Assembly (NCBI RefSeq): GCF_012027495.1
Contig: NZ_SNUK01000004.1
Coordinates: forward strand, 124,001 to 188,000
DNA length: 64,000 nucleotides
Reading direction: 5' to 3'
From: Thermococcus sp. JdF3
Lineage (GTDB): Archaea > Methanobacteriota_B > Thermococci > Thermococcales > Thermococcaceae
How positions within the stretch are numbered: the first letter of the stretch is position 1; every line of letters starts with the position of its first letter. The position numbers and the translations under genes were made by a program. Below the pieces are notes generated by a model. It did not search any database. It had not been told where the DNA came from and saw nothing but the letters and a program-made list of their open reading frames with translations. Of this stretch, positions 1 to 64,000 are shown in pieces.

Positions 1-1427
1 CAAGGGCCAGGTACAGGCTCCTTGAAAGGGATGCGAATGAGCCCATGTACAAAGTTACCCTCAGCGACAGAACGGAGCTTTATCTTACGGGAGACCATCC
101 CGTTCTGGTTTACAGGAATGATAGGCTCATATTCGTGCCTGCGGAGGAGCTCAGAAATGATGATCAGGTGGTCCTTCTCATAAACCGTAAGGATTTCCCT
201 GATGGAAATAAAACCCCAACACTGTTTGATTTCGTCCTCAAAAACGCCTCGTCAATGAAGGACTATGTTCTCTACGAACCTTCCTTTGGAACGGTCTTGA
301 GGGAAAGAATAAAGAACGCCGAATTGAAGGTGGAGATCCTATGGAAGTTTAAAATCAGAGAACCGACGTACCACAAATACCTTCGGGGCAAAATGCCGGT
401 TCCGATTTTCAGGTTCCTCATGGGGAGGGGAATAATCTCGGAGAAGGAGGCCAGAAAGATTTTCAGAGGGTTTTCATACGGTACCTCATTAGCATCGGTT
501 TCGTTCGACTTCAACGAGGACTTCTGGTATCTGTTCGGCTTCGTCGTTGGGGACGGCCATCTAGATAGAGAGAGCCAAATAACGATTTCGGCCAAGGAGA
601 GGACGGGGGAGACAGTAAAAGCGCTCCGGGAAGTTGCGGAGTCCCTCGGCGTTCCCTTTGCGTACGATGGAAAATACAAGCTGATAATCCTGCGTAGCAA
701 GTCCCTTACGAGGCTGTTTGAGCTCCTTGGCTGTCCCTATGGGAACAAAACCGAAATATTCGAGATTCCCGGTGAGATAATGGCAAAGTCCCAATGGATG
801 GCCTCTTTCCTGGCTGGCTACTACGATGCGGACAGCCACATTGGGACGAAACCAACCGGTGGCGGGAAATCCATGTCCCCGCAAATCGTTCTGACGTCCA
901 AGAACAGGGGGGCAATATACACCGTCAAGCTCATGTGGCAGCTCCTCGGCGTTGGCACGTACCTGTGGGAGAAAAAGGACAGTCGGGGCAATTTAGTGGC
1001 GTACGAACTTAAGGTTTACTCCCGCGATGCACTCAGGTTCTACAAGGTCATGAAGGATTACCTGAAAGTGAAGAGTCGGGACCTGGAGAAGGTTCGGAAG
1101 GTTGCGATTAGGAGGAGAAAGGTGTATTCCCATCATTACAGCGTTCTCAGAGTTGGGGACTGGAGCGGGAAGTTAAGAACCGACAACGCTCTCTGGAAAA
1201 AGTTTGACATGTCCAACCAAACTGCTCACGGAAGTGGAATAAGCCTCGACAAGCTCGAAAGAATCAGGGATTACCTGACCGATGACGACCTCCGCAGGAT
1301 TGCCACAGGAGACGTTTACGTGCTTGGGATAAAGTCCATCGAGAAGTTCCACTACCGCGGCAAGGTCTACGACCTCGTTGTTGAGGAGTATCACAACTTC
1401 ATTGCCAACGGTGTCGTCGTTCACAAC
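1..1427 (+). other. Intein in TopA (C-terminal part) with LAGLIDADG homing endonuclease
   Basis: The splice block near the window start contains TGDHPVL (intein block B). Two LAGLIDADG-type motifs follow, in [11 protein letters not shown] (about 535-570) and [12 protein letters not shown] (about 805-845). The C-terminal splice block ends in ANGVVVHN with the downstream nucleophile Cys at 1428-1430. The first splice junction lies upstream of the window. The endonuclease aspartates are present in both motifs, so the homing enzyme may be active. The insertion point is two residues before the catalytic Tyr, so the unspliced protein cannot have a normal active site. Confidence 0.93.
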
Positions 1428-2633
1428 TGTTCCTACCCCCGCACCTCCTCGCAGAAGCTCCCCAAGAACCTCAACTTCCGCCCCATTCTCCAGAACCTCG
1501 CCAAGCTGCCTGAGTACAAGCCCTTCGCCCACGAGCTCCTGGGCAAGGAGCGGCTCAAGCCCGTCGAGGGCAAGAAGGACGACCCCGCCCACCCGGCGAT
1601 CTATCCCACCGGCGAGCTTCCAAAGCCGGGTGACCTCACGAAGGATGAGCGGAACATCTACGACCTCGTGGTCAGGCGCTTCCTGGCCCTCTTCATGGAG
1701 CCGGCCGTCAGAGAGATAATGAAGGTGGTCATAAACTCCAACTCCAACCGCTTCATCCTGGGTGGAGCGAGGACCGTGAAGGAGGGCTGGCTGAAAGTTT
1801 ACGGTAAGTACGTCAAGTTCGACGAGGTGATCCTCCCGGCGTTCAAGGAGGGCGAGCCGGTCAAGGTCATCCAGATTAAGCGCGAGAAGAAGAAGACGAA
1901 GCCCCCCGCGCGCTATTCCCCCGCGGCGGTTATCAAGAGGATGGAGGATCTCGGGATTGGTACCAAAGCCACGCGCGCCCAGATTCTGGAGACCCTTTAC
2001 AGCCGCGGCTACATCGAGGGCAAGCGGAAGATAAAGGTCACCCCGCTCGGCATGCGCGTCGTTGAGGCCCTGGAGAAGAACGTGCCGGATATAGTGAGCG
2101 TCGAGCTGACGAAGGCCTTCGAGGAGAAGATGGAGGAGATTATGGCGGGGAAGGCCGATAGGGAGGGTGTCATCGAGGAGAGCAAGGACCAGCTCATCAA
2201 AATCCTCCAGGTTTTCAAGGAGAAGGAGCTCGACATCGGAAAGATGCTCATGGAGAGTACTGGAACCGGGGCGACTACCTCAAAAACAGCCGCCAGGAAA
2301 GCCGGCGCGGTAAAGGAGCTCAGTGAGGAAGAGGAGAATGCGGTTAAAAAGGCCGTTGACAAAGGAGAGAGGAGGAAAGAGCCCCTCGTGGTAGGCAAGT
2401 GCCCCAGGTGCGGCGGCGATCTCGTGGTGAGATACAACCGGAAGACGGGCAAGCGCTTCGTCGGCTGCTCCAACTGGCCAAAGTGCAACGTCACCTACCC
2501 GCTCCTCCAGAGGGGGGAGATAATCCCAACCAACAAAACCTGCTGCGGCGGCGCGCCGGTGGTCAAGATACGCGAGAAGGGCCGCGAGTACGAGATATGC
2601 GTTGACATGAACTGCAGGGATTGGAAGCGATAG
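1..2633 (+). CDS. topA: DNA topoisomerase I (type IA), 3' part, interrupted by an intein
   Basis: The frame is open from the window edge, so the 5' end is missing. The first part (to 1427) is intein. The host protein resumes at 1428 with [12 protein letters not shown], the active-site block of type IA topoisomerases; the catalytic Tyr is codon 1434-1436. Then follow the rest of the topoisomerase core and a C-terminal zinc region with two Cys clusters (CPRCGG...CSNWPKC and CCGG...CVDMNC). The family relaxes negatively supercoiled DNA through a 5'-phosphotyrosyl single-strand break. Zinc ribbons at the C-terminus distinguish this protein from reverse gyrase, which is encoded separately at 31012-36156. 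The active enzyme needs protein splicing. Product call is confident; the 5' end cannot be judged. Confidence 0.95.
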
Positions 2634-2663
2634 CCTTATCTTCCCTTTTGCGGAGTTCTTACC

Positions 2664-3464
2664 ATGGACGAGTGGGAAAGGGCCGCCAGGGTTCTGCTCG
2701 ACAATGCCCGAGAGTTCCTCGAAAGGTTGAGGGACGAGGTTAGGCTGAATGAGGTAACACTGACGAGCCTTCTTGAGGTTCAATCGACGTTCGTCCTCGG
2801 TTTGGCTGACGCGAGCCTCTACGCTTTCTCCCTTGGGCGGGATGATGTCATCGAGGGCTCCTACCGGCTGTTCCTTGAGGGGCTCGACGTCCTCAAAGCC
2901 GGCCACCTCCTGGTCAGCGAACCAGAACTTGACCTCTGGCTTTCTCCCCTCCGGGAGCTGAATCCTGATAGGGGTTTTTCCCTCGACAGGCGCTTCTCCC
3001 TCCTCGGCGAGCCGAAACCGACGATGGTCTGGGCCAACCGCGTCGTCCAGCTCAGAAACGCCCTCCATGGGATGCCTGTCAGGGATCCGCTGAGGAGCAT
3101 CGGCTACGGGATAGAGGAGGGAGACAGACGCTTTCCCGTTCTCCTGAAGGCCGTCAGGAGGCTCTACACGCTATACCCGGCTTCGATCGATGAAACCGCC
3201 CGGCTTCTCGCCCTTGAGCTCGGCGAGGGACTCGACGGAGAGCCATTGGAGTGCTCTGACGGAACCTGCGAGGAGATAGCCGAGCTCCCAGACGTTTTGG
3301 CCTTCAGAAAAATGGTTTCCGGCGATGTGGAGCTGTACTACCTCATCGAGAACTCCAAAGGCCTACACTCCCCCTGGGGAAGCCTGAGCGTCGGGAGGGC
3401 AAGAGAGATAGTGGTGTTTTCAAGGAAGAAGGGAAAGGGGTTCAGGCTCAGAGAAGCTCCCTGA
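2664..3464 (+). CDS. Hypothetical protein, mostly helical
   Basis: I do not recognise a family for this 266-residue protein. The start ATG follows topA by 30 bases. It has no signal peptide or membrane segment. The first 110 residues are rich in Glu, Leu and Arg and look like a helical bundle; a single CSDGTC pair lies near residue 200. The codon use resembles its neighbours, which supports a real gene. Its 3' end overlaps the convergent reductase gene at 3448 by 17 bases. It may be co-transcribed with topA. Confidence 0.7.
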
Positions 3465-4638
3465 GGAGCTTTATTCTCCTCGGGCTGAGGATGACCTTCG
3501 GGTGCTTGAGGAGTGCCCTGATGACCTCTCCGTAGTCGCCGCCCGCTATCCTTTCTGCGTCGGCACCGCTGAGTATCTGGATGAAGAGGTCCAGGTCCTC
3601 GTCGCTGAGCTTCTCGGTGACCTTCCTGACCTTGAGAACCTTCTGAAGCCTCTCCCCATCGGTTTCCCACCATTCGGTCGTGTAGTTCCTGAGCAGTCCG
3701 AGGTTCTCCTCTTCGAGGGCCTTGACTATCCACTTGCTCGCTATCGTTCCTGCTTCCATGGCCTCGGCCATTCCCCCGCCGTGCATCGGGTTTACCTGCC
3801 TGGCAGCATCGCCGACCACGAGAACGTTGTCCTTGGCGAGTTCCTTGACAAAGCCGCCGACCGGGACAACGCCGACGTTCACCTCAAGGAGCTTCTTCGC
3901 TGGAATGTTGTTCTCCTTCAGCCATTTGTCGAGGTAGTACTTGGCCGTCTGCGGGTTGTCCGAGTTGATGCCAATCCCGACGTTGGCCCTGTCCTCGTCC
4001 TTCGGGAAGACCCAGACGTAGCCCCTCGGCGCTATCTCGTTGCCGAACCAGAGGTGTATCATGTCCGGGTCGTAGCCCTCTATGAGCATCTCGTACTCGT
4101 AGCTGGAATCGAACTCGTGCGGGGGGGCGTAGGTGTTTATGCCCGCCTTCCTCGCGATCGTGCTCTCCACACCGTCCGCCGCGACTATGACATCGGCATG
4201 AATTTCAACGGTCTCATCCTCGTGCCTGGCCTTGATGCCGGCTATCCTCCCGTCCTTCCTGATGACGTCCAGCGCCTCGGTTCTGGCGAGGACGTCGGCG
4301 CCGGCCTTTGCCGCGTAGTAGGCCAGCATCTTGTCGAAGACCTTCCTCTCGAGGATAACACCGCTGGCCTCTTTATAGCGGAGCTCAAGCTCGTATCCGC
4401 TGGGTGAGTAGAGCTTGGCGCCGTATATCTCGCGGTTTATGAAGCGCCTGTCGTAGGGGATGTCGTATTTTTCAAAGACTTTGATGCTTATGCCCTCGGC
4501 GCACTGTTTGGGCGTGCCGATGGCGGGCTTCTTATCGATGAGCAGAACCGAATACCCTGATTTGGCAACGTTCCTCGCCACTATCGGCCCGGCGATTCCG
4601 GCGCCGACAACGACGACGTCGTATTTCATCTCCTTCAT
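3448..4638 (-). CDS. Geranylgeranyl reductase family FAD protein (archaeal lipid saturation)
   Basis: This 396-residue flavoprotein opens with the Rossmann FAD motif [20 protein letters not shown]. It also has the family block [19 protein letters not shown] near residue 200 and the second FAD site [15 protein letters not shown] near residue 285. The family reduces the isoprenoid double bonds of digeranylgeranylglycerophospholipids to give saturated archaeal membrane lipids. I chose the ATG at 4638 because GGAGGTGA lies just upstream; longer frames reach into the ferredoxin gene. It overlaps the ferredoxin stop by four bases, which suggests translational coupling and ferredoxin as electron donor (inference). 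Confidence 0.9.
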
Positions 4639-4838
4639 TCGCTCACCTCCAGGGGTTCGGCGCTGAGCGCTCCAACGGGGCAGGCGCTGATGCATATCCT
4701 GCAGCTTATGCACTTGTCCTGGAGGAACTCCCAGCCACTGGAGTGAACCTCAATTGCGAGGGTGGGGCAGACGCCGGCACATCCCCCGCAGAGGTAGCAC
4801 AGGTCTTCGTTCACAATGACTTTAATCTTCTCCGGCAT
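4635..4838 (-). CDS. Ferredoxin with two 4Fe-4S clusters
   Basis: This small protein has two complete CxxCxxCxxxCP motifs, [12 protein letters not shown] and [12 protein letters not shown], typical of bacterial-type 2[4Fe-4S] ferredoxins. Start ATG 4838 is preferred because GGCGGTGA lies about six bases upstream and gives [17 protein letters not shown]; it sits inside the 3' end of surR, overlapping by 17 bases. Its stop overlaps the start of the geranylgeranyl reductase gene. The three-gene operon suggests that it delivers electrons to that reductase. Confidence 0.93.
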
Positions 4839-5532
4839 TGCTTTCACCGCCAAGTTTTTGTTTGAGCCTTTCTTCGTCAATTTTAATGGTGCCGTCTTTT
4901 ATTATTAACGGTACGAACCTGTCCAGCTCCTGGGCCTTGACCAGAACCTCCCTCTCCTTGAGGTTGAGCCTGTCGCTGAGCTCGTCAACGGTGGCCTCTC
5001 CGACGAGGAGAATGTAGTGCAGTATCGCGAGCTGGGTCATATCGCCGATCTCCGCCAGGTAACGCTCCTTTATCTGCTTCATGAGCACCTCGCGCCTGCT
5101 CTCAACTGCCTGAAGGGCCTTGAGAACCTTTTCAAGCTCCGAAGTCAGCTCATGGAATGAGTGAACCATGCCCAGAAGCGAGTCATGTTCCATAGGGATA
5201 CCGGACAGGTCTATCCTGGCTTTTTCCAGGGATTCTTCCCCCAGGTCGAGTCCGCGGTACCAGAACAGGTTTGGAGTGACCGTGGCGACGTACGTCTTTG
5301 ATATGGCTATGTCGTAGTATTTCCTGGCCGGGCCGATGAACGGGCCCTCCCTCTCGTAGGACTTCAATATCCCCTCGCGCTCCATGATTTTAAGGTGCTT
5401 TGCAACGGCCGTCGAAGAAACGCTAACCTTGCTGCTCAGGAAGCTGAAGTAACATTCGGTACAGGTGAGGTGGCTGAGCAGATCGCGCCTCACCTTGTTC
5501 CCCAGGATGTAAAAGATGTCCGGTTCAGTCAT
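4822..5532 (-). CDS. surR: SurR, redox-sensing sulfur-response transcription regulator
   Basis: This 236-residue protein has an ArsR-like winged helix (about residues 5-80, SSTAVAKHLKIMEREGILKS) with a CxxC pair, CTEC, in the N-terminal third. In Pyrococcus furiosus SurR the CxxC disulfide formed with elemental sulfur abolishes DNA binding. In its reduced form the regulator activates hydrogenase genes and represses sulfur-reduction genes. The sequence and the divergent pdo neighbour match the P. furiosus arrangement. Start ATG 5532 follows GGTGGTG at about six bases; the frame extends 28 codons further upstream but lacks a better start. A consensus SurR site lies between it and pdo, so autoregulation is likely. 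Confidence 0.95.
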   Translation of the reverse strand: MTEPDIFYILGNKVRRDLLSHLTCTECYFSFLSSKVSVSSTAVAKHLKIMEREGILKSYEREGPFIGPARKYYDIAISKTYVATVTPNLFWYRGLDLGEESLEKARIDLSGIPMEHDSLLGMVHSFHELTSELEKVLKALQAVESRREVLMKQIKERYLAEIGDMTQLAILHYILLVGEATVDELSDRLNLKEREVLVKAQELDRFVPLIIKDGTIKIDEERLKQKLGGESNAGED

Positions 5533-5563
5533 GACCCACACCACCCAGATCTGTGACGCAAAG

Positions 5564-5573
5564 CTTATATAGT
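5564..5573 (-). promoter_or_regulatory. TATA box of the surR-ferredoxin-reductase operon
   Basis: On the minus strand this reads ACTATATAAG, a good archaeal TATA box. It lies about 34 bases before the surR start, predicting a short leader. Confidence 0.7.
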
Positions 5574-5581
5574 GAACATTC

Positions 5582-5598
5582 AACCTTAGGTTGCAAAC
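5582..5598. promoter_or_regulatory. Extended SurR binding site between surR and pdo
   Basis: The sequence is AACCTTAGGTTGCAAAC, that is AAC-N5-GTT-N3-AAC. This is exactly the reverse complement of the extended SurR consensus GTTn3AACn5GTT known from P. furiosus. It lies upstream of both divergent TATA boxes, a position suited to activating pdo and to controlling surR itself. Confidence 0.88.
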
Positions 5599-5635
5599 CT
5601 GGAGATTAAACTCCACGTGGTATTGTGCTCAAAAC

Positions 5636-5643
5636 GTTATAAA
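5636..5643 (+). promoter_or_regulatory. TATA-like element upstream of pdo
   Basis: GTTATAAA preceded by an A-rich BRE-like stretch lies about 31 bases before the pdo start. The spacing leaves a very short leader that might not include the GGAGGT at 5655-5660, so the exact promoter is uncertain. Confidence 0.5.
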
Positions 5644-5667
5644 CCTTTAGCTATGGAGGTGTTGGAG

Positions 5668-6348
5668 ATGGGACTGATTAGCGACGCTGACAAGAAGGTC
5701 ATCAGGGAGGAGTTCTTCTCCAAGATGACGAACCCCGTTAAGATTATTGGATTCATAGGCAAGGAGCACTGCCAGTACTGCGACCAGCTCAAGGGGCTGG
5801 TTCAGGAGCTCAGCGAGCTCAGCGACAAGCTCACCTACGAGTTCCACGACTTTGACAGTGAGGAGGGCAGGAAGATAGCCGAGCAGTACAGGATCGACCG
5901 CGCCCCGGCCATCACTCTCACCCAGGACGGCAAGGACATGGGCGTCAGGTTCTTCGGCCTTCCGGCCGGCCACGAGTTCGGTGCCTTCCTTGAGAGCATC
6001 GTCGATGTTAGCAACGCGACCACCGATCTCATGCCCGAGAGCAAGGAGGAGCTTGCCAAGATCGACAGGGACGTCAGGATACTCGTCTTCGTTACCCCGA
6101 CCTGCCCGTACTGCCCGCTCGCCGTCAGGATGGCCCACAAGTTCGCCATCGAGAACACCAACGCCGGCAAGGGCAGGATACTCGGCGACATGGTCGAGGC
6201 CATCGAGTACCCCGAGTGGGCCGACCAGTACAGCGTCATGGCCGTGCCGAAGATCGTCATCATTGTTGATGGCGAGGACAAGGTTCAGTTCGAGGGTGCC
6301 TACCCCGAGAAGATGTTCATGGAGAAGCTCCTCGCGGCCCTCGAGTGA
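5668..6348 (+). CDS. pdo: Protein disulfide oxidoreductase (glutaredoxin-like Pdo)
   Basis: This 226-residue protein has two thioredoxin-fold units, each with a redox CxxC: CQYC near residue 35 and CPYC near residue 146, with the cis-Pro loops RAPAITL and AVPKIVI. The length and both motifs match hyperthermophilic Pdo, which makes and exchanges protein disulfides in the cytoplasm and accepts electrons from a thioredoxin reductase. Start ATG 5668 is preceded by GGAGGT at about seven bases. It is divergent from surR with a shared SurR operator and is therefore a likely SurR target. A pyrimidine-rich run after the stop (about 6350-6375) may terminate transcription. Confidence 0.95.
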   Translation: MGLISDADKKVIREEFFSKMTNPVKIIGFIGKEHCQYCDQLKGLVQELSELSDKLTYEFHDFDSEEGRKIAEQYRIDRAPAITLTQDGKDMGVRFFGLPAGHEFGAFLESIVDVSNATTDLMPESKEELAKIDRDVRILVFVTPTCPYCPLAVRMAHKFAIENTNAGKGRILGDMVEAIEYPEWADQYSVMAVPKIVIIVDGEDKVQFEGAYPEKMFMEKLLAALE

Positions 6349-6468
6349 GGGTCTCTTCTTTTCTCCGTTTTGGCTCATATTTTGTGCCCTCTTCCAGATC
6401 CCTCCCGGGATGTTTTTTCATCCCCGTGTTAATGTGCACCACTCAGTGGGTGTGACTTCGCACGGAAA

Positions 6469-6477
6469 AGTTATAAA
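6469..6477 (+). promoter_or_regulatory. TATA box for the P-loop protein gene
   Basis: AGTTATAAA preceded by GAAA is a typical Thermococcus promoter, about 38-45 bases before the two candidate start codons. Confidence 0.65.
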
Positions 6478-6514
6478 TCCCCCCGCCCAGCCCATACCGG
6501 GGGAGCCAATGGGC

Positions 6515-7441
6515 ATGAGAATCGGCGGTGTGAACGTTCATTTCAGCGGGGAACTTGACGATGGCTTTGAGAGGGCTTTCAATGGGGTTTTTGCACGGCG
6601 CTATCTTCCGGATGTTGAAGAGAGTTCCGGGGAACCTCACGTTGTGGTGGAGCGCTTTAAGGGCGACGAGTTCAGGGTCTTCAGTGCGGTCTATGATCAC
6701 ATGGGGCGCGACGAGTACAAGATAGAATCACGCGTCCCGTCCGCCTACGGAAACGAGGCGCCTATATTCTTCATACTCCAGGCGTCGGCCAGAGCCGCGG
6801 CCAGGGCCGGCAGGATGTTCATAACTGACTCCGTGGGCGTCATGGCCTCCAACGGGAAGGCGGTGCTCTTCGTTGGATACCCTCACACCGGAAAGAGCAC
6901 CATGTCGGTTCTTGCGATGGCCAGAGGTCTGCCGGTTCTCAGCACGGAGAACACCGTCGTTGAGGTTCGCGACGGAAAGCTCTACATCGTCGGAGGAACC
7001 GAGGTTCTTGTCTATGACCCCCGGGTGGAGGGCATCTACGGCATTGAGGTGCCCTACGATGAGCAGACGAGAAGCGGCTACAGGATAACGGACCTCAGAA
7101 AGGATGCCGGCAGGAAGAGGCTCCTGGAGCGCGGCGTCGAGATCGACATGATAGTCCTCCTTCACGCGGCGTTCAACTGCATGGAGGCAAGTTTCTCCAC
7201 AATAAAGGGCAGGAAGGTCAGGAAAACGCTCTGGTACTTCTCAACGGCCCTCATGAAGGGCCTCGACTACTACGAACCCTCACCCCTCCACGTCCCGGTG
7301 AGCGAGGAAATAGGCAGGAATCTGCGGCTGTTCCTGGAGACCGCCTCCGAGAACTATTCCGGCAGAATGTTTGAGGCCTTCGGAAACCACAAGGCGGTTT
7401 TTGACAGGGTCTTTGAGATGGAGCTTGCGCAGAGGGAGTAG
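6515..7441 (+). CDS. P-loop protein resembling HPr kinase
   Basis: This protein of about 308 residues has a Walker A motif GYPHTGKST around residue 125, preceded by a beta-rich region (GVMASNGKAVLFVG). The order resembles the HPr-kinase-like P-loop families in which the motif follows such a hairpin. No Walker B aspartate cluster is obvious to me, and archaea of this group lack a classical sugar PTS, so the substrate is unknown. Two starts are possible: ATG 6509 and ATG 6515. GGGGGAG at 6499-6505 is better spaced for 6515. The gene stands alone, with its own promoter, beside the distal end of the CRISPR array. Confidence 0.75.
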   Translation: MRIGGVNVHFSGELDDGFERAFNGVFARRYLPDVEESSGEPHVVVERFKGDEFRVFSAVYDHMGRDEYKIESRVPSAYGNEAPIFFILQASARAAARAGRMFITDSVGVMASNGKAVLFVGYPHTGKSTMSVLAMARGLPVLSTENTVVEVRDGKLYIVGGTEVLVYDPRVEGIYGIEVPYDEQTRSGYRITDLRKDAGRKRLLERGVEIDMIVLLHAAFNCMEASFSTIKGRKVRKTLWYFSTALMKGLDYYEPSPLHVPVSEEIGRNLRLFLETASENYSGRMFEAFGNHKAVFDRVFEMELAQRE

Positions 7442-7456
7442 CTTCTGATCCTCTAT

Positions 7457-7485
7457 TTTCAATACCTCTTAGGGTCTTATTGTCC
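7457..7485 (-). repeat. Degenerate terminal CRISPR repeat
   Basis: This copy retains TTTCAAT at one end and GGGTCTTATTG at the other, with one inserted base and several substitutions relative to the array repeat. It lies 52 bases beyond the last good repeat. Decay at this end supports it being the trailer (oldest) end of an array read on the minus strand. Confidence 0.7.
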
Positions 7486-7504
7486 GGGGGACGTTCCGTC
7501 CCCC
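7486..7504. terminator. Perfect 8-bp GC-rich hairpin between degenerate and first intact repeat
   Basis: GGGGGACG, a TTC loop and CGTCCCCC form a perfect stem. It could terminate either the array transcript (minus strand) or the P-loop gene transcript (plus strand). Archaeal termination usually relies on U-tracts, and none follows directly, so the role is open. Confidence 0.45.
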
Positions 7505-7537
7505 ACACCCCTCGAACTTCCGCTGGGGTTTTATAGA

Positions 7538-10044
7538 GTTTCAATTCTCCTAGAGTCTTATTGCAACCGATATTTGGTGGAAAAAAGCTAAGGTAGGTGA
7601 TGGCCTTTCAATTCTCCTAGAGTCTTATTGCAACCTTCTCGACTGGAGTTTCAGGGTTAACTATTGCCTCTTTCAATTCTCCTAGAGTCTTATTGCAACC
7701 CATGTCGCGCTTCGCCACAGCGTCCTTGATGCACTGCTTTCAATTCTCCTAGAGTCTTATTGCAACCCATGTCGCGCTTCGCCACAGCGTCCTTGATGCA
7801 CTGCTTTCAATTCTCCTAGAGTCTTATTGCAACCAGCCAACCAGTACTCCGCCATGCTCAACAACCGCACTTTCAATTCTCCTAGAGTCTTATTGCAACG
7901 TCCAGAGCGACATGACTCTAAACATCGAAATGTATCCTTTCAATTCTCCTAGAGTCTTATTGCAACTGGTCAGGGCCCTTAGAGCAGGTCTTCGGAGTAC
8001 TACTTTCAATTCTCCTAGAGTCTTATTGCAACGGGACGGGGATCTACGGAATCCCTGACACAATTGCTACTTTCAATTCTCCTAGAGTCTTATTGCAACC
8101 CTCGGACGCGGCCCATCTCAGAACTTCCCGCGTCACTTTCAATTCTCCTAGAGTCTTATTGCAACTAGTCTGCCCGCACCGGCTAGTCTGCCGGCATCGT
8201 TCTTTCAATTCTCCTAGAGTCTTATTGCAACTGTCAGTTCGCACCCCTTTATGGGGTTGGACATGATACTTTCAATTCTCCTAGAGTCTTATTGCAACTG
8301 GACATCAGGCCTGTGTATTATGTTATACCCCTCGCTTTCAATTCTCCTAGAGTCTTATTGCAACTATTGCAACGAACTCATACGGCTTTCCGACTTCGAA
8401 CGCTGAAAGCCTTTCAATTCTCCTAGAGTCTTATTGCAACACGAATATAGGTATGAGGTTAGTTTGATATTTGAGCGCCTTTCAATTCTCCTAGAGTCTT
8501 ATTGCAACGGTTACATCTTCACATTTACCGGGAAGGGCCTCACTATCTTTCAATTCTCCTAGAGTCTTATTGCAACCAGGCCCTCAGCGGCCAGCACCCG
8601 TTCACCCGGCCCACTTTCAATTCTCCTAGAGTCTTATTGCAACCTCATCCTCTTCAGCCCTCTCAGTTCGTATTGCGTCTTTCAATTCTCCTAGAGTCTT
8701 ATTGCAACAGCGAAACCGACGAATGACCTCATGCTTTCACCTCCTTCTTTCAATTCTCCTAGAGTCTTATTGCAACGACGATCATCAGCGATATAGACCT
8801 CGACGCGGTTCTGCCTTTCAATTCTCCTAGAGTCTTATTGCAACGAAAATAGTCGAATTCCTCCGCTTCATCTGGAGGGTCTTTCAATTCTCCTAGAGTC
8901 TTATTGCAACCGAAAGGTTTATAAAGGTTGGATGTGTAGATAGTATCTTTCAATTCTCCTAGAGTCTTATTGCAACGAAGGTTCTCCAGGTTAAGATGTT
9001 GAACTCTGAGATTCGCTTTCAATTCTCCTAGAGTCTTATTGCAACCAGGACGAAAAAACCGTTAAATTCGCGAAAGAACTTGCTTTCAATTCTCCTAGAG
9101 TCTTATTGCAACGCAATATTCTTTTTCAGAACAAGATGCATATGAGCATCTTTCAATTCTCCTAGAGTCTTATTGCAACAGGAGTTGGGCAATGTTATTA
9201 ATGTCCCTTGTAACACCTTTCAATTCTCCTAGAGTCTTATTGCAACCCTCGCACTCCATGCTGAGCTTCCATGAGCGCGCCCACTTTCAATTCTCCTAGA
9301 GTCTTATTGCAACGCCGCCGAGTAGATTTAGACGGAGGCGATAAAATGCTTTCAATTCTCCTAGAGTCTTATTGCAACGAGTGAGGAGAGGCTTCGTGAG
9401 GCTTTTAGGGAACTCTTTCAATTCTCCTAGAGTCTTATTGCAACATGGAAGGGGGCCGAGGTCACCACCCGCGAGCTCGACCTTTCAATTCTCCTAGAGT
9501 CTTATTGCAACGAGGGAACGCTTTTGGGCAGGGGTTTTGTCTTCCCCTTTCAATTCTCCTAGAGTCTTATTGCAACTGAGCTGTTGGACTTCCTTTTTCA
9601 GCTTCTCGTTCTCTTTCAATTCTCCTAGAGTCTTATTGCAACGACAGTCGCGGCGGTTGAAGAGTCCGAGGTTGTCAAGCCTTTCAATTCTCCTAGAGTC
9701 TTATTGCAACTACTCGTCGATGAACTTGCCAGTCACGCCAATGCTGCTTTCAATTCTCCTAGAGTCTTATTGCAACGACAAGCTCCTCAGCGAAGTTGAT
9801 GCCCGCCTCGCTGCTTTCAATTCTCCTAGAGTCTTATTGCAACAAGCGGTCGTAGTCGTCCTTTATGTCCGGGAGGAAAACACTTTCAATTCTCCTAGAG
9901 TCTTATTGCAACAGATTTACTTTAAGGAAGCATACACCCTCAACGGCGCTTTCAATTCTCCTAGAGTCTTATTGCAACTATTTCGGATTATCCTCGCGAG
10001 GCGACGCTTTTCGACTTTCAATTCTCCTAGAGTCTTATTGCAAC
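7538..10044 (-). CRISPR. CRISPR array, 38 repeats and 37 spacers, transcribed on the minus strand
   Basis: I counted 38 copies of a 30-base repeat; on the minus strand it begins GTTGCAATAAGACTC and ends GGAGAATTGAAAG. All are identical except the copy at 7538, whose last base differs. The ATTGAAAG end is the 8-nt 5' handle of crRNAs in Pyrococcus and Thermococcus, which fixes the direction: leader at the right, trailer at the left. Spacers are 35-39 bases except one of 46 (8365-8410). The spacers at 7700-7736 and 7767-7803 are identical. The open frames running through the array are repeat artefacts. Two Cas6 genes nearby could process the transcript for both effector complexes. Confidence 0.99.
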
Positions 10045-10564
10045 AGGGCGGCTTTTACTTTCTTTTGCCCTACAAAGGAATAAGATGCGTTTATTTTTAT
10101 AAGCCTTTCTTTGGAGGGGGCTTTGGGAAGCCCTCCGGGATCTTCAAGCCGGGCCCTATTTGGAGCTTCACGCCCCTGTGGAGAACAGCATAGGCTCGCC
10201 TGGGCAGACCCCATCTGTTCATTCGTGAGTTCCAGGGCTTTCACATCAACCCTCTGGCCTAAATCGTGGGTTAACTAACTTTAATCAACCAAATATTTTG
10301 TTCTATCGGGATATGGCTGGTTTTGAGGACCTTTACGGCTTTCTCCCACGTTCCGAAAAAATTTCGTCATGTTTCAGCAAAAACAAGTAACAAAATGGTA
10401 CACACTAACCTGCAGTTATTTAAGGCCTCCTGAGAGCTAACCGGCCGGCGTTTTTGGATATGCCCCCGGAACCTGGATTTCCTGCGCATTTTGAACGTTT
10501 GAACGTGATACGGCACAATCGCAACCCCTAAAAGCTTCGGCTCTGTACTCTCCGTGGTGGTGCC
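10045..10564 (-). promoter_or_regulatory. CRISPR leader and cas2 upstream region
   Basis: This 520-base stretch holds no supported gene. The leader-proximal part contains a minus-strand TATA box (GGCTTATAAAAAT, 10094-10103), about 50 bases before the first repeat, well placed to transcribe the array. Further right, 10270-10300 holds an A/T-rich element with TTAAC and TTAATCAAC that resembles the csa5/csa3 intergenic region. A weak TATA-like CCTAAAAGC near 10530 may serve cas2. Confidence 0.75.
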
Positions 10565-11480
<916 letters not shown>

Positions 11481-12233
11481 CTACATCACCTCTACCATAC
11501 CAAACCCGTGGGTGTTCCTCATCCCAAGCCCTATGTCCCAGGCAACGCGGAGAAACTCCTCATCTCCCCACATCCTGAACTCGAACTCCCACGCCCTGAC
11601 ATTCATCCCTTTGATCCTGAACATCTTGCTCCTCACATTCCGGAGGAAGACCTCAATCCCGAAGTCCCCCTCGTGGGGCTCCCCGTGGACCATCAGGTAC
11701 TTCTCGCGGAGGTTCCTGAAGACCAGCTCCTTCCACACGGCAGGCTCGTCCTCAAAGGGACTGTTCTGCTGGCCAACTGGCGAGAGGTCCCAGCTCCTGA
11801 AACCGTTCGGCGGGCCGTTGTGGTAGACGCTCACGGGAGAGAGGGTTCGGAACCTCCTGTCCGAGAGCCTCCCGGGTGTTTTTACGGTTTTGATTTCCGC
11901 CTCAAGGAGCCTCCTCCCACCTATGTGGAGTTCTCCAGCTCCAGAGCCGAGTCCGTTCACGAGGGCTTCGAGGACTGGCCACGCGGAGGAACCGACGAAG
12001 AGCCTGATCCGCCCCTGCTCGACGAGTAGGCCTTTCTCCGTCTTCTTTACTTTCCCCAGGGGAAGGAGCCGTGAGGCAACGAACTTGACATCCTTCTTGT
12101 TGGTGTGTATTCTCTTGGAGATTCTTTCGTCTCCGAGTTCAATGGCGTGGATTAGAAAGGAGTAGAGGGAGCGGGGATAGTTGTAGGGTATGAGGAAGGG
12201 TTCCTCAAAGTGGAGAAGGAGTTCAAGTCTCAT
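11481..12233 (-). CDS. cas6: Cas6 crRNA endonuclease of the type I-A operon (variant)
   Basis: This 250-residue protein ends in the glycine-rich loop GLGMRNTHGFGMVEV, the hallmark of Cas6. Cas6 cuts repeat RNA to leave the 8-nt handle. Compared with P. furiosus Cas6, the position of catalytic Tyr31 appears to be His (SFLIHAI), while a His in KRIHTNKK and nearby Lys residues may stand for His46 and Lys52. Its sequence is clearly different from the second Cas6 at 26877. It overlaps cas8a by 11 bases and directly precedes cas4. Confidence 0.92.
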   Translation of the reverse strand: MRLELLLHFEEPFLIPYNYPRSLYSFLIHAIELGDERISKRIHTNKKDVKFVASRLLPLGKVKKTEKGLLVEQGRIRLFVGSSAWPVLEALVNGLGSGAGELHIGGRRLLEAEIKTVKTPGRLSDRRFRTLSPVSVYHNGPPNGFRSWDLSPVGQQNSPFEDEPAVWKELVFRNLREKYLMVHGEPHEGDFGIEVFLRNVRSKMFRIKGMNVRAWEFEFRMWGDEEFLRVAWDIGLGMRNTHGFGMVEVM

Positions 12234-13260
12234 CGATGAACGCCCCTATCCCCTCAATAATCACGGCGTGTGGGGTGATTCCAGCTCGCTTTCCAGCTCT
12301 CAGGCCCTGATAGAGCCCCTCCGGTCTGCTGTTCAGCACGGCATCTATCATCGTCAGCACAGCTTCGCTCTCCTTTCTCAGGAGCGCATCAAAGAATCGT
12401 ATTGCGCGGTAGGTGCTCCTTCTCTTGAGTTCCCAAAGAAAGTCCATGAGCTTTCCCACGTCCTCCTCACCGTAGGTTCTTATTGCCTGGTTGTTGGTGG
12501 ACCTGTCGAGTTCCAGGGTGTATGACCTGATGACGAAGGGCTTTCTCGTTATGGTCTCAATCGCCCCGATGCTCTCAGTGTGGAGCAGGTGATACAGCAG
12601 TGCCAGCCGGCGGTTTGAGAGGTAATCCCTTTTGCCCTCGTAGTAATGAGCACTGGTTTTCTTCAGGTCCTTGAGGGCGAGTAGTTCAATTGTGGTGAGG
12701 CTCTCTTGAGGTGCCATCTGGTATATGTGCACCCATGTCCTGCTTCCCTTGGTGTACCTCACGTAGGGGGTGTAGAAGTGGAAGCCTACCCAGGAGAGGG
12801 CGTAGCTTAGGGAGTCCACCTTTAAGGGGTTGCCTCCCTGGACCCCCATGTATCTGGGCAGGAACTTGCCAGCTGATGGCATTAGAGTGATTGGAACTGG
12901 GTACTTTCCGCCCTTCCATTTTTGCTCCTTCAGTTTTACGAGGACCTCTCCCAACCTGGAGGGGACGCTGTCCCAGTAGGCGTTGTTTATGTTGGCCCCA
13001 GCGCTGAAGTCGGCGTCGCTTATTACCTTCGTGCCCTCCTTGGAGCGATGCTGGCCGAGGGCGTAGTGCAGGGATAGCATCTCTCTGAGTGCGTCGCTCA
13101 GTCCCTTCCTGAAATCCCCGTCTCCTTTGATCTCGTAGCCGTTTCCCTTTGGAATGAGAGTTACTGCCCTTGCGTCCCCCCTGATAAGGGCCTCAACGTA
13201 GCCGTAGGCAACGTAAAGGTCGAAGACCTCGTCGATGCTTGGGGTTTGATACCTCTCCAC
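12223..13260 (-). CDS. cas8a: Type I-A Cascade large subunit Cas8a (Csa4-like)
   Basis: This 345-residue protein has no easily read motifs, but its length, its position between cas3'' and cas6 in a type I-A operon, and blocks such as DADFSAGANINNAYWDS and LPRYMGVQGGNPLK fit the Cas8a2/Csa4 family of Thermococcales. The large subunit recognises the PAM and recruits the separate Cas3 parts. The start is GTG at 13260, directly after the cas3'' stop, with GGTGGT upstream. Identification leans on context more than on motifs. Confidence 0.82.
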   Translation of the reverse strand: MERYQTPSIDEVFDLYVAYGYVEALIRGDARAVTLIPKGNGYEIKGDGDFRKGLSDALREMLSLHYALGQHRSKEGTKVISDADFSAGANINNAYWDSVPSRLGEVLVKLKEQKWKGGKYPVPITLMPSAGKFLPRYMGVQGGNPLKVDSLSYALSWVGFHFYTPYVRYTKGSRTWVHIYQMAPQESLTTIELLALKDLKKTSAHYYEGKRDYLSNRRLALLYHLLHTESIGAIETITRKPFVIRSYTLELDRSTNNQAIRTYGEEDVGKLMDFLWELKRRSTYRAIRFFDALLRKESEAVLTMIDAVLNSRPEGLYQGLRAGKRAGITPHAVIIEGIGAFIDET

Positions 13261-13977
13261 TTAGACCACCCCCACCCACTCCGCCTTAAGAACTTCAGCG
13301 AACTTTGGAGTGTCGCCCACCCTTTTTTCAGCCCCCTTGTAGTCGCACAGGACGAGAGGGATTAGCAGCGTGCCCACGATTAGCCTGAGCTTTCCTGTTT
13401 CGGGAAGGTGGCGGGCCATGACGCTGAGTTCCACCACCGTCCTGACGACATCATCTGCCGTTGCCTTTGGAACCTCAACCCTGACGCCGACGTGCCTTTC
13501 GAACATCTCCTTTAGGAATCCTTTGAGCTCAGGAACCGTCCCGTCAAAGTTTCTCAGCTTGTCGAGAACAACCTCCGCTGAAAGAGAGTCCCGCTCAACG
13601 TTGGCAACCTGCCCCATAAGTATCGGCTCATGGTGGAGCATGACAGCTAGTGAGCCCGCGAAGGCCGTTCTCTCATCGAATATTTCCGCGAGAATTTTCA
13701 TCGCGTAGTAAGCGCTGACCAGCTCGTGCCGGAATCCGGCGAGAGTTGTCCTTCCCTCGAGATAATCCTGGTAAAGCTTTGCCCCCTTTCCCGAATCGTG
13801 GAGGATTATCAGGCTCCTCATCAACCTGTCAGCATCTTCCAAGCTCAGCTCAATACCGTAGGCCCTCATTGCCCTGATTATTGAAGGAAGGTACTTTCCT
13901 CTCACCTTTTCCCAGGCACTCAGCATTTCTTCAACGTGTCTTTGGAGGGTCTGCCCTCTGAATGCGAGAAGGCTCAT
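13261..13977 (-). CDS. cas3'': Cas3'' HD nuclease (type I-A)
   Basis: This 238-residue stand-alone HD domain has an N-terminal His (HVEEML), the HD pair in LIILHDSGKG near residue 53, and later His residues in FRHELVSAYY and MLHHEPI. This is the metal-binding set of Cas3'' nucleases that degrade target DNA. The ATG overlaps the cas3' stop (ATGA). In type I-A systems nuclease and helicase are separate proteins, as here. Confidence 0.94.
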   Translation of the reverse strand: MSLLAFRGQTLQRHVEEMLSAWEKVRGKYLPSIIRAMRAYGIELSLEDADRLMRSLIILHDSGKGAKLYQDYLEGRTTLAGFRHELVSAYYAMKILAEIFDERTAFAGSLAVMLHHEPILMGQVANVERDSLSAEVVLDKLRNFDGTVPELKGFLKEMFERHVGVRVEVPKATADDVVRTVVELSVMARHLPETGKLRLIVGTLLIPLVLCDYKGAEKRVGDTPKFAEVLKAEWVGVV

Positions 13978-15974
13978 GTCCTCACCTCCGCAAAGTCAAG
14001 CAGGGTCGCCTGCTTCTCCCCATTTGACCTCGAGCGATCACTCTTCTGTGCTCTTCTCGCTGAATTTTTAGCGTTAGAATCACCTGTCTGCTCTTTCTTG
14101 TCGTTCGCTTTTATTTCTCCTCCATTGAACAGGACGCCAACGCTGGGACTGTAGCATTCGCCTGACAGGACATAGATTGCGAAGGCCTGTGGACTTGTAT
14201 CTTGGGTTTCGGTTAGAACCCAGTGGTACTTCCTCCTGCCGGAGTCCCATCTCCTCTTCAGTTGCCCCTTAATGCAGTTCTTCAGTTCGTCCCATTTACT
14301 CTTGAGTACGGAAAGGCTAACCCTGACTACCCTGTCGCTCTTGAAGTTAATGTCATTCTGCCTGTTTTCAGGGACGTAGAACATGGCGTAAAGCTCGGGC
14401 CTAGACCTCAACTCGTACTCGGGGGGAGCTGAGAAGAGCTTCAGCTCCCTGAAGTAGATGTAAGCCGAGTGGAACTCCCTCGGCACAAGGTTGTTGGCGT
14501 AATGGAACCTGTAAACCCTGTCAAGGGCATTCCTGGCGAGTCTGGCGTCGTAGAGGTATTCTTCCAGTGAATCAAGTTCATCGTGGGTCAGCATGAGCAC
14601 CAGCGGATCGTACGGGGCCGCCTCGTACGGCACTACGAGCAGATCCTTCGGGGGCTTCTTTCTCTGACCGAGGTTCTGGATCGTTGAAGGGGTACCAACG
14701 TACCGGGTTTCTTTTTTCCCAGAGATGTCAAAGATTACTTTGACAACGCGCTTGTACTCCTTGTGGTTCTCAAACTCGACGAAAGGCTCAGTCTCGACTT
14801 TTCCCCCAATCTTCTTTTCGATTTCCTTCACAACTTCTGAAAATCCACGAACATTCGGGAAGTCCCCAACGTTCAACTCCTCAATCAGAACTATGGCCTC
14901 TCCTTCCTCGCCTTTCCTCCTCGCACAGCGACCTATGCGCTGAATTAGGGCATCTAAGGGGGCTATATCAGTCACGACGAGGCCGATGTTGGGGAGATCA
15001 AGGCCCGCCTCGACGACCTGGGTGGCCACTATCAGGGAAGCTCCGTCGAGGGCCCTCTCCTTCTTTTTCCTGTCCCCCACTGTGAACCTGCCGTGTATAA
15101 GGAGCGGTTTAACTCCAAGCTCCTCTGCCAGCTCGGAGAGCTTTAGGTAAGTCGAGACTGCCCTCTCAACCGTGTTCCTCACCACGAGAACCTTCTTGCC
15201 GTTCTTAAGGGCATTTTTTATGTCTTCAATCACGTTCCCGAACTCTCCCCTGGAGACCCGAACCTTTACTCGTCCCCTTTCGGGTTTCTTGCGGTCTTCA
15301 GGTTCAACACCGATGATGTCGGACTCACCGGCAATTAGCTTTCTGAGTTCCGTGGGAATAGTGGCGCTCATTATTACCACTGGAACGTTTGCTTCACTGA
15401 GCTGTTCCACAATGAGGGCAATGAGTCTCGGCATGTAGAGGCTCTCGTCCTGGTACATCTGGACCTCATCAAACACCACCAGCCCCTGGGCTATCGCCCC
15501 CGCCGGAAACGTGAACCTGTTACCCACTGTCCTGTGAGCGGCCAGTCCATAGAGAAAGGCGTCCCAGGTTGTCACCACGATTGGACCAAGAAAGGCGTGG
15601 GTGGGTTCAAGGCCGTACTCGACTACAACCATCTTCTCCGCTATTTCTTTGGCCTCATTCTCAGCCTTACCCTTAAGCACCAGCATCTTGCTCAGGAGGT
15701 TTCTTATTCTCTCGGCCTGCTTTTCAACAAGGGATCTGGTCGGCAGGACATAAACGAGCCTTGAAACTGCCCATGTTCCTTTGTAGACCTCAGCTAAAAA
15801 CGGCATTACCGCCGCCTCGGTTTTTCCACCTGCAGTCGGTACCTCGATTATGACCTTTCCACCGCCTTGCATTATGTCCCTTATCCTCTTCCATGCCCTG
15901 ACCTGGTAGTCGTAGGGTTCGTGTCCGGTTGTGAGACTAAAAAGCTTCTCCACGCTCAGTTCCCCGGAACCCAT
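13974..15974 (-). CDS. cas3': Cas3' DExH helicase (type I-A)
   Basis: This 666-residue superfamily-2 helicase has Walker A VPTAGGKTE near residue 42, the DExD/H box VFDEVQMYQDESLY near 170, motif III MSATIP near 205, and motif VI QRIGRCARRKGEEGEA near 340. No HD domain is fused; that is the next gene. Cas3' unwinds the target for Cas3''. The ATG at 15974 follows GGGGAGGTG and overlaps the cas5 end by 19 bases. Confidence 0.95.
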   Translation of the reverse strand: MGSGELSVEKLFSLTTGHEPYDYQVRAWKRIRDIMQGGGKVIIEVPTAGGKTEAAVMPFLAEVYKGTWAVSRLVYVLPTRSLVEKQAERIRNLLSKMLVLKGKAENEAKEIAEKMVVVEYGLEPTHAFLGPIVVTTWDAFLYGLAAHRTVGNRFTFPAGAIAQGLVVFDEVQMYQDESLYMPRLIALIVEQLSEANVPVVIMSATIPTELRKLIAGESDIIGVEPEDRKKPERGRVKVRVSRGEFGNVIEDIKNALKNGKKVLVVRNTVERAVSTYLKLSELAEELGVKPLLIHGRFTVGDRKKKERALDGASLIVATQVVEAGLDLPNIGLVVTDIAPLDALIQRIGRCARRKGEEGEAIVLIEELNVGDFPNVRGFSEVVKEIEKKIGGKVETEPFVEFENHKEYKRVVKVIFDISGKKETRYVGTPSTIQNLGQRKKPPKDLLVVPYEAAPYDPLVLMLTHDELDSLEEYLYDARLARNALDRVYRFHYANNLVPREFHSAYIYFRELKLFSAPPEYELRSRPELYAMFYVPENRQNDINFKSDRVVRVSLSVLKSKWDELKNCIKGQLKRRWDSGRRKYHWVLTETQDTSPQAFAIYVLSGECYSPSVGVLFNGGEIKANDKKEQTGDSNAKNSARRAQKSDRSRSNGEKQATLLDFAEVRT

Positions 15975-16768
15975 ATTCCGAGCACCTCCCCGTCAGCTTC
16001 AATGGACCTTTCAACTTCTGGAACCTTGGGGGTTCTCTGGTAGTAGACCACGCGCCTCTTTCTCCTCTCCTCCAGTGGCACGTAGAAGGTTTCCTCTGTT
16101 TTCTCCCTTCTGCTGCCGTAATCTGGGGATACGAGCATCTTTTCCGTGAATACCTTGACCGCTCCACCGTCCCTGACCTTCCTGCTCAGCAGCTTGGAGA
16201 CCTCGCCGTAGGGGACGTAGAAGGCCAGGGGGGCACCTCTATTCTCTGGCCTGGCGAAGCCGGCCCAAACGACGGTCGCGAGGCTTTCCGTGTCGCCGAG
16301 GACGTCAATCAGCATCGCGGCCTTCAGGTAGAGTTCCTTCTCTTCCTCTGACAGATCTCGGAATGTGTACGCGACGAGGAGTTCCCTTGTGAAGACGTAC
16401 TCCCTCCTCATGGCATCGCTTTTTGTCATGGCTCGTTCCCAGTCATCCTTAGTCTTGAGTTTCTTTTTGTCCTTCACAGGTTCGAGGTTCCTCAGCCTCT
16501 TCAGCAGGAACGCGGTTTTCACCAGGGGTGATAATGGCGCCACTCCCACTGCCCTGGCGTCCACGAGCTTTTCGTCAATTTCTCCAAGCACTTTCTTGGC
16601 GACCTCGTCTAGTGACTCTCCTGAGGAACCCCTGAGCAGGACGATACCTTTGGCCAGGGCGCCCTTTAGTGCAGATGGTGAGGGAAGAATTAAAGACGCC
16701 CTAACCTGGAAGGACCGGCGTGCGACGGAGTAAAATGGAAAACGAAGGCGCACGAGGAGAACGTCCAT
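15956..16768 (-). CDS. cas5a: Cas5a, type I-A backbone subunit
   Basis: This 270-residue RAMP protein starts MDVLLVRLRFPFYSVARR and continues with the Cas5 signature LPSPSALKGALAKG near residue 30. Cas5 caps the 5' handle of crRNA in Cascade. It starts one base after the cas7 stop and overlaps the helicase gene downstream. An insertion rich in Lys around residues 95-115 is seen. Confidence 0.9.
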   Translation of the reverse strand: MDVLLVRLRFPFYSVARRSFQVRASLILPSPSALKGALAKGIVLLRGSSGESLDEVAKKVLGEIDEKLVDARAVGVAPLSPLVKTAFLLKRLRNLEPVKDKKKLKTKDDWERAMTKSDAMRREYVFTRELLVAYTFRDLSEEEKELYLKAAMLIDVLGDTESLATVVWAGFARPENRGAPLAFYVPYGEVSKLLSRKVRDGGAVKVFTEKMLVSPDYGSRREKTEETFYVPLEERRKRRVVYYQRTPKVPEVERSIEADGEVLGIWVPGN

Positions 16769-21486
<4,718 letters not shown>

Positions 21487-21488
<2 letters not shown>

Positions 21489-21584
21489 TACACCATCACC
21501 TGCAATGTAATCCTGTGTAGCAAGTTTTATAGTTTTTGGTGTAATGAATTTTATAGTCTGAACTGTTATAGTTCGGGGTGTAAT
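21487..21584 (-). promoter_or_regulatory. Repeated operator-like elements over the ATPase promoter
   Basis: TTATAGTTTTTGGTGTAAT (21527-21545) and TTATAGTTCGGGGTGTAAT (21566-21584) share TTATAGTT-N3-GGTGTAAT. A partial TTATAGT lies at 21551, and ATTACACC (the inverted half) at 21487-21494 spans the ATPase start codon. On the minus strand the TTATAGT parts read ACTATAA, that is TATA boxes. This arrangement suggests autorepression by the ATPase winged-helix domain or another regulator (inference). Confidence 0.6.
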
Positions 21585-23762
21585 TCACAGCACCTCACCG
21601 CCCGAAGACTCCCTCAGAAGGCCGAGGTCTTGGCTGTAGTCCAGCTCCGCGACGATGATGTGTTTTCCGGGCCCCGTTGAGCTGAGCCTGTGGAAGGCGT
21701 CGCTTTCACTCATGAAAAGCCACAGTGGAACCGGGACGAGGTAGCGGTGAACTTCCATGTAGCGTTTCCTGGTGAGCAGCTCCAGAACAGCGTCCTGGTA
21801 AGCGCCGGGTATCGCCTCCAGCCCCCTGAACATCTCGTAGAACCTGCGCTCGTTTTCGCCACTCCTCAGGGGCCTCAGGGCCTCAAAGAGTTCGAGCGCC
21901 TGGGCCTTGTACTCCAAAACCTCCCCCCTGAGTCTATCCGCGAGCGGTTCGTAAGCCAGCGTCACAAGCTCCGGGACCTTTGACTCGAGCAGGGGCTTCC
22001 CGTCAAGCTCTTTCAGCAGCCCCAGGCTTCTCCTGACGACTTCGGGTGGGTAGATGCGTTTATCCCCCTCTCCGCCCTCGGTTAGGACGTAAACGTTCCT
22101 CGGGTTCCCAAAACCCCTCCTGTTTACCCTACCGAAGCGCTGGATCAGGGCATCCAACGGTGCCGGTTCCGTGATAATCGTGGAAAAGCTCACGTCGAGC
22201 GAGACCTCCACCACCTGGGTGGCAACGACCACGTCGAAGTCGTTGAGGTTTGCCAGGAGCTTCCGCTCCTTCTCCTCCCTGTCACCGTACGTGAAGCGAC
22301 TGTGGAGAAGCATCGCGCTGTAATCGTCCCTGAGGCGTGAGTAAACCTCCACCGCCCTTGATACCGTGTTGCATGCCACCAGAGCAGGTCCACCTTCGGG
22401 TTTGATGTCCTCGATTAGTTCCTCTATGCTCTTCATCGAGCCGTCGATGACGTTTATCCTGTGCCTCGTGAAGCGGTCCGCCTCCTCCGGCGGAGCCTGA
22501 AGCTTCCTTGGTTTTATCGTTTCCTCGATTAGTCTCTCAAGGAACTCCGGCAGGGTCGCGGTCATGACCATTGCCTTTGCTCCTCTCTCCTTCAGTAGTT
22601 CGAGGATCGCCAGGATTATCCCGAGGATATTAGGCTCGTAGGCGTGAATCTCGTCGAAGATGAGGAGAGAGCCAGTCAGCTCGGTGAGACCCATCTCGAA
22701 GAAGCCGACACCGAAGAAGGGCTTCATGAGCTGGAAAGGCGTCGTGACCTTGAGGGGGGTGTAAATCTTCCGGTAGAGGGAAGAAAGACGCCTGTATTCC
22801 AGCTCCGAAGAGTAGAGGTAGAAGCCCGAGGAGCTGTGGAGAACGCCGACGAGCGCGGGGTCCTTGAAAAGACCGAGTAACCTCGAGTGCATCGCGTTAA
22901 TGCTGGCCTTGTAGGGGAGCACGTAGAAGATTCTGCTCGACAGGCCCTTCCTCGTTCTTTGGGCGTTCCTGTTGGCCCACAGGAGGGAAGCCTCGGTCTT
23001 GCCGTAGCCCGTGGGCGCTCTCAGGAGGAGGTTTCCTTCGGTGTTCCATGCCGCCCTCTGCAGGGGTCTCCAACCCTCCTCCGGAATCCGAAGCTCAACC
23101 GCCGTTCTGATGTCAGGCAGAAGACGTACCTCAAGCTCTCCCGCAGATGCGAGGTGGTCGGAGGCGTTGAGGAGACCCCTCAGATAGACCAGTTCCTCCC
23201 TGTATCTCTCCACGTTCCGCTCGTACCAGCTAATAAGAGCGTCGAAATCGTAGCTCCGGACGCGCTCCGACCAGTCTTTGGGCGGGTTAAAAAGCCCCAG
23301 CCTTCTTCCAAAGAAATACAGCTCCCAGTAGGGAACTCGCTCGAAGAAAATCCCCTCGATGTAGTCCCTGTTCTGAAAGAGTTCCTCAACTTTCTCCTTG
23401 AACCCTCCGCGGTGTTCCCCGCTGGGCAGTATCTCCTCAAGCTCGTCGAGGGTTCGATGGTGGGTGAGGATTGCGAGTGCAATGAGGTTCCTCTCGTCCT
23501 CGGGAAGGTCGAGGAAAGAGGCGAAAGGTGCCGAGAGAACCTCGTGACGGTAGCCCCATTCCCTTGGATTCCTCTGAAAACCGCTCGCGCACTTGCCGAG
23601 GTCGTGGAGGAGAACGGAATAAAAAGAAAGTTCCCAGACGCGCGGGGAGAGCTCCTCGAGCCATTTGAACGCGGTTTTCATGCTCTTCAGCACGTTTATG
23701 GCGTCGTTGGTGTGGCACTCGAGGAAATCGTGCGGGAGGAACTTGGCGTAGCAGGGCCTCAT
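21585..23762 (-). CDS. cas3: Cas3 (HD nuclease fused to helicase), Cst/type I-B operon
   Basis: This 725-residue protein has an N-terminal HD domain (His in FLECHTNDAINV, LLHDLGKCASGF near residue 55, YRHEVLSAP, LTHHRTLDE). The helicase follows with Walker A APTGYGKTEASLLW near residue 250, DEIHAYEPNI near 360, MTATLP and QRFGRVNRRG near 540. It unwinds and degrades DNA recruited by the Cst Cascade. I chose ATG 23762, overlapping the cas5 stop (ATGA) with AGGTGG upstream, over GTG 23771. This is the fused form, unlike the split Cas3 of the I-A operon. Confidence 0.95.
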   Translation of the reverse strand: MRPCYAKFLPHDFLECHTNDAINVLKSMKTAFKWLEELSPRVWELSFYSVLLHDLGKCASGFQRNPREWGYRHEVLSAPFASFLDLPEDERNLIALAILTHHRTLDELEEILPSGEHRGGFKEKVEELFQNRDYIEGIFFERVPYWELYFFGRRLGLFNPPKDWSERVRSYDFDALISWYERNVERYREELVYLRGLLNASDHLASAGELEVRLLPDIRTAVELRIPEEGWRPLQRAAWNTEGNLLLRAPTGYGKTEASLLWANRNAQRTRKGLSSRIFYVLPYKASINAMHSRLLGLFKDPALVGVLHSSSGFYLYSSELEYRRLSSLYRKIYTPLKVTTPFQLMKPFFGVGFFEMGLTELTGSLLIFDEIHAYEPNILGIILAILELLKERGAKAMVMTATLPEFLERLIEETIKPRKLQAPPEEADRFTRHRINVIDGSMKSIEELIEDIKPEGGPALVACNTVSRAVEVYSRLRDDYSAMLLHSRFTYGDREEKERKLLANLNDFDVVVATQVVEVSLDVSFSTIITEPAPLDALIQRFGRVNRRGFGNPRNVYVLTEGGEGDKRIYPPEVVRRSLGLLKELDGKPLLESKVPELVTLAYEPLADRLRGEVLEYKAQALELFEALRPLRSGENERRFYEMFRGLEAIPGAYQDAVLELLTRKRYMEVHRYLVPVPLWLFMSESDAFHRLSSTGPGKHIIVAELDYSQDLGLLRESSGGEVL

Positions 23763-24376
23763 TCGTGCCACCTGTGGAGGTAGACTCCGACACCGAGTTC
23801 CTCATCGTAGGGGAGCTTCAGTTTCGACGCTTTGCCCTTTGGAAACGGCAGGACGACGAAGGGCCTGACGAGTCTCGCCTTCCTCGGCGTTACGGAGTAG
23901 TCATACTCGACGACGAGGGCGTGAACGACGCCGGGGACTCTAAGCTCTAGGGGAAGGACCGTCCCGCCGACGGGAGCTTCGGTCTCCTCAAGCTCGACCT
24001 CCTTTATCTCCTCAACCGTCGCCACGTCGCTCGAACGTCCAAGGAGGAGCTGGTATCTGGGCCTCCTGAAGTGCTCTTCCCATTCATCGGGGAGATAAAG
24101 GTAAAGCTCGGCGTTGTAGAGGAACTCGCGCCTCATTATGTCCGTCTCGACCTTTCCTAGGGCATAGATCTTTTCGAGGTCAAGCCCTTTACCTTCGCTC
24201 CTGAAGACGTAGCCGACGTATGGAAGCTCGGTTAGATAGACAGGCTCGCCCTTCGCCGCCGAGAGGATTCCCTGAATCGTTGAGGGCGGTGGAACGGGCA
24301 GCGTCGGCTGGTAGCCTGACTGGAAGGTGGGATAGCGGAACGAGGCAGTCCACGCCCTCAGCTTGACCCTTATCAT
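23759..24376 (-). CDS. cas5: Cas5 of the Cst/type I-B system (Cas5t)
   Basis: This 205-residue protein has the Cas5 opening VKLRAWTASFRYPTFQSGYQ and the signature LPVPPPSTIQGILSAAKG near residue 27. It binds the crRNA 5' handle. It lies four bases after cas7 and overlaps cas3 in a tight operon. Confidence 0.92.
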   Translation of the reverse strand: MIRVKLRAWTASFRYPTFQSGYQPTLPVPPPSTIQGILSAAKGEPVYLTELPYVGYVFRSEGKGLDLEKIYALGKVETDIMRREFLYNAELYLYLPDEWEEHFRRPRYQLLLGRSSDVATVEEIKEVELEETEAPVGGTVLPLELRVPGVVHALVVEYDYSVTPRKARLVRPFVVLPFPKGKASKLKLPYDEELGVGVYLHRWHE

Positions 24377-24380
24377 GGGC

Positions 24381-26752
<2,372 letters not shown>

Positions 26753-26876
26753 GGTGAGTTCCTCGGGCGAACGCTTCTTTCTCAGTAGCAGCAGCGCTGT
26801 GAGACCTGCATCGACGAAGGGGTGCCCGGTCCAGTCAAAGGGTGGTGCCCCCCTTTGCCCCTCCCCGTGGGGTCCT

Positions 26877-27941
<1,065 letters not shown>

Positions 27942-28640
27942 TCAGAGAAGCATTCTGGCGTCGACGGCAACAGCTGAGTCCTCGTAGGCGAAGATCGGGT
28001 TTATGTCGAGCTCCTTGATCTCCGGAAGCTCGAGGGCGAGCTCACCGACCTTGGTGATTATCTCCGCGAGGGCCTCGATGTCCACCGGCTTCTCGCCGCG
28101 GGCTCCGGCGAGGATCGGGTAGGCCTTGATCTCCTTTATCATGTCGAGGGCTTCCTCCTTCGTTATCGGGGCGACGCGGAAGCTGACGTCCTTGAGGATC
28201 TCAACGAAGATTCCACCGAGACCGAACATTATCGCCGGGCCGAACTGCGGGTCGCGGATCATACCGACGATGACCTCCTTGCCGAGCGGGAGCATGCGGT
28301 AGATGATGACGCCCCAGAGGTCGGCGTCCGGCTTGTAGTTCCTGGCGTTCTCCATTATCTTCCTGAAGGCCTCCCTCGCCTCCTCGTCGCTCTTGATGTT
28401 GACCTTGACACCGCCGGCGTCGCTCTTGTGGATGATCTGCGGAGAAACGATCTTCATGACGACCGGGTAGCCTATTTCACGGGCGAACTTTACGGCCTCT
28501 TCCTCGTTGGTGGCGACCTTGAAGTCCGGGACGGGGACACCGTAGAGCTTGAGTATCTCCTTCGCCTCAGGCTCGACGAGCGGTCTGTTCTCGGCCTTGG
28601 CCTTCTCGATGATTGCCCTAGCCTTTTCAATCCTGTCCAT
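27942..28640 (-). CDS. acdB: ADP-forming acetyl/acyl-CoA synthetase, beta subunit
   Basis: This 232-residue ATP-grasp protein matches Pyrococcus Acd beta closely: LVEPEAKEILKLYGVPVP, VMKIVSPQIIHKSDAGGVK (containing the key His of the phosphate relay), and LELPEIKELDINPIFAYED. With a separate alpha subunit it converts acyl-CoA, ADP and Pi to acid, CoA and ATP, a main ATP-yielding step of peptide and sugar fermentation. ATG 28640 follows GGTGATTGGT. The alpha subunit is not in this window. Confidence 0.95.
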   Translation of the reverse strand: MDRIEKARAIIEKAKAENRPLVEPEAKEILKLYGVPVPDFKVATNEEEAVKFAREIGYPVVMKIVSPQIIHKSDAGGVKVNIKSDEEAREAFRKIMENARNYKPDADLWGVIIYRMLPLGKEVIVGMIRDPQFGPAIMFGLGGIFVEILKDVSFRVAPITKEEALDMIKEIKAYPILAGARGEKPVDIEALAEIITKVGELALELPEIKELDINPIFAYEDSAVAVDARMLL

Positions 28641-28753
28641 ACCAATCACCCCATCAGCTTGACAGTTCTCAATCCGGTCGGGGGGTTAAAAGGGTTTCCA
28701 TTTGCCAACCTTTCGTTTCTTTCGTTTCGGCCCGGTTTGAAGCGATGAGGGGG

Positions 28754-28762
28754 GTATAAATA
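28754..28762 (+). promoter_or_regulatory. TATA box for the DUF4139 protein gene
   Basis: GTATAAATA lies about 40 bases before the ATG at 28795, a strong archaeal TATA box. Confidence 0.7.
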
Positions 28763-28794
28763 CCCTGCCGCCGAATATAGTACAGGTGATTCTT

Positions 28795-30099
28795 ATGAGG
28801 AAAAAGGCGATGGCTGCAGTTGGTGGAATTGCACTTATAATCCTGGCGGTTTTTTCGTTCCAGGGAGAGAAGGCGGTGGCGAGCGACACCACCGTTGTTC
28901 TCTACAACTCCGCGAAGATTGGGGTTGTAGAGAAGACGCTCGAGCTTGAACTGGAAGAGGGAATAAACGATGTTCCCCTCGAGGAGCTTGCGGGCCTTAA
29001 CATAGCCGAAGTCACGATAATGCCCCTTGATGAGGGGGTCCGGGTTCTCGGCATCTTCAGTAAAGGCCAGGGCGGGGACGTCTACAGCGCCAACATCGGG
29101 AGTGAAGTTGAGATAAAGCTGAGAAATGGCGATACCGTTACCGGCAAGTTCCTCGGCTTCAAGAACGGGAAGATAGCCATCGAGGGGGACGGCTACTACC
29201 TGATCAACCCCAACGAGGTTGTCTACTTCAAGGCCAGGAACCTTGAGGGTCAGGCGAGCGTTTATGCGGCCATACAGGCCGACAAAGCGGGGAAGTACAA
29301 CGTGAGCATAATCTACCGCGTCGCCAATATGAGCTGGGAGAGCAGGTACAAGCTCTACATCGGTGATGACGCAAGGCTCTACGGCTACATCGTCCTCAAC
29401 AACCCGACGGCACAGGAGTTCAAGGGTGCGAAGGTCCTGCTGGTGGCCGGCGACGTTCAGCTCTACCAGAACGTTCCCCAGCCGAGGGTTCTCTACGCCA
29501 TGGCGGAGAAGGGAACCGACCAGGTTAACGTCGGTCAGCCGGAGAAGATAGAGGCGTTCTACCTCTACAGGCTCGGTGTCGTTGACCTGAACCCCGCGAG
29601 CAAGATGATGTACCCTTACATAAGCTTCGAGGTTCCCTTCGAGAGGGAGTACCTCTATGAAAGCTGGCCGTACGGAGGAGAAGGGGCAGTCTACGAGTCG
29701 ATATCCTTCAAGACCGAGAAGGTTCTCCCGGCGGGTATAGTGGAGATATACCGGGAGACCGATGACGGAAACCTGCTGGTGGGTGAGAGGGCCATAGAGC
29801 ACACCCCCGGGGGTGATGTGCTTAGGATAGGCATTGGACGGGACTACGACCTTAAAGGCACGACGACCGTCCTCGATCAAAGGAACGGCGATGGTTACTC
29901 CTACTACAAGGTCAAAATCACCCTTGAGAACTTCGGGAACGAGACCAAGACTGTCGTGGTCAGGCACCACAAGTGGGGCAGGTTGCTGAGTTCGAGCGTC
30001 CAGCCAATCGATGAGACCGCCAGCTACATCGACTTCAGGGTGAGCCTGAAGCCCGGAGAAAAGAAGGAGATAGTATTTGACTACGAGAACCGGTATTGA
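28795..30099 (+). CDS. Secreted DUF4139-like protein
   Basis: This 434-residue protein has an N-terminal hydrophobic signal (MAAVGGIALIILAVFSF) and a beta-rich body. It includes VSIIYRVANMSWESRYKLYI and YGYIVLNNPTAQEFKGAKVLLVAGD, blocks typical of DUF4139 proteins with mucoidy-inhibitor-like architecture. The family function is unknown; an envelope or surface role is inferred from the signal. ATG 28795 follows AGGTGA at five bases. No membrane anchor is seen at the C-terminus, so it may be anchored by the uncleaved signal. Confidence 0.8.
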   Translation: MRKKAMAAVGGIALIILAVFSFQGEKAVASDTTVVLYNSAKIGVVEKTLELELEEGINDVPLEELAGLNIAEVTIMPLDEGVRVLGIFSKGQGGDVYSANIGSEVEIKLRNGDTVTGKFLGFKNGKIAIEGDGYYLINPNEVVYFKARNLEGQASVYAAIQADKAGKYNVSIIYRVANMSWESRYKLYIGDDARLYGYIVLNNPTAQEFKGAKVLLVAGDVQLYQNVPQPRVLYAMAEKGTDQVNVGQPEKIEAFYLYRLGVVDLNPASKMMYPYISFEVPFEREYLYESWPYGGEGAVYESISFKTEKVLPAGIVEIYRETDDGNLLVGERAIEHTPGGDVLRIGIGRDYDLKGTTTVLDQRNGDGYSYYKVKITLENFGNETKTVVVRHHKWGRLLSSSVQPIDETASYIDFRVSLKPGEKKEIVFDYENRY

Positions 30100-30101
30100 G
30101 G

Positions 30102-30335
30102 CTAGCTCTTCCGCAGGGTTATCTCAAATATTTTTTCCCCTTTTGTTATGTCCAGCACGAGGCTCTTGTCGTAGTCAATGAACTTGGTGTTCACGACGGC
30201 GTAACCCTCTCCTTTGAGAAAGCCGGCTATTTTCAGGCCCAGATCGCCGAAGAACTCCGCCGCCATGGTTGCCATGCTCGGCTCCTTTATGCCCAGCTCA
30301 TCGTGGTAGCGTCTGGCCAGTTCAAAAACGTCCAT
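30102..30335 (-). CDS. Small hypothetical protein
   Basis: This 77-residue protein starts MDVFELARRYHDELGIKE and contains FLKGEGYAVVNTKFIDYDKS. It is a compact alpha/beta protein without metal motifs. ATG 30335 is preceded by GGTGGTGA. The gene is divergent from the SWIM gene and convergent with the DUF4139 gene, with only two bases between their ends. I do not recognise a function. Confidence 0.65.
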   Translation of the reverse strand: MDVFELARRYHDELGIKEPSMATMAAEFFGDLGLKIAGFLKGEGYAVVNTKFIDYDKSLVLDITKGEKIFEITLRKS

Positions 30336-30428
30336 TGTCACCACCGGTTATAGTATGCCTCTGGAGGATAAAACGCTTTCGTCCGAAAGGCTTAAAGCAA
30401 CCCCTGCCAAGCGGGAAGAGTGGGAGCC

Positions 30429-30959
30429 ATGGATGAGAAAACCCTCAGGAAGGGCGAGCGCTACTATAAAGCGGGGAAGGTCCTGTGGGTCGTTAAGTAT
30501 GGTGACCGGCTCTTTTCCAAGGTTCTGGGCACTTACCCGTACTACGTGGAGCTGAACCTCTCGACGGGGGAAAACACCTGCACCTGCCCTTTGGGCGGGG
30601 ACTGCAAGCACGTCGCGGCCGTTATGAGGGCCCACGAGAACGGGTTCTACTTTGAGGCCTTCGACCGTCACGCCGATCTCTTCCCGGAAGCGGTTGCCAT
30701 GGAGTTCCTTGCCGAGGTTCCGGAGCTGGCCCTCGACGTCACCATTAAGGAGCTCCGCTTTGCCCTCAGTACTGACGAGAGCGGGAGTGAGGTCGCGAGG
30801 CTTTTCAGGCGGGCGCTGAGGCTCGTGAGCATGACCGGGAAAAGAGAAGCCCTGCACTTCCTTGAAGAGGTGATTGAGGAATATCTGCACGTTTTCAGCG
30901 ACTATGAGCTGGCGCTGAGGCTCGAGAACGAACTGAGGGAGCTTGAGACGGCCCTCTAA
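30429..30959 (+). CDS. SWIM zinc-finger protein
   Basis: This 176-residue protein has the SWIM motif CTCPLGGDCKH around residues 53-63, preceded by the usual beta-strand region (VLGTYPYYVELNLSTGENT). SWIM domains bind zinc and are found with DNA- or protein-binding partners, including recombination factors. The rest is helical. Start ATG 30429 is preceded by GGGAG. It lies just upstream of reverse gyrase but that gene has its own TATA box. Confidence 0.85.
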   Translation: MDEKTLRKGERYYKAGKVLWVVKYGDRLFSKVLGTYPYYVELNLSTGENTCTCPLGGDCKHVAAVMRAHENGFYFEAFDRHADLFPEAVAMEFLAEVPELALDVTIKELRFALSTDESGSEVARLFRRALRLVSMTGKREALHFLEEVIEEYLHVFSDYELALRLENELRELETAL

Positions 30960-31011
30960 AAAAGCCTTATAAATGCCCCCCGCACCAAATAGAAACTTAG
31001 AGGGTGAGAAA

Positions 31012-34000
31012 ATGAAGGCGATCTATCGGGAGATGTGCCCGAACTGCCTCGGTAGAATCTCCGATGAGAGGCTGATCAATAAAAACCCGTGCAGCGAATG
31101 TCTCGATGATACCGTCACCGCCGATTCTTATTTTGACCTCATCACTGCGGTTAGAAGCGCCCTGAAGCTCAAGGGCACGTTGAAGGAGTGGGACAGGATA
31201 TACTCCCTTGAAAACGGACTGCGTGAAGTTGAGGAGTTCTTCGAAAAGGCCACCGGCTTCACCTTCTGGAGCGCCCAGAGAACCTGGGTTAAGAGGCTCC
31301 TGAAGGGCAGGAGCTTTTCAATCATAGCCCCCACGGGGATGGGAAAAAGCACCTTTGGGGCGTTCATGGCGGTCTGGCATGCGACCCGGGGGAAGAAGAG
31401 CTACATAGTCGTCCCGACAACGCCGCTGGTGGTTCAGACCGTCAGGAAGATTCGGAAGATAGCGGAGAATGCGGGCGTTGAGGTCAACCTCGCCTACTAC
31501 CACGGCAACCTCCGGAAGAAGGAGAAGGAGGAGATGCTGGCCAGGATTCAGAACGGGGACTACGGGATACTCGTTACCAGCGCCCAGTGGATGGCCAGGA
31601 AGTTCGATGAGGTCCTGAAGGGCAGGCACTTCGATTTCATATTCGTCGATGACGTTGATGCGTTTCTCAAGGCCAGCAAGAACATAGACCGCTCCCTTTA
31701 CCTCCTCGGTTTCAACGACGAGGTAATCGGAAAGGCCTGGGAGATAATTCGCCTTAAAAAGCAGATGTCCAAATACCTGAACGGACGCGCCAAGGACAGG
31801 GAGGAGAGGCTCAAGGAACTGAACGTCCAGATCTCCGAGCTCCAGCGTGAGATAGAGAAGTTCAAGCGCGAAAACCCGATCGGAATAATGATAATAGCCT
31901 CGGCCACGGGCTCGGCAAGGGGAGACAGGATAAAACTCTACCGCGAGCTCCTGGGTTTCGAGGTTGGAAGTGGAAGGAGCGCCCTCAGGAACGTCGCTGA
32001 CAGCTACCTGAAGCCGAGCAAGGACATCAAGGAGCACGTGGAGGATCTTTTAACGATGCTCGGGAAGGGGGGCATAATATTTACCCCAATCGATCAGGGG
32101 TTGGGCTACGCCGAGGAGCTGGCCAATTATCTCCGCGAGCGCGGCTTCAGAATTGAACTCGTCAGCTCGAAGAACAAAAAGGCCATCGAACGCTTCGAGA
32201 ACGGGGAGGCCGACTACCTCATCGGCTCCGCCACCTACTACGGCTCCCTCGTCCGCGGTCTTGACATGCCACACCTCATCCGCTACGCGATATTCACCGG
32301 TGTTCCCAAGTTCCGCTTCTCCATAGACCTCGAAAGGCCGACCATATACCGTGCCCTCGGCCTCCTCAGTGAGGTCATGGACTTTCTGAGCGATGAAGAC
32401 AGGAAGCAGGCTGAGAAGCTCCATGCGAGGCTCAGGAGGCTCATAAGGAACATTCCCCAGTTTGAGCTCCTCAAGATAGAGGAGGCCCTCGCGGAGGGAC
32501 TGCCGATAGAGAACGAGTTCCACAACCACGTCCTCGGCGTTTTCCGCGAGCTGGTCGAGTTCCTGAGGAAGGTTCTCAAGGACGAGGAGGTTCTCAGAAA
32601 GCTCGCCGAGGACCCGTTCATCAGTCTGAAAGAGGAAGGTGGCAGATGGTACATCGAAATCCCCGATGTCAGAACCTACATCCAGGCCACCGGAAGGACG
32701 AGCCGCCTGTTTGCCGGTGGAATCACCAAGGGACTGAGCGTCCTCCTTGTGGACAACGAGAAGGTCTTCAACGGTCTCCTCAGGCAGATGCGCTGGCGCT
32801 TCACGGAGTTCAAGATGGTGCCCTTCGAGGAGCTCGACCTTGACGAGGTTCTGAAGCAGATAGACGAGGACAGGGAGAAGGTTCGCCTTGTCATGGAGGG
32901 CAGGATAAGCGCCAAGGTCAAAGACCTGGTGAAATCAGCCCTCATGATAGTCGAGAGCCCCAACAAGGCCAGGACGATAGCCAACTTCTTCGGCCAGCCG
33001 AGCAAGACGAGGATAGGTGACCTGGTCGCCTACGAGGTGAGCATAGGAAACATGATGCTGACCATTCTGGCGAGCGGCGGGCACATGTTCGATCTCGTGA
33101 CAAACGAGGGCTATCACGGCGTTCTTGTTGATGAGAAAGATGGTATGCTGAAGTTCATACCCGTCTACGACACCATAAAGCGCTGCCGCGACTGCGGTCA
33201 TCAGTTCGTGGACTGGGAGGAGAAAGGCGTCTGTCCCCGCTGCGGCTCGACCAACGTCCGCGACGCCCTTCAGAACGTCAGGGCGATGCGCGAGCTCGCC
33301 CAGGAGGTTGATGAGATACTCATAGCGACGGACCCCGATACGGAGGGTGAGAAGATAGCCTGGGACATCATGAACGTCCTGAGTCCGTACACCCCGAACA
33401 TCAAGCGCATAGAGTTCCACGAGGTCACGAGACCTGCCATAATGCGCGCTATTGAGGAGGCCAGGGATGTGAACGAGGGCCGTGTCAACGCGCAGATAGT
33501 GAGGCGCATAGAGGACAGGTGGATAGGCTTTGAGCTGAGCCAGGAACTCCAGCGTGTCTTTGAAAACCGCAACCTCTCCGCCGGAAGGGTTCAGACGCCG
33601 GTTCTCGGCTGGGTGATTGAGCGCTACAAGGAGTTCACCGAGAGCGAGACGTACTTCATGGGGCTGACCCTGGAGAACGACCTGCGCATAACCGTGGAGC
33701 TCGGAAAGGACGGCAAGAACGTTGAGCCGCCGGAATACGTCACTGTCGAGGAAGTTCAGCTGGAGGAGAGGGAGATCAACCCCTCGCCGCCGTACACCAC
33801 GGACGCCATGCTTAAGGACGCCTCAACATTCCTCAAGCTCTCCGCGCCTGAGACGATGCGTTTGGCCCAGGATCTCTTCGAGGCGGGCCTCTGCGTGACT
33901 CCTGACACGATAGTCAGCCTCTCCGACGGAAGGCTGCTGAAAATCGAAGACGCCGTTAGGGGAAGGGAAGGAAACCTCCTGGCCGTGAACGGGCTGAAAG

Positions 34001-36156
34001 CCAAAGGCGCCGAGGCAACGAGGTTCTGGGAGGTAGAATGGGACGGACAGCTCAAGGTCGTGAGGCTCAAGAACGGCCACGAGATAAGGGCAACCCCCGA
34101 CCACGGGCTCCTCGTACTCCGCGACGGGAAGCTCGGCTGGGTCTCCGCGAAGAACGTTCGGCCCGGGGACTACGTTGCCTTCGCCTACAACACCGGGCAC
34201 GGTGGCAGTAGGGAGTACACCCTCTTGGGGCTTCTCATCGAGCTGGGGATAACGGACGTGATGGTTGAGCTGGAGGAGGGGTACTTTGATTCCAGGGTTG
34301 CCCCGCTGGTCAGGGATAGGGTGAAGACGAGCACGAGGTACAAGTACCTCCGCAACCGCGTCGTCCCGCTTGAGAAACTGCTCGAGTGGAAGGTTGAGGA
34401 CTTCGAGCCCCACGTGGTCTCTCTCTACCGCCAGAGGGCGGGGAGCAAGAGGATCCCCAACTTCATGCTGGACGAGAACTTCTGGTACGTCTTCGGACTG
34501 GTCCTCGGGGACGGGACGCTCAGGGAGAGCAAGGTTCTAATCGCCCAAACACCGCTCAAGCAGGTCAGAAAAATCCTTGAGGAGACTTTCCCGTTCCTCC
34601 ACGTCTTCGAAACTGCAGGCCAGGTCGGATTCTCGAACTCCATACTGGCCGAGCTCTTCAGACGCCTCGGTGCCCGCTCGGGTGAGCTTCACCCCCTCGT
34701 CTTCACCATCCCTGAGAGAATGCTCAACGCAATGATCGCCGGCTATTTCGACACCGATGGAACGTTTTCCCTGCTCCATGACAGAAAAGGGGTCAACTTC
34801 AGGGCGGTTCTCACCTCAAAGCGCGGGGATTTGCTGAGGAAGCTCAGCATTTATCTCCACCAGGTGGGGATCCTCAACTACCTAAAGCGGGACGAGAGGA
34901 CGGGAATCTGGGATCTCATAATAAGCAACCGCAGTCTTGGCGTTTTCCGCGGGAAAATCTACCCGCACCTCAGGATAAGAAAAGCTCAGTTTGAAGGGAC
35001 CTACTCCGCCTACTGCGGGACGAGGAAGCCCTTGGAGTCAGACCTCATACCGGTTGGAAACCTCGTGAAGGAACTGGCCTTCCCGGAAGGTGCCAAAACG
35101 AGACTCCTGAGGGAGGAGGGCATTGACGTCTGGAACTGGATGAAGAAACCCGGGTCAGTTCCGAGGGACAAGCTTGCCAGGGCCCTTGCCTACGCGGAGG
35201 AGAGTGAGGTCAAAGACTACCTGCGCTCCCTCGTGGAGGCCAACGTGACGTGGGTGAAGGTTATAGACGTCGATGAGGAGCACTACACCGGAAAGCTCTA
35301 CGATTTCACGACGACGACGGAGAACTTCATAGCCAACGGCGCCGTTTCCCACAACTGCACGTACCACCGCACAGACTCCACTCACGTCAGCAACACGGGA
35401 ATCGAGATAGCGAAGGAGTACATCACCCAGGAGATAGGTGAGGAGTACTTCAAGCCGAGGCCCTGGGGGGAAGAGGGAACCCATGAGGCCATAAGGCCGA
35501 CCAGACCGATAGACACTGGCAGGCTGATGCAGTTAATCCGCGATGGAATCCTTCAGCTTCCGAAGAACCTCACCCGCAACCACTACAGGCTCTACGACAT
35601 GATATTCAAGAAGTTCATGACGAGCCAGATGAAGGCTGCAAGGATAATCCATGAAAAGGCCATCATCGACGCGGGCATTGGAAAGACCGAGGTAGAGGGC
35701 TATGTTGAGGTCGTTGAGGAGGGCTGGACCCGGCTTAGGGGCCCGCCGATGAGGCAGCTGCCAAAGCTTGAGCCTGGAGCTAAGCTTAAGGTCGTCGAGG
35801 CCAAGAAGTGGAAGGCGCCCAAGGTTTCCCTCTACACCCAGGGCGACATAATAGCGCTGATGAAGGAGCGCAAGATCGGCCGGCCATCGACGTACGCGAA
35901 GATCGTTCAAACGCTCCTCCAGCGCTACTACGCCATTGAGACCCGCGGCAGAAAGAAACTGGTGCCGACGGACCAGGGCATCAAGGTTTATCACTATCTC
36001 ATTAGTAAATATAAGGATCTCGTCAATGAGGACAAGACGCGGGGACTCGAGGAGCTGATGGACCGCATCGAGGAAGGCCGTGCGGATTATCAGGAGGTCC
36101 TAAACACACTTTATAGGGAGCTGCAGGGATATCTGGGGAATGGAAGGCCCCAGTGA
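31012..36156 (+). CDS. rgy: Reverse gyrase, interrupted by an intein
   Basis: This 1714-residue precursor (about 1226 without its intein) begins with a zinc finger (CPNCLGR...CSEC). A helicase-like half follows with Walker [12 protein letters not shown] and a DEAD-like VDDVDAF. The topoisomerase IA half has the Toprim motif [17 protein letters not shown], a second zinc finger (CRDCGHQF...CPRCG), [12 protein letters not shown] and the active-site [12 protein letters not shown]; the catalytic Tyr codon is 35362-35364. Reverse gyrase introduces positive supercoils with ATP and is the marker protein of hyperthermophiles. ATG 31012 follows GGGTGAGAAA, with the TATA box CCTTATAAATG at about 30965. 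Confidence 0.98.
33892..35355 (+). other. Intein in reverse gyrase with LAGLIDADG endonuclease
   Basis: The intein is 488 residues long. It starts at the Cys of [20 protein letters not shown] and ends in [10 protein letters not shown], with Cys as the downstream nucleophile at 35356-35358. Block B reads ATPDHGLL. The two endonuclease motifs are [11 protein letters not shown] and [12 protein letters not shown], both with the catalytic Asp, so homing activity is plausible. It interrupts [14 protein letters not shown], two residues before the catalytic Tyr, the same position as the TopA intein. Confidence 0.96.
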
Positions 36157-36498
36157 CTTTTGTTCTGGTTAACGTTTACCACTTTTTAATACTCTGTACT
36201 CTAACACTTTTGGTGATACTAATTTTGGGCTGCGCCTGTACGGAGGGTCAGGTTTTCTAGAATTTTGAGATACACGTGGAGACAAAAGGTTCTAGGGTGA
36301 TTTTGCTCCCAAGTAAAACCAAAAATTTTAAAATCCCAATGTAGTAATGAGTTTGCATGTATACGCAACGGCAGTAACATCCTGGGAAGTCATCCCGGGG
36401 TAATCTTCGGGACATAACCGAAGACACTAACAACATTTGGAAAAAACTTATATGTGATGAAATCCAAATACAAAATAGAAAATGTGGTGGTGGTAAGA
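36157..36498 (+). ncRNA. Intergenic region with candidate small structured RNA before trmBL2
   Basis: Two tandem hairpins stand out: CCTGGGA/TCCCGGG (36381-36399, 5-nt loop) and TCTTCGG/CCGAAGA (36404-36424, 7-nt loop), three to four bases apart. A TATA-like AATTTTAAAAT lies at 36325-36333, about 25-30 bases before a plausible start near 36358. A second TATA (ACTTATATG, 36447-36454) is placed for trmBL2 itself. The hairpins may form a small RNA, or a leader element of trmBL2 if the upstream promoter is used. No coding frame is supported here. Confidence 0.4.
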
Positions 36499-37293
36499 AT
36501 GGTTAAGGACAGGATGGTTGAGCTCCTTCAGGAGCACTTTGAGTTGAACCTCTACGAGGCCAGGGCGTACGTGGCATTAGTCGGTTTTGGCGTCCTCACC
36601 CCTGCCGAGCTGGCCAGCGTTTCGGAGGTCCCGGCTCCGAGGACCTACGACGTCCTCAGGAGCCTTGAGAAGAAGGGCTTCGCCATCAGCCAGCCTGGCA
36701 AGGTGAACAAGTACAGGCCCGTCCACCCGCAGAACATCCTCGAGAAGTTCATCGAGGAGTGGCAGGAGCGCGTCGCCGAGGAGCTTGAGCTCAAGAAGAA
36801 GGCAAAGGAGGAGCTCCTCGAGCTCATGAGCCCGCTCATTGAGACCGAGATTCCGAAGTACGGTGTCGAGAAGGTCTGGGTCGTGAGGGGCATAAGGAAC
36901 GCCACCCTCAAGACCAAGGAGATGTTCGAGGAGGTCAAGGAGCAGATCCTCCTGGCTGACGACGGTTACATAGCCATCAACCTTGAGAGCGACATCATCA
37001 AGGCCATTAACAACGGCGCCAAGGCCAGGATAATAGTCACCGAGAACGTCCTCCACAGGCTCGGCACCTCAAAGATAATGGACTACTACAAGGCCGGCAA
37101 GCTCGAGCTCAAGGTCATCGACAAGATTGAGCTCCCGATGCTCATCTGCGACGACGAGGTCTTCTTCGCCCTCGAGGACATGGCGGCAAGGTACTTCAAC
37201 TACGAGACCCAGATATGGATCAAGGACTTCCGCGTCAAGGCCCTCTTCGAGGGCAAGTTCAACGAGTACTGGGAGCAGGCCAAGAAGGCCTGA
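36499..37293 (+). CDS. trmBL2: TrmBL2, TrmB-like chromatin protein
   Basis: This 264-residue protein has an N-terminal winged helix (LNLYEARAYVALVGFGVLTPAELA through PAPRTYDVLRSLEKKGFA), a Lys/Glu-rich coiled linker and a TrmB-type C-terminal domain (VEKVWVVRGIRNATLKTKEM). The sequence and the position directly after reverse gyrase match T. kodakarensis TrmBL2. That abundant DNA-binding protein forms stiff filaments on DNA and represses transcription broadly. It lacks the sugar-binding role of TrmB. ATG 36499 follows GGTGGTAAGA. Confidence 0.94.
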   Translation: MVKDRMVELLQEHFELNLYEARAYVALVGFGVLTPAELASVSEVPAPRTYDVLRSLEKKGFAISQPGKVNKYRPVHPQNILEKFIEEWQERVAEELELKKKAKEELLELMSPLIETEIPKYGVEKVWVVRGIRNATLKTKEMFEEVKEQILLADDGYIAINLESDIIKAINNGAKARIIVTENVLHRLGTSKIMDYYKAGKLELKVIDKIELPMLICDDEVFFALEDMAARYFNYETQIWIKDFRVKALFEGKFNEYWEQAKKA

Positions 37294-37358
37294 TTCCTCT
37301 TTTCCTTGTTCTTCATGTGCCTTTTTACTGCCCTACCTGCGTTAAGAAGAAAGGGGAG

Positions 37359-38291
37359 CTAACGCCTTCTGAGGATTAACGGAATCACTGCGAGCAAACT
37401 TATCAGCCCTGGTCCGCAGATGCCCTTTTTGGTTTCTTTCGTGCTGGTTTGTGTTTTCGTTGTACTGGGAGGCATCTCTGTTGTGCGGGCTGTGCCGTTG
37501 GTCTCAGCGGTCGTGCTGGTAGATGTGTTCACGTTAGCTTTCTCGCAGAGTGTCACGTTGACGATTTTAACATCGCCTGGAAACCAGAAACCCTGTATCA
37601 GACTGCCGTTTCCAGTTGCGTTCAGGTAAACGAGGGTGACATTTCTCGTAAGGTTGCCCTTTTTGAGAGTGAAGTAAACCGGGACGCTCGAATTCGCAAC
37701 GATGGCCGGGCCTGGAGACCAGCTGCTCGCGCTTTTGCTGGAAGCTATCCAGAGGTCGCTCACGTTCGCGCGACCCCATTCTCCGGGACCCCAGGATTGC
37801 AGTTCAATCCTCCAGCCGTTAATCCCATTGCTAATTTTTCCCCGATGGAGCCAGAACCAACTGCTGACGTTTACCGGCTCAACGCAGAAGTTCCGAGTGT
37901 CAAACCTGTGAACCATGTCGACCTGGGAATAATCCGGGAGGTGGTACTCCATCTCCACGTACCAGCTCCCGTTGATGAACGTTGCTCTCCTGTAGATTAT
38001 CCCCTCCGTGGGAACTCCTACCGCGGGAGTAAAGTTCAGCAGGTAAAGCCTGCCGCCATCGAAGAACAGGAGGTACTCGTGGCCGTAAAAGACCTCGGGC
38101 CAGCAGTCGGTCATGCCGCAGCTGACTCCCCACTGAAGGACTTCCAGATGAATTAAGGCATCGGTTCCGTTCGAGAGAACCGAGTATTTTACCTCGTAAA
38201 GGGGACTGGGCTCTTTTACGTAGTACGTTGCGGAAACAGGAAAGGTAAGGAAAAGGAGGAGGGTGATGAGGAGGATTACCATTCTATGCAT
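37359..38291 (-). CDS. CGP-CTERM surface glycoprotein
   Basis: This 310-residue protein has an N-terminal signal (MVILLITLLLFLTFPVSA), a beta-rich body with many N-x-S/T sites, a Thr/Ser-rich linker (TSTSTTAETNGTARTTEMPP) and a C-terminal KKGICGPGLISLLAVIPLILRRR-type tail. This is the CGP-CTERM sorting signal of Thermococcales, in which the Cys is probably lipid-modified and the tail removed. No catalytic motif is seen. ATG 38291 follows GGAGGTGG. It is one base downstream of a sister gene of similar design. Confidence 0.85.
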   Translation of the reverse strand: MHRMVILLITLLLFLTFPVSATYYVKEPSPLYEVKYSVLSNGTDALIHLEVLQWGVSCGMTDCWPEVFYGHEYLLFFDGGRLYLLNFTPAVGVPTEGIIYRRATFINGSWYVEMEYHLPDYSQVDMVHRFDTRNFCVEPVNVSSWFWLHRGKISNGINGWRIELQSWGPGEWGRANVSDLWIASSKSASSWSPGPAIVANSSVPVYFTLKKGNLTRNVTLVYLNATGNGSLIQGFWFPGDVKIVNVTLCEKANVNTSTSTTAETNGTARTTEMPPSTTKTQTSTKETKKGICGPGLISLLAVIPLILRRR

Positions 38292-38292
38292 T

Positions 38293-39294
38293 CTACCACC
38301 TCCTTTGAAGTTTTTTCAGTGCCGGGCCCGCCACGCTTAACAGAACGAGCAACCCTGGCCCGCAGATCCCGTTTTCACGTGATGTGGTGGTACCCCTGAC
38401 TGGGAAGGCTTTAGTATCCACCTGACCTACTATGTCCTCCGTTTCCGACAGGTTATAGTTGCATACCATTTCGTTGAAATCTTGTTGAATTCTTATCTCA
38501 ACAATCGTTTCGTTCTCAATCCCGAAAAGTATCGGCGCGTCCCGTATGGTGGTTCCCGCTGGAAGTCTTAACACCCGCTTATTAATTAACACAACCCCGT
38601 TCTTCGCCCCAAAAGCGGTGAGAGCAAAGAGAGAGGGGTTCATTCCTTCGGGTAGCCGGGCGATTTGTTGATTTCCGTCCAGTGAAAAGGTAAGGTTTCG
38701 TCCCTCAACCATCACGGGGCTTCCGTGGACGTTCCAGCGGGGGAGTTTGAAGGGTGAAACGTTCACGAGAGTTCCGTTGCAGGTTTTTAATGAAGTTCCG
38801 TTTGGATAGCTGATAAAGGAGCACTTCGAGACGGGCTCAAAACAGGTGCCGTTGAAGCGGTAGATCTCCTCCACCCGGACGTTTCTTGTGAAGGTAATAT
38901 TCCTGGGCTCACCGTTAATGGTTACGGCGATGTTCTTGTACTGTTCTTTATACGTGGAGATTCTAACGGCGTAGAAGGTCCCGTCCAGGAAACCTGCCGG
39001 CATTGTCCAATCAAGGGGAGGGCCTGAACCACCTATCAAGAACGCCCTCCTCCCATCGGTCAGGATTAAGTAGGAATTCGCGGTGTCAACCCTGTTCACC
39101 CATTCGCCGGCTATCATCTCACAGGTGTAACTCCAGTGAAGAGCATTTATCAGGAGCCAGCCGTCTATCTGGAAGACCGAGCCAACGGAGTAAACTTCAT
39201 AGGGGGAGCAATCTACGGAGGCTGCTGTGAGTGTGGGAAAAGCCAAAGGTGAGAGGGACAACACAAAGAAAAGGAGTGCAACTCGTCTATACAT
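38293..39294 (-). CDS. CGP-CTERM surface protein
   Basis: This 333-residue protein has a signal peptide (YRRVALLFFVLSLSPLAFPT), several N-glycosylation sequons, four or more paired cysteines in the body, and the CGP-CTERM tail NGICGPGLLVLLSVAGPALKK. The body contains LILTDGRRAFLIGGSG, similar in idea to YLLFFDGGRLYLL of the neighbouring protein, suggesting a duplicated pair. Start ATG 39294 follows GGTGAGGC; GTG 39303 is possible. It overlaps the DUF4855-like gene by eight bases. Confidence 0.83.
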   Translation of the reverse strand: MYRRVALLFFVLSLSPLAFPTLTAASVDCSPYEVYSVGSVFQIDGWLLINALHWSYTCEMIAGEWVNRVDTANSYLILTDGRRAFLIGGSGPPLDWTMPAGFLDGTFYAVRISTYKEQYKNIAVTINGEPRNITFTRNVRVEEIYRFNGTCFEPVSKCSFISYPNGTSLKTCNGTLVNVSPFKLPRWNVHGSPVMVEGRNLTFSLDGNQQIARLPEGMNPSLFALTAFGAKNGVVLINKRVLRLPAGTTIRDAPILFGIENETIVEIRIQQDFNEMVCNYNLSETEDIVGQVDTKAFPVRGTTTSRENGICGPGLLVLLSVAGPALKKLQRRW

Positions 39295-40282
39295 ATGCCT
39301 CACCCAATCTTCTCGAAAAGCCTTTCATTTCGTCAATGACTCTGAGATCTACGCTGAAATAATAAGCAAGGTCTTTATATTTTCTATTGAGTACATCTTT
39401 TTGGGCTTTTAAATAATGGAAGGCTATCTCTTTTGCATCACATGTATACTGAATCAAGCACTCATGCGTAAACCTAGGACCACATCTTTCTATCAAGGGT
39501 TCTCTAAAATTTTCTTCTATGTGTGTTCGGGAGATATAGTTATAAAGAATGCTTCTGTCGACTTCCATCTCTATTGAAACATTACCCGGCATGTTGTCAA
39601 TCCATTCAACTTTTTCGATGAGTTTCTGATAGGTATAGGGTACAGTGCCATACTTTTCGTTGAGTGTTGAATTCTGGTAATAGTTAGGCTGAACAAAGAT
39701 GTAGTCAAAGTATCCTGCTAAACTCTGAATAGCGCAAAAGGAGGGATCATCCAAATACGTAACCCCTCTGTTACCCGTTGCCGGGATCCACATTAGTTCC
39801 TCCCCATGTCCGTGAACGTAATCATGAAGGCTCTGGATGAACTCCTCAGAAACGTTCTTGCCGTAGTTGCCGGTTTGAAGACAGCTCTCGTAACTCCAGT
39901 AAAAGCCCCTAAGGTCGCTGTTGTCAATGCTCAGAACACCATCAATCCAGCCCCTGTAGTATGAATCTGGGACGCTTGAAAAAGACGCTTGGGCTTGATC
40001 CCTCTGCTTACCATCGGGACGGTAAAATGGTATAGTAACGTAAAGCGACGTATCGACGCCCGGAGAGAGAACCCATTCTGCTAACTCTCTCCCGTCTTTG
40101 TATCCGTTAGAGTACATAAAACCACTGCAGTGAGAGTTACGCCCTTCACCATCTAGTATCACAATCCCCTCAAAACCCCTCTCCCTGAAGTCACCAGCGG
40201 TAGCCTTTCTGTCCCAGACAGTCATCCTCGACACGTAGTCAGAGCCGTCCCATCGAACCCACCATAGTGCGAACTTTGCCAC
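39287..40282 (-). CDS. DUF4855-like protein, possible glycoside-hydrolase fold
   Basis: This 331-residue protein contains GFYWSYESCLQTG near residue 125, a long aromatic-rich body (YIFVQPNYYQNS) and MWIPATGNRGVTYL. These resemble DUF4855 proteins, which are thought to adopt a TIM-barrel hydrolase fold. I see no signal peptide. The start is GTG at 40282 with GTGATG upstream. The base composition is more AT-rich than the surroundings, a hint of recent transfer. It is co-oriented with the two CGP-CTERM genes and probably in one operon with them. Confidence 0.65.
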   Translation of the reverse strand: MAKFALWWVRWDGSDYVSRMTVWDRKATAGDFRERGFEGIVILDGEGRNSHCSGFMYSNGYKDGRELAEWVLSPGVDTSLYVTIPFYRPDGKQRDQAQASFSSVPDSYYRGWIDGVLSIDNSDLRGFYWSYESCLQTGNYGKNVSEEFIQSLHDYVHGHGEELMWIPATGNRGVTYLDDPSFCAIQSLAGYFDYIFVQPNYYQNSTLNEKYGTVPYTYQKLIEKVEWIDNMPGNVSIEMEVDRSILYNYISRTHIEENFREPLIERCGPRFTHECLIQYTCDAKEIAFHYLKAQKDVLNRKYKDLAYYFSVDLRVIDEMKGFSRRLGEAYV

Positions 40283-40425
40283 GAGACATCACTATCACGA
40301 ATACTACTTCGGTTTTATAAAAAGCTATTTGGATTTCTACCTGTCAAAATCACAACATTGTGAGTCAAAAATAAATGGTAAAAACCGATTACTCAAGCTT
40401 CAATATGAATTAAGAAATCGGGGGC
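40283..40425 (-). promoter_or_regulatory. Promoter and palindrome upstream of the DUF4855-like operon
   Basis: A minus-strand TATA box (TTTTATAAAA, 40313-40322) lies 30-40 bases before the GTG start. Upstream of it, TCACAA-CA-TTGTGA (40350-40363) is a perfect palindrome, typical of a dimeric operator. The regulator is unknown. Confidence 0.55.
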
Positions 40426-40638
40426 TCAAACGTACTTGAACTCCTCCTCAAGCTCGTCCTTCTCCTTCAGCTTCCAGTAGAGCTTCCCATCCTTCTGGTA
40501 GCTCTCGACCTTGCCCTGTTCGACGAAGCGGAGCAGGTAGCGGCGCACCTCCATAGCGGGGATGCCGGTTTTTCCTGCTATCTCCTCGATGGTCTTGGGG
40601 CCATCGCCGAGGGCCTCCAGAACCTTTACATTCTTCAT
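40426..40638 (-). CDS. Small winged-helix DNA-binding protein
   Basis: This 70-residue protein is almost entirely a winged helix: VLEALGDGPKTIEEIAGKTGIP, MEVRRYLLRFVEQGKVESY, and the wing DGKLYWKLK. It probably acts as a small transcription regulator. Its ATG overlaps the stop of the zinc-ribbon gene upstream, so the pair is co-translated. Confidence 0.82.
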   Translation of the reverse strand: MKNVKVLEALGDGPKTIEEIAGKTGIPAMEVRRYLLRFVEQGKVESYQKDGKLYWKLKEKDELEEEFKYV

Positions 40639-40964
40639 TCTCCTCCCTCCAGTTTCCGGTATCTTTCCAACAGTTCTATTATCTTTTCCATTGCCCTTAA
40701 ATGTTTCTCCAGTTCGTCTATGTCCTCTGGGAGGGAGTTGGCGAGCTCGTTGAGCTTCTCCATCAGCCTCTCTTCAACGCCCTTCATTTCGGCTTTCTGC
40801 TGCTTCTTCCTGTGCTCGCAGACCGGGCAGAAGACTTTCCCGTCCTTCTCGAAGAGCGGTGAACCGCAGTTGGGGCAGTGCCTGTCGAGCATCTTGGCCC
40901 CCGAGAGCATGAGGGGCATTATTATATTCCGTATCTCCTCCTCCGTGGGCCCCCTGGCGCTCAT
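40635..40964 (-). CDS. UPF0148 family zinc-ribbon protein (autoantigen p27-like)
   Basis: This 109-residue protein has a zinc ribbon HCPNCGSPLFEKDGKVFCPVCEH near residue 30 preceded by LMLSGAKMLDRH, the signature of the Sjogren/scleroderma autoantigen p27-like UPF0148 family. A C-terminal coiled-coil-like helix (residues about 60-105) follows. Function unknown; nucleic-acid or protein binding is likely. It lies between an arginase-family gene and a small wHTH gene, all closely spaced. Confidence 0.85.
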   Translation of the reverse strand: MSARGPTEEEIRNIIMPLMLSGAKMLDRHCPNCGSPLFEKDGKVFCPVCEHRKKQQKAEMKGVEERLMEKLNELANSLPEDIDELEKHLRAMEKIIELLERYRKLEGGE

Positions 40965-40968
40965 TCAA

Positions 40969-41694
40969 TCACCCCGTCAGGAGCTGGAACACCTCGACGA
41001 AGGCCTTTTTCCCGAGTCTCGAACGCCTTATCCTATCCGACACCTCTGCTATGTCAAAAGCGGCTATCCTGAAATTCCTTTTCACCTCTTCCAGCACCTC
41101 CATGAGCTCCTCAAGGGTCAGCTCACCGTGCTGGAAGCGGGCTATCCTGTACTCGGGCCGGAGAACGTCCATATCAACGGTCAGGTATATCTCCCCGCCG
41201 AGGTACCTCTTCGCCTCGTCGAGTATCTCGAGCAGGTCGTTTGTCTGGAGGTTCTTGTATGCCCTCCACTTCCCGCGGACTTTTCTGCTCCTCAGGAGGG
41301 CGGGGAATATCTTGACGCGCCGCGTCCACAGCTGCGTTCTCTCGGTGGTTGGTATCATGAGGACCGGGGCGAGGACGACGGCCCGGTTTACGAGGCGCTC
41401 CTCAAGGGTGTAGGCCAGCCACGAGCCGTGGTCGAGGTAGTCGTGCATCAGATCCGTGTGGGCATCGACGCTGATGAGTGACTGGGGCCTGAGCTTTTCA
41501 ACTATTCCGTACGTGGCGAGGTGTTCGCCTATTATGTACGCGCCATCCTGGGGAATCCTCTCCGGCAGAAGTTCGACCCTGCTTGATTCAACTATCATGT
41601 AATCCTCTATGAGCTTGTTCCGTTTGAGGAGCTGGAGAACGTAGAGAACGCCGTCGCGGTTGGGTTTTTCGCCGAAGGGAATGAACGTCACCAT
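40969..41694 (-). CDS. Arginase/agmatinase-family protein
   Basis: This 241-residue protein has two metal-binding blocks of the ureohydrolase fold: SVDAHTDLMHDYLDHGSW near residue 94 and TVDMDVLRPEY near 172. The length is shorter than true arginases (about 300). The usual DxDxxDP is changed to DMDVLRP, so the substrate may differ from arginine or agmatine. It heads a three-gene cluster and has a TATA-like TTTAAAAG about 35 bases upstream. Confidence 0.8.
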   Translation of the reverse strand: MVTFIPFGEKPNRDGVLYVLQLLKRNKLIEDYMIVESSRVELLPERIPQDGAYIIGEHLATYGIVEKLRPQSLISVDAHTDLMHDYLDHGSWLAYTLEERLVNRAVVLAPVLMIPTTERTQLWTRRVKIFPALLRSRKVRGKWRAYKNLQTNDLLEILDEAKRYLGGEIYLTVDMDVLRPEYRIARFQHGELTLEELMEVLEEVKRNFRIAAFDIAEVSDRIRRSRLGKKAFVEVFQLLTG

Positions 41695-41833
41695 TTGATT
41701 CCACCGACCGGTGTTGGCGCTCGGGCTTTTAAACCTTGGCGATGTGTTTGGACATTTAAATGTTAATTCGCGACGCCAAAGTTTAAAAAGTAGCGTTCTG
41801 AGGTTAAATCGAAAACTCTTCGGAGGCGAGGAG
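41695..41833. promoter_or_regulatory. Divergent promoters and palindrome between arginase-like and hps-phi genes
   Basis: GTTTAAAAAG (41781-41790) is a TATA-like box for hps-phi. GGTTTAAAAGC on the minus strand (about 41726-41737) serves the arginase-like gene. Between them ACATTTAAATGT (41752-41763) is a perfect 12-bp palindrome that could be an operator for one or both genes. Confidence 0.5.
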
Positions 41834-43054
41834 ATGATACTTCAGGTTGCCCTTGATCTAACTGACATTGAGCAGGCCATTTCTATCGCGGAGAAGGCCG
41901 CCCGCGGCGGTGCCCACTGGCTCGAGGTTGGAACCCCGCTCATCAAGAAGGAAGGCATGCGCGCGGTTGAGCTTCTCAAGAGGCGCTTCCCGGACAGGAA
42001 GATCGTCGCCGACCTCAAGACCATGGACACCGGCGCCCTTGAGGTCGAGATGGCCGCGCGCCACGGTGCCGATGTCGTTTCTATTCTCGGTGTCACCGAT
42101 GACAAGACGATAAAGGACGCGGTTGATGTCGCAAGGCGCTATGGAATCCGGGTCATGGTTGACCTCATAGGCGTCAAGGACAAGGTCAAGCGCGCCAAGG
42201 AGCTCGAAAAGATGGGCGTTCACTACATCCTCGTTCATACTGGCATAGACGAGCAGGTTCAGGGCAAGAGCCCGCTGGAGGACCTGGAGAAGGTTGTTAA
42301 AGCCGTCAGCGTCCCCGTTGCCGTCGCCGGCGGGCTGAACCTCCAGACCATACCGAAGGTCATTGAGCTGGGCGCCACGATAATAATCGTCGGAGGCGCG
42401 ATAACCAAGGCTGAGAAACCTGAGGAAGTCACCAGAAAGATAATCGACCTCTTCTGGGGAGAGTACATGATGACGATAAGGAAGGCCATGACCGACATAA
42501 TCGATCACATAGGCAACGTCGCTGAGAAGCTCAAGATAGAGCAGGTTCGCGGCTTCGTTGATGCCATGATTGGAGCGAACAAGATATTCATCTACGGCGC
42601 AGGAAGGAGCGGCCTCGTCGGTAAGGCCTTCGCGATGAGGCTCATGCACCTCGACTTCAACGTTTACGTCGTCGGCGAAACGATAACCCCCGCCTTCGAG
42701 CCAGGAGACCTGCTCATAGCCATCAGCGGTTCCGGTGAGACCAAGAGCATAGTTGACGCCGCCCAGATAGCCAGGGCCCAGGGTGGAAAGGTCGTTGCAA
42801 TAACATCCTATGCGAACTCGACCCTTGGAAAGCTCGCGGATGTGGTCGTTGAGGTGCCAGGCAGAACGAAGAGTGACGTTCCGACCGACTACATCGCCCG
42901 CCAGATGCTCACCAAGTACAAGTGGATAGCCCCGATGGGAACCCTCTTCGAGGACTCGACCATGATATTCCTCGACGGAGTCATAGCACTCCTCATGGCC
43001 ACCTTCCAGAAGACGGAGAAGGACATGAAGAAGAAGCACGCAACCCTTGAGTGA
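41834..43054 (+). CDS. hps-phi: Fused 3-hexulose-6-phosphate synthase / 6-phospho-3-hexuloisomerase
   Basis: This 406-residue protein has an N-terminal Hps domain (to about residue 210; MILQVALDLTDIEQA, the catalytic Asp-Lys block ADLKTMDTGALEVEMAARHG, and AVAGGLNLQTIPK) and a C-terminal SIS domain (IYGAGRSGLVGKAFAMRL, ISGSGETKSIV). In Pyrococcus the fused enzyme runs in reverse, making ribulose 5-phosphate and formaldehyde from fructose 6-phosphate, replacing the oxidative pentose pathway. ATG 41834 follows GGAGGCGAGGAG. Confidence 0.97.
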   Translation: MILQVALDLTDIEQAISIAEKAARGGAHWLEVGTPLIKKEGMRAVELLKRRFPDRKIVADLKTMDTGALEVEMAARHGADVVSILGVTDDKTIKDAVDVARRYGIRVMVDLIGVKDKVKRAKELEKMGVHYILVHTGIDEQVQGKSPLEDLEKVVKAVSVPVAVAGGLNLQTIPKVIELGATIIIVGGAITKAEKPEEVTRKIIDLFWGEYMMTIRKAMTDIIDHIGNVAEKLKIEQVRGFVDAMIGANKIFIYGAGRSGLVGKAFAMRLMHLDFNVYVVGETITPAFEPGDLLIAISGSGETKSIVDAAQIARAQGGKVVAITSYANSTLGKLADVVVEVPGRTKSDVPTDYIARQMLTKYKWIAPMGTLFEDSTMIFLDGVIALLMATFQKTEKDMKKKHATLE

Positions 43055-43109
43055 AGGTGGACCGAAAAGGATATGAACGGCCTTTCCTATTCCCTTTTTA
43101 GGGGTCGTC

Positions 43110-43865
43110 ATGCAGTCCTTTACCCATCTTTTCGTTGGAATAGGCGGCACGGGCGCGCGGATAGTCAACAGCATAACCGCTGATGGGATAGTCAAGGTGA
43201 CCGTTAACCCCGCCTACTATCTCCTCTCGAACTCCGGGAGGTACGAGGAGCGGCTCCGGAACTTCTTTTCCCGGCTTCCTAAGGATACTTTCCTCTGGCT
43301 CGTGTTTGAGGATAAGGACGTGAATCACGAACTGGGGGAGATTATAATAGAGAGCGCACCCCGGGACACGATAAGGCTCGCCTACGTTCTCACCCCCAGA
43401 AAAGAGCTTGTAGATGAGAAAAAACCCTCATGGGCACGCGATTTTGAGACCGTTTTTTACGATTCCCTCTGGGACTTCTTCACCGACGAGAGCGTCTCCC
43501 TCCAGGATGCGTTCCAGGGGGCCTCCGCCGGCATAGCGGAGATGTTCTCGCGGCTCTATTACTATCTGGAGAGCCAGATGCTGGTGAACATCGACTACGC
43601 CGACCTGTTCAACATGATCCGCGGCGGCAACGTCGGAATCCTGCGTCTCCTCCGGGAGGTTGACTTTACCTGGCACTGGGGCATCTGGGAGCGCGGACTG
43701 ATAGGCATCCTCGTGGGGAACGACTTCCCCCTCCGGGGCGCCCACAGTATACTTCACAGCTTCCAGGAGATACTCTCCGAGAAGGATGTGATCTGGGGGA
43801 TTATAACCGATGAGAACCTCGACGGCAGGGTTGAGATACTCTCCCTGCTCGTCAAGAAGTGGTAG
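43110..43865 (+). CDS. Divergent FtsZ/tubulin-superfamily-like protein
   Basis: This 251-residue protein shows a series of blocks in FtsZ order: LFVGIGGTGARIVNSI (like the FtsZ T1 loop), QDAFQGASAGIAEM, NIDYADLFNMIRGGNVGIL (like NxDFADV in FtsZ), and SEKDVIWGIITDENLDG (like the FtsZ C-terminal domain IIWG...). The tubulin signature GGGTGTG of the T4 loop is missing; that region reads FLWLVFEDKDVNHELGEI. It may therefore bind GTP weakly or not at all. The protein is also shorter than FtsZ. It begins a compact operon with a HAD phosphatase. The assignment is by pattern only. Confidence 0.55.
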   Translation: MQSFTHLFVGIGGTGARIVNSITADGIVKVTVNPAYYLLSNSGRYEERLRNFFSRLPKDTFLWLVFEDKDVNHELGEIIIESAPRDTIRLAYVLTPRKELVDEKKPSWARDFETVFYDSLWDFFTDESVSLQDAFQGASAGIAEMFSRLYYYLESQMLVNIDYADLFNMIRGGNVGILRLLREVDFTWHWGIWERGLIGILVGNDFPLRGAHSILHSFQEILSEKDVIWGIITDENLDGRVEILSLLVKKW

Positions 43866-43873
43866 GTGGTAAA

Positions 43874-44518
43874 ATGAGGGCGGTTCTTTTCGACATCGAC
43901 GGGACTCTGCTGACCGAGATGCCGCTGATTCAGCTGTTCCTCCCGCAGGTTTATGACAGACTCTCGAGGCGGTTTGGAATCAGCAAGGACGAAGCCAGAG
44001 AGCGGTTCCTGGGCGAGATATTCGGGAGGAGGGACACCTACGACTGGCACGACTGGAACTTCTTCTTCAGGCTCTTTGACCTCGACCTCCAATACGAAGA
44101 GCTCCTGGAGAGATACCCTCACAAGCTCCACGTCTATCCGGATACGATCCCCGTGCTTGAGTGGCTGCGGGAGAGCGGTTATAAGCTTGGGGCCGTTACC
44201 AGCGGGCCCGAGTACCAGCGGCTCAAGCTGAGGCTCACCGGTCTGCTGGACTACTTCGACGCTGTCGTTACCCGGGAGGATGTCAGGGCAATAAAACCCG
44301 AGCCCAAAATATTCCTCTACGCCCTGGAGAAGCTGGGCGTCGAGCCCGGGGAGGCGGTCATGGTGGGTGATTCCCTGAGCCAGGACGTTTACGGGGCCAA
44401 GAACGTGGGTATGGTGGCGGTCTGGATAAACCGGGATGGCGACGAGGATTACAACATGGCGGACTACGAGATTAGAACGCTTCACGAGCTGAGAAAAGTG
44501 CTGGGGGGATTGGAATGA
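43874..44518 (+). CDS. HAD-superfamily phosphatase
   Basis: This 214-residue protein has all HAD motifs: FDIDGTLL at the start, VTSG near residue 110, Lys in IKPEPKIF near 140, and VMVGDSLSQDVYGAK near 163. A helical cap lies between motifs I and II, as in phosphoglycolate-phosphatase-like and haloacid-dehalogenase-like members. The substrate is unknown. ATG 43874 follows GGTGGTAAA, and its stop overlaps the next small gene (ATGA). Confidence 0.9.
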   Translation: MRAVLFDIDGTLLTEMPLIQLFLPQVYDRLSRRFGISKDEARERFLGEIFGRRDTYDWHDWNFFFRLFDLDLQYEELLERYPHKLHVYPDTIPVLEWLRESGYKLGAVTSGPEYQRLKLRLTGLLDYFDAVVTREDVRAIKPEPKIFLYALEKLGVEPGEAVMVGDSLSQDVYGAKNVGMVAVWINRDGDEDYNMADYEIRTLHELRKVLGGLE

Positions 44519-44694
44519 GGGAGGTATTCAACGCTGAGGGAGTTTTTGTCAGGTATCGGGAGAGCAGGGTGAAGCTGGAGAACGGCCACGAACTGACCCA
44601 CAGGAGTGAGGAGCCGACGGAGCTCTGGTGGAGGCTTAAAGAGGCGGTAAAGGGCAGAAAGGTTAGGATAGTTGTCTACGAACTCGAGGAATGA
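44515..44694 (+). CDS. Small 59-residue protein, easily overlooked
   Basis: The frame MREVFNAEGVFVRYRESRVK to RIVVYELEE ends in TGA at 44692-44694. Its ATG overlaps the HAD stop (ATGA) and GGGGGGATTGG lies upstream; the next gene starts three bases after its stop. This packing inside an operon is strong evidence that it is translated. The protein is rich in Glu and Arg with a beta-like C-terminus. No family is recognised. Confidence 0.75.
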   Translation: MREVFNAEGVFVRYRESRVKLENGHELTHRSEEPTELWWRLKEAVKGRKVRIVVYELEE

Positions 44695-44697
44695 GAC

Positions 44698-45507
44698 ATG
44701 ATAGCACATCTGATAAACACTGACGTTGGGAACAGGGGGGTTCTGAGGGTATACCTCGACTACCGCCGGGAGAACCCCAATTTTTTACATAATTCTGCAA
44801 AACTGTTTTTGGATAATTATGAACGCGTTCTCATCGTCACGGGCTTTCCCATACCGCCGGAGATGCGGGCAGAAACCGACGGCCCGCCGGGAACACTGGC
44901 CCTGACGAAGGCAGTTGAGACCCTGGGAGGCACTGCAGAGGTGCTTACTTATCCGGAGGTAAAGACTGCCCTGGAACCCTTCGGCATCAGGTTCACAGAC
45001 GAACCGGAGATAGGGGACTACTCCCTCGTGATAGCGGTTGAGACCCCAGGCAGGGCCGCAGATGGGAGGTACTACTCAATGAGCGCCATGGAGATCACGA
45101 GAGAAGCCTTTGATTGGGCGGTTCTTAGGGCGAAGGACATTGGAGTTCCGACGATTGGGATAGGCGACGGGGGCAACGAGGCGGGCATGGGGAACATACG
45201 GGACCTCGTCGTCCGATACGTGCCCCACGGGGAGAGGATAGCGAGCACCGTTGAGACCGATGAGCTGATACTCTCCGCCGTCTCAAACTGGGGGGCCTAC
45301 GGGCTCGTGGCTCAGGCGTCAATAGAGTTCGGACGGGAGCTCCTCCCCGGATGGGATGAGAAGACGATAGTTAGAATAATCTCAAAGCTCGGCCTTATAG
45401 ACGGGGTCTCCAAAACCCAGACACCGACGGTTGATGGGATAAGCCTCGACATCCACGATAGAATCGTTGAGCTTTTAAACGCCGTTGTAAACGAGGCCCT
45501 AAGGTGA
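44698..45507 (+). CDS. DUF4392 / D-glutamate-cyclase-like protein
   Basis: This 269-residue protein contains IGIGDGGNEAGMGNI near residue 155, the signature of DUF4392 proteins and of the catalytic domain of mitochondrial D-glutamate cyclase. It also has LIVTGFPIPPEMRAETDGPPG near residue 48. The family is thought to act on D-glutamate or related substrates. The role in this archaeon is unknown. It is part of the operon from 43110 to 46132. Confidence 0.85.
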   Translation: MIAHLINTDVGNRGVLRVYLDYRRENPNFLHNSAKLFLDNYERVLIVTGFPIPPEMRAETDGPPGTLALTKAVETLGGTAEVLTYPEVKTALEPFGIRFTDEPEIGDYSLVIAVETPGRAADGRYYSMSAMEITREAFDWAVLRAKDIGVPTIGIGDGGNEAGMGNIRDLVVRYVPHGERIASTVETDELILSAVSNWGAYGLVAQASIEFGRELLPGWDEKTIVRIISKLGLIDGVSKTQTPTVDGISLDIHDRIVELLNAVVNEALR

Positions 45508-45511
45508 TGGG

Positions 45512-46132
45512 ATGAGGCTCGAGGAGTTCATCGGTGATGGAAATTCAATCAGACTCATAGAACGGACCCGCGATTATGCCAGGCACTTCTTTGAACGGGA
45601 GGGAACCCACGGCTTCAGCCACGTGGAGCGGGTGCTCAATCTGTGCCTCCACATCGGGAGGGAGGAGGGGGCGGACCTGGAGACCCTGGCCCTCGCGGCC
45701 CTCCTCCACGACGTGGCAAGGCCACTTGAGAGCGCTGGAAGGGTTGAAGACCACGCCGCTGAAGGGGCCAGGATAGCGATGCACTACCTCAGAAGCCTCG
45801 GGTACCCCGAGGAGAAGGTTGAGGCGGTTGCCCACGCCATAGAGGCCCACCGCTTCTCCAGCGGCCCGGAGCCAAGAACCCTCGAGGCAAAGATACTCAG
45901 CGACGCCGACAAGCTCGATGCGATCGGTGCGATAGGGATAGCGAGGGTCTTCATGTACTCCGGCGAGCACGGAAGGAGCATCGAGGATTCCCTGGAGCAC
46001 TTCGAGGAAAAGATACTGAAGCTGAAGGATTTGATGTACACCGAAACCGCGAGGAGGATGGCCGAGGAGAGGCATCGCTTCACCGAGGAATTCATCGAGC
46101 GCATAAGGCGCGAGATAGAGGGCGAAATCTGA
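45512..46132 (+). CDS. HD-domain metal-dependent phosphohydrolase
   Basis: This 206-residue protein has the HD set: His in GFSHVERVLNLC near residue 34, HD in LAALLHDVARP near 66, His residues at VAHAIEAHRF near 110, and Asp in LSDADKLDAIGAIG near 130. Members hydrolyse nucleotide or other phosphoesters. It is the last gene of the operon, starting four bases after the upstream stop. Confidence 0.9.
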   Translation: MRLEEFIGDGNSIRLIERTRDYARHFFEREGTHGFSHVERVLNLCLHIGREEGADLETLALAALLHDVARPLESAGRVEDHAAEGARIAMHYLRSLGYPEEKVEAVAHAIEAHRFSSGPEPRTLEAKILSDADKLDAIGAIGIARVFMYSGEHGRSIEDSLEHFEEKILKLKDLMYTETARRMAEERHRFTEEFIERIRREIEGEI

Positions 46133-46232
46133 ACCTCCTTTCGGCTTTTTCTTCCATAATAAGGTTTTTAAAGGACTTCCAGAATTAAGGGTTAGCCCGT
46201 TTAAGGTCATTCTTAGGTGAGGAGGTGAGGAT

Positions 46233-46745
46233 ATGAAGGCGCCGATCTGTGAGGTGTGTTTGAAGACCGACGACATTCTGTGCCCGGCTGACGAGAAAAA
46301 GCTCCAGGACGGGGTTATTTCCGAGCTGGATGTTAAAGTTGCGAGACTCCTTTACAGGCTCATCGGAGACGCTGACATGGAGTTTAAGAAGGCCGTTGAA
46401 GCCGGTGACCTCATAGTCATCGTGGTTGGCGAGGGAGACGTCCCGATAACCATCGGCAAGGGCGGCAAGAACATCAAGGCCCTCATGAGGGAGCTTGGAA
46501 AGAGGATACGCGTCATTGAAGCCGTGGAGGTCACGGGGACCGACGATGTCAAGAAGCTTGCCACCGACCTCCTCTACCCTGCGGGCGTCTTCGGGGTCAA
46601 CATCGTTTACAAGCCAGGAGGGGGAACCTACTACAAGGTCCTCGTCATGGGAAGGGACAGGAAGAAGCTCCCCGAAAAGGCCGACGTCCTGGAGAGCATA
46701 CTCTCCCAGATAACCGGGGCCGAGGTAAAGATAAACTTTATTTGA
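46233..46745 (+). CDS. KH-domain NusA-like RNA-binding protein
   Basis: This 170-residue protein has an N-terminal Cys cluster (CEVCLKTDDILC) that may bind zinc, then a KH-type segment with GKGGKNIKALMRELGKRIRV near residue 75 (GxxG loop) and a second KH-like half. It resembles the archaeal NusA-like family that binds RNA. ATG 46233 follows GAGGTGAGGAT. TTTTTAAAGG at about 46165 is the probable TATA box. Confidence 0.85.
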   Translation: MKAPICEVCLKTDDILCPADEKKLQDGVISELDVKVARLLYRLIGDADMEFKKAVEAGDLIVIVVGEGDVPITIGKGGKNIKALMRELGKRIRVIEAVEVTGTDDVKKLATDLLYPAGVFGVNIVYKPGGGTYYKVLVMGRDRKKLPEKADVLESILSQITGAEVKINFI

Positions 46746-46907
46746 TGTTCTTTTCTGTTCCTCCGTTTGTTTCTCCTGGTATGTAGGGATTAGTGTGAAT
46801 ATTATACTTCCTATAATTTTCTACTTTTGTTTTCAACTTTGAGTTTACGAAATTCTTTTAAGTCTGGATTATTTGTCCATGATTGAAACCTTCCGGAGGT
46901 GGTAAGA

Positions 46908-48320
46908 TTGAACCGCCGGATGGTTGGAGCTTTAATTCTCCTGCTCGTGTTGACACTGCCCGGAGCCGCGGCTCTCTCCCTGCCGTGGTCCGGGCTTCCT
47001 GTCTTTGGGACAAGTTCGGGAGCGTATCCAATCCACCTCAACGGCGTTGAGCAGAGCGGGAACATTGCGGTCGTTACCTGGAATGTTCCACCGAACTGTT
47101 TGACTGGCTACGGAACGGTCCTCATCAGCAAGGATGGGGAGAGAATCACCGAGCGTGTCAGCCTTGGCCGGCTGAAGCCCTGGGGCAAGAAGGTGGCGGT
47201 CTTCCTCAACGTCAGGGAGCCGGTTTACGTTAAACTGCGTATTTCCTCTGGAAACGGCATCTTCATGAGTTCATGGGTAAGGCTAACACCGGAATCCACG
47301 CCGAGATTCTTCCCAACCGGCTACACGGTAACCTATCCTGCGCAGAAAGGAGAGATAAGGCCTCAATTCTTTCAGGCTATAGGTGCGTTAATAGTCATCG
47401 GGCTAACGGTGTGGGATGCTTATGATACTTACAAGACGTGCAGGGATTACGGCACGGATTCAATGGAGTGTAAGGTTCAGGGAACACTCTTCATCGTTGG
47501 CGTTGCAGTCCCGGGTGATGAGGAATTAAAACTCGTCTCAAAGCTCGGCAAGAAGTTCGGAGTGACGGATGACATTTACAGGATTCTCAGGAAGGCCAAA
47601 ATAATAAACCATGCCGACGAAGTGGTTGAAAGGTTCACCCACATCTTCGATGACATCGTCAAGCACGGCGATGATGCCGCGAAGGCCCTCGACGACCTCA
47701 CCAGGGCTGGAGTTTCAACGGAGGCGGTTGAAGAGGCCGTTAAGCGCGGGGCAACGATAAAAGGAGTGAAGGAAGGAATTGAGAGGTTTGCAGAGAAGTC
47801 TTCATCCTTCATAGTCAAGAACAGCGGAAAGGAGTATACAGTCGTCCTTGAGAAGGGAACTGAACCCGAGAGAAGCGGACTGCTTCACGCCTTCCTGAGG
47901 CACGTGTGGGGATATGAGATGGACATAATTAAGAGCCGTGCAAAAACCAAGATTACAACCTTCTGGCCGTTGGGCCAGAAAATCGTTGATCCCAAAACTG
48001 GAAGGGTTGTCCAGCTTCCAAAAGTCTTCAGGGACGAGGAAGGGCTCAGAGAGTTCCTTGATGAAGTACTGGAGAGGGCACTCCAGAAGGAAGAGTACTA
48101 CACAGAATTTAGGGGACAGAGCTTTGTGAAGCTAAGGGTTAACCTGAATGAACTCGGCATGCACATAGACGGAATAGATGTGGTAGAGTTCCAGTTCTCA
48201 TACAACCAAGCTAAGGGTGCCTATCAACTTATTACAGCATATCCCTCAAAAGGCAAGAAGGTTTTAGGGTACGTGTGGGACAGAGAAAAACAATCTGGTA
48301 GATGGATACGCATGGGGTGA
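46908..48320 (+). CDS. Probable secreted polymorphic toxin with BECR-RNase-like C-terminus
   Basis: This 470-residue protein starts with TTG at 46908, spaced from GGAGGTGG (ATG 46920 is the alternative). A signal peptide (MVGALILLLVLTLPGAAAL) is followed by a beta-rich region to about residue 150. A hydrophobic segment (IGALIVIGLTVWDAYDTYK, then CRDYGTDSMECKVQG and a further hydrophobic VGVAVPGD) looks like the pre-toxin modules of bacterial polymorphic toxins. Then come helices and a C-terminal domain (about 300-470) with GLLHAFLRHVWG, KTKITTFWPLG, LREFLDEVLERAL and YQLITAYPSKGKK. The His-x3-Arg-His, helix and TAYP order resembles BECR-fold RNase toxins. A small gene follows six bases later. 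Toxin function is inference. Confidence 0.6.
   Translation: MNRRMVGALILLLVLTLPGAAALSLPWSGLPVFGTSSGAYPIHLNGVEQSGNIAVVTWNVPPNCLTGYGTVLISKDGERITERVSLGRLKPWGKKVAVFLNVREPVYVKLRISSGNGIFMSSWVRLTPESTPRFFPTGYTVTYPAQKGEIRPQFFQAIGALIVIGLTVWDAYDTYKTCRDYGTDSMECKVQGTLFIVGVAVPGDEELKLVSKLGKKFGVTDDIYRILRKAKIINHADEVVERFTHIFDDIVKHGDDAAKALDDLTRAGVSTEAVEEAVKRGATIKGVKEGIERFAEKSSSFIVKNSGKEYTVVLEKGTEPERSGLLHAFLRHVWGYEMDIIKSRAKTKITTFWPLGQKIVDPKTGRVVQLPKVFRDEEGLREFLDEVLERALQKEEYYTEFRGQSFVKLRVNLNELGMHIDGIDVVEFQFSYNQAKGAYQLITAYPSKGKKVLGYVWDREKQSGRWIRMG
47955..48086 (+). repeat. Direct repeat, copy 1 (toxin tip)
   Basis: These 132 bases of the toxin gene recur at 48938-49069 in the same orientation with high identity. 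A block of 36 bases (48003-48038 versus 48986-49021) is identical. Such a repeat could allow recombination that swaps toxin tips. Confidence 0.85.
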
Positions 48321-48325
48321 CTTCA

Positions 48326-48922
48326 ATGAGGTGTGGACTTCATGGAAGATTCATTGAGATTGAAATAGATATGGAATCCTTTGAGCCAGACCCATTTCCC
48401 GGCCGTTTTCCCATTCTTTTTTTGGTGGCTGGGCATGAAGTAGGGGGATACCACGATGAGGGATGGCTTGGCGACTTATATGCTCTCTTTCAGGATCTAC
48501 TTCTATGTACAAGAGATCTCCTAAAATGCCCTAAAAGCTGTTTTAACAAAAGGAAAAACGCCGAGAATGACGGTTTTGATTTATTGCCTGGTAGTTATGT
48601 CTGCGGGCCAATACTTGACCTTGATTTTAACACGTATTATCTCGAAAGAAAAGGGGAATTGTTGCGTTTTCATTTCATAAATGAAGCTCCCAAGTATATT
48701 TCTTCGAAGAACCCCCTTCATGGCACCATTGAACTACCGTTTGAGACCTTTGTCGCCGATATTCTCAAAATAAGCGAGGAGTACCTTGAAAAATGCTTCC
48801 CAATAGAAATGGAGACTAAAGCCATGCAATATAACGGATTTACAGAGGAAATTTCTCGGCTTAGGCAATACTTAGAAAACCTCATACAGGAAATTAAAAC
48901 AGAACTGGATTTTGAGCATTAA
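48326..48922 (+). CDS. Candidate immunity protein
   Basis: This 198-residue acidic cytoplasmic protein (MRCGLHGRFIEIEIDMESFE) has no signal. ATG 48326 is preceded by GGGGTGA at five bases and lies just after the toxin stop. It contains LYALFQDLLLC, ELLRFHFINEAPKYI and HGTIELPFETFVADIL, all of which recur in the N-terminal third of the protein at 49195. The gene is clearly more AT-rich than its neighbours, a sign of recent transfer. The gene order and the paired downstream copy suggest an immunity protein; no known family is recognised. Confidence 0.55.
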   Translation: MRCGLHGRFIEIEIDMESFEPDPFPGRFPILFLVAGHEVGGYHDEGWLGDLYALFQDLLLCTRDLLKCPKSCFNKRKNAENDGFDLLPGSYVCGPILDLDFNTYYLERKGELLRFHFINEAPKYISSKNPLHGTIELPFETFVADILKISEEYLEKCFPIEMETKAMQYNGFTEEISRLRQYLENLIQEIKTELDFEH

Positions 48923-48934
48923 TTGAAAAATTGA

Positions 48935-49219
48935 AAAACAACCTTCTGGCCCTTAGGGCAGAGGATTGTCGAGCCTAAAACCGGGAGGGTTGTCCAGCTT
49001 CCAAAAGTCTTCAGGGACGAGAAAGAGCTGAGGAAGTTCCTTGATGAGGTGGTGGAGAGGGCACTCCAGACCCCCAAATATGCGGGGAAGTTCAAGGAGG
49101 GCAGTGTCACTTTGACCTTTGACTGTAAAGAACTCCACAGAGAAGGTGGGGAAAGGTTAGTTGATGCTCCGAGCCAGTCTCTGGAGGGAGCGCCATGCCA
49201 TGGTGGGTTGGAACTTTAA
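48935..49219 (+). pseudogene. Orphan toxin C-terminal fragment
   Basis: The frame reads KTTFWPLGQRIVEPKTGRVV and continues through LPKVFRDEKELRKFLDEVVE to a TAA at 49217-49219. It closely matches the toxin from residue about 350. An in-frame stop (TGA 48932-48934) lies just before it and there is no ATG start. The part after about 49070 differs from the first toxin. It is therefore a displaced toxin tip without its delivery region. It ends inside the start of the next gene, the same overlap style as toxin-immunity pairs. Confidence 0.75.
48938..49069 (+). repeat. Direct repeat, copy 2 (orphan toxin tip)
   Basis: Second copy of the 132-base stretch at 47955-48086; see that entry. The identical block here is 48986-49021. 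Confidence 0.85.
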
Positions 49220-51102
49220 AGCCGATGAGTCTCATGGGGGGATACATAAAAATCATCGTAGACCCTAACGAAGATACGTGCTTTCCCTCGCCCTTCCCGA
49301 CTCTGATGACCATTGGCGGAAGACTCATCATAGGAGGGGTCTGGAAGTCTTCGGGCTGCCTTCCGGCCATGGTGGCGACGAACCTTCACGGCACGTTTCA
49401 GGACCTCCTTGACCTCTGCGTTTCCCTCTTTGATCCCGAGTTCCAGGAGCGGGGGGAGATGGTGGACGTGCGCAGAGCCGCCCGGGAACTCGGCTTCGAC
49501 GTCGGTGAGTACACAAAGCTCTACCAGACGGGACTCTTCGTTGACCAGGGCGTCACCTCGGTCTTTTTCGAGCTCATTGGAGAGACGCTGAGGGTCCACT
49601 ACTTCAACGAGCTCCTCAAGTTCAGCGACTGCGATGAAGTGCCCAGGATGCATAAAGGGACGGTTGAGGTTCCCTTCAGGGAGTTCGCGGAGGATGTTCT
49701 CCTGCTCTCGGAGCGGTTTCTCAGGGAGGTTGCGCCGGTGCTCGAGGAAGTCTGCCCCGAGCCGTACGACCCGGGGTATCTGTGGGAGCTGTACCTCGAC
49801 CTGAAGGCGAGGTTAAGGGGGTGGATGATTGAGTGGGTGAAGGTCTACTGGGGTGGCAGGGTGACGTCCCTCGCGGCCATGCCCGGGGGGAACATAGTGG
49901 CGGCGGGAGTCGCGGAAAAGGAGGCCCTCCTCCGAGATAAACACGGTCCGTACCGGGCGATCCTCGGCGGGGGTTTCGTGGCGAGGCTTGATCGGGGTGG
50001 GAATGTCAAATGGTTCTGGTTAATCCACACGGAAAGCAGGCTAGTGATAACGGACGTGAAGGTCTTTAGGGGCTGGGAGATACTTGCCTGCGGGTGGATG
50101 GAGGGGAGGGGCCTCACTGAGAGCAGTGGGGTTGTCCTAAAACTTGACGGGGACGGCAACTTTATCTGGGGCAGAAAATTCGATGGGGCCGTGATGGACA
50201 CCTTTAACGCCCTTGCGGTGACAGAAGACGGTGGGGCGGTCGTTGTCGGCGAAACGAGGAGCTTCGGCGCGGGAGTCAGTGACGCCCTGGTTCTAAGGCT
50301 CGACAGGGATGGGAACTTCGTGTGGTGGGGAACTTACGGCGGCAGGCTCTGGGACGGGGCCGAATCCGCTGTAATTGATGGGAGTGGTCGAATTGTTGTG
50401 GCCGGTTATACGTACAGCTTTAGTGAAGGTGCCCCAAACGTGTGGTTGCTCTGGCTGGACGATGATGGTGACGTCCTTATGGAAAAAACCTACGGGACGG
50501 AAAGCTTGGAAAAGGCCGTTGGGATTGCAGTGATCCGCGGGGGTGACCCGGTAGTGGTCGGAAAAACCTACGACCCCGTGAAATCCCGCTACGATGCGTG
50601 GGCTCTCCGCCTGAACCGGGAGGGAGAACCGCGGTGGGGTCTCAGATTTCCTGGCAAAGAGGTTAAAGACATCTCGGTAAGCCCCGATGGTGATTTGGTT
50701 CTCGGCATGGGGGACTTTACGCTGGTCGGGCTTAGCCCCGGAGGAAAACCTCAGTGGGAGGGAAGGTTGCGACTGAAACGGTGGAGCGAGCTGGAGGCAG
50801 TTCTGGCCAATGGAAACGTGCTTGCGGGGGGCAAACTCTCATGGGAGAAGGTCCTCATCGCATCAATCAGTCCGGAAAGAAAGCCTCCCGGAGCCGTTGG
50901 CTGGGTTCCGGGGATGGGAGAAAGCCAATGCACGGTCTTCGGGGCCTACTCGAACGGCAGGGCCTGCTTTAAGGCAGTTCCCAACGGCAGACTCACGGAG
51001 ATGAAACTAAAATCGTGGGAGTTCGAGCCCGATGTTTTCGGCAGCCTCAGGGAGCTCGTTAGGAGTCGTTCGGGGTGGTGTGTTGGGGATAGTTGTCGTT
51101 AA
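49195..51102 (+). CDS. Immunity-like domain fused to a beta-propeller
   Basis: The first 200 residues or so of this 635-residue protein are homologous to the candidate immunity protein at 48326: GGYIKIIVDPNEDTCFPSPF versus GRFIEIEIDMESFEPDPF, FQDLLDLC versus FQDLLLCT, ETLRVHYFNELLKF versus ELLRFHFINEAPKY, HKGTVEVPFREFAEDVL versus HGTIELPFETFVADIL. Residues 210-635 hold about seven repeats of a propeller blade such as TFNALAVTEDGGAVVVGETR...DALVLRLDRDGNFVW. These are found in many Thermococcales proteins, often extracellular, but here there is no signal peptide. ATG 49195 follows GGAGGGAGC. Whether the N-terminal part still gives immunity is unknown. Confidence 0.7.
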   Translation: MPWWVGTLKPMSLMGGYIKIIVDPNEDTCFPSPFPTLMTIGGRLIIGGVWKSSGCLPAMVATNLHGTFQDLLDLCVSLFDPEFQERGEMVDVRRAARELGFDVGEYTKLYQTGLFVDQGVTSVFFELIGETLRVHYFNELLKFSDCDEVPRMHKGTVEVPFREFAEDVLLLSERFLREVAPVLEEVCPEPYDPGYLWELYLDLKARLRGWMIEWVKVYWGGRVTSLAAMPGGNIVAAGVAEKEALLRDKHGPYRAILGGGFVARLDRGGNVKWFWLIHTESRLVITDVKVFRGWEILACGWMEGRGLTESSGVVLKLDGDGNFIWGRKFDGAVMDTFNALAVTEDGGAVVVGETRSFGAGVSDALVLRLDRDGNFVWWGTYGGRLWDGAESAVIDGSGRIVVAGYTYSFSEGAPNVWLLWLDDDGDVLMEKTYGTESLEKAVGIAVIRGGDPVVVGKTYDPVKSRYDAWALRLNREGEPRWGLRFPGKEVKDISVSPDGDLVLGMGDFTLVGLSPGGKPQWEGRLRLKRWSELEAVLANGNVLAGGKLSWEKVLIASISPERKPPGAVGWVPGMGESQCTVFGAYSNGRACFKAVPNGRLTEMKLKSWEFEPDVFGSLRELVRSRSGWCVGDSCR

Positions 51103-51177
51103 AATACTTCTGTTTCTCGTATCGCCTCCGGATCGAATACCTTTAAAAGCTCGCCCCTACTCCTTCTGGGGATGACC

Positions 51178-52494
51178 ATGTACCGGACGCACTATTCGAG
51201 CCAGATTACGGAGGAACTCAACGGCCAGCGCATCAGGGTGGCCGGCTGGGTCTGGGAGGTCAAGGACCTCGGAGGCATAAAATTCCTCTGGATAAGGGAC
51301 AGGGACGGTATAGTTCAGGTAACCGCCCCCAAGAAGAAGGTTGACCCGGAGCTGTTCAAGCTTATCCCGAAGCTCAACGCGGAGGACGTTGTTGCGGTTG
51401 AGGGAACGGTGAACTTCACGCCCAAGGCCAAGCTCGGCTTCGAAATCCTCCCGGAGAAACTTGAAATCCTCAGCAGGGCGGGGAGTCCGCTTCCGCTCGA
51501 CCCGACCGGAAAGGTAAAGGCCGAGCTGGACACCAGGCTGGACAACCGCTTCATGGACCTCAGAAACCCTGAGGTAATGGCGATCTTCAAAATCAGGTCC
51601 AGCGTTTTCAAGGCCGTCAGGGACTTCTACCATGAGAACGGCTTCATCGAGGTTCACACCCCCAAGATTATCGCCACCGCCACGGAGGGCGGAACCGAGC
51701 TCTTCCCCATGAAGTACTTCGAGAAGGACGCATTCCTTGCCCAGAGTCCCCAGCTCTACAAGCAGATAATGATGGCGAGCGGCCTCGACAGGGTTTACGA
51801 AATCGCCCCAATATTCCGCGCGGAGGAACACAACACGACCCGGCACCTCAACGAGGCGTGGAGCATCGACAGTGAGATGGCCTTCATAGAGAACGAGGAG
51901 GAGGTAATGGGGCTCCTCGAGAGGCTCGTCGCCCACACGATCAACTACGTCCGCGAGCACAACGCGCGGGAGCTTGAGGTTCTCAACTTCGAGCTCGAGG
52001 AGCCAAAACTGCCGTTCCCGCGTGTTACCTATGACAAGGCCCTTGAGATACTCGCTGACCTCGGCAAAACTATAGAGTGGGGCGAGGACATAGACACCGA
52101 GGGCGAGAGACTCCTCGGAAGGTACATGATGGAGAACGAGAACGCCCCGCTCTACTTCATCTACCGCTACCCCAGCGAGGCGAAGCCCTTCTACATAATG
52201 AAGTACGACGATAAGCCGGAAGTCTGCAGGGCCTTCGACCTCGAGTACCGCGGTGTTGAGATAACCTCCGGCGGGCAGAGGGAGCACCGCTACGACGTCC
52301 TCGTCGAACAGATAAAGGAGAAAGGTCTCAACCCGGAGAGCTTTGAGTTCTACCTCAAGGCATTCCGCTACGGAATGCCACCCCACGGTGGGTTCGGGCT
52401 CGGGGCCGAGCGTCTGATAAAGCAGATGCTCGACCTCGGTAACATCCGCGAGGTTATACTGTTCCCCAGGGACAGAAGAAGGCTTATGCCGTAA
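51178..52494 (+). CDS. aspS: Aspartyl-tRNA synthetase
   Basis: This 438-residue class II synthetase has an N-terminal OB-fold anticodon-binding domain ([20 protein letters not shown]). Its catalytic domain carries motif 1 ([21 protein letters not shown]), motif 2 ([19 protein letters not shown]) and motif 3 ([14 protein letters not shown]). The sequence is nearly that of T. kodakarensis AspRS. ATG 51178 is chosen to match the family start [11 protein letters not shown] 51172 is two codons upstream. CTTTAAAAGC at about 51140 is the probable TATA box. Confidence 0.98.
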
Positions 52495-52549
52495 GGTCTT
52501 TATACTTTCCATCCATTTTTTAGTTAGTCCAACAACAGGAGGCACGGAG

Positions 52550-54592
52550 ATGAAAAGGATAGCGGCTTTAATCTTGGTAGGGTTGTTCCTCTTTGCGGGT
52601 CTGAATGTAACGTCTGCGGTTGCAGGGGATGTTCTGTATGCCAAAATCTCTTCCGTAGAACTTGGGCTGGGTGACAAAGCCGTTCTCGGACCGTATTCGT
52701 TCACGTTCACAGATGTCAGTCCTGACTTCACCACCGCTAGAATCTCGATTTCAGCGGGCAAAGGATCCTCTGATGTGTACATTGAAGAGGGTAAAACCGT
52801 GTACTATCCATCCGCTACAAACCCGGTGTTTGCGCTCAGTGTTGTCATCTGGAACATCAAAAACAAGCCCATCGTGTACCTCGACATAATGTCACCGCTC
52901 AAGGCAATCGATACCGTGGACCTGAAGGAAGGAGAATACTACAGACTGCCCTCGAACTTTCCGGGGATCAAGGTAAAGCTCATCAGTGCAACGAATGACT
53001 ACGCCACGTTCAACGTGTACTTCCCTTATTCATCCAACCCGACAACCGTTAAGATATCCAAAGGAAGTGGTAAGGGCGTTGCATACAAACTCAACGACAA
53101 GTACAGATATCAGGACTACCTGTACATCAAGGTCACGGACTCCACCTCGGACAGTGCCACCTTCGAGGTTTACCTCCCCAAGGTTGCCGCGGTGGATTTC
53201 AATATCGTGAAGTCCGACGAGGGTGGAAGCGGAACGCCGTCCCAGAATGAAACCCTCCTCGTGTACAACGGCCTGATGTACACGGGGGAGAAGCTGCCCG
53301 TAAAAGTGGATGACACCAGCTACTACGTAAAGCTCATTTCAGTTGTCTCCACGAAGGCCAGCCTCGAGGTCTACAGGAAGTCAACGAAGATTGGTACCTA
53401 CTTCATAAACATCGGAGAGGTGAAGGCAATACCCGACACCCCCCTGAAGCTCTCCATTCAGAAGACGGAGCCACAGTATAACCGCTCCACGGTACTTGTG
53501 TACGCGCCAGAGGGTGCACAGGTGACGCCGATACTCCGCGCCGCCAACATAGTGGCGGATATCGATGCTGTGCCGAAGGAGATAATGCTGAACAACAACC
53601 TAGTCGTCGTTATCTCCGTGGAGAACAGGGGAAAGGGCGACGCCTACGATGTTGCCATAGCCGCCCCACTACCCGACGATTTCGAACTCGTGAGCATGGC
53701 CAAGTCGTGGACTTTCAAGACATTCCCTGCCTTCACGAACATGCCCGCCCTCATCTACGTCCTCAAGCCCACGAAGGTCGGTGAGTTCGACATCGGAAAG
53801 GCGACCGTCACCTTCTACGACGACAAGAGCCTGGAAACGGGCAAGAAGAGGGTAATATACTCCGCGTCGCTCACCGGCATTAAGGTTTACAACGTCCCCT
53901 CCATAGACGTCAGCGCCCAGGCCTACAACGGCACCTGGGGTGACTACGTGACCGCCAAGGTTGGGGACAAGGTCAGCCTCAAGTTTACCCTCCACGCCTC
54001 CGACGGCAACCCCGACTACGAGTTCGTCAAGAACGCCACCCTGCTCCTCGACCTCCCATCGAGCGTTGACGGGCAGTCCCTGGTTGATATCGGCACTGTA
54101 AGGGCCGGCGAGACCAAGACCCTCCAGCTCGACCTCACGGTGCTCAAGGAGGACCTAACCAACATCAGGGCCACCCTTGTATACCTCGATCCGCTCGGTG
54201 GGGAGCACAGGCTTGCCCTCGGCAACCTCGTCACGATCAACAGCGTCCCCCCAAGGATAATAACGGAAGAGGTCAAAGTATGGCCGACCGCCGAGGAGCT
54301 TCCCTCCTACGTCAACCAGACCCTCGCCAAGATGGACGATCCCAAGCCGCTGGCGGAGGAGCTTGCGGACATCTCCGCCAAATACGTCCCGCCGGAGAGC
54401 AACCCGTGGAAGCCCGCGGCGATAGTGTTCATCCTGCTGACCGTCATACTCGCGGGGGTGGCCTACAGGTACTGGGGCGAGGCGGAGAAGCTCAAGGAGA
54501 AGCTTGAGCGGAAGAAACAGAGGCGCCCTGGAGGACTGCCGAAGAAGGAGGGCGAGGAAGAGGGAGAGGGCTCTGAGATAGCTGAGCTCTGA
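52550..54592 (+). CDS. Membrane-anchored surface protein (COG1361/S-layer-like)
   Basis: This 680-residue protein has a signal peptide (MKRIAALILVGLFLFAGLNV), a long beta-rich extracellular part, CARF-like domains absent, and COG1361-type repeats (NNLVVVISVENRGKGDAYDVAIAAPLP near residue 350). A C-terminal membrane segment (AAIVFILLTVILAGVAYRYW) is followed by a Lys/Glu-rich cytoplasmic tail. It is probably exposed on the cell surface. The exact role is unknown. Start ATG 52550 follows GGAGGCACGGAG. Confidence 0.85.
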   Translation: MKRIAALILVGLFLFAGLNVTSAVAGDVLYAKISSVELGLGDKAVLGPYSFTFTDVSPDFTTARISISAGKGSSDVYIEEGKTVYYPSATNPVFALSVVIWNIKNKPIVYLDIMSPLKAIDTVDLKEGEYYRLPSNFPGIKVKLISATNDYATFNVYFPYSSNPTTVKISKGSGKGVAYKLNDKYRYQDYLYIKVTDSTSDSATFEVYLPKVAAVDFNIVKSDEGGSGTPSQNETLLVYNGLMYTGEKLPVKVDDTSYYVKLISVVSTKASLEVYRKSTKIGTYFINIGEVKAIPDTPLKLSIQKTEPQYNRSTVLVYAPEGAQVTPILRAANIVADIDAVPKEIMLNNNLVVVISVENRGKGDAYDVAIAAPLPDDFELVSMAKSWTFKTFPAFTNMPALIYVLKPTKVGEFDIGKATVTFYDDKSLETGKKRVIYSASLTGIKVYNVPSIDVSAQAYNGTWGDYVTAKVGDKVSLKFTLHASDGNPDYEFVKNATLLLDLPSSVDGQSLVDIGTVRAGETKTLQLDLTVLKEDLTNIRATLVYLDPLGGEHRLALGNLVTINSVPPRIITEEVKVWPTAEELPSYVNQTLAKMDDPKPLAEELADISAKYVPPESNPWKPAAIVFILLTVILAGVAYRYWGEAEKLKEKLERKKQRRPGGLPKKEGEEEGEGSEIAEL

Positions 54593-54655
54593 ACTTCTTG
54601 CCTTTTCTCTCCTTAACTTTATAAATCGGTTCTCGCAGTTTCTTCGGGATGGGAC

Positions 54656-55012
54656 ATGTTCAGGTACAAGCAGGTCATAGTCTCCCGGAAGGATCTGAAG
54701 CTCAGCAAGGGTAAGTTCGCCGTCCAGGTTGCCCACGGTGCGGTTACCGCTGCGCTGAAGGCTCAGAAGGAGAAACCCGAATGGTTCAAAGCTTGGTTCC
54801 ATGAGGGGCAGAAAAAGGTCGTCGTGAAGGCTGAAAACGAGAGGGAGCTCTTCGAACTGAAGGCTCATGCAGAGAAGCTGGGAATCCCAACGGCGCTCAT
54901 CAGGGACGCCGGTCTGACGGAGATACCCCCAGGTACGATAACCGTCCTTGCGATCGGTCCGGCCCCGGAGGAGATTGTGGACAAGGTTACGGGGCATCTA
55001 AAGCTGGTGTGA
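54656..55012 (+). CDS. pth2: Peptidyl-tRNA hydrolase, archaeal/eukaryal type (Pth2)
   Basis: This 118-residue protein has the full Pth2 signature: VIVSRKDLKLSKGKFAVQVAHGA at the N-terminus, VVVKAENERELFEL in the middle and LIRDAGLTEIPPGTITVLAIGP near the end. It frees tRNAs from peptidyl-tRNA that drops off ribosomes. TTTATAAATCGG at about 54617 is a TATA box, with GGGATGGGAC before the ATG. Confidence 0.97.
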   Translation: MFRYKQVIVSRKDLKLSKGKFAVQVAHGAVTAALKAQKEKPEWFKAWFHEGQKKVVVKAENERELFELKAHAEKLGIPTALIRDAGLTEIPPGTITVLAIGPAPEEIVDKVTGHLKLV

Positions 55013-55059
55013 GCGGAAGCCTTTTAATAATTTAACCGTTTTTAGGTTTTGGTGGGAGC

Positions 55060-56337
55060 GTGAGACTGAAAAAGCTCATTGTTAAGAACTTCAAGAGTCT
55101 GAGAGACTGCGAGATTGAACTGGATAAGTTCAACGTCCTTATTGGTGCCAACGCTTCTGGTAAGACCAACCTAGTGGAGGTATTCAAGCTCCTCCGGAAA
55201 ATCTACGTTGAGAGAGACACCAACCCATTCCTTGACTGGTGGGGCTACAATAATGTCGTTTGGGCCGGAAAAGAGGAGTTACCAATAACCGTGGGGATGC
55301 TTTTTGACGTTGATGGCTATGATGTTTATTTTGAAACGACTTTCACAGGGACCGGGGGGAGCTTTAGGCTTATTCATGAAATCTTGGACATTAGCGAGTA
55401 TGTAACTTTAGAAAAAGAAGGTTCACAATTCGTCATACGATATTCCAATAACTTCTACAGGGCTATCAAAGAAAGTCCCGGACTGTTGGCCGATATAAAA
55501 CATGAACTTGTTGTAAATGCTCCCCCAAAAAAGTCCATTCTCACCTTACTATCTCCTGAAGAGCCAGCTAGGGCCTTTTTCTCTGAATTTCTTGGAAAAT
55601 TATTTGGAGTAGTTCCATTGCTTGAAACTGAATCTGGGGACAAAAAAGACCTCTTTGTGGTTTTTCCGAGGATAGAAGAGGACCTTGTTGTCTTTGTGTT
55701 TATGCGTGAATTTTTCGAGATGTTTAATTCTCCTTATCTAAGACAGATAAACATTGAAGATGTTAAGACTCCCAAGTTCCCCAAAAAGGAGACAATCCTA
55801 AACGCGGACGCTTCAAACCTCATTCCGCTCCTTTATAACATCTGGCTCCGCGAAGGCAGATTGCCAGAGGGAATAGCTGGGCCTCTCTCCATAGCCTTCC
55901 CCAACACAAGGGTCTTCTTCCAGCTCACTGAGGATGGAAGGGTCATGATGAAAGTCTTTGAGAACGATCTTGAACTTGCTCCTCCAGGCATCTCTGACGG
56001 TTTCTATAAGGTTCTCGCAATACTTACTGCGGCCTATCTCAATCCTCCGCTCCTCATAATCGATGAGATAGAGAACTCTCTCCATCCAGAGACGCTTGAG
56101 CTGATAATAGACACGCTCAGGGAAAGCGAAAGTCAAGTCATTATTACAACGCACTCCCCGATCGTAGTTGATATTGTCGAGCCTTCTGACCTTGTGCTCG
56201 TTGATAAAGAGAACGGTGAGACGGTCTTCAGGAGAATAAAAGATCCGGAGCGAATAAAGAAGTTCCTCAACGAGAAGGGCCTCACATTGAGCGAGGGCTG
56301 GCTTTATGGTTCACTCTTTGAGAACAAAGAGCAGTGA
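55060..56337 (+). CDS. AAA15/AAA21-type ABC ATPase (possible defence ATPase)
   Basis: This 425-residue protein begins LKKLIVKNFKSLRDCEIELD with Walker A GANASGKTNL near residue 33. It continues to APPGISDGFYKVLAILTAAYL (ABC-signature-like), Walker B LLIIDEIENSLHP near 335, and THSPIVVD, the layout of OLD/RecF-like AAA15/AAA21 proteins. The start is GTG 55060 with GGTGGGAGC upstream. It overlaps a TOPRIM-like gene (TGATG). This pairing resembles ATPase-nuclease defence modules such as OLD-like and PARIS, but identity with a known system is not established. Confidence 0.85.
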   Translation: MRLKKLIVKNFKSLRDCEIELDKFNVLIGANASGKTNLVEVFKLLRKIYVERDTNPFLDWWGYNNVVWAGKEELPITVGMLFDVDGYDVYFETTFTGTGGSFRLIHEILDISEYVTLEKEGSQFVIRYSNNFYRAIKESPGLLADIKHELVVNAPPKKSILTLLSPEEPARAFFSEFLGKLFGVVPLLETESGDKKDLFVVFPRIEEDLVVFVFMREFFEMFNSPYLRQINIEDVKTPKFPKKETILNADASNLIPLLYNIWLREGRLPEGIAGPLSIAFPNTRVFFQLTEDGRVMMKVFENDLELAPPGISDGFYKVLAILTAAYLNPPLLIIDEIENSLHPETLELIIDTLRESESQVIITTHSPIVVDIVEPSDLVLVDKENGETVFRRIKDPERIKKFLNEKGLTLSEGWLYGSLFENKEQ

Positions 56338-56852
56338 TGGGCATGGCAAAGGAGATAGTCATCATTACCGAGGATGCCTACGGGGGAGAGTTCTTCAAGC
56401 GTCTCTTGGGCAGATTGAAGCGGGGGGGACTTGCCAGCGTCAAACTCAAGAGGCTCTCTGGAAGGAAGAATCCGATCCATGCTCCCTACCTTTGCAATCA
56501 TAAGTTAACCAAGATCATCAGGGCTGCTGAGATTGCTTTCCCTGACTTCATACTTATTGTTTACGATGGCGATGGTCCAGCAAATTATGGGTCACGCAAA
56601 CGGGACATTGAGAAACACATACCTAAAAATATTGGGGTTCCTGTTAAGACTCTCCTCTTTGAGTACGAGATTGAGGAATGGGTATGCAAAAGCCTCGGCT
56701 ACAGTTGGAGCACCAAACCTTCCGATGAACTGAAAAAGAGAGAGCGTTACACCAAATCCAAGCTTCCAAAGTATGCTGATAAGCTCGACTTTGAGAAGCT
56801 CAAACAGAACTGCAAGTCGTTTCGCGAATTTTTGAAGCTTCTGGGTGATTGA
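56337..56852 (+). CDS. TOPRIM-like partner protein of the AAA ATPase
   Basis: This 171-residue protein has [17 protein letters not shown] near the start, [10 protein letters not shown] near residue 75 and [13 protein letters not shown] near 110. The order (acidic residue, DxD, Glu) suits a TOPRIM-type or DUF4276-like metal site. ATG 56337 overlaps the ATPase stop; ATG 56343 is the alternative. Its pairing with the ATPase suggests an effector nuclease, possibly cutting RNA or DNA. This is inference from the motif order and neighbour only. Confidence 0.65.
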
Positions 56853-56853
56853 G

Positions 56854-58104
56854 ATGGATCATCGCGAGTTTTTTTCCCAGTTCAGGTATCTGAGCAAAAA
56901 ACCCGGCATTGGGGGCAGGATAAAGGTTCAACCGGAGGATTTCGTGGTCATCGAGGACCCCCTCCCGTCAATCTTTGAGGGGAGGAAGCATGCCATCTTT
57001 CTCCTCAGGAAGCACAACTGGGACACGATGAGCGCGGTGAAGGAGATAGCGAAGCGCGCCGGGATTAGCTACAGGGATGTGAGCTTTGCGGGAACGAAGG
57101 ACAGGCACGCGGTGACGTATCAGTACATAAGCGTGCCGGCCGGAGAGAGGGAGGCCGTTGAGAACGTTCGGATACGGGACATAGAGCTCCGCTTCGTTTC
57201 CTACGGCAGGTTTATCAAACTTGGTCACCTCCTTGGGAACCGGTTCCGGATAATAGTTAGAGACGTCGATGAAAAGGCGTTTGAGCGGAGCCGGGAGATA
57301 ATCCGCGAGCTCCGTGGTATGGGAGGTTTCCCGAACTACTTTGGCTACCAGCGCTTTGGTGAGAGGAGGGTTACCAACCATCTCGTGGGGGGGCTTCTCC
57401 TCCGTGGAGACTTCGCGGGTGCCGCGAGGCTTTTCCTGGGTGCCCACGGGGGAGGCATGGAGGGCGACGAAGCCAGGAGACATTTCTGGGAGACGGGCGA
57501 CGTTGAGAGGGCCCTTGAAGAGTTTCCAAACTTCCTGAGGTACGAACGAACGCTTCTGTACCGCTACAAGGAAACGGGGAGCTGGAGAAGGGCTTTCCTC
57601 TCGCTGCCCCTTCCGATAATGCGCATCTTCATCCACGCCTATCAGAGTTACCTCTTCAACCTCTACATTTCCCGGAGGATCGAGAGGGGCATTCCTCTGA
57701 ACGAGGCCCTCGTCGGCGATATCGTCGTTCAGGTTAAGGGCGGCATCCCCTACCGCGATAGAACGTATCGCGTCACCGAGACAAACCTCGATTTTGTGAA
57801 CGAAAAGATACGGCGCGGCGAGGCCATGGTCTCCGGCCCGCTCTTCGGCTTTGCGATGAGGAGGGCCAGTGGGCTCCCAGGCAGGCTCGAGGAGGAGATT
57901 CTTGAGGACGAGGGCATAACGCTTGAGACCTTCAGAAGGCTCCCGAAGCCGATGGCCGAACCGGGCGGCAGGAGGGAGCTTCTGATACGGCCTCTGGGCC
58001 TCACCTACGGTCACATCCCCGGAACAGGCATGTGCTTCCGCTTCTTCCTGCCGAAGGGGGTTTACGCAACCAGCGTTCTCAGGGAGATAATGAAGGACCA
58101 CTGA
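56854..58104 (+). CDS. truD: tRNA pseudouridine synthase TruD
   Basis: This 416-residue protein has the TruD active-site block [16 protein letters not shown] near residue 83 (catalytic Asp), the NYFGYQRFG block near 165 and a C-terminal GFAMRRASG segment. TruD makes pseudouridine-13 in tRNAs. ATG 56854 follows GGGTGATTGAG and lies one base past the previous stop. Confidence 0.97.
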
Positions 58105-58154
58105 TGTCCAGCAACCCTTTTATCGGGTTTTCTCAACTTCTTTCGGTGGTGTGA

Positions 58155-58892
58155 GTGAGGGTGAGGGCAATATCGCTTGACATAGACGGCACCATAACCT
58201 ATCCCGACAGGCGGCTCAGTGAGAACGCTTTGAGGGCAATACGGCTCGCCGAGAGTCTGGGTGTCCCGGTCATGCTCGTCACCGGCAACTCGGTACCGTT
58301 CGCGGAGGCCATGGCCATAATGATAGGCACCAGCGGACCGGTTGTCGCGGAGGACGGGGGCGCGCTGTCCATAAAGGACGGACGGCTGAGGAAGAGAGTT
58401 TACCTGACGAAAATGGACGAGGAGTGGATTCTCTGGAGCGAGATAAAGAGGCGCTACCCTGAGGCCGTCATGAGCTTCTCGATGCCGGAGAGAAAGGCCG
58501 GGCTTGTGATTATGAGAACGATTCCAGTCGAGGCGGTCAGGGAGATTATAGGGGAGCTCGGGCTGAACCTCATCGCGGTGGATTCCGGCTTCGCGATACA
58601 CGTTAAGAAGCCCTGGATCAACAAGGGTACGGGGATTGAAAAGGCCTGTGAGATACTCGGGATAAGTCCCAGGGAAGTTGCCCACGTCGGGGATGGAGAA
58701 AACGACCTGGACGCCTTCCGCGCCGTCGGCTACCGCGTTGCCGTCGGCCAGGCTCCAGAGAGCCTGAAAAAAGCTGCGGACTACGTGACGAAAAGGACCT
58801 ACGGTGAGGGGGGTGCGGAGGGCATAGTTCACATCCTTAAAGAATTCGGCTACATGGGTGAGGGCGATGATGATCCGTTTGGCGACCCTTGA
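58155..58892 (+). CDS. pgp: Archaeal phosphoglycolate phosphatase (HAD, Cof-type)
   Basis: This 245-residue protein has HAD motif [17 protein letters not shown], motif [10 protein letters not shown], the Lys in [15 protein letters not shown] and motif [24 protein letters not shown]. The length and cap match archaeal phosphoglycolate phosphatase. The start is GTG at 58155, with GGTGGTG upstream; GTG 58161 is possible. Its 3' end overlaps the acetyltransferase gene by 26 bases. Confidence 0.92.
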
Positions 58893-59700
58893 CGACGTTG
58901 CCGGAATAGTGAAGCTCCATACCGCCGGAGAAGAACTGGCGGGCAATCTCTACCGGCGCTACTCTATGGGAGGGCCCTGGATGAGTGCCGAGACGCTCGC
59001 GATTCACATCAACAACCTCCTGCTGGACAACCAGCTGGTTGCCGTAGCGGAGTTGAACGGAGAAATCGTAGGCGAGATAGAGGTTCTCCTCTCTGAAGAG
59101 CCGATTAAAGGGAAGCTTATGCCAATCGCCCACATTGACGTCATCGAGGTTCATCCGGGTTACAGGGGCAGGGGTATTGGAAGGGCGCTCATCGAGTTCG
59201 TCGAGGAGATTGCCGGGGAAAGAGGGGCCCGGCTTCTCACAGTTCAGCCGGATGACGCTGCCAGGGGCTTCTACGGGGGGCTCGGCTTCAGCGTTGCGCT
59301 GTTCTCAGGAACGATCGTGCGGGTCCCCACGGGAGGGGCCGGGAGAACGGAAATCACGGAATTCGGTTGGGAAGACGTTAAAAACCTCGAACTGGTTGCA
59401 GGTCGCTTTCAGAGCTCGTACAGCATGTTCTTTTCAGCGTTCAAAGACAATATCGCCGGAATTCACCACACGGTCGAGAGCGGACGGAGCGGGGCCTCGT
59501 ACTACGCTCTCCGAAACCTCCCGGGCAGAGGCGGCCTGGCACTGCTCCTGTGGGGTAGACTTGAGGATGTGAAGCCTGTCCTGGAGAGGGCCAAGGTTCT
59601 TGGCTGCGAGAGGGTTTTAACGGTTCTTCCCAACGGGGTCGAGAGCTTTGGGGTCCAAAAAGTTAGGGAGGTAGAGATAATCGGAAAATCCCTCACCTGA
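58867..59700 (+). CDS. GNAT-family N-acetyltransferase
   Basis: This 277-residue protein has an N-terminal GNAT domain ([42 protein letters not shown], the CoA-binding R/Q-x-x-G-x-G/A) and a second, less conserved half (from about residue 150) that may be a degenerate GNAT repeat. Substrate unknown. ATG 58867 follows GGGTGAGGGCG and overlaps the phosphatase gene, and its 3' end overlaps the convergent hydrolase gene by eight bases. Confidence 0.9.
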
Positions 59701-60844
59701 GAAACTCTCGCACCAGTGCGACCTCCATCGCCGTTCCGAGGTGGAGCACGTCCTCGTCAACGTCGAACCTCGGGTGGTGGTGTGGATAGATTATCCCCTT
59801 TTCCTCATTGTAGATTCCAAGCGTCAGGAATGTTCCAGGGACTTTCTGGAGGTAGAAGGCGAAGTCCTCGGCACCCATGGTTGGCTCGACGTCTCCGTGC
59901 TTCAGGCCGTACTTTTCGGCCACCTTCCTGGCGAATTCTGTCATGCTCCCATCGTTAACCGTCGGTGGAACGAGCTCCTCGATTGACAGCTCATAGGAAG
60001 CCCCGTGTGCCTTTGTGACGCCTTCGAGTATCTCCCCCATGCGTCTCTGAATAAGCTCGCCTATCTCGTGCTTGAAGAACCTTATCGTACCCTTCATCTC
60101 GACCTCCTCTGGAATCACGTTGAAGGCCGTTCCCCCCTGTACGGCAGTGACACTTACAACTCCAGTCTCAATCGGGGAGATGTTTCTGCTGGCTATGGTC
60201 TGGAGTGCGAGTATTGCCTCCGCCGCTATCGGGATGGGGTCAACGGTCTGGTGCGGCGATGCCCCGTGGCCGCCCTTCCCGATTATCCGTGCCTTGAATA
60301 TGCCCGCACCGGCCATGAACGGACCTTCCTTTATGCCGATGACCCCACTGGGGAGGTCGTGCCAGACGTGGAGGCCGAACACAGCATCCACGCCATCCAG
60401 GGCTCCACCTTCGATCATCTTCACCGCTCCGTTGCCGCCCTCCTCTGCCGGCTGGAATATCAGCCTCACCCTGCCGTTGAACTCATCGATGTGCTTCGGG
60501 ATTATCTTTGCAGTTCCGAGGAGCATGGCAGTGTGTGCGTCGTGTCCGCAGGCGTGCATTTTTCCGGGAACGCGGGACTTGTAGGGGACATCGTTCTCCT
60601 CCTCAACGGGCAGGGCGTCCATGTCCGCTCTGAGGGCTATCGTCTTCTCCCCCTCTCCGATGTCTGCTATTATCCCGGTTCCGACGCGCTTTATTCTGTA
60701 CCCCCATTCGCGGAGGTGCTCCTCCACAATCCTTGAAGTTCTCTCCTCCTCGTACTTAAGCTCTGGGTGCATGTGGAAGTCCCTTCTCCAGGCTATTATC
60801 TCTTTCTCAATCCTCTTTGCCTCTGAAACCGGGTCGAAGCCCAT
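59693..60844 (-). CDS. M20-family metal-dependent amidohydrolase/carboxypeptidase
   Basis: This 383-residue protein has RRDFHMHPELKYEE near residue 18, the metal-binding MHACGHDAHTAMLLG near 98, the catalytic FQPAEEGGNGA near 130, and PTMGAEDFAFYLQKVPG near 325. It belongs to the N-acyl-amino-acid amidohydrolase/thermostable carboxypeptidase group. ATG 60844 is chosen because GGTGAGG precedes it; ATG 60898 has no good site. The exact substrate (N-acyl amino acids or peptides) cannot be told. Confidence 0.9.
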   Translation of the reverse strand: MGFDPVSEAKRIEKEIIAWRRDFHMHPELKYEEERTSRIVEEHLREWGYRIKRVGTGIIADIGEGEKTIALRADMDALPVEEENDVPYKSRVPGKMHACGHDAHTAMLLGTAKIIPKHIDEFNGRVRLIFQPAEEGGNGAVKMIEGGALDGVDAVFGLHVWHDLPSGVIGIKEGPFMAGAGIFKARIIGKGGHGASPHQTVDPIPIAAEAILALQTIASRNISPIETGVVSVTAVQGGTAFNVIPEEVEMKGTIRFFKHEIGELIQRRMGEILEGVTKAHGASYELSIEELVPPTVNDGSMTEFARKVAEKYGLKHGDVEPTMGAEDFAFYLQKVPGTFLTLGIYNEEKGIIYPHHHPRFDVDEDVLHLGTAMEVALVREFLR

Positions 60845-60918
60845 AGTCCTCACCGTGGAACATTCTGTGGAGGAGGATATTAGCTTTTCGATGCCCATCT
60901 GAAAGAGGACACCGACCG

Positions 60919-60931
60919 TAAAATTTATAAA
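60919..60931 (+). promoter_or_regulatory. TATA box for the tRNA-Ala/tRNA-Val pair
   Basis: TAAAATTTATAAA lies about 40 bases before the first tRNA, the usual spacing. On the other strand it reads TTTATAAATTTTA and could also serve the convergent hydrolase gene at 60844. Confidence 0.7.
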
Positions 60932-60967
60932 CCCACCCAGATAGGTGATTACGGCGTCGATGGAAGT

Positions 60968-61045
<78 letters not shown>

Positions 61046-61056
61046 TTCCTTGGGTT

Positions 61057-61134
61057 GGGCCCGTGGTCTAGACTGGTTATGACGTCACCCTGACACGGTG
61101 AAGGTCCGGGGTTCGAATCCCCGCGGGCCCACCA
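61057..61134 (+). tRNA. tRNA-Val, anticodon GAC
   Basis: The acceptor stem GGGCCCG/CGGGCCC and the anticodon arm TCACC-CTGACAC-GGTGA give anticodon GAC. The T arm GGTTCGAATCC and the encoded CCA are present. It lies 11 bases after tRNA-Ala and is probably co-transcribed. Confidence 0.97.
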
Positions 61135-61540
61135 TAAGAAACTTCTGCCAAGCAAAAGTTTCATCAAAGTTCGTAGCTCCTTCTTGAAGTGCAAGTTCTT
61201 GGGAGGTTTTCTACTTAAAATCAAGTGTTTTGAGTGAGAGCTCCTTTAGGAACTCATTGTAAAGGGGTTTAACCCTAAAAAGACGCCCAAAGGGCGTCAG
61301 AGGAAAAGTAAACCCCTTTGATAAGCTTGGCATTTTGTTCATTGTTCTCTATTAAAAACAGATTCTCAAGAGAAAGAAAACCGAAACTTTTCCAAACGCG
61401 ACAATGCAAAGAGCTACAAACTTTTGGTCAAGCTTTTTCCAAACGCTTGTTTGCCTGCACGACGTCGGGCTTTGCTCGGGTGTAGACTGAGACGATAAGG
61501 TTTATAAGACAACGCCCCAACCAACCGTGAGGCGAGACCG
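61135..61540. other. AT-rich intergenic region with a nested hairpin
   Basis: AAAGGGGTTTA (61261-61271) pairs with TAAACCCCTTT (61309-61319), an 11-bp outer stem. Inside it GACGCCC-AAA-GGGCGTC (61282-61298) makes a 7-bp hairpin. The flanks contain repeated AAACTTTT-type motifs (about 61384, 61418). No coding frame is supported. TATAAGACAAC at about 61502 may be the TATA box of the DUF357 gene. It lies directly after two tRNA genes, a usual place for integrated elements, but no integrase is present. Confidence 0.6.
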
Positions 61541-61828
61541 GTGGGGCGGGAGATAACCGAGGAAAAGCTCCAGAAGTACTTTAGAATCACCGAAGAGGCT
61601 TTAAAGACCCTTGAAATAGCCGTCCACGAGAAGAGCCTTCTTAGGGGCGTTGCGGAGGATTTTCTGACGATGGCGAGGAGCTATTTCAACGACGCCAGGT
61701 ACTACTACGAGAGGGGCGACTACGTGACGGCTTTCGCGGCACTCAACTACGCGCATGGTTTTATCGACGCCGGCGTGAGGCTTGGCGTTTTCAGGGGAGA
61801 GGATGACAGACTTTTTGCCTTCGGCTGA
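61541..61828 (+). CDS. DUF357 family protein
   Basis: This 95-residue helical protein matches DUF357, with [35 protein letters not shown] in the middle (residues about 45-79). Its function is unknown. The start is GTG 61541. It lies 10 bases before the DUF555 gene and is probably co-transcribed with it. Confidence 0.85.
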
Positions 61829-61838
61829 GGTGAGAGCC

Positions 61839-62219
61839 ATGGGAGACTACGTCGTCGTTTTGGAGGCACCCATAATCGTGAGGGACGTCGAGACCAGTGA
61901 GGACGCGATAAACGTTGCGGTTTCCAAGGTCGCCAAGGCGCTCAACAAGGAGAAGCTCGATTTTGTGAGGGTTGAAATAGGCTACTCCCAGTGCCCCGTC
62001 TGCGGGGCCCACTTTGAGAGCGCCTTCGTCATTGGCTCGGTTGGTCTCGTGGGGATGTACCTCACGATTAAGGTGTACAACGCCCAGACCATCGAGCACG
62101 CCGAGAGGATAGCCAAGGCCGTCATCGGCAAGGCCCTCAAGAAGGTTCCCCTCAAGGTCTATGAGATACGGGAGCTGACCGAGGAGGATGAGGGGGACGG
62201 CGTGGAGCTTGGGGAGTGA
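61839..62219 (+). CDS. DUF555 / UPF0212 family protein
   Basis: This 126-residue protein begins MGDYVVVLEAPIIVRDVET and carries the pair QCPVCGAHF near residue 50, as in UPF0212 proteins of archaea. The function is unknown. ATG 61839 follows GAGGTGAGAGCC; earlier ATGs lie inside the upstream gene. A four-residue acidic tail ends the protein. Confidence 0.85.
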   Translation: MGDYVVVLEAPIIVRDVETSEDAINVAVSKVAKALNKEKLDFVRVEIGYSQCPVCGAHFESAFVIGSVGLVGMYLTIKVYNAQTIEHAERIAKAVIGKALKKVPLKVYEIRELTEEDEGDGVELGE

Positions 62220-62437
62220 TCAAGTTTCCCCCTCAATTTCCTCTTCTGAAGCCGTCTCCGCGTACACCCACAGTGCGCCCAGGCTGTTTATCACGTACCG
62301 CACCGCTCCGAGGGAGAGCAGGATGAGCAGCCGAGCGCGAAGGGAATGGCGTAGGTTACGAGCAGGGTCGCGATGAGCAGACCCACGAACTTCTTACTTC
62401 TGAGCGTCTTATCGAATTCTATGCTGGGAGTCTCCAT
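62220..62437 (-). pseudogene. Small membrane protein with a one-base frameshift
   Basis: From ATG 62437 the frame reads METPSIEFDKTLRSKKF, then VGLLIATLLVTYAIPFALG and then shifts to a short non-membrane tail. If one base is added at the Gly codon (near 62333), the frame continues LLILLSLGAVRYVINSLGAL and ends at TGA 62220-62222 in WVYAETASEEEIEGET. That would be a two-helix membrane protein of about 73 residues. It is either a decayed gene or a sequencing or assembly error. Its stop is next to the DUF555 stop. Confidence 0.6.
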
Positions 62438-62465
62438 GTTACATCAACGAGTGGTGTGTAGGTGA

Positions 62466-64000
<1,535 letters not shown>

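Follow-up and report, generated by a model that had tools for sequence, protein, structure and literature searches.

What is a protein that carries the sequence blocks of FtsZ in FtsZ order and lacks the tubulin GTPase signature, and what could such a protein do from within a sugar-phosphate operon? We addressed this question for a gene of Thermococcus sp. JdF3, located in a 64,000-nucleotide stretch of contig NZ_SNUK01000004.1 (positions 124,001 to 188,000, forward strand) that was analysed as a whole and is called the window here, and for its relatives, which we refer to as the pseudo-FtsZ family. Among the functions that an earlier, sequence-only reading of this DNA had offered, a regulator of division is the one that we favour as plausible. 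The features on which the argument draws are collected in Table 1.

Table 1. Positions in the window of the pseudo-FtsZ gene, its sequence blocks and its two neighbours.
Feature	Position	Strand	Basis or remark
FtsZ-derived protein without tubulin signature, 251 aa	43110..43865	+	ORF, ATG start; family profile; NCBIfam TIGR00065
T1-like loop FVGIGGTGARI, residues 8-18	43131..43163	+	G10, G12, G15 invariant 27/27
FEDKDVNHE, residues 66-74, occupying the T4 GGGTGTG region	43305..43331	+	GGGTGTG in 0/27 members
S6/T6 equivalent FETVFYDS, residues 112-119	43443..43466	+	7/8 residues invariant; Asn absent 112-121
T7 loop NIDYAD, residues 160-165	43587..43604	+	N160, D162, A164, D165 invariant 27/27
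WHWGIWERG, family-specific, residues 188-196	43671..43697	+	W188, W190, G191, W193, R195, G196 invariant; at the place of the FtsZ S7-H9-S8 region
S9 block KDVIWG, residues 225-230	43782..43799	+	K, D, I, W, G invariant
HAD hydrolase, TIGR02253 (CTE7) subfamily	43859..44518	+	directly downstream; overlaps if GTG start used
Hexulose-6-phosphate synthase / 6-phospho-3-hexuloisomerase fusion (HPS-PHI)	41834..43054	+	upstream; OMPdecase/HUMPS and SIS domains

The sequence-only reading had named three FtsZ-like blocks, and all of them are present in the order claimed: GIGGTGARI (residues 10-18), NIDYADLF (160-167) and VIWGIITDENLDG (227-239) align with T1, T7 and the C-terminal S9 region of the FtsZ1 and FtsZ2 proteins of the same genome. 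Against NCBIfam, the window protein matched the ftsZ model TIGR00065 over residues 197-244 (E=3.7e-5), scoring 23.2 bits where the cut-off of the model is 295.2; against Pfam, it gave a sub-threshold FtsZ_C match (E 0.23) and no match to PF00091 at E<=1. When 27 family members were scanned singly, TIGR00065 matched 16 (best 2.8e-8), FtsZ_C matched 14 (best 4.5e-4) and PF00091 matched one, at E 0.053.

The relation to FtsZ became clear at the level of profiles. In an hmmsearch of the 27-member profile against the PDB, three M. jannaschii FtsZ sequences ranked at the top (1.5e-7 to 2.4e-6); FtsZ also made up the majority of the 46 matches listed up to E 10. Comparison of the family profile with single sequences by hhalign gave probabilities of 96.0 for FtsZ2, 95.3 for FtsZ1 and 1.4 for CetZ; a ParA/MinD-like protein gave 1.0 and the HAD neighbour 0.1. 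Against profiles of 11 sequences, FtsZ2 reached an E-value of 1.2e-11 and FtsZ1 one of 2.5e-8; a 16-sequence profile that combined the two gave 2.3e-12. Since these values lie far below those of the control profiles, five column-shuffled and one reversed (hhalign E 0.31 to 0.89), the likeness of the blocks to FtsZ exceeds chance. The significant similarity spans residues 108-244. Residues 1-100 alone aligned with FtsZ in a T1-to-T1 register at a non-significant E=0.13 in hhalign; we therefore make no claim of homology for this part from its sequence, and its assignment to FtsZ rests on the predicted fold.

In a tree of the C-terminal part, the family formed one clade (100/100), set apart by a branch 9.3 changes per column in length, and the CetZ branch measured 8.8; because both branches are so long, the tree does not separate FtsZ1 from FtsZ2 as the parent. 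By profile scores only, pseudo-FtsZ appears nearest to FtsZ2. The JdF3 genome also holds three bona fide tubulin-family genes, which we take, from similarity, to be FtsZ1-like, FtsZ2-like and CetZ-like, and pseudo-FtsZ is the fourth member of the family in this genome, invisible to PF00091. Two other Thermococcaceae genomes (G064 and G078) have four PF00091 matches instead of the usual three. On another contig of the JdF3 genome (C6), a ParA/MinD-like ATPase gene (L032, 2682-3452), a possible division partner, begins 35 nt past the FtsZ2 stop codon.

To obtain predicted structures, AlphaFold2 was run twice on six sequences, once with the window protein and once with the protein of a second species as query. 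The two models had low mean pLDDT values (59.2 and 59.9) and pTM values of 0.62 and 0.60. The N domain was modelled confidently, with block means mostly of 75-91 to about residue 90, and showed FtsZ-like topology. The C-terminal part was poorly determined in both models, the greater share of it falling below a pLDDT of 50; after H8, the second model displays at low confidence a strand-helix-strand-strand succession, which is the FtsZ C-terminal order. In Foldseek, FtsZ accounted for every row at E<=0.001, 15 of 15 for the first model and 41 of 41 for the second. The best VIA-align match of either model was P. aeruginosa FtsZ (Z 14.0 over 203 residues at rmsd 4.0 for the first; Z 13.3 over 155 residues at rmsd 3.3 for the second), and the 50 rows listed per model were all FtsZ or CetZ. 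Pseudo-FtsZ is predicted, from these models, to have the FtsZ/tubulin fold. The sequence-only reading had proposed a degenerate member of the tubulin superfamily, to be given up if the predicted fold were not tubulin-like; the profiles bear the proposal out, as do the predicted structures, which are tubulin-like with best matches that are all FtsZ. On the grounds of profile homology and predicted fold, pseudo-FtsZ almost certainly descends from FtsZ.

We assigned the loops by aligning the family with FtsZ1 and FtsZ2 of the JdF3 genome in three MAFFT modes, which agreed save for gap placement, chiefly around the T3 region. According to the available portion of a published account of FtsZ, T1 touches the phosphate and the base, T2/T3 the beta and gamma phosphates, the T4 signature the alpha and beta phosphates, and the T6 Asn and H7 the guanine, and T7 enters the GTP pocket of the neighbouring subunit, leading to hydrolysis (PMC8456036). 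In the family, a stretch of about 27 residues containing T3 is missing. The T4 region is shortened and mostly reads F-E-D/N-K-x-x-N, and the GGGTGTG loop, said earlier to be replaced by FEDKDVNHE, is indeed absent from all 27 members. The T6 Asn is gone, no Asn being found within residues 112-121 of the 27 members, and the column of the H7 Asp holds S in 17, A in 5, T in 3 and G in 2 of them; the T5 Pro is invariant. By this alignment, the family has lost the canonical GTP site and has kept T7 intact, along with much of the C-terminal subdomain.

The remainder of the chain is also distinctive. After H8, about 16 columns of the S7-H9 region are missing, and WxWGxWxRG then follows; this block and FxTVFYDS are invariant, specific to the family and absent from FtsZ1 and FtsZ2. 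In all 27 members the chain ends at an invariant W251 right behind the last core strand, and the C-terminal linker and tail peptide are absent; the tail of archaeal FtsZ binds SepF, as stated in the available portion of PMC8178401. For membrane remodelling, another of the functions suggested earlier, we found no evidence, the protein ending past its last core strand without the tether tail of FtsZ. Invariant columns, 52 in total among the 27 members, are unevenly distributed (8 of 89 in residues 7-95 against 44 of 156 in residues 96-251; Fisher p=3e-4; the first six positions were omitted, some starts having been extended by guess). The corresponding counts in 11 FtsZ2 sequences (88 of 161 before T7, 51 of 97 from T7 on) and 11 FtsZ1 sequences (113 of 154 and 78 of 97) showed no significant skew, and they omit about 40 columns before T7, which makes the comparison with the family a rough one.

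A search of 94 Thermococcaceae genomes yielded an orthologue in 89 of them, spread over six genera (E 1e-69 or better), a count that includes one partial gene at a contig end. The gene is present in 72 of the 74 near-complete genomes (completeness of 90% or more, contamination of 5% or less). The five genomes without it (G002, G088, G032, G077 and G015) all have true FtsZ genes; the two near-complete ones among them, G002 and G088, are also without the HPS-PHI gene, so that assembly gaps are the likely reason for the absence. With the 27-member profile, 21 other genomes of the class gave partial FtsZ-type matches or none and no full-length homologue, 100 genomes of a second archaeal phylum gave two weak partial FtsZ-like matches, and 23 genomes of a third gave zero matches of any kind, a weak null. 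A pattern-based scan of genome contigs returned five loci, in Thermococci only. Among the genomes searched (21 others of the class and 123 further archaea), pseudo-FtsZ is thus specific to Thermococcaceae.

The gene is under purifying selection. In six of seven nucleotide comparisons with relatives, dN/dS was 0.034-0.171, and in the seventh the synonymous sites were saturated; the low values show that the gene is real. Residues 1-95 and the rest of the protein showed no consistent difference in dN/dS, both halves being under similar purifying selection among close relatives. The N domain is therefore not simply a discarded part, and the possibility that it is merely relaxed is weakened. As separate observations, genome G095 carries, besides an intact copy on contig C3, an extra broken copy on contig C2 (360947-361698; two frames, one TGA) that is 92-96% identical to the window gene and adjoins an intact second HAD copy, and genome G093 has two complete sets of HPS-PHI, pseudo-FtsZ and HAD, located on two contigs, which may reflect a mixed assembly.

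The genomic context is equally constant. The gene order is HPS-PHI, pseudo-FtsZ, HAD, where HPS-PHI is the enzyme that we presume to be encoded by the upstream gene with OMPdecase/HUMPS and SIS domains. The adjacent HAD phosphatase already noted from the sequence proved to be conserved: a HAD gene adjoins pseudo-FtsZ in 90 of 90 copies from the 89 genomes, with a 10 nt overlap to a 17 nt gap. HPS-PHI lies at most 200 nt away in 86 of the 89 copies that have both genes on one contig, usually at 8-193 nt, and about 850 nt away in three genomes (G008, G029 and G094); one copy, in G025, is without HPS-PHI on its contig. In a second genus (L067), the gene order reaches as far as a D-glutamate-cyclase-like gene, identified by its likeness to the window gene. 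Past the HAD gene, the window holds D-glutamate-cyclase-like, HD-domain and NusA-like KH genes (44698-46745), followed by a 473-aa ORF with zero Pfam matches at 1e-5 (46899-48320, + strand); likenesses of the D-glutamate-cyclase-like and HD genes also lie near the HAD gene in L067, the HD gene on the opposite strand.

Because the T7 acids act in trans and the protein's own pocket is lost, pseudo-FtsZ would most simply act on another FtsZ; T7 kept with the GTP site lost is what one would expect if the target of a protein were FtsZ subunits other than itself. We tentatively propose, at somewhat less than even confidence, that this T7-only protein is a hydrolysis-promoting filament cap or a disassembly factor for FtsZ1 or FtsZ2. 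Its T7/C-terminal face would dock onto either FtsZ1 or FtsZ2 at the nucleotide face, a contact that we infer, and its T7 would complete the GTPase site of the partner and stimulate hydrolysis. The dead nucleotide face of pseudo-FtsZ could not take the next subunit, and the filaments would be capped or shortened as a result. Genes for the possible partners FtsZ1, FtsZ2 and CetZ are all in the same genome, and we count in favour of the mechanism that the invariant columns crowd into the T5-to-C-terminal part and not into the N part. Counted against it are the tie of the gene to a sugar-phosphate operon, and not to division genes, the similar purifying selection on the two halves of the protein, the low confidence of the C-terminal models, and the thought that the T7 acids could by now serve another purpose. 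WxWGxWxRG, the most striking block of the family, also speaks against it: being absent from FtsZ1 and FtsZ2, it points to an extra function of the protein.

Alternatively, the FtsZ fold may have been exapted in metabolism, and we consider such a role, with HAD as the partner, nearly as likely as the filament-regulator mechanism. Pseudo-FtsZ would then serve the HAD phosphatase, and perhaps HPS-PHI as well, as a regulatory or scaffold subunit, with retained loops and a W-rich block that bind a small phosphorylated ligand or the partner enzyme, and would have no role in filaments. The main argument for this explanation is the strict link to the sugar-phosphate operon, with HAD adjacent in every copy and HPS-PHI within 200 nt in nearly all; the invariant WxWGxWxRG and FxTVFYDS, which FtsZ1 and FtsZ2 do not have, agree with it. 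By itself, however, it leaves the invariance of the T7 residues N, D, A and D unexplained, and a shared operon need not imply physical partnership. The filament-regulator and metabolic readings can be combined in a metabolic brake, which we regard as unlikely: co-expressed with HAD and with HPS-PHI, for pentose-phosphate supply, pseudo-FtsZ would sense the supply of sugar phosphates or nucleotides and cap or dissolve FtsZ1/FtsZ2 filaments, acting as a division inhibitor made from FtsZ.

Rather improbable, in our estimation, is an unusual FtsZ that binds nucleotide by means other than the canonical loops and forms polymers or copolymers. The invariant T1 glycines and T5 Pro would suit such a protein, as would the N domain with its confidently modelled FtsZ-like topology, but the 27 aligned members lack T3, T4, the T6 Asn and the H7 Asp, and within the FtsZ core their S7-H9 region is shortened. 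The absence of all four also disfavours the new nucleotide-binding family that the sequence-only reading had considered. The notion of a functionless, decaying FtsZ relic could appeal to the additional broken copy in G095; we rejected it as extremely improbable on the basis of its distribution, in 89 of 94 genomes and six genera, and of purifying selection, with dN/dS of 0.034-0.171 and 52 invariant columns in 27 members.

If pseudo-FtsZ is a filament regulator, it would represent an archaeal division regulator derived from FtsZ and might connect division with central sugar metabolism; if it is not, the FtsZ fold would have been reused in metabolism. Thermococcus kodakarensis, a genetically tractable species, belongs to the family in which pseudo-FtsZ is near-universal.

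Among known systems, archaeal FtsZ2 and FtsZ1 share with pseudo-FtsZ the order of the T1, T7 and C-terminal blocks, profile homology and the predicted fold. They differ in having the T3/T4 GTP loops, the T6 Asn, the H7 Asp, a full S7-H9 region and a C-terminal tail, in their length (385-422 aa compared with 251 aa) and in the very long branch that separates them from the family. CetZ of Thermococcales belongs to the same superfamily, and CetZ structures are among the structural matches; however, the hhalign score with CetZ of the JdF3 genome is not significant, and a closer relation to CetZ than to FtsZ was dismissed (probability 1.4 against 95-96 for FtsZ1/FtsZ2, from single sequences). Our searches of open-licence papers brought up no published description of the family. 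A survey of CetZ proteins mentions, in its available portion, one further divergent protein of the superfamily, present in just two Thermococcus strains (PMC9856176), which ill fits a near-universal gene. FtsZl1 and FtsZl2, as defined in the available text of PMC2875224, are likewise divergent FtsZ relatives that emerged from a sensitive search, but they keep GGGTG(S/T)G and have extra coiled-coil or C-terminal regions; pseudo-FtsZ, without that loop, does not belong to them. MciZ, the filament-capping peptide of Bacillus, offers a functional analogy only: it blocks subunit contacts at the filament end but, as described in part of PMC8456036, is a 40-aa peptide without the FtsZ fold and binds the H10/S9 face of FtsZ. 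The degenerate thaumarchaeal FtsZ of Nitrosopumilus maritimus, according to the available part of PMC3684127, is without the conserved GTP-binding motif and does not polymerise, and it seems also to be without the T7 loop NVDFAD. The invariant T7 of pseudo-FtsZ excludes it from this type, in which both the GTP motif and T7 are lost, and as far as the accessible text of that report goes, the pseudo-FtsZ family presents the opposite pattern to the degenerate archaeal FtsZ of the literature.
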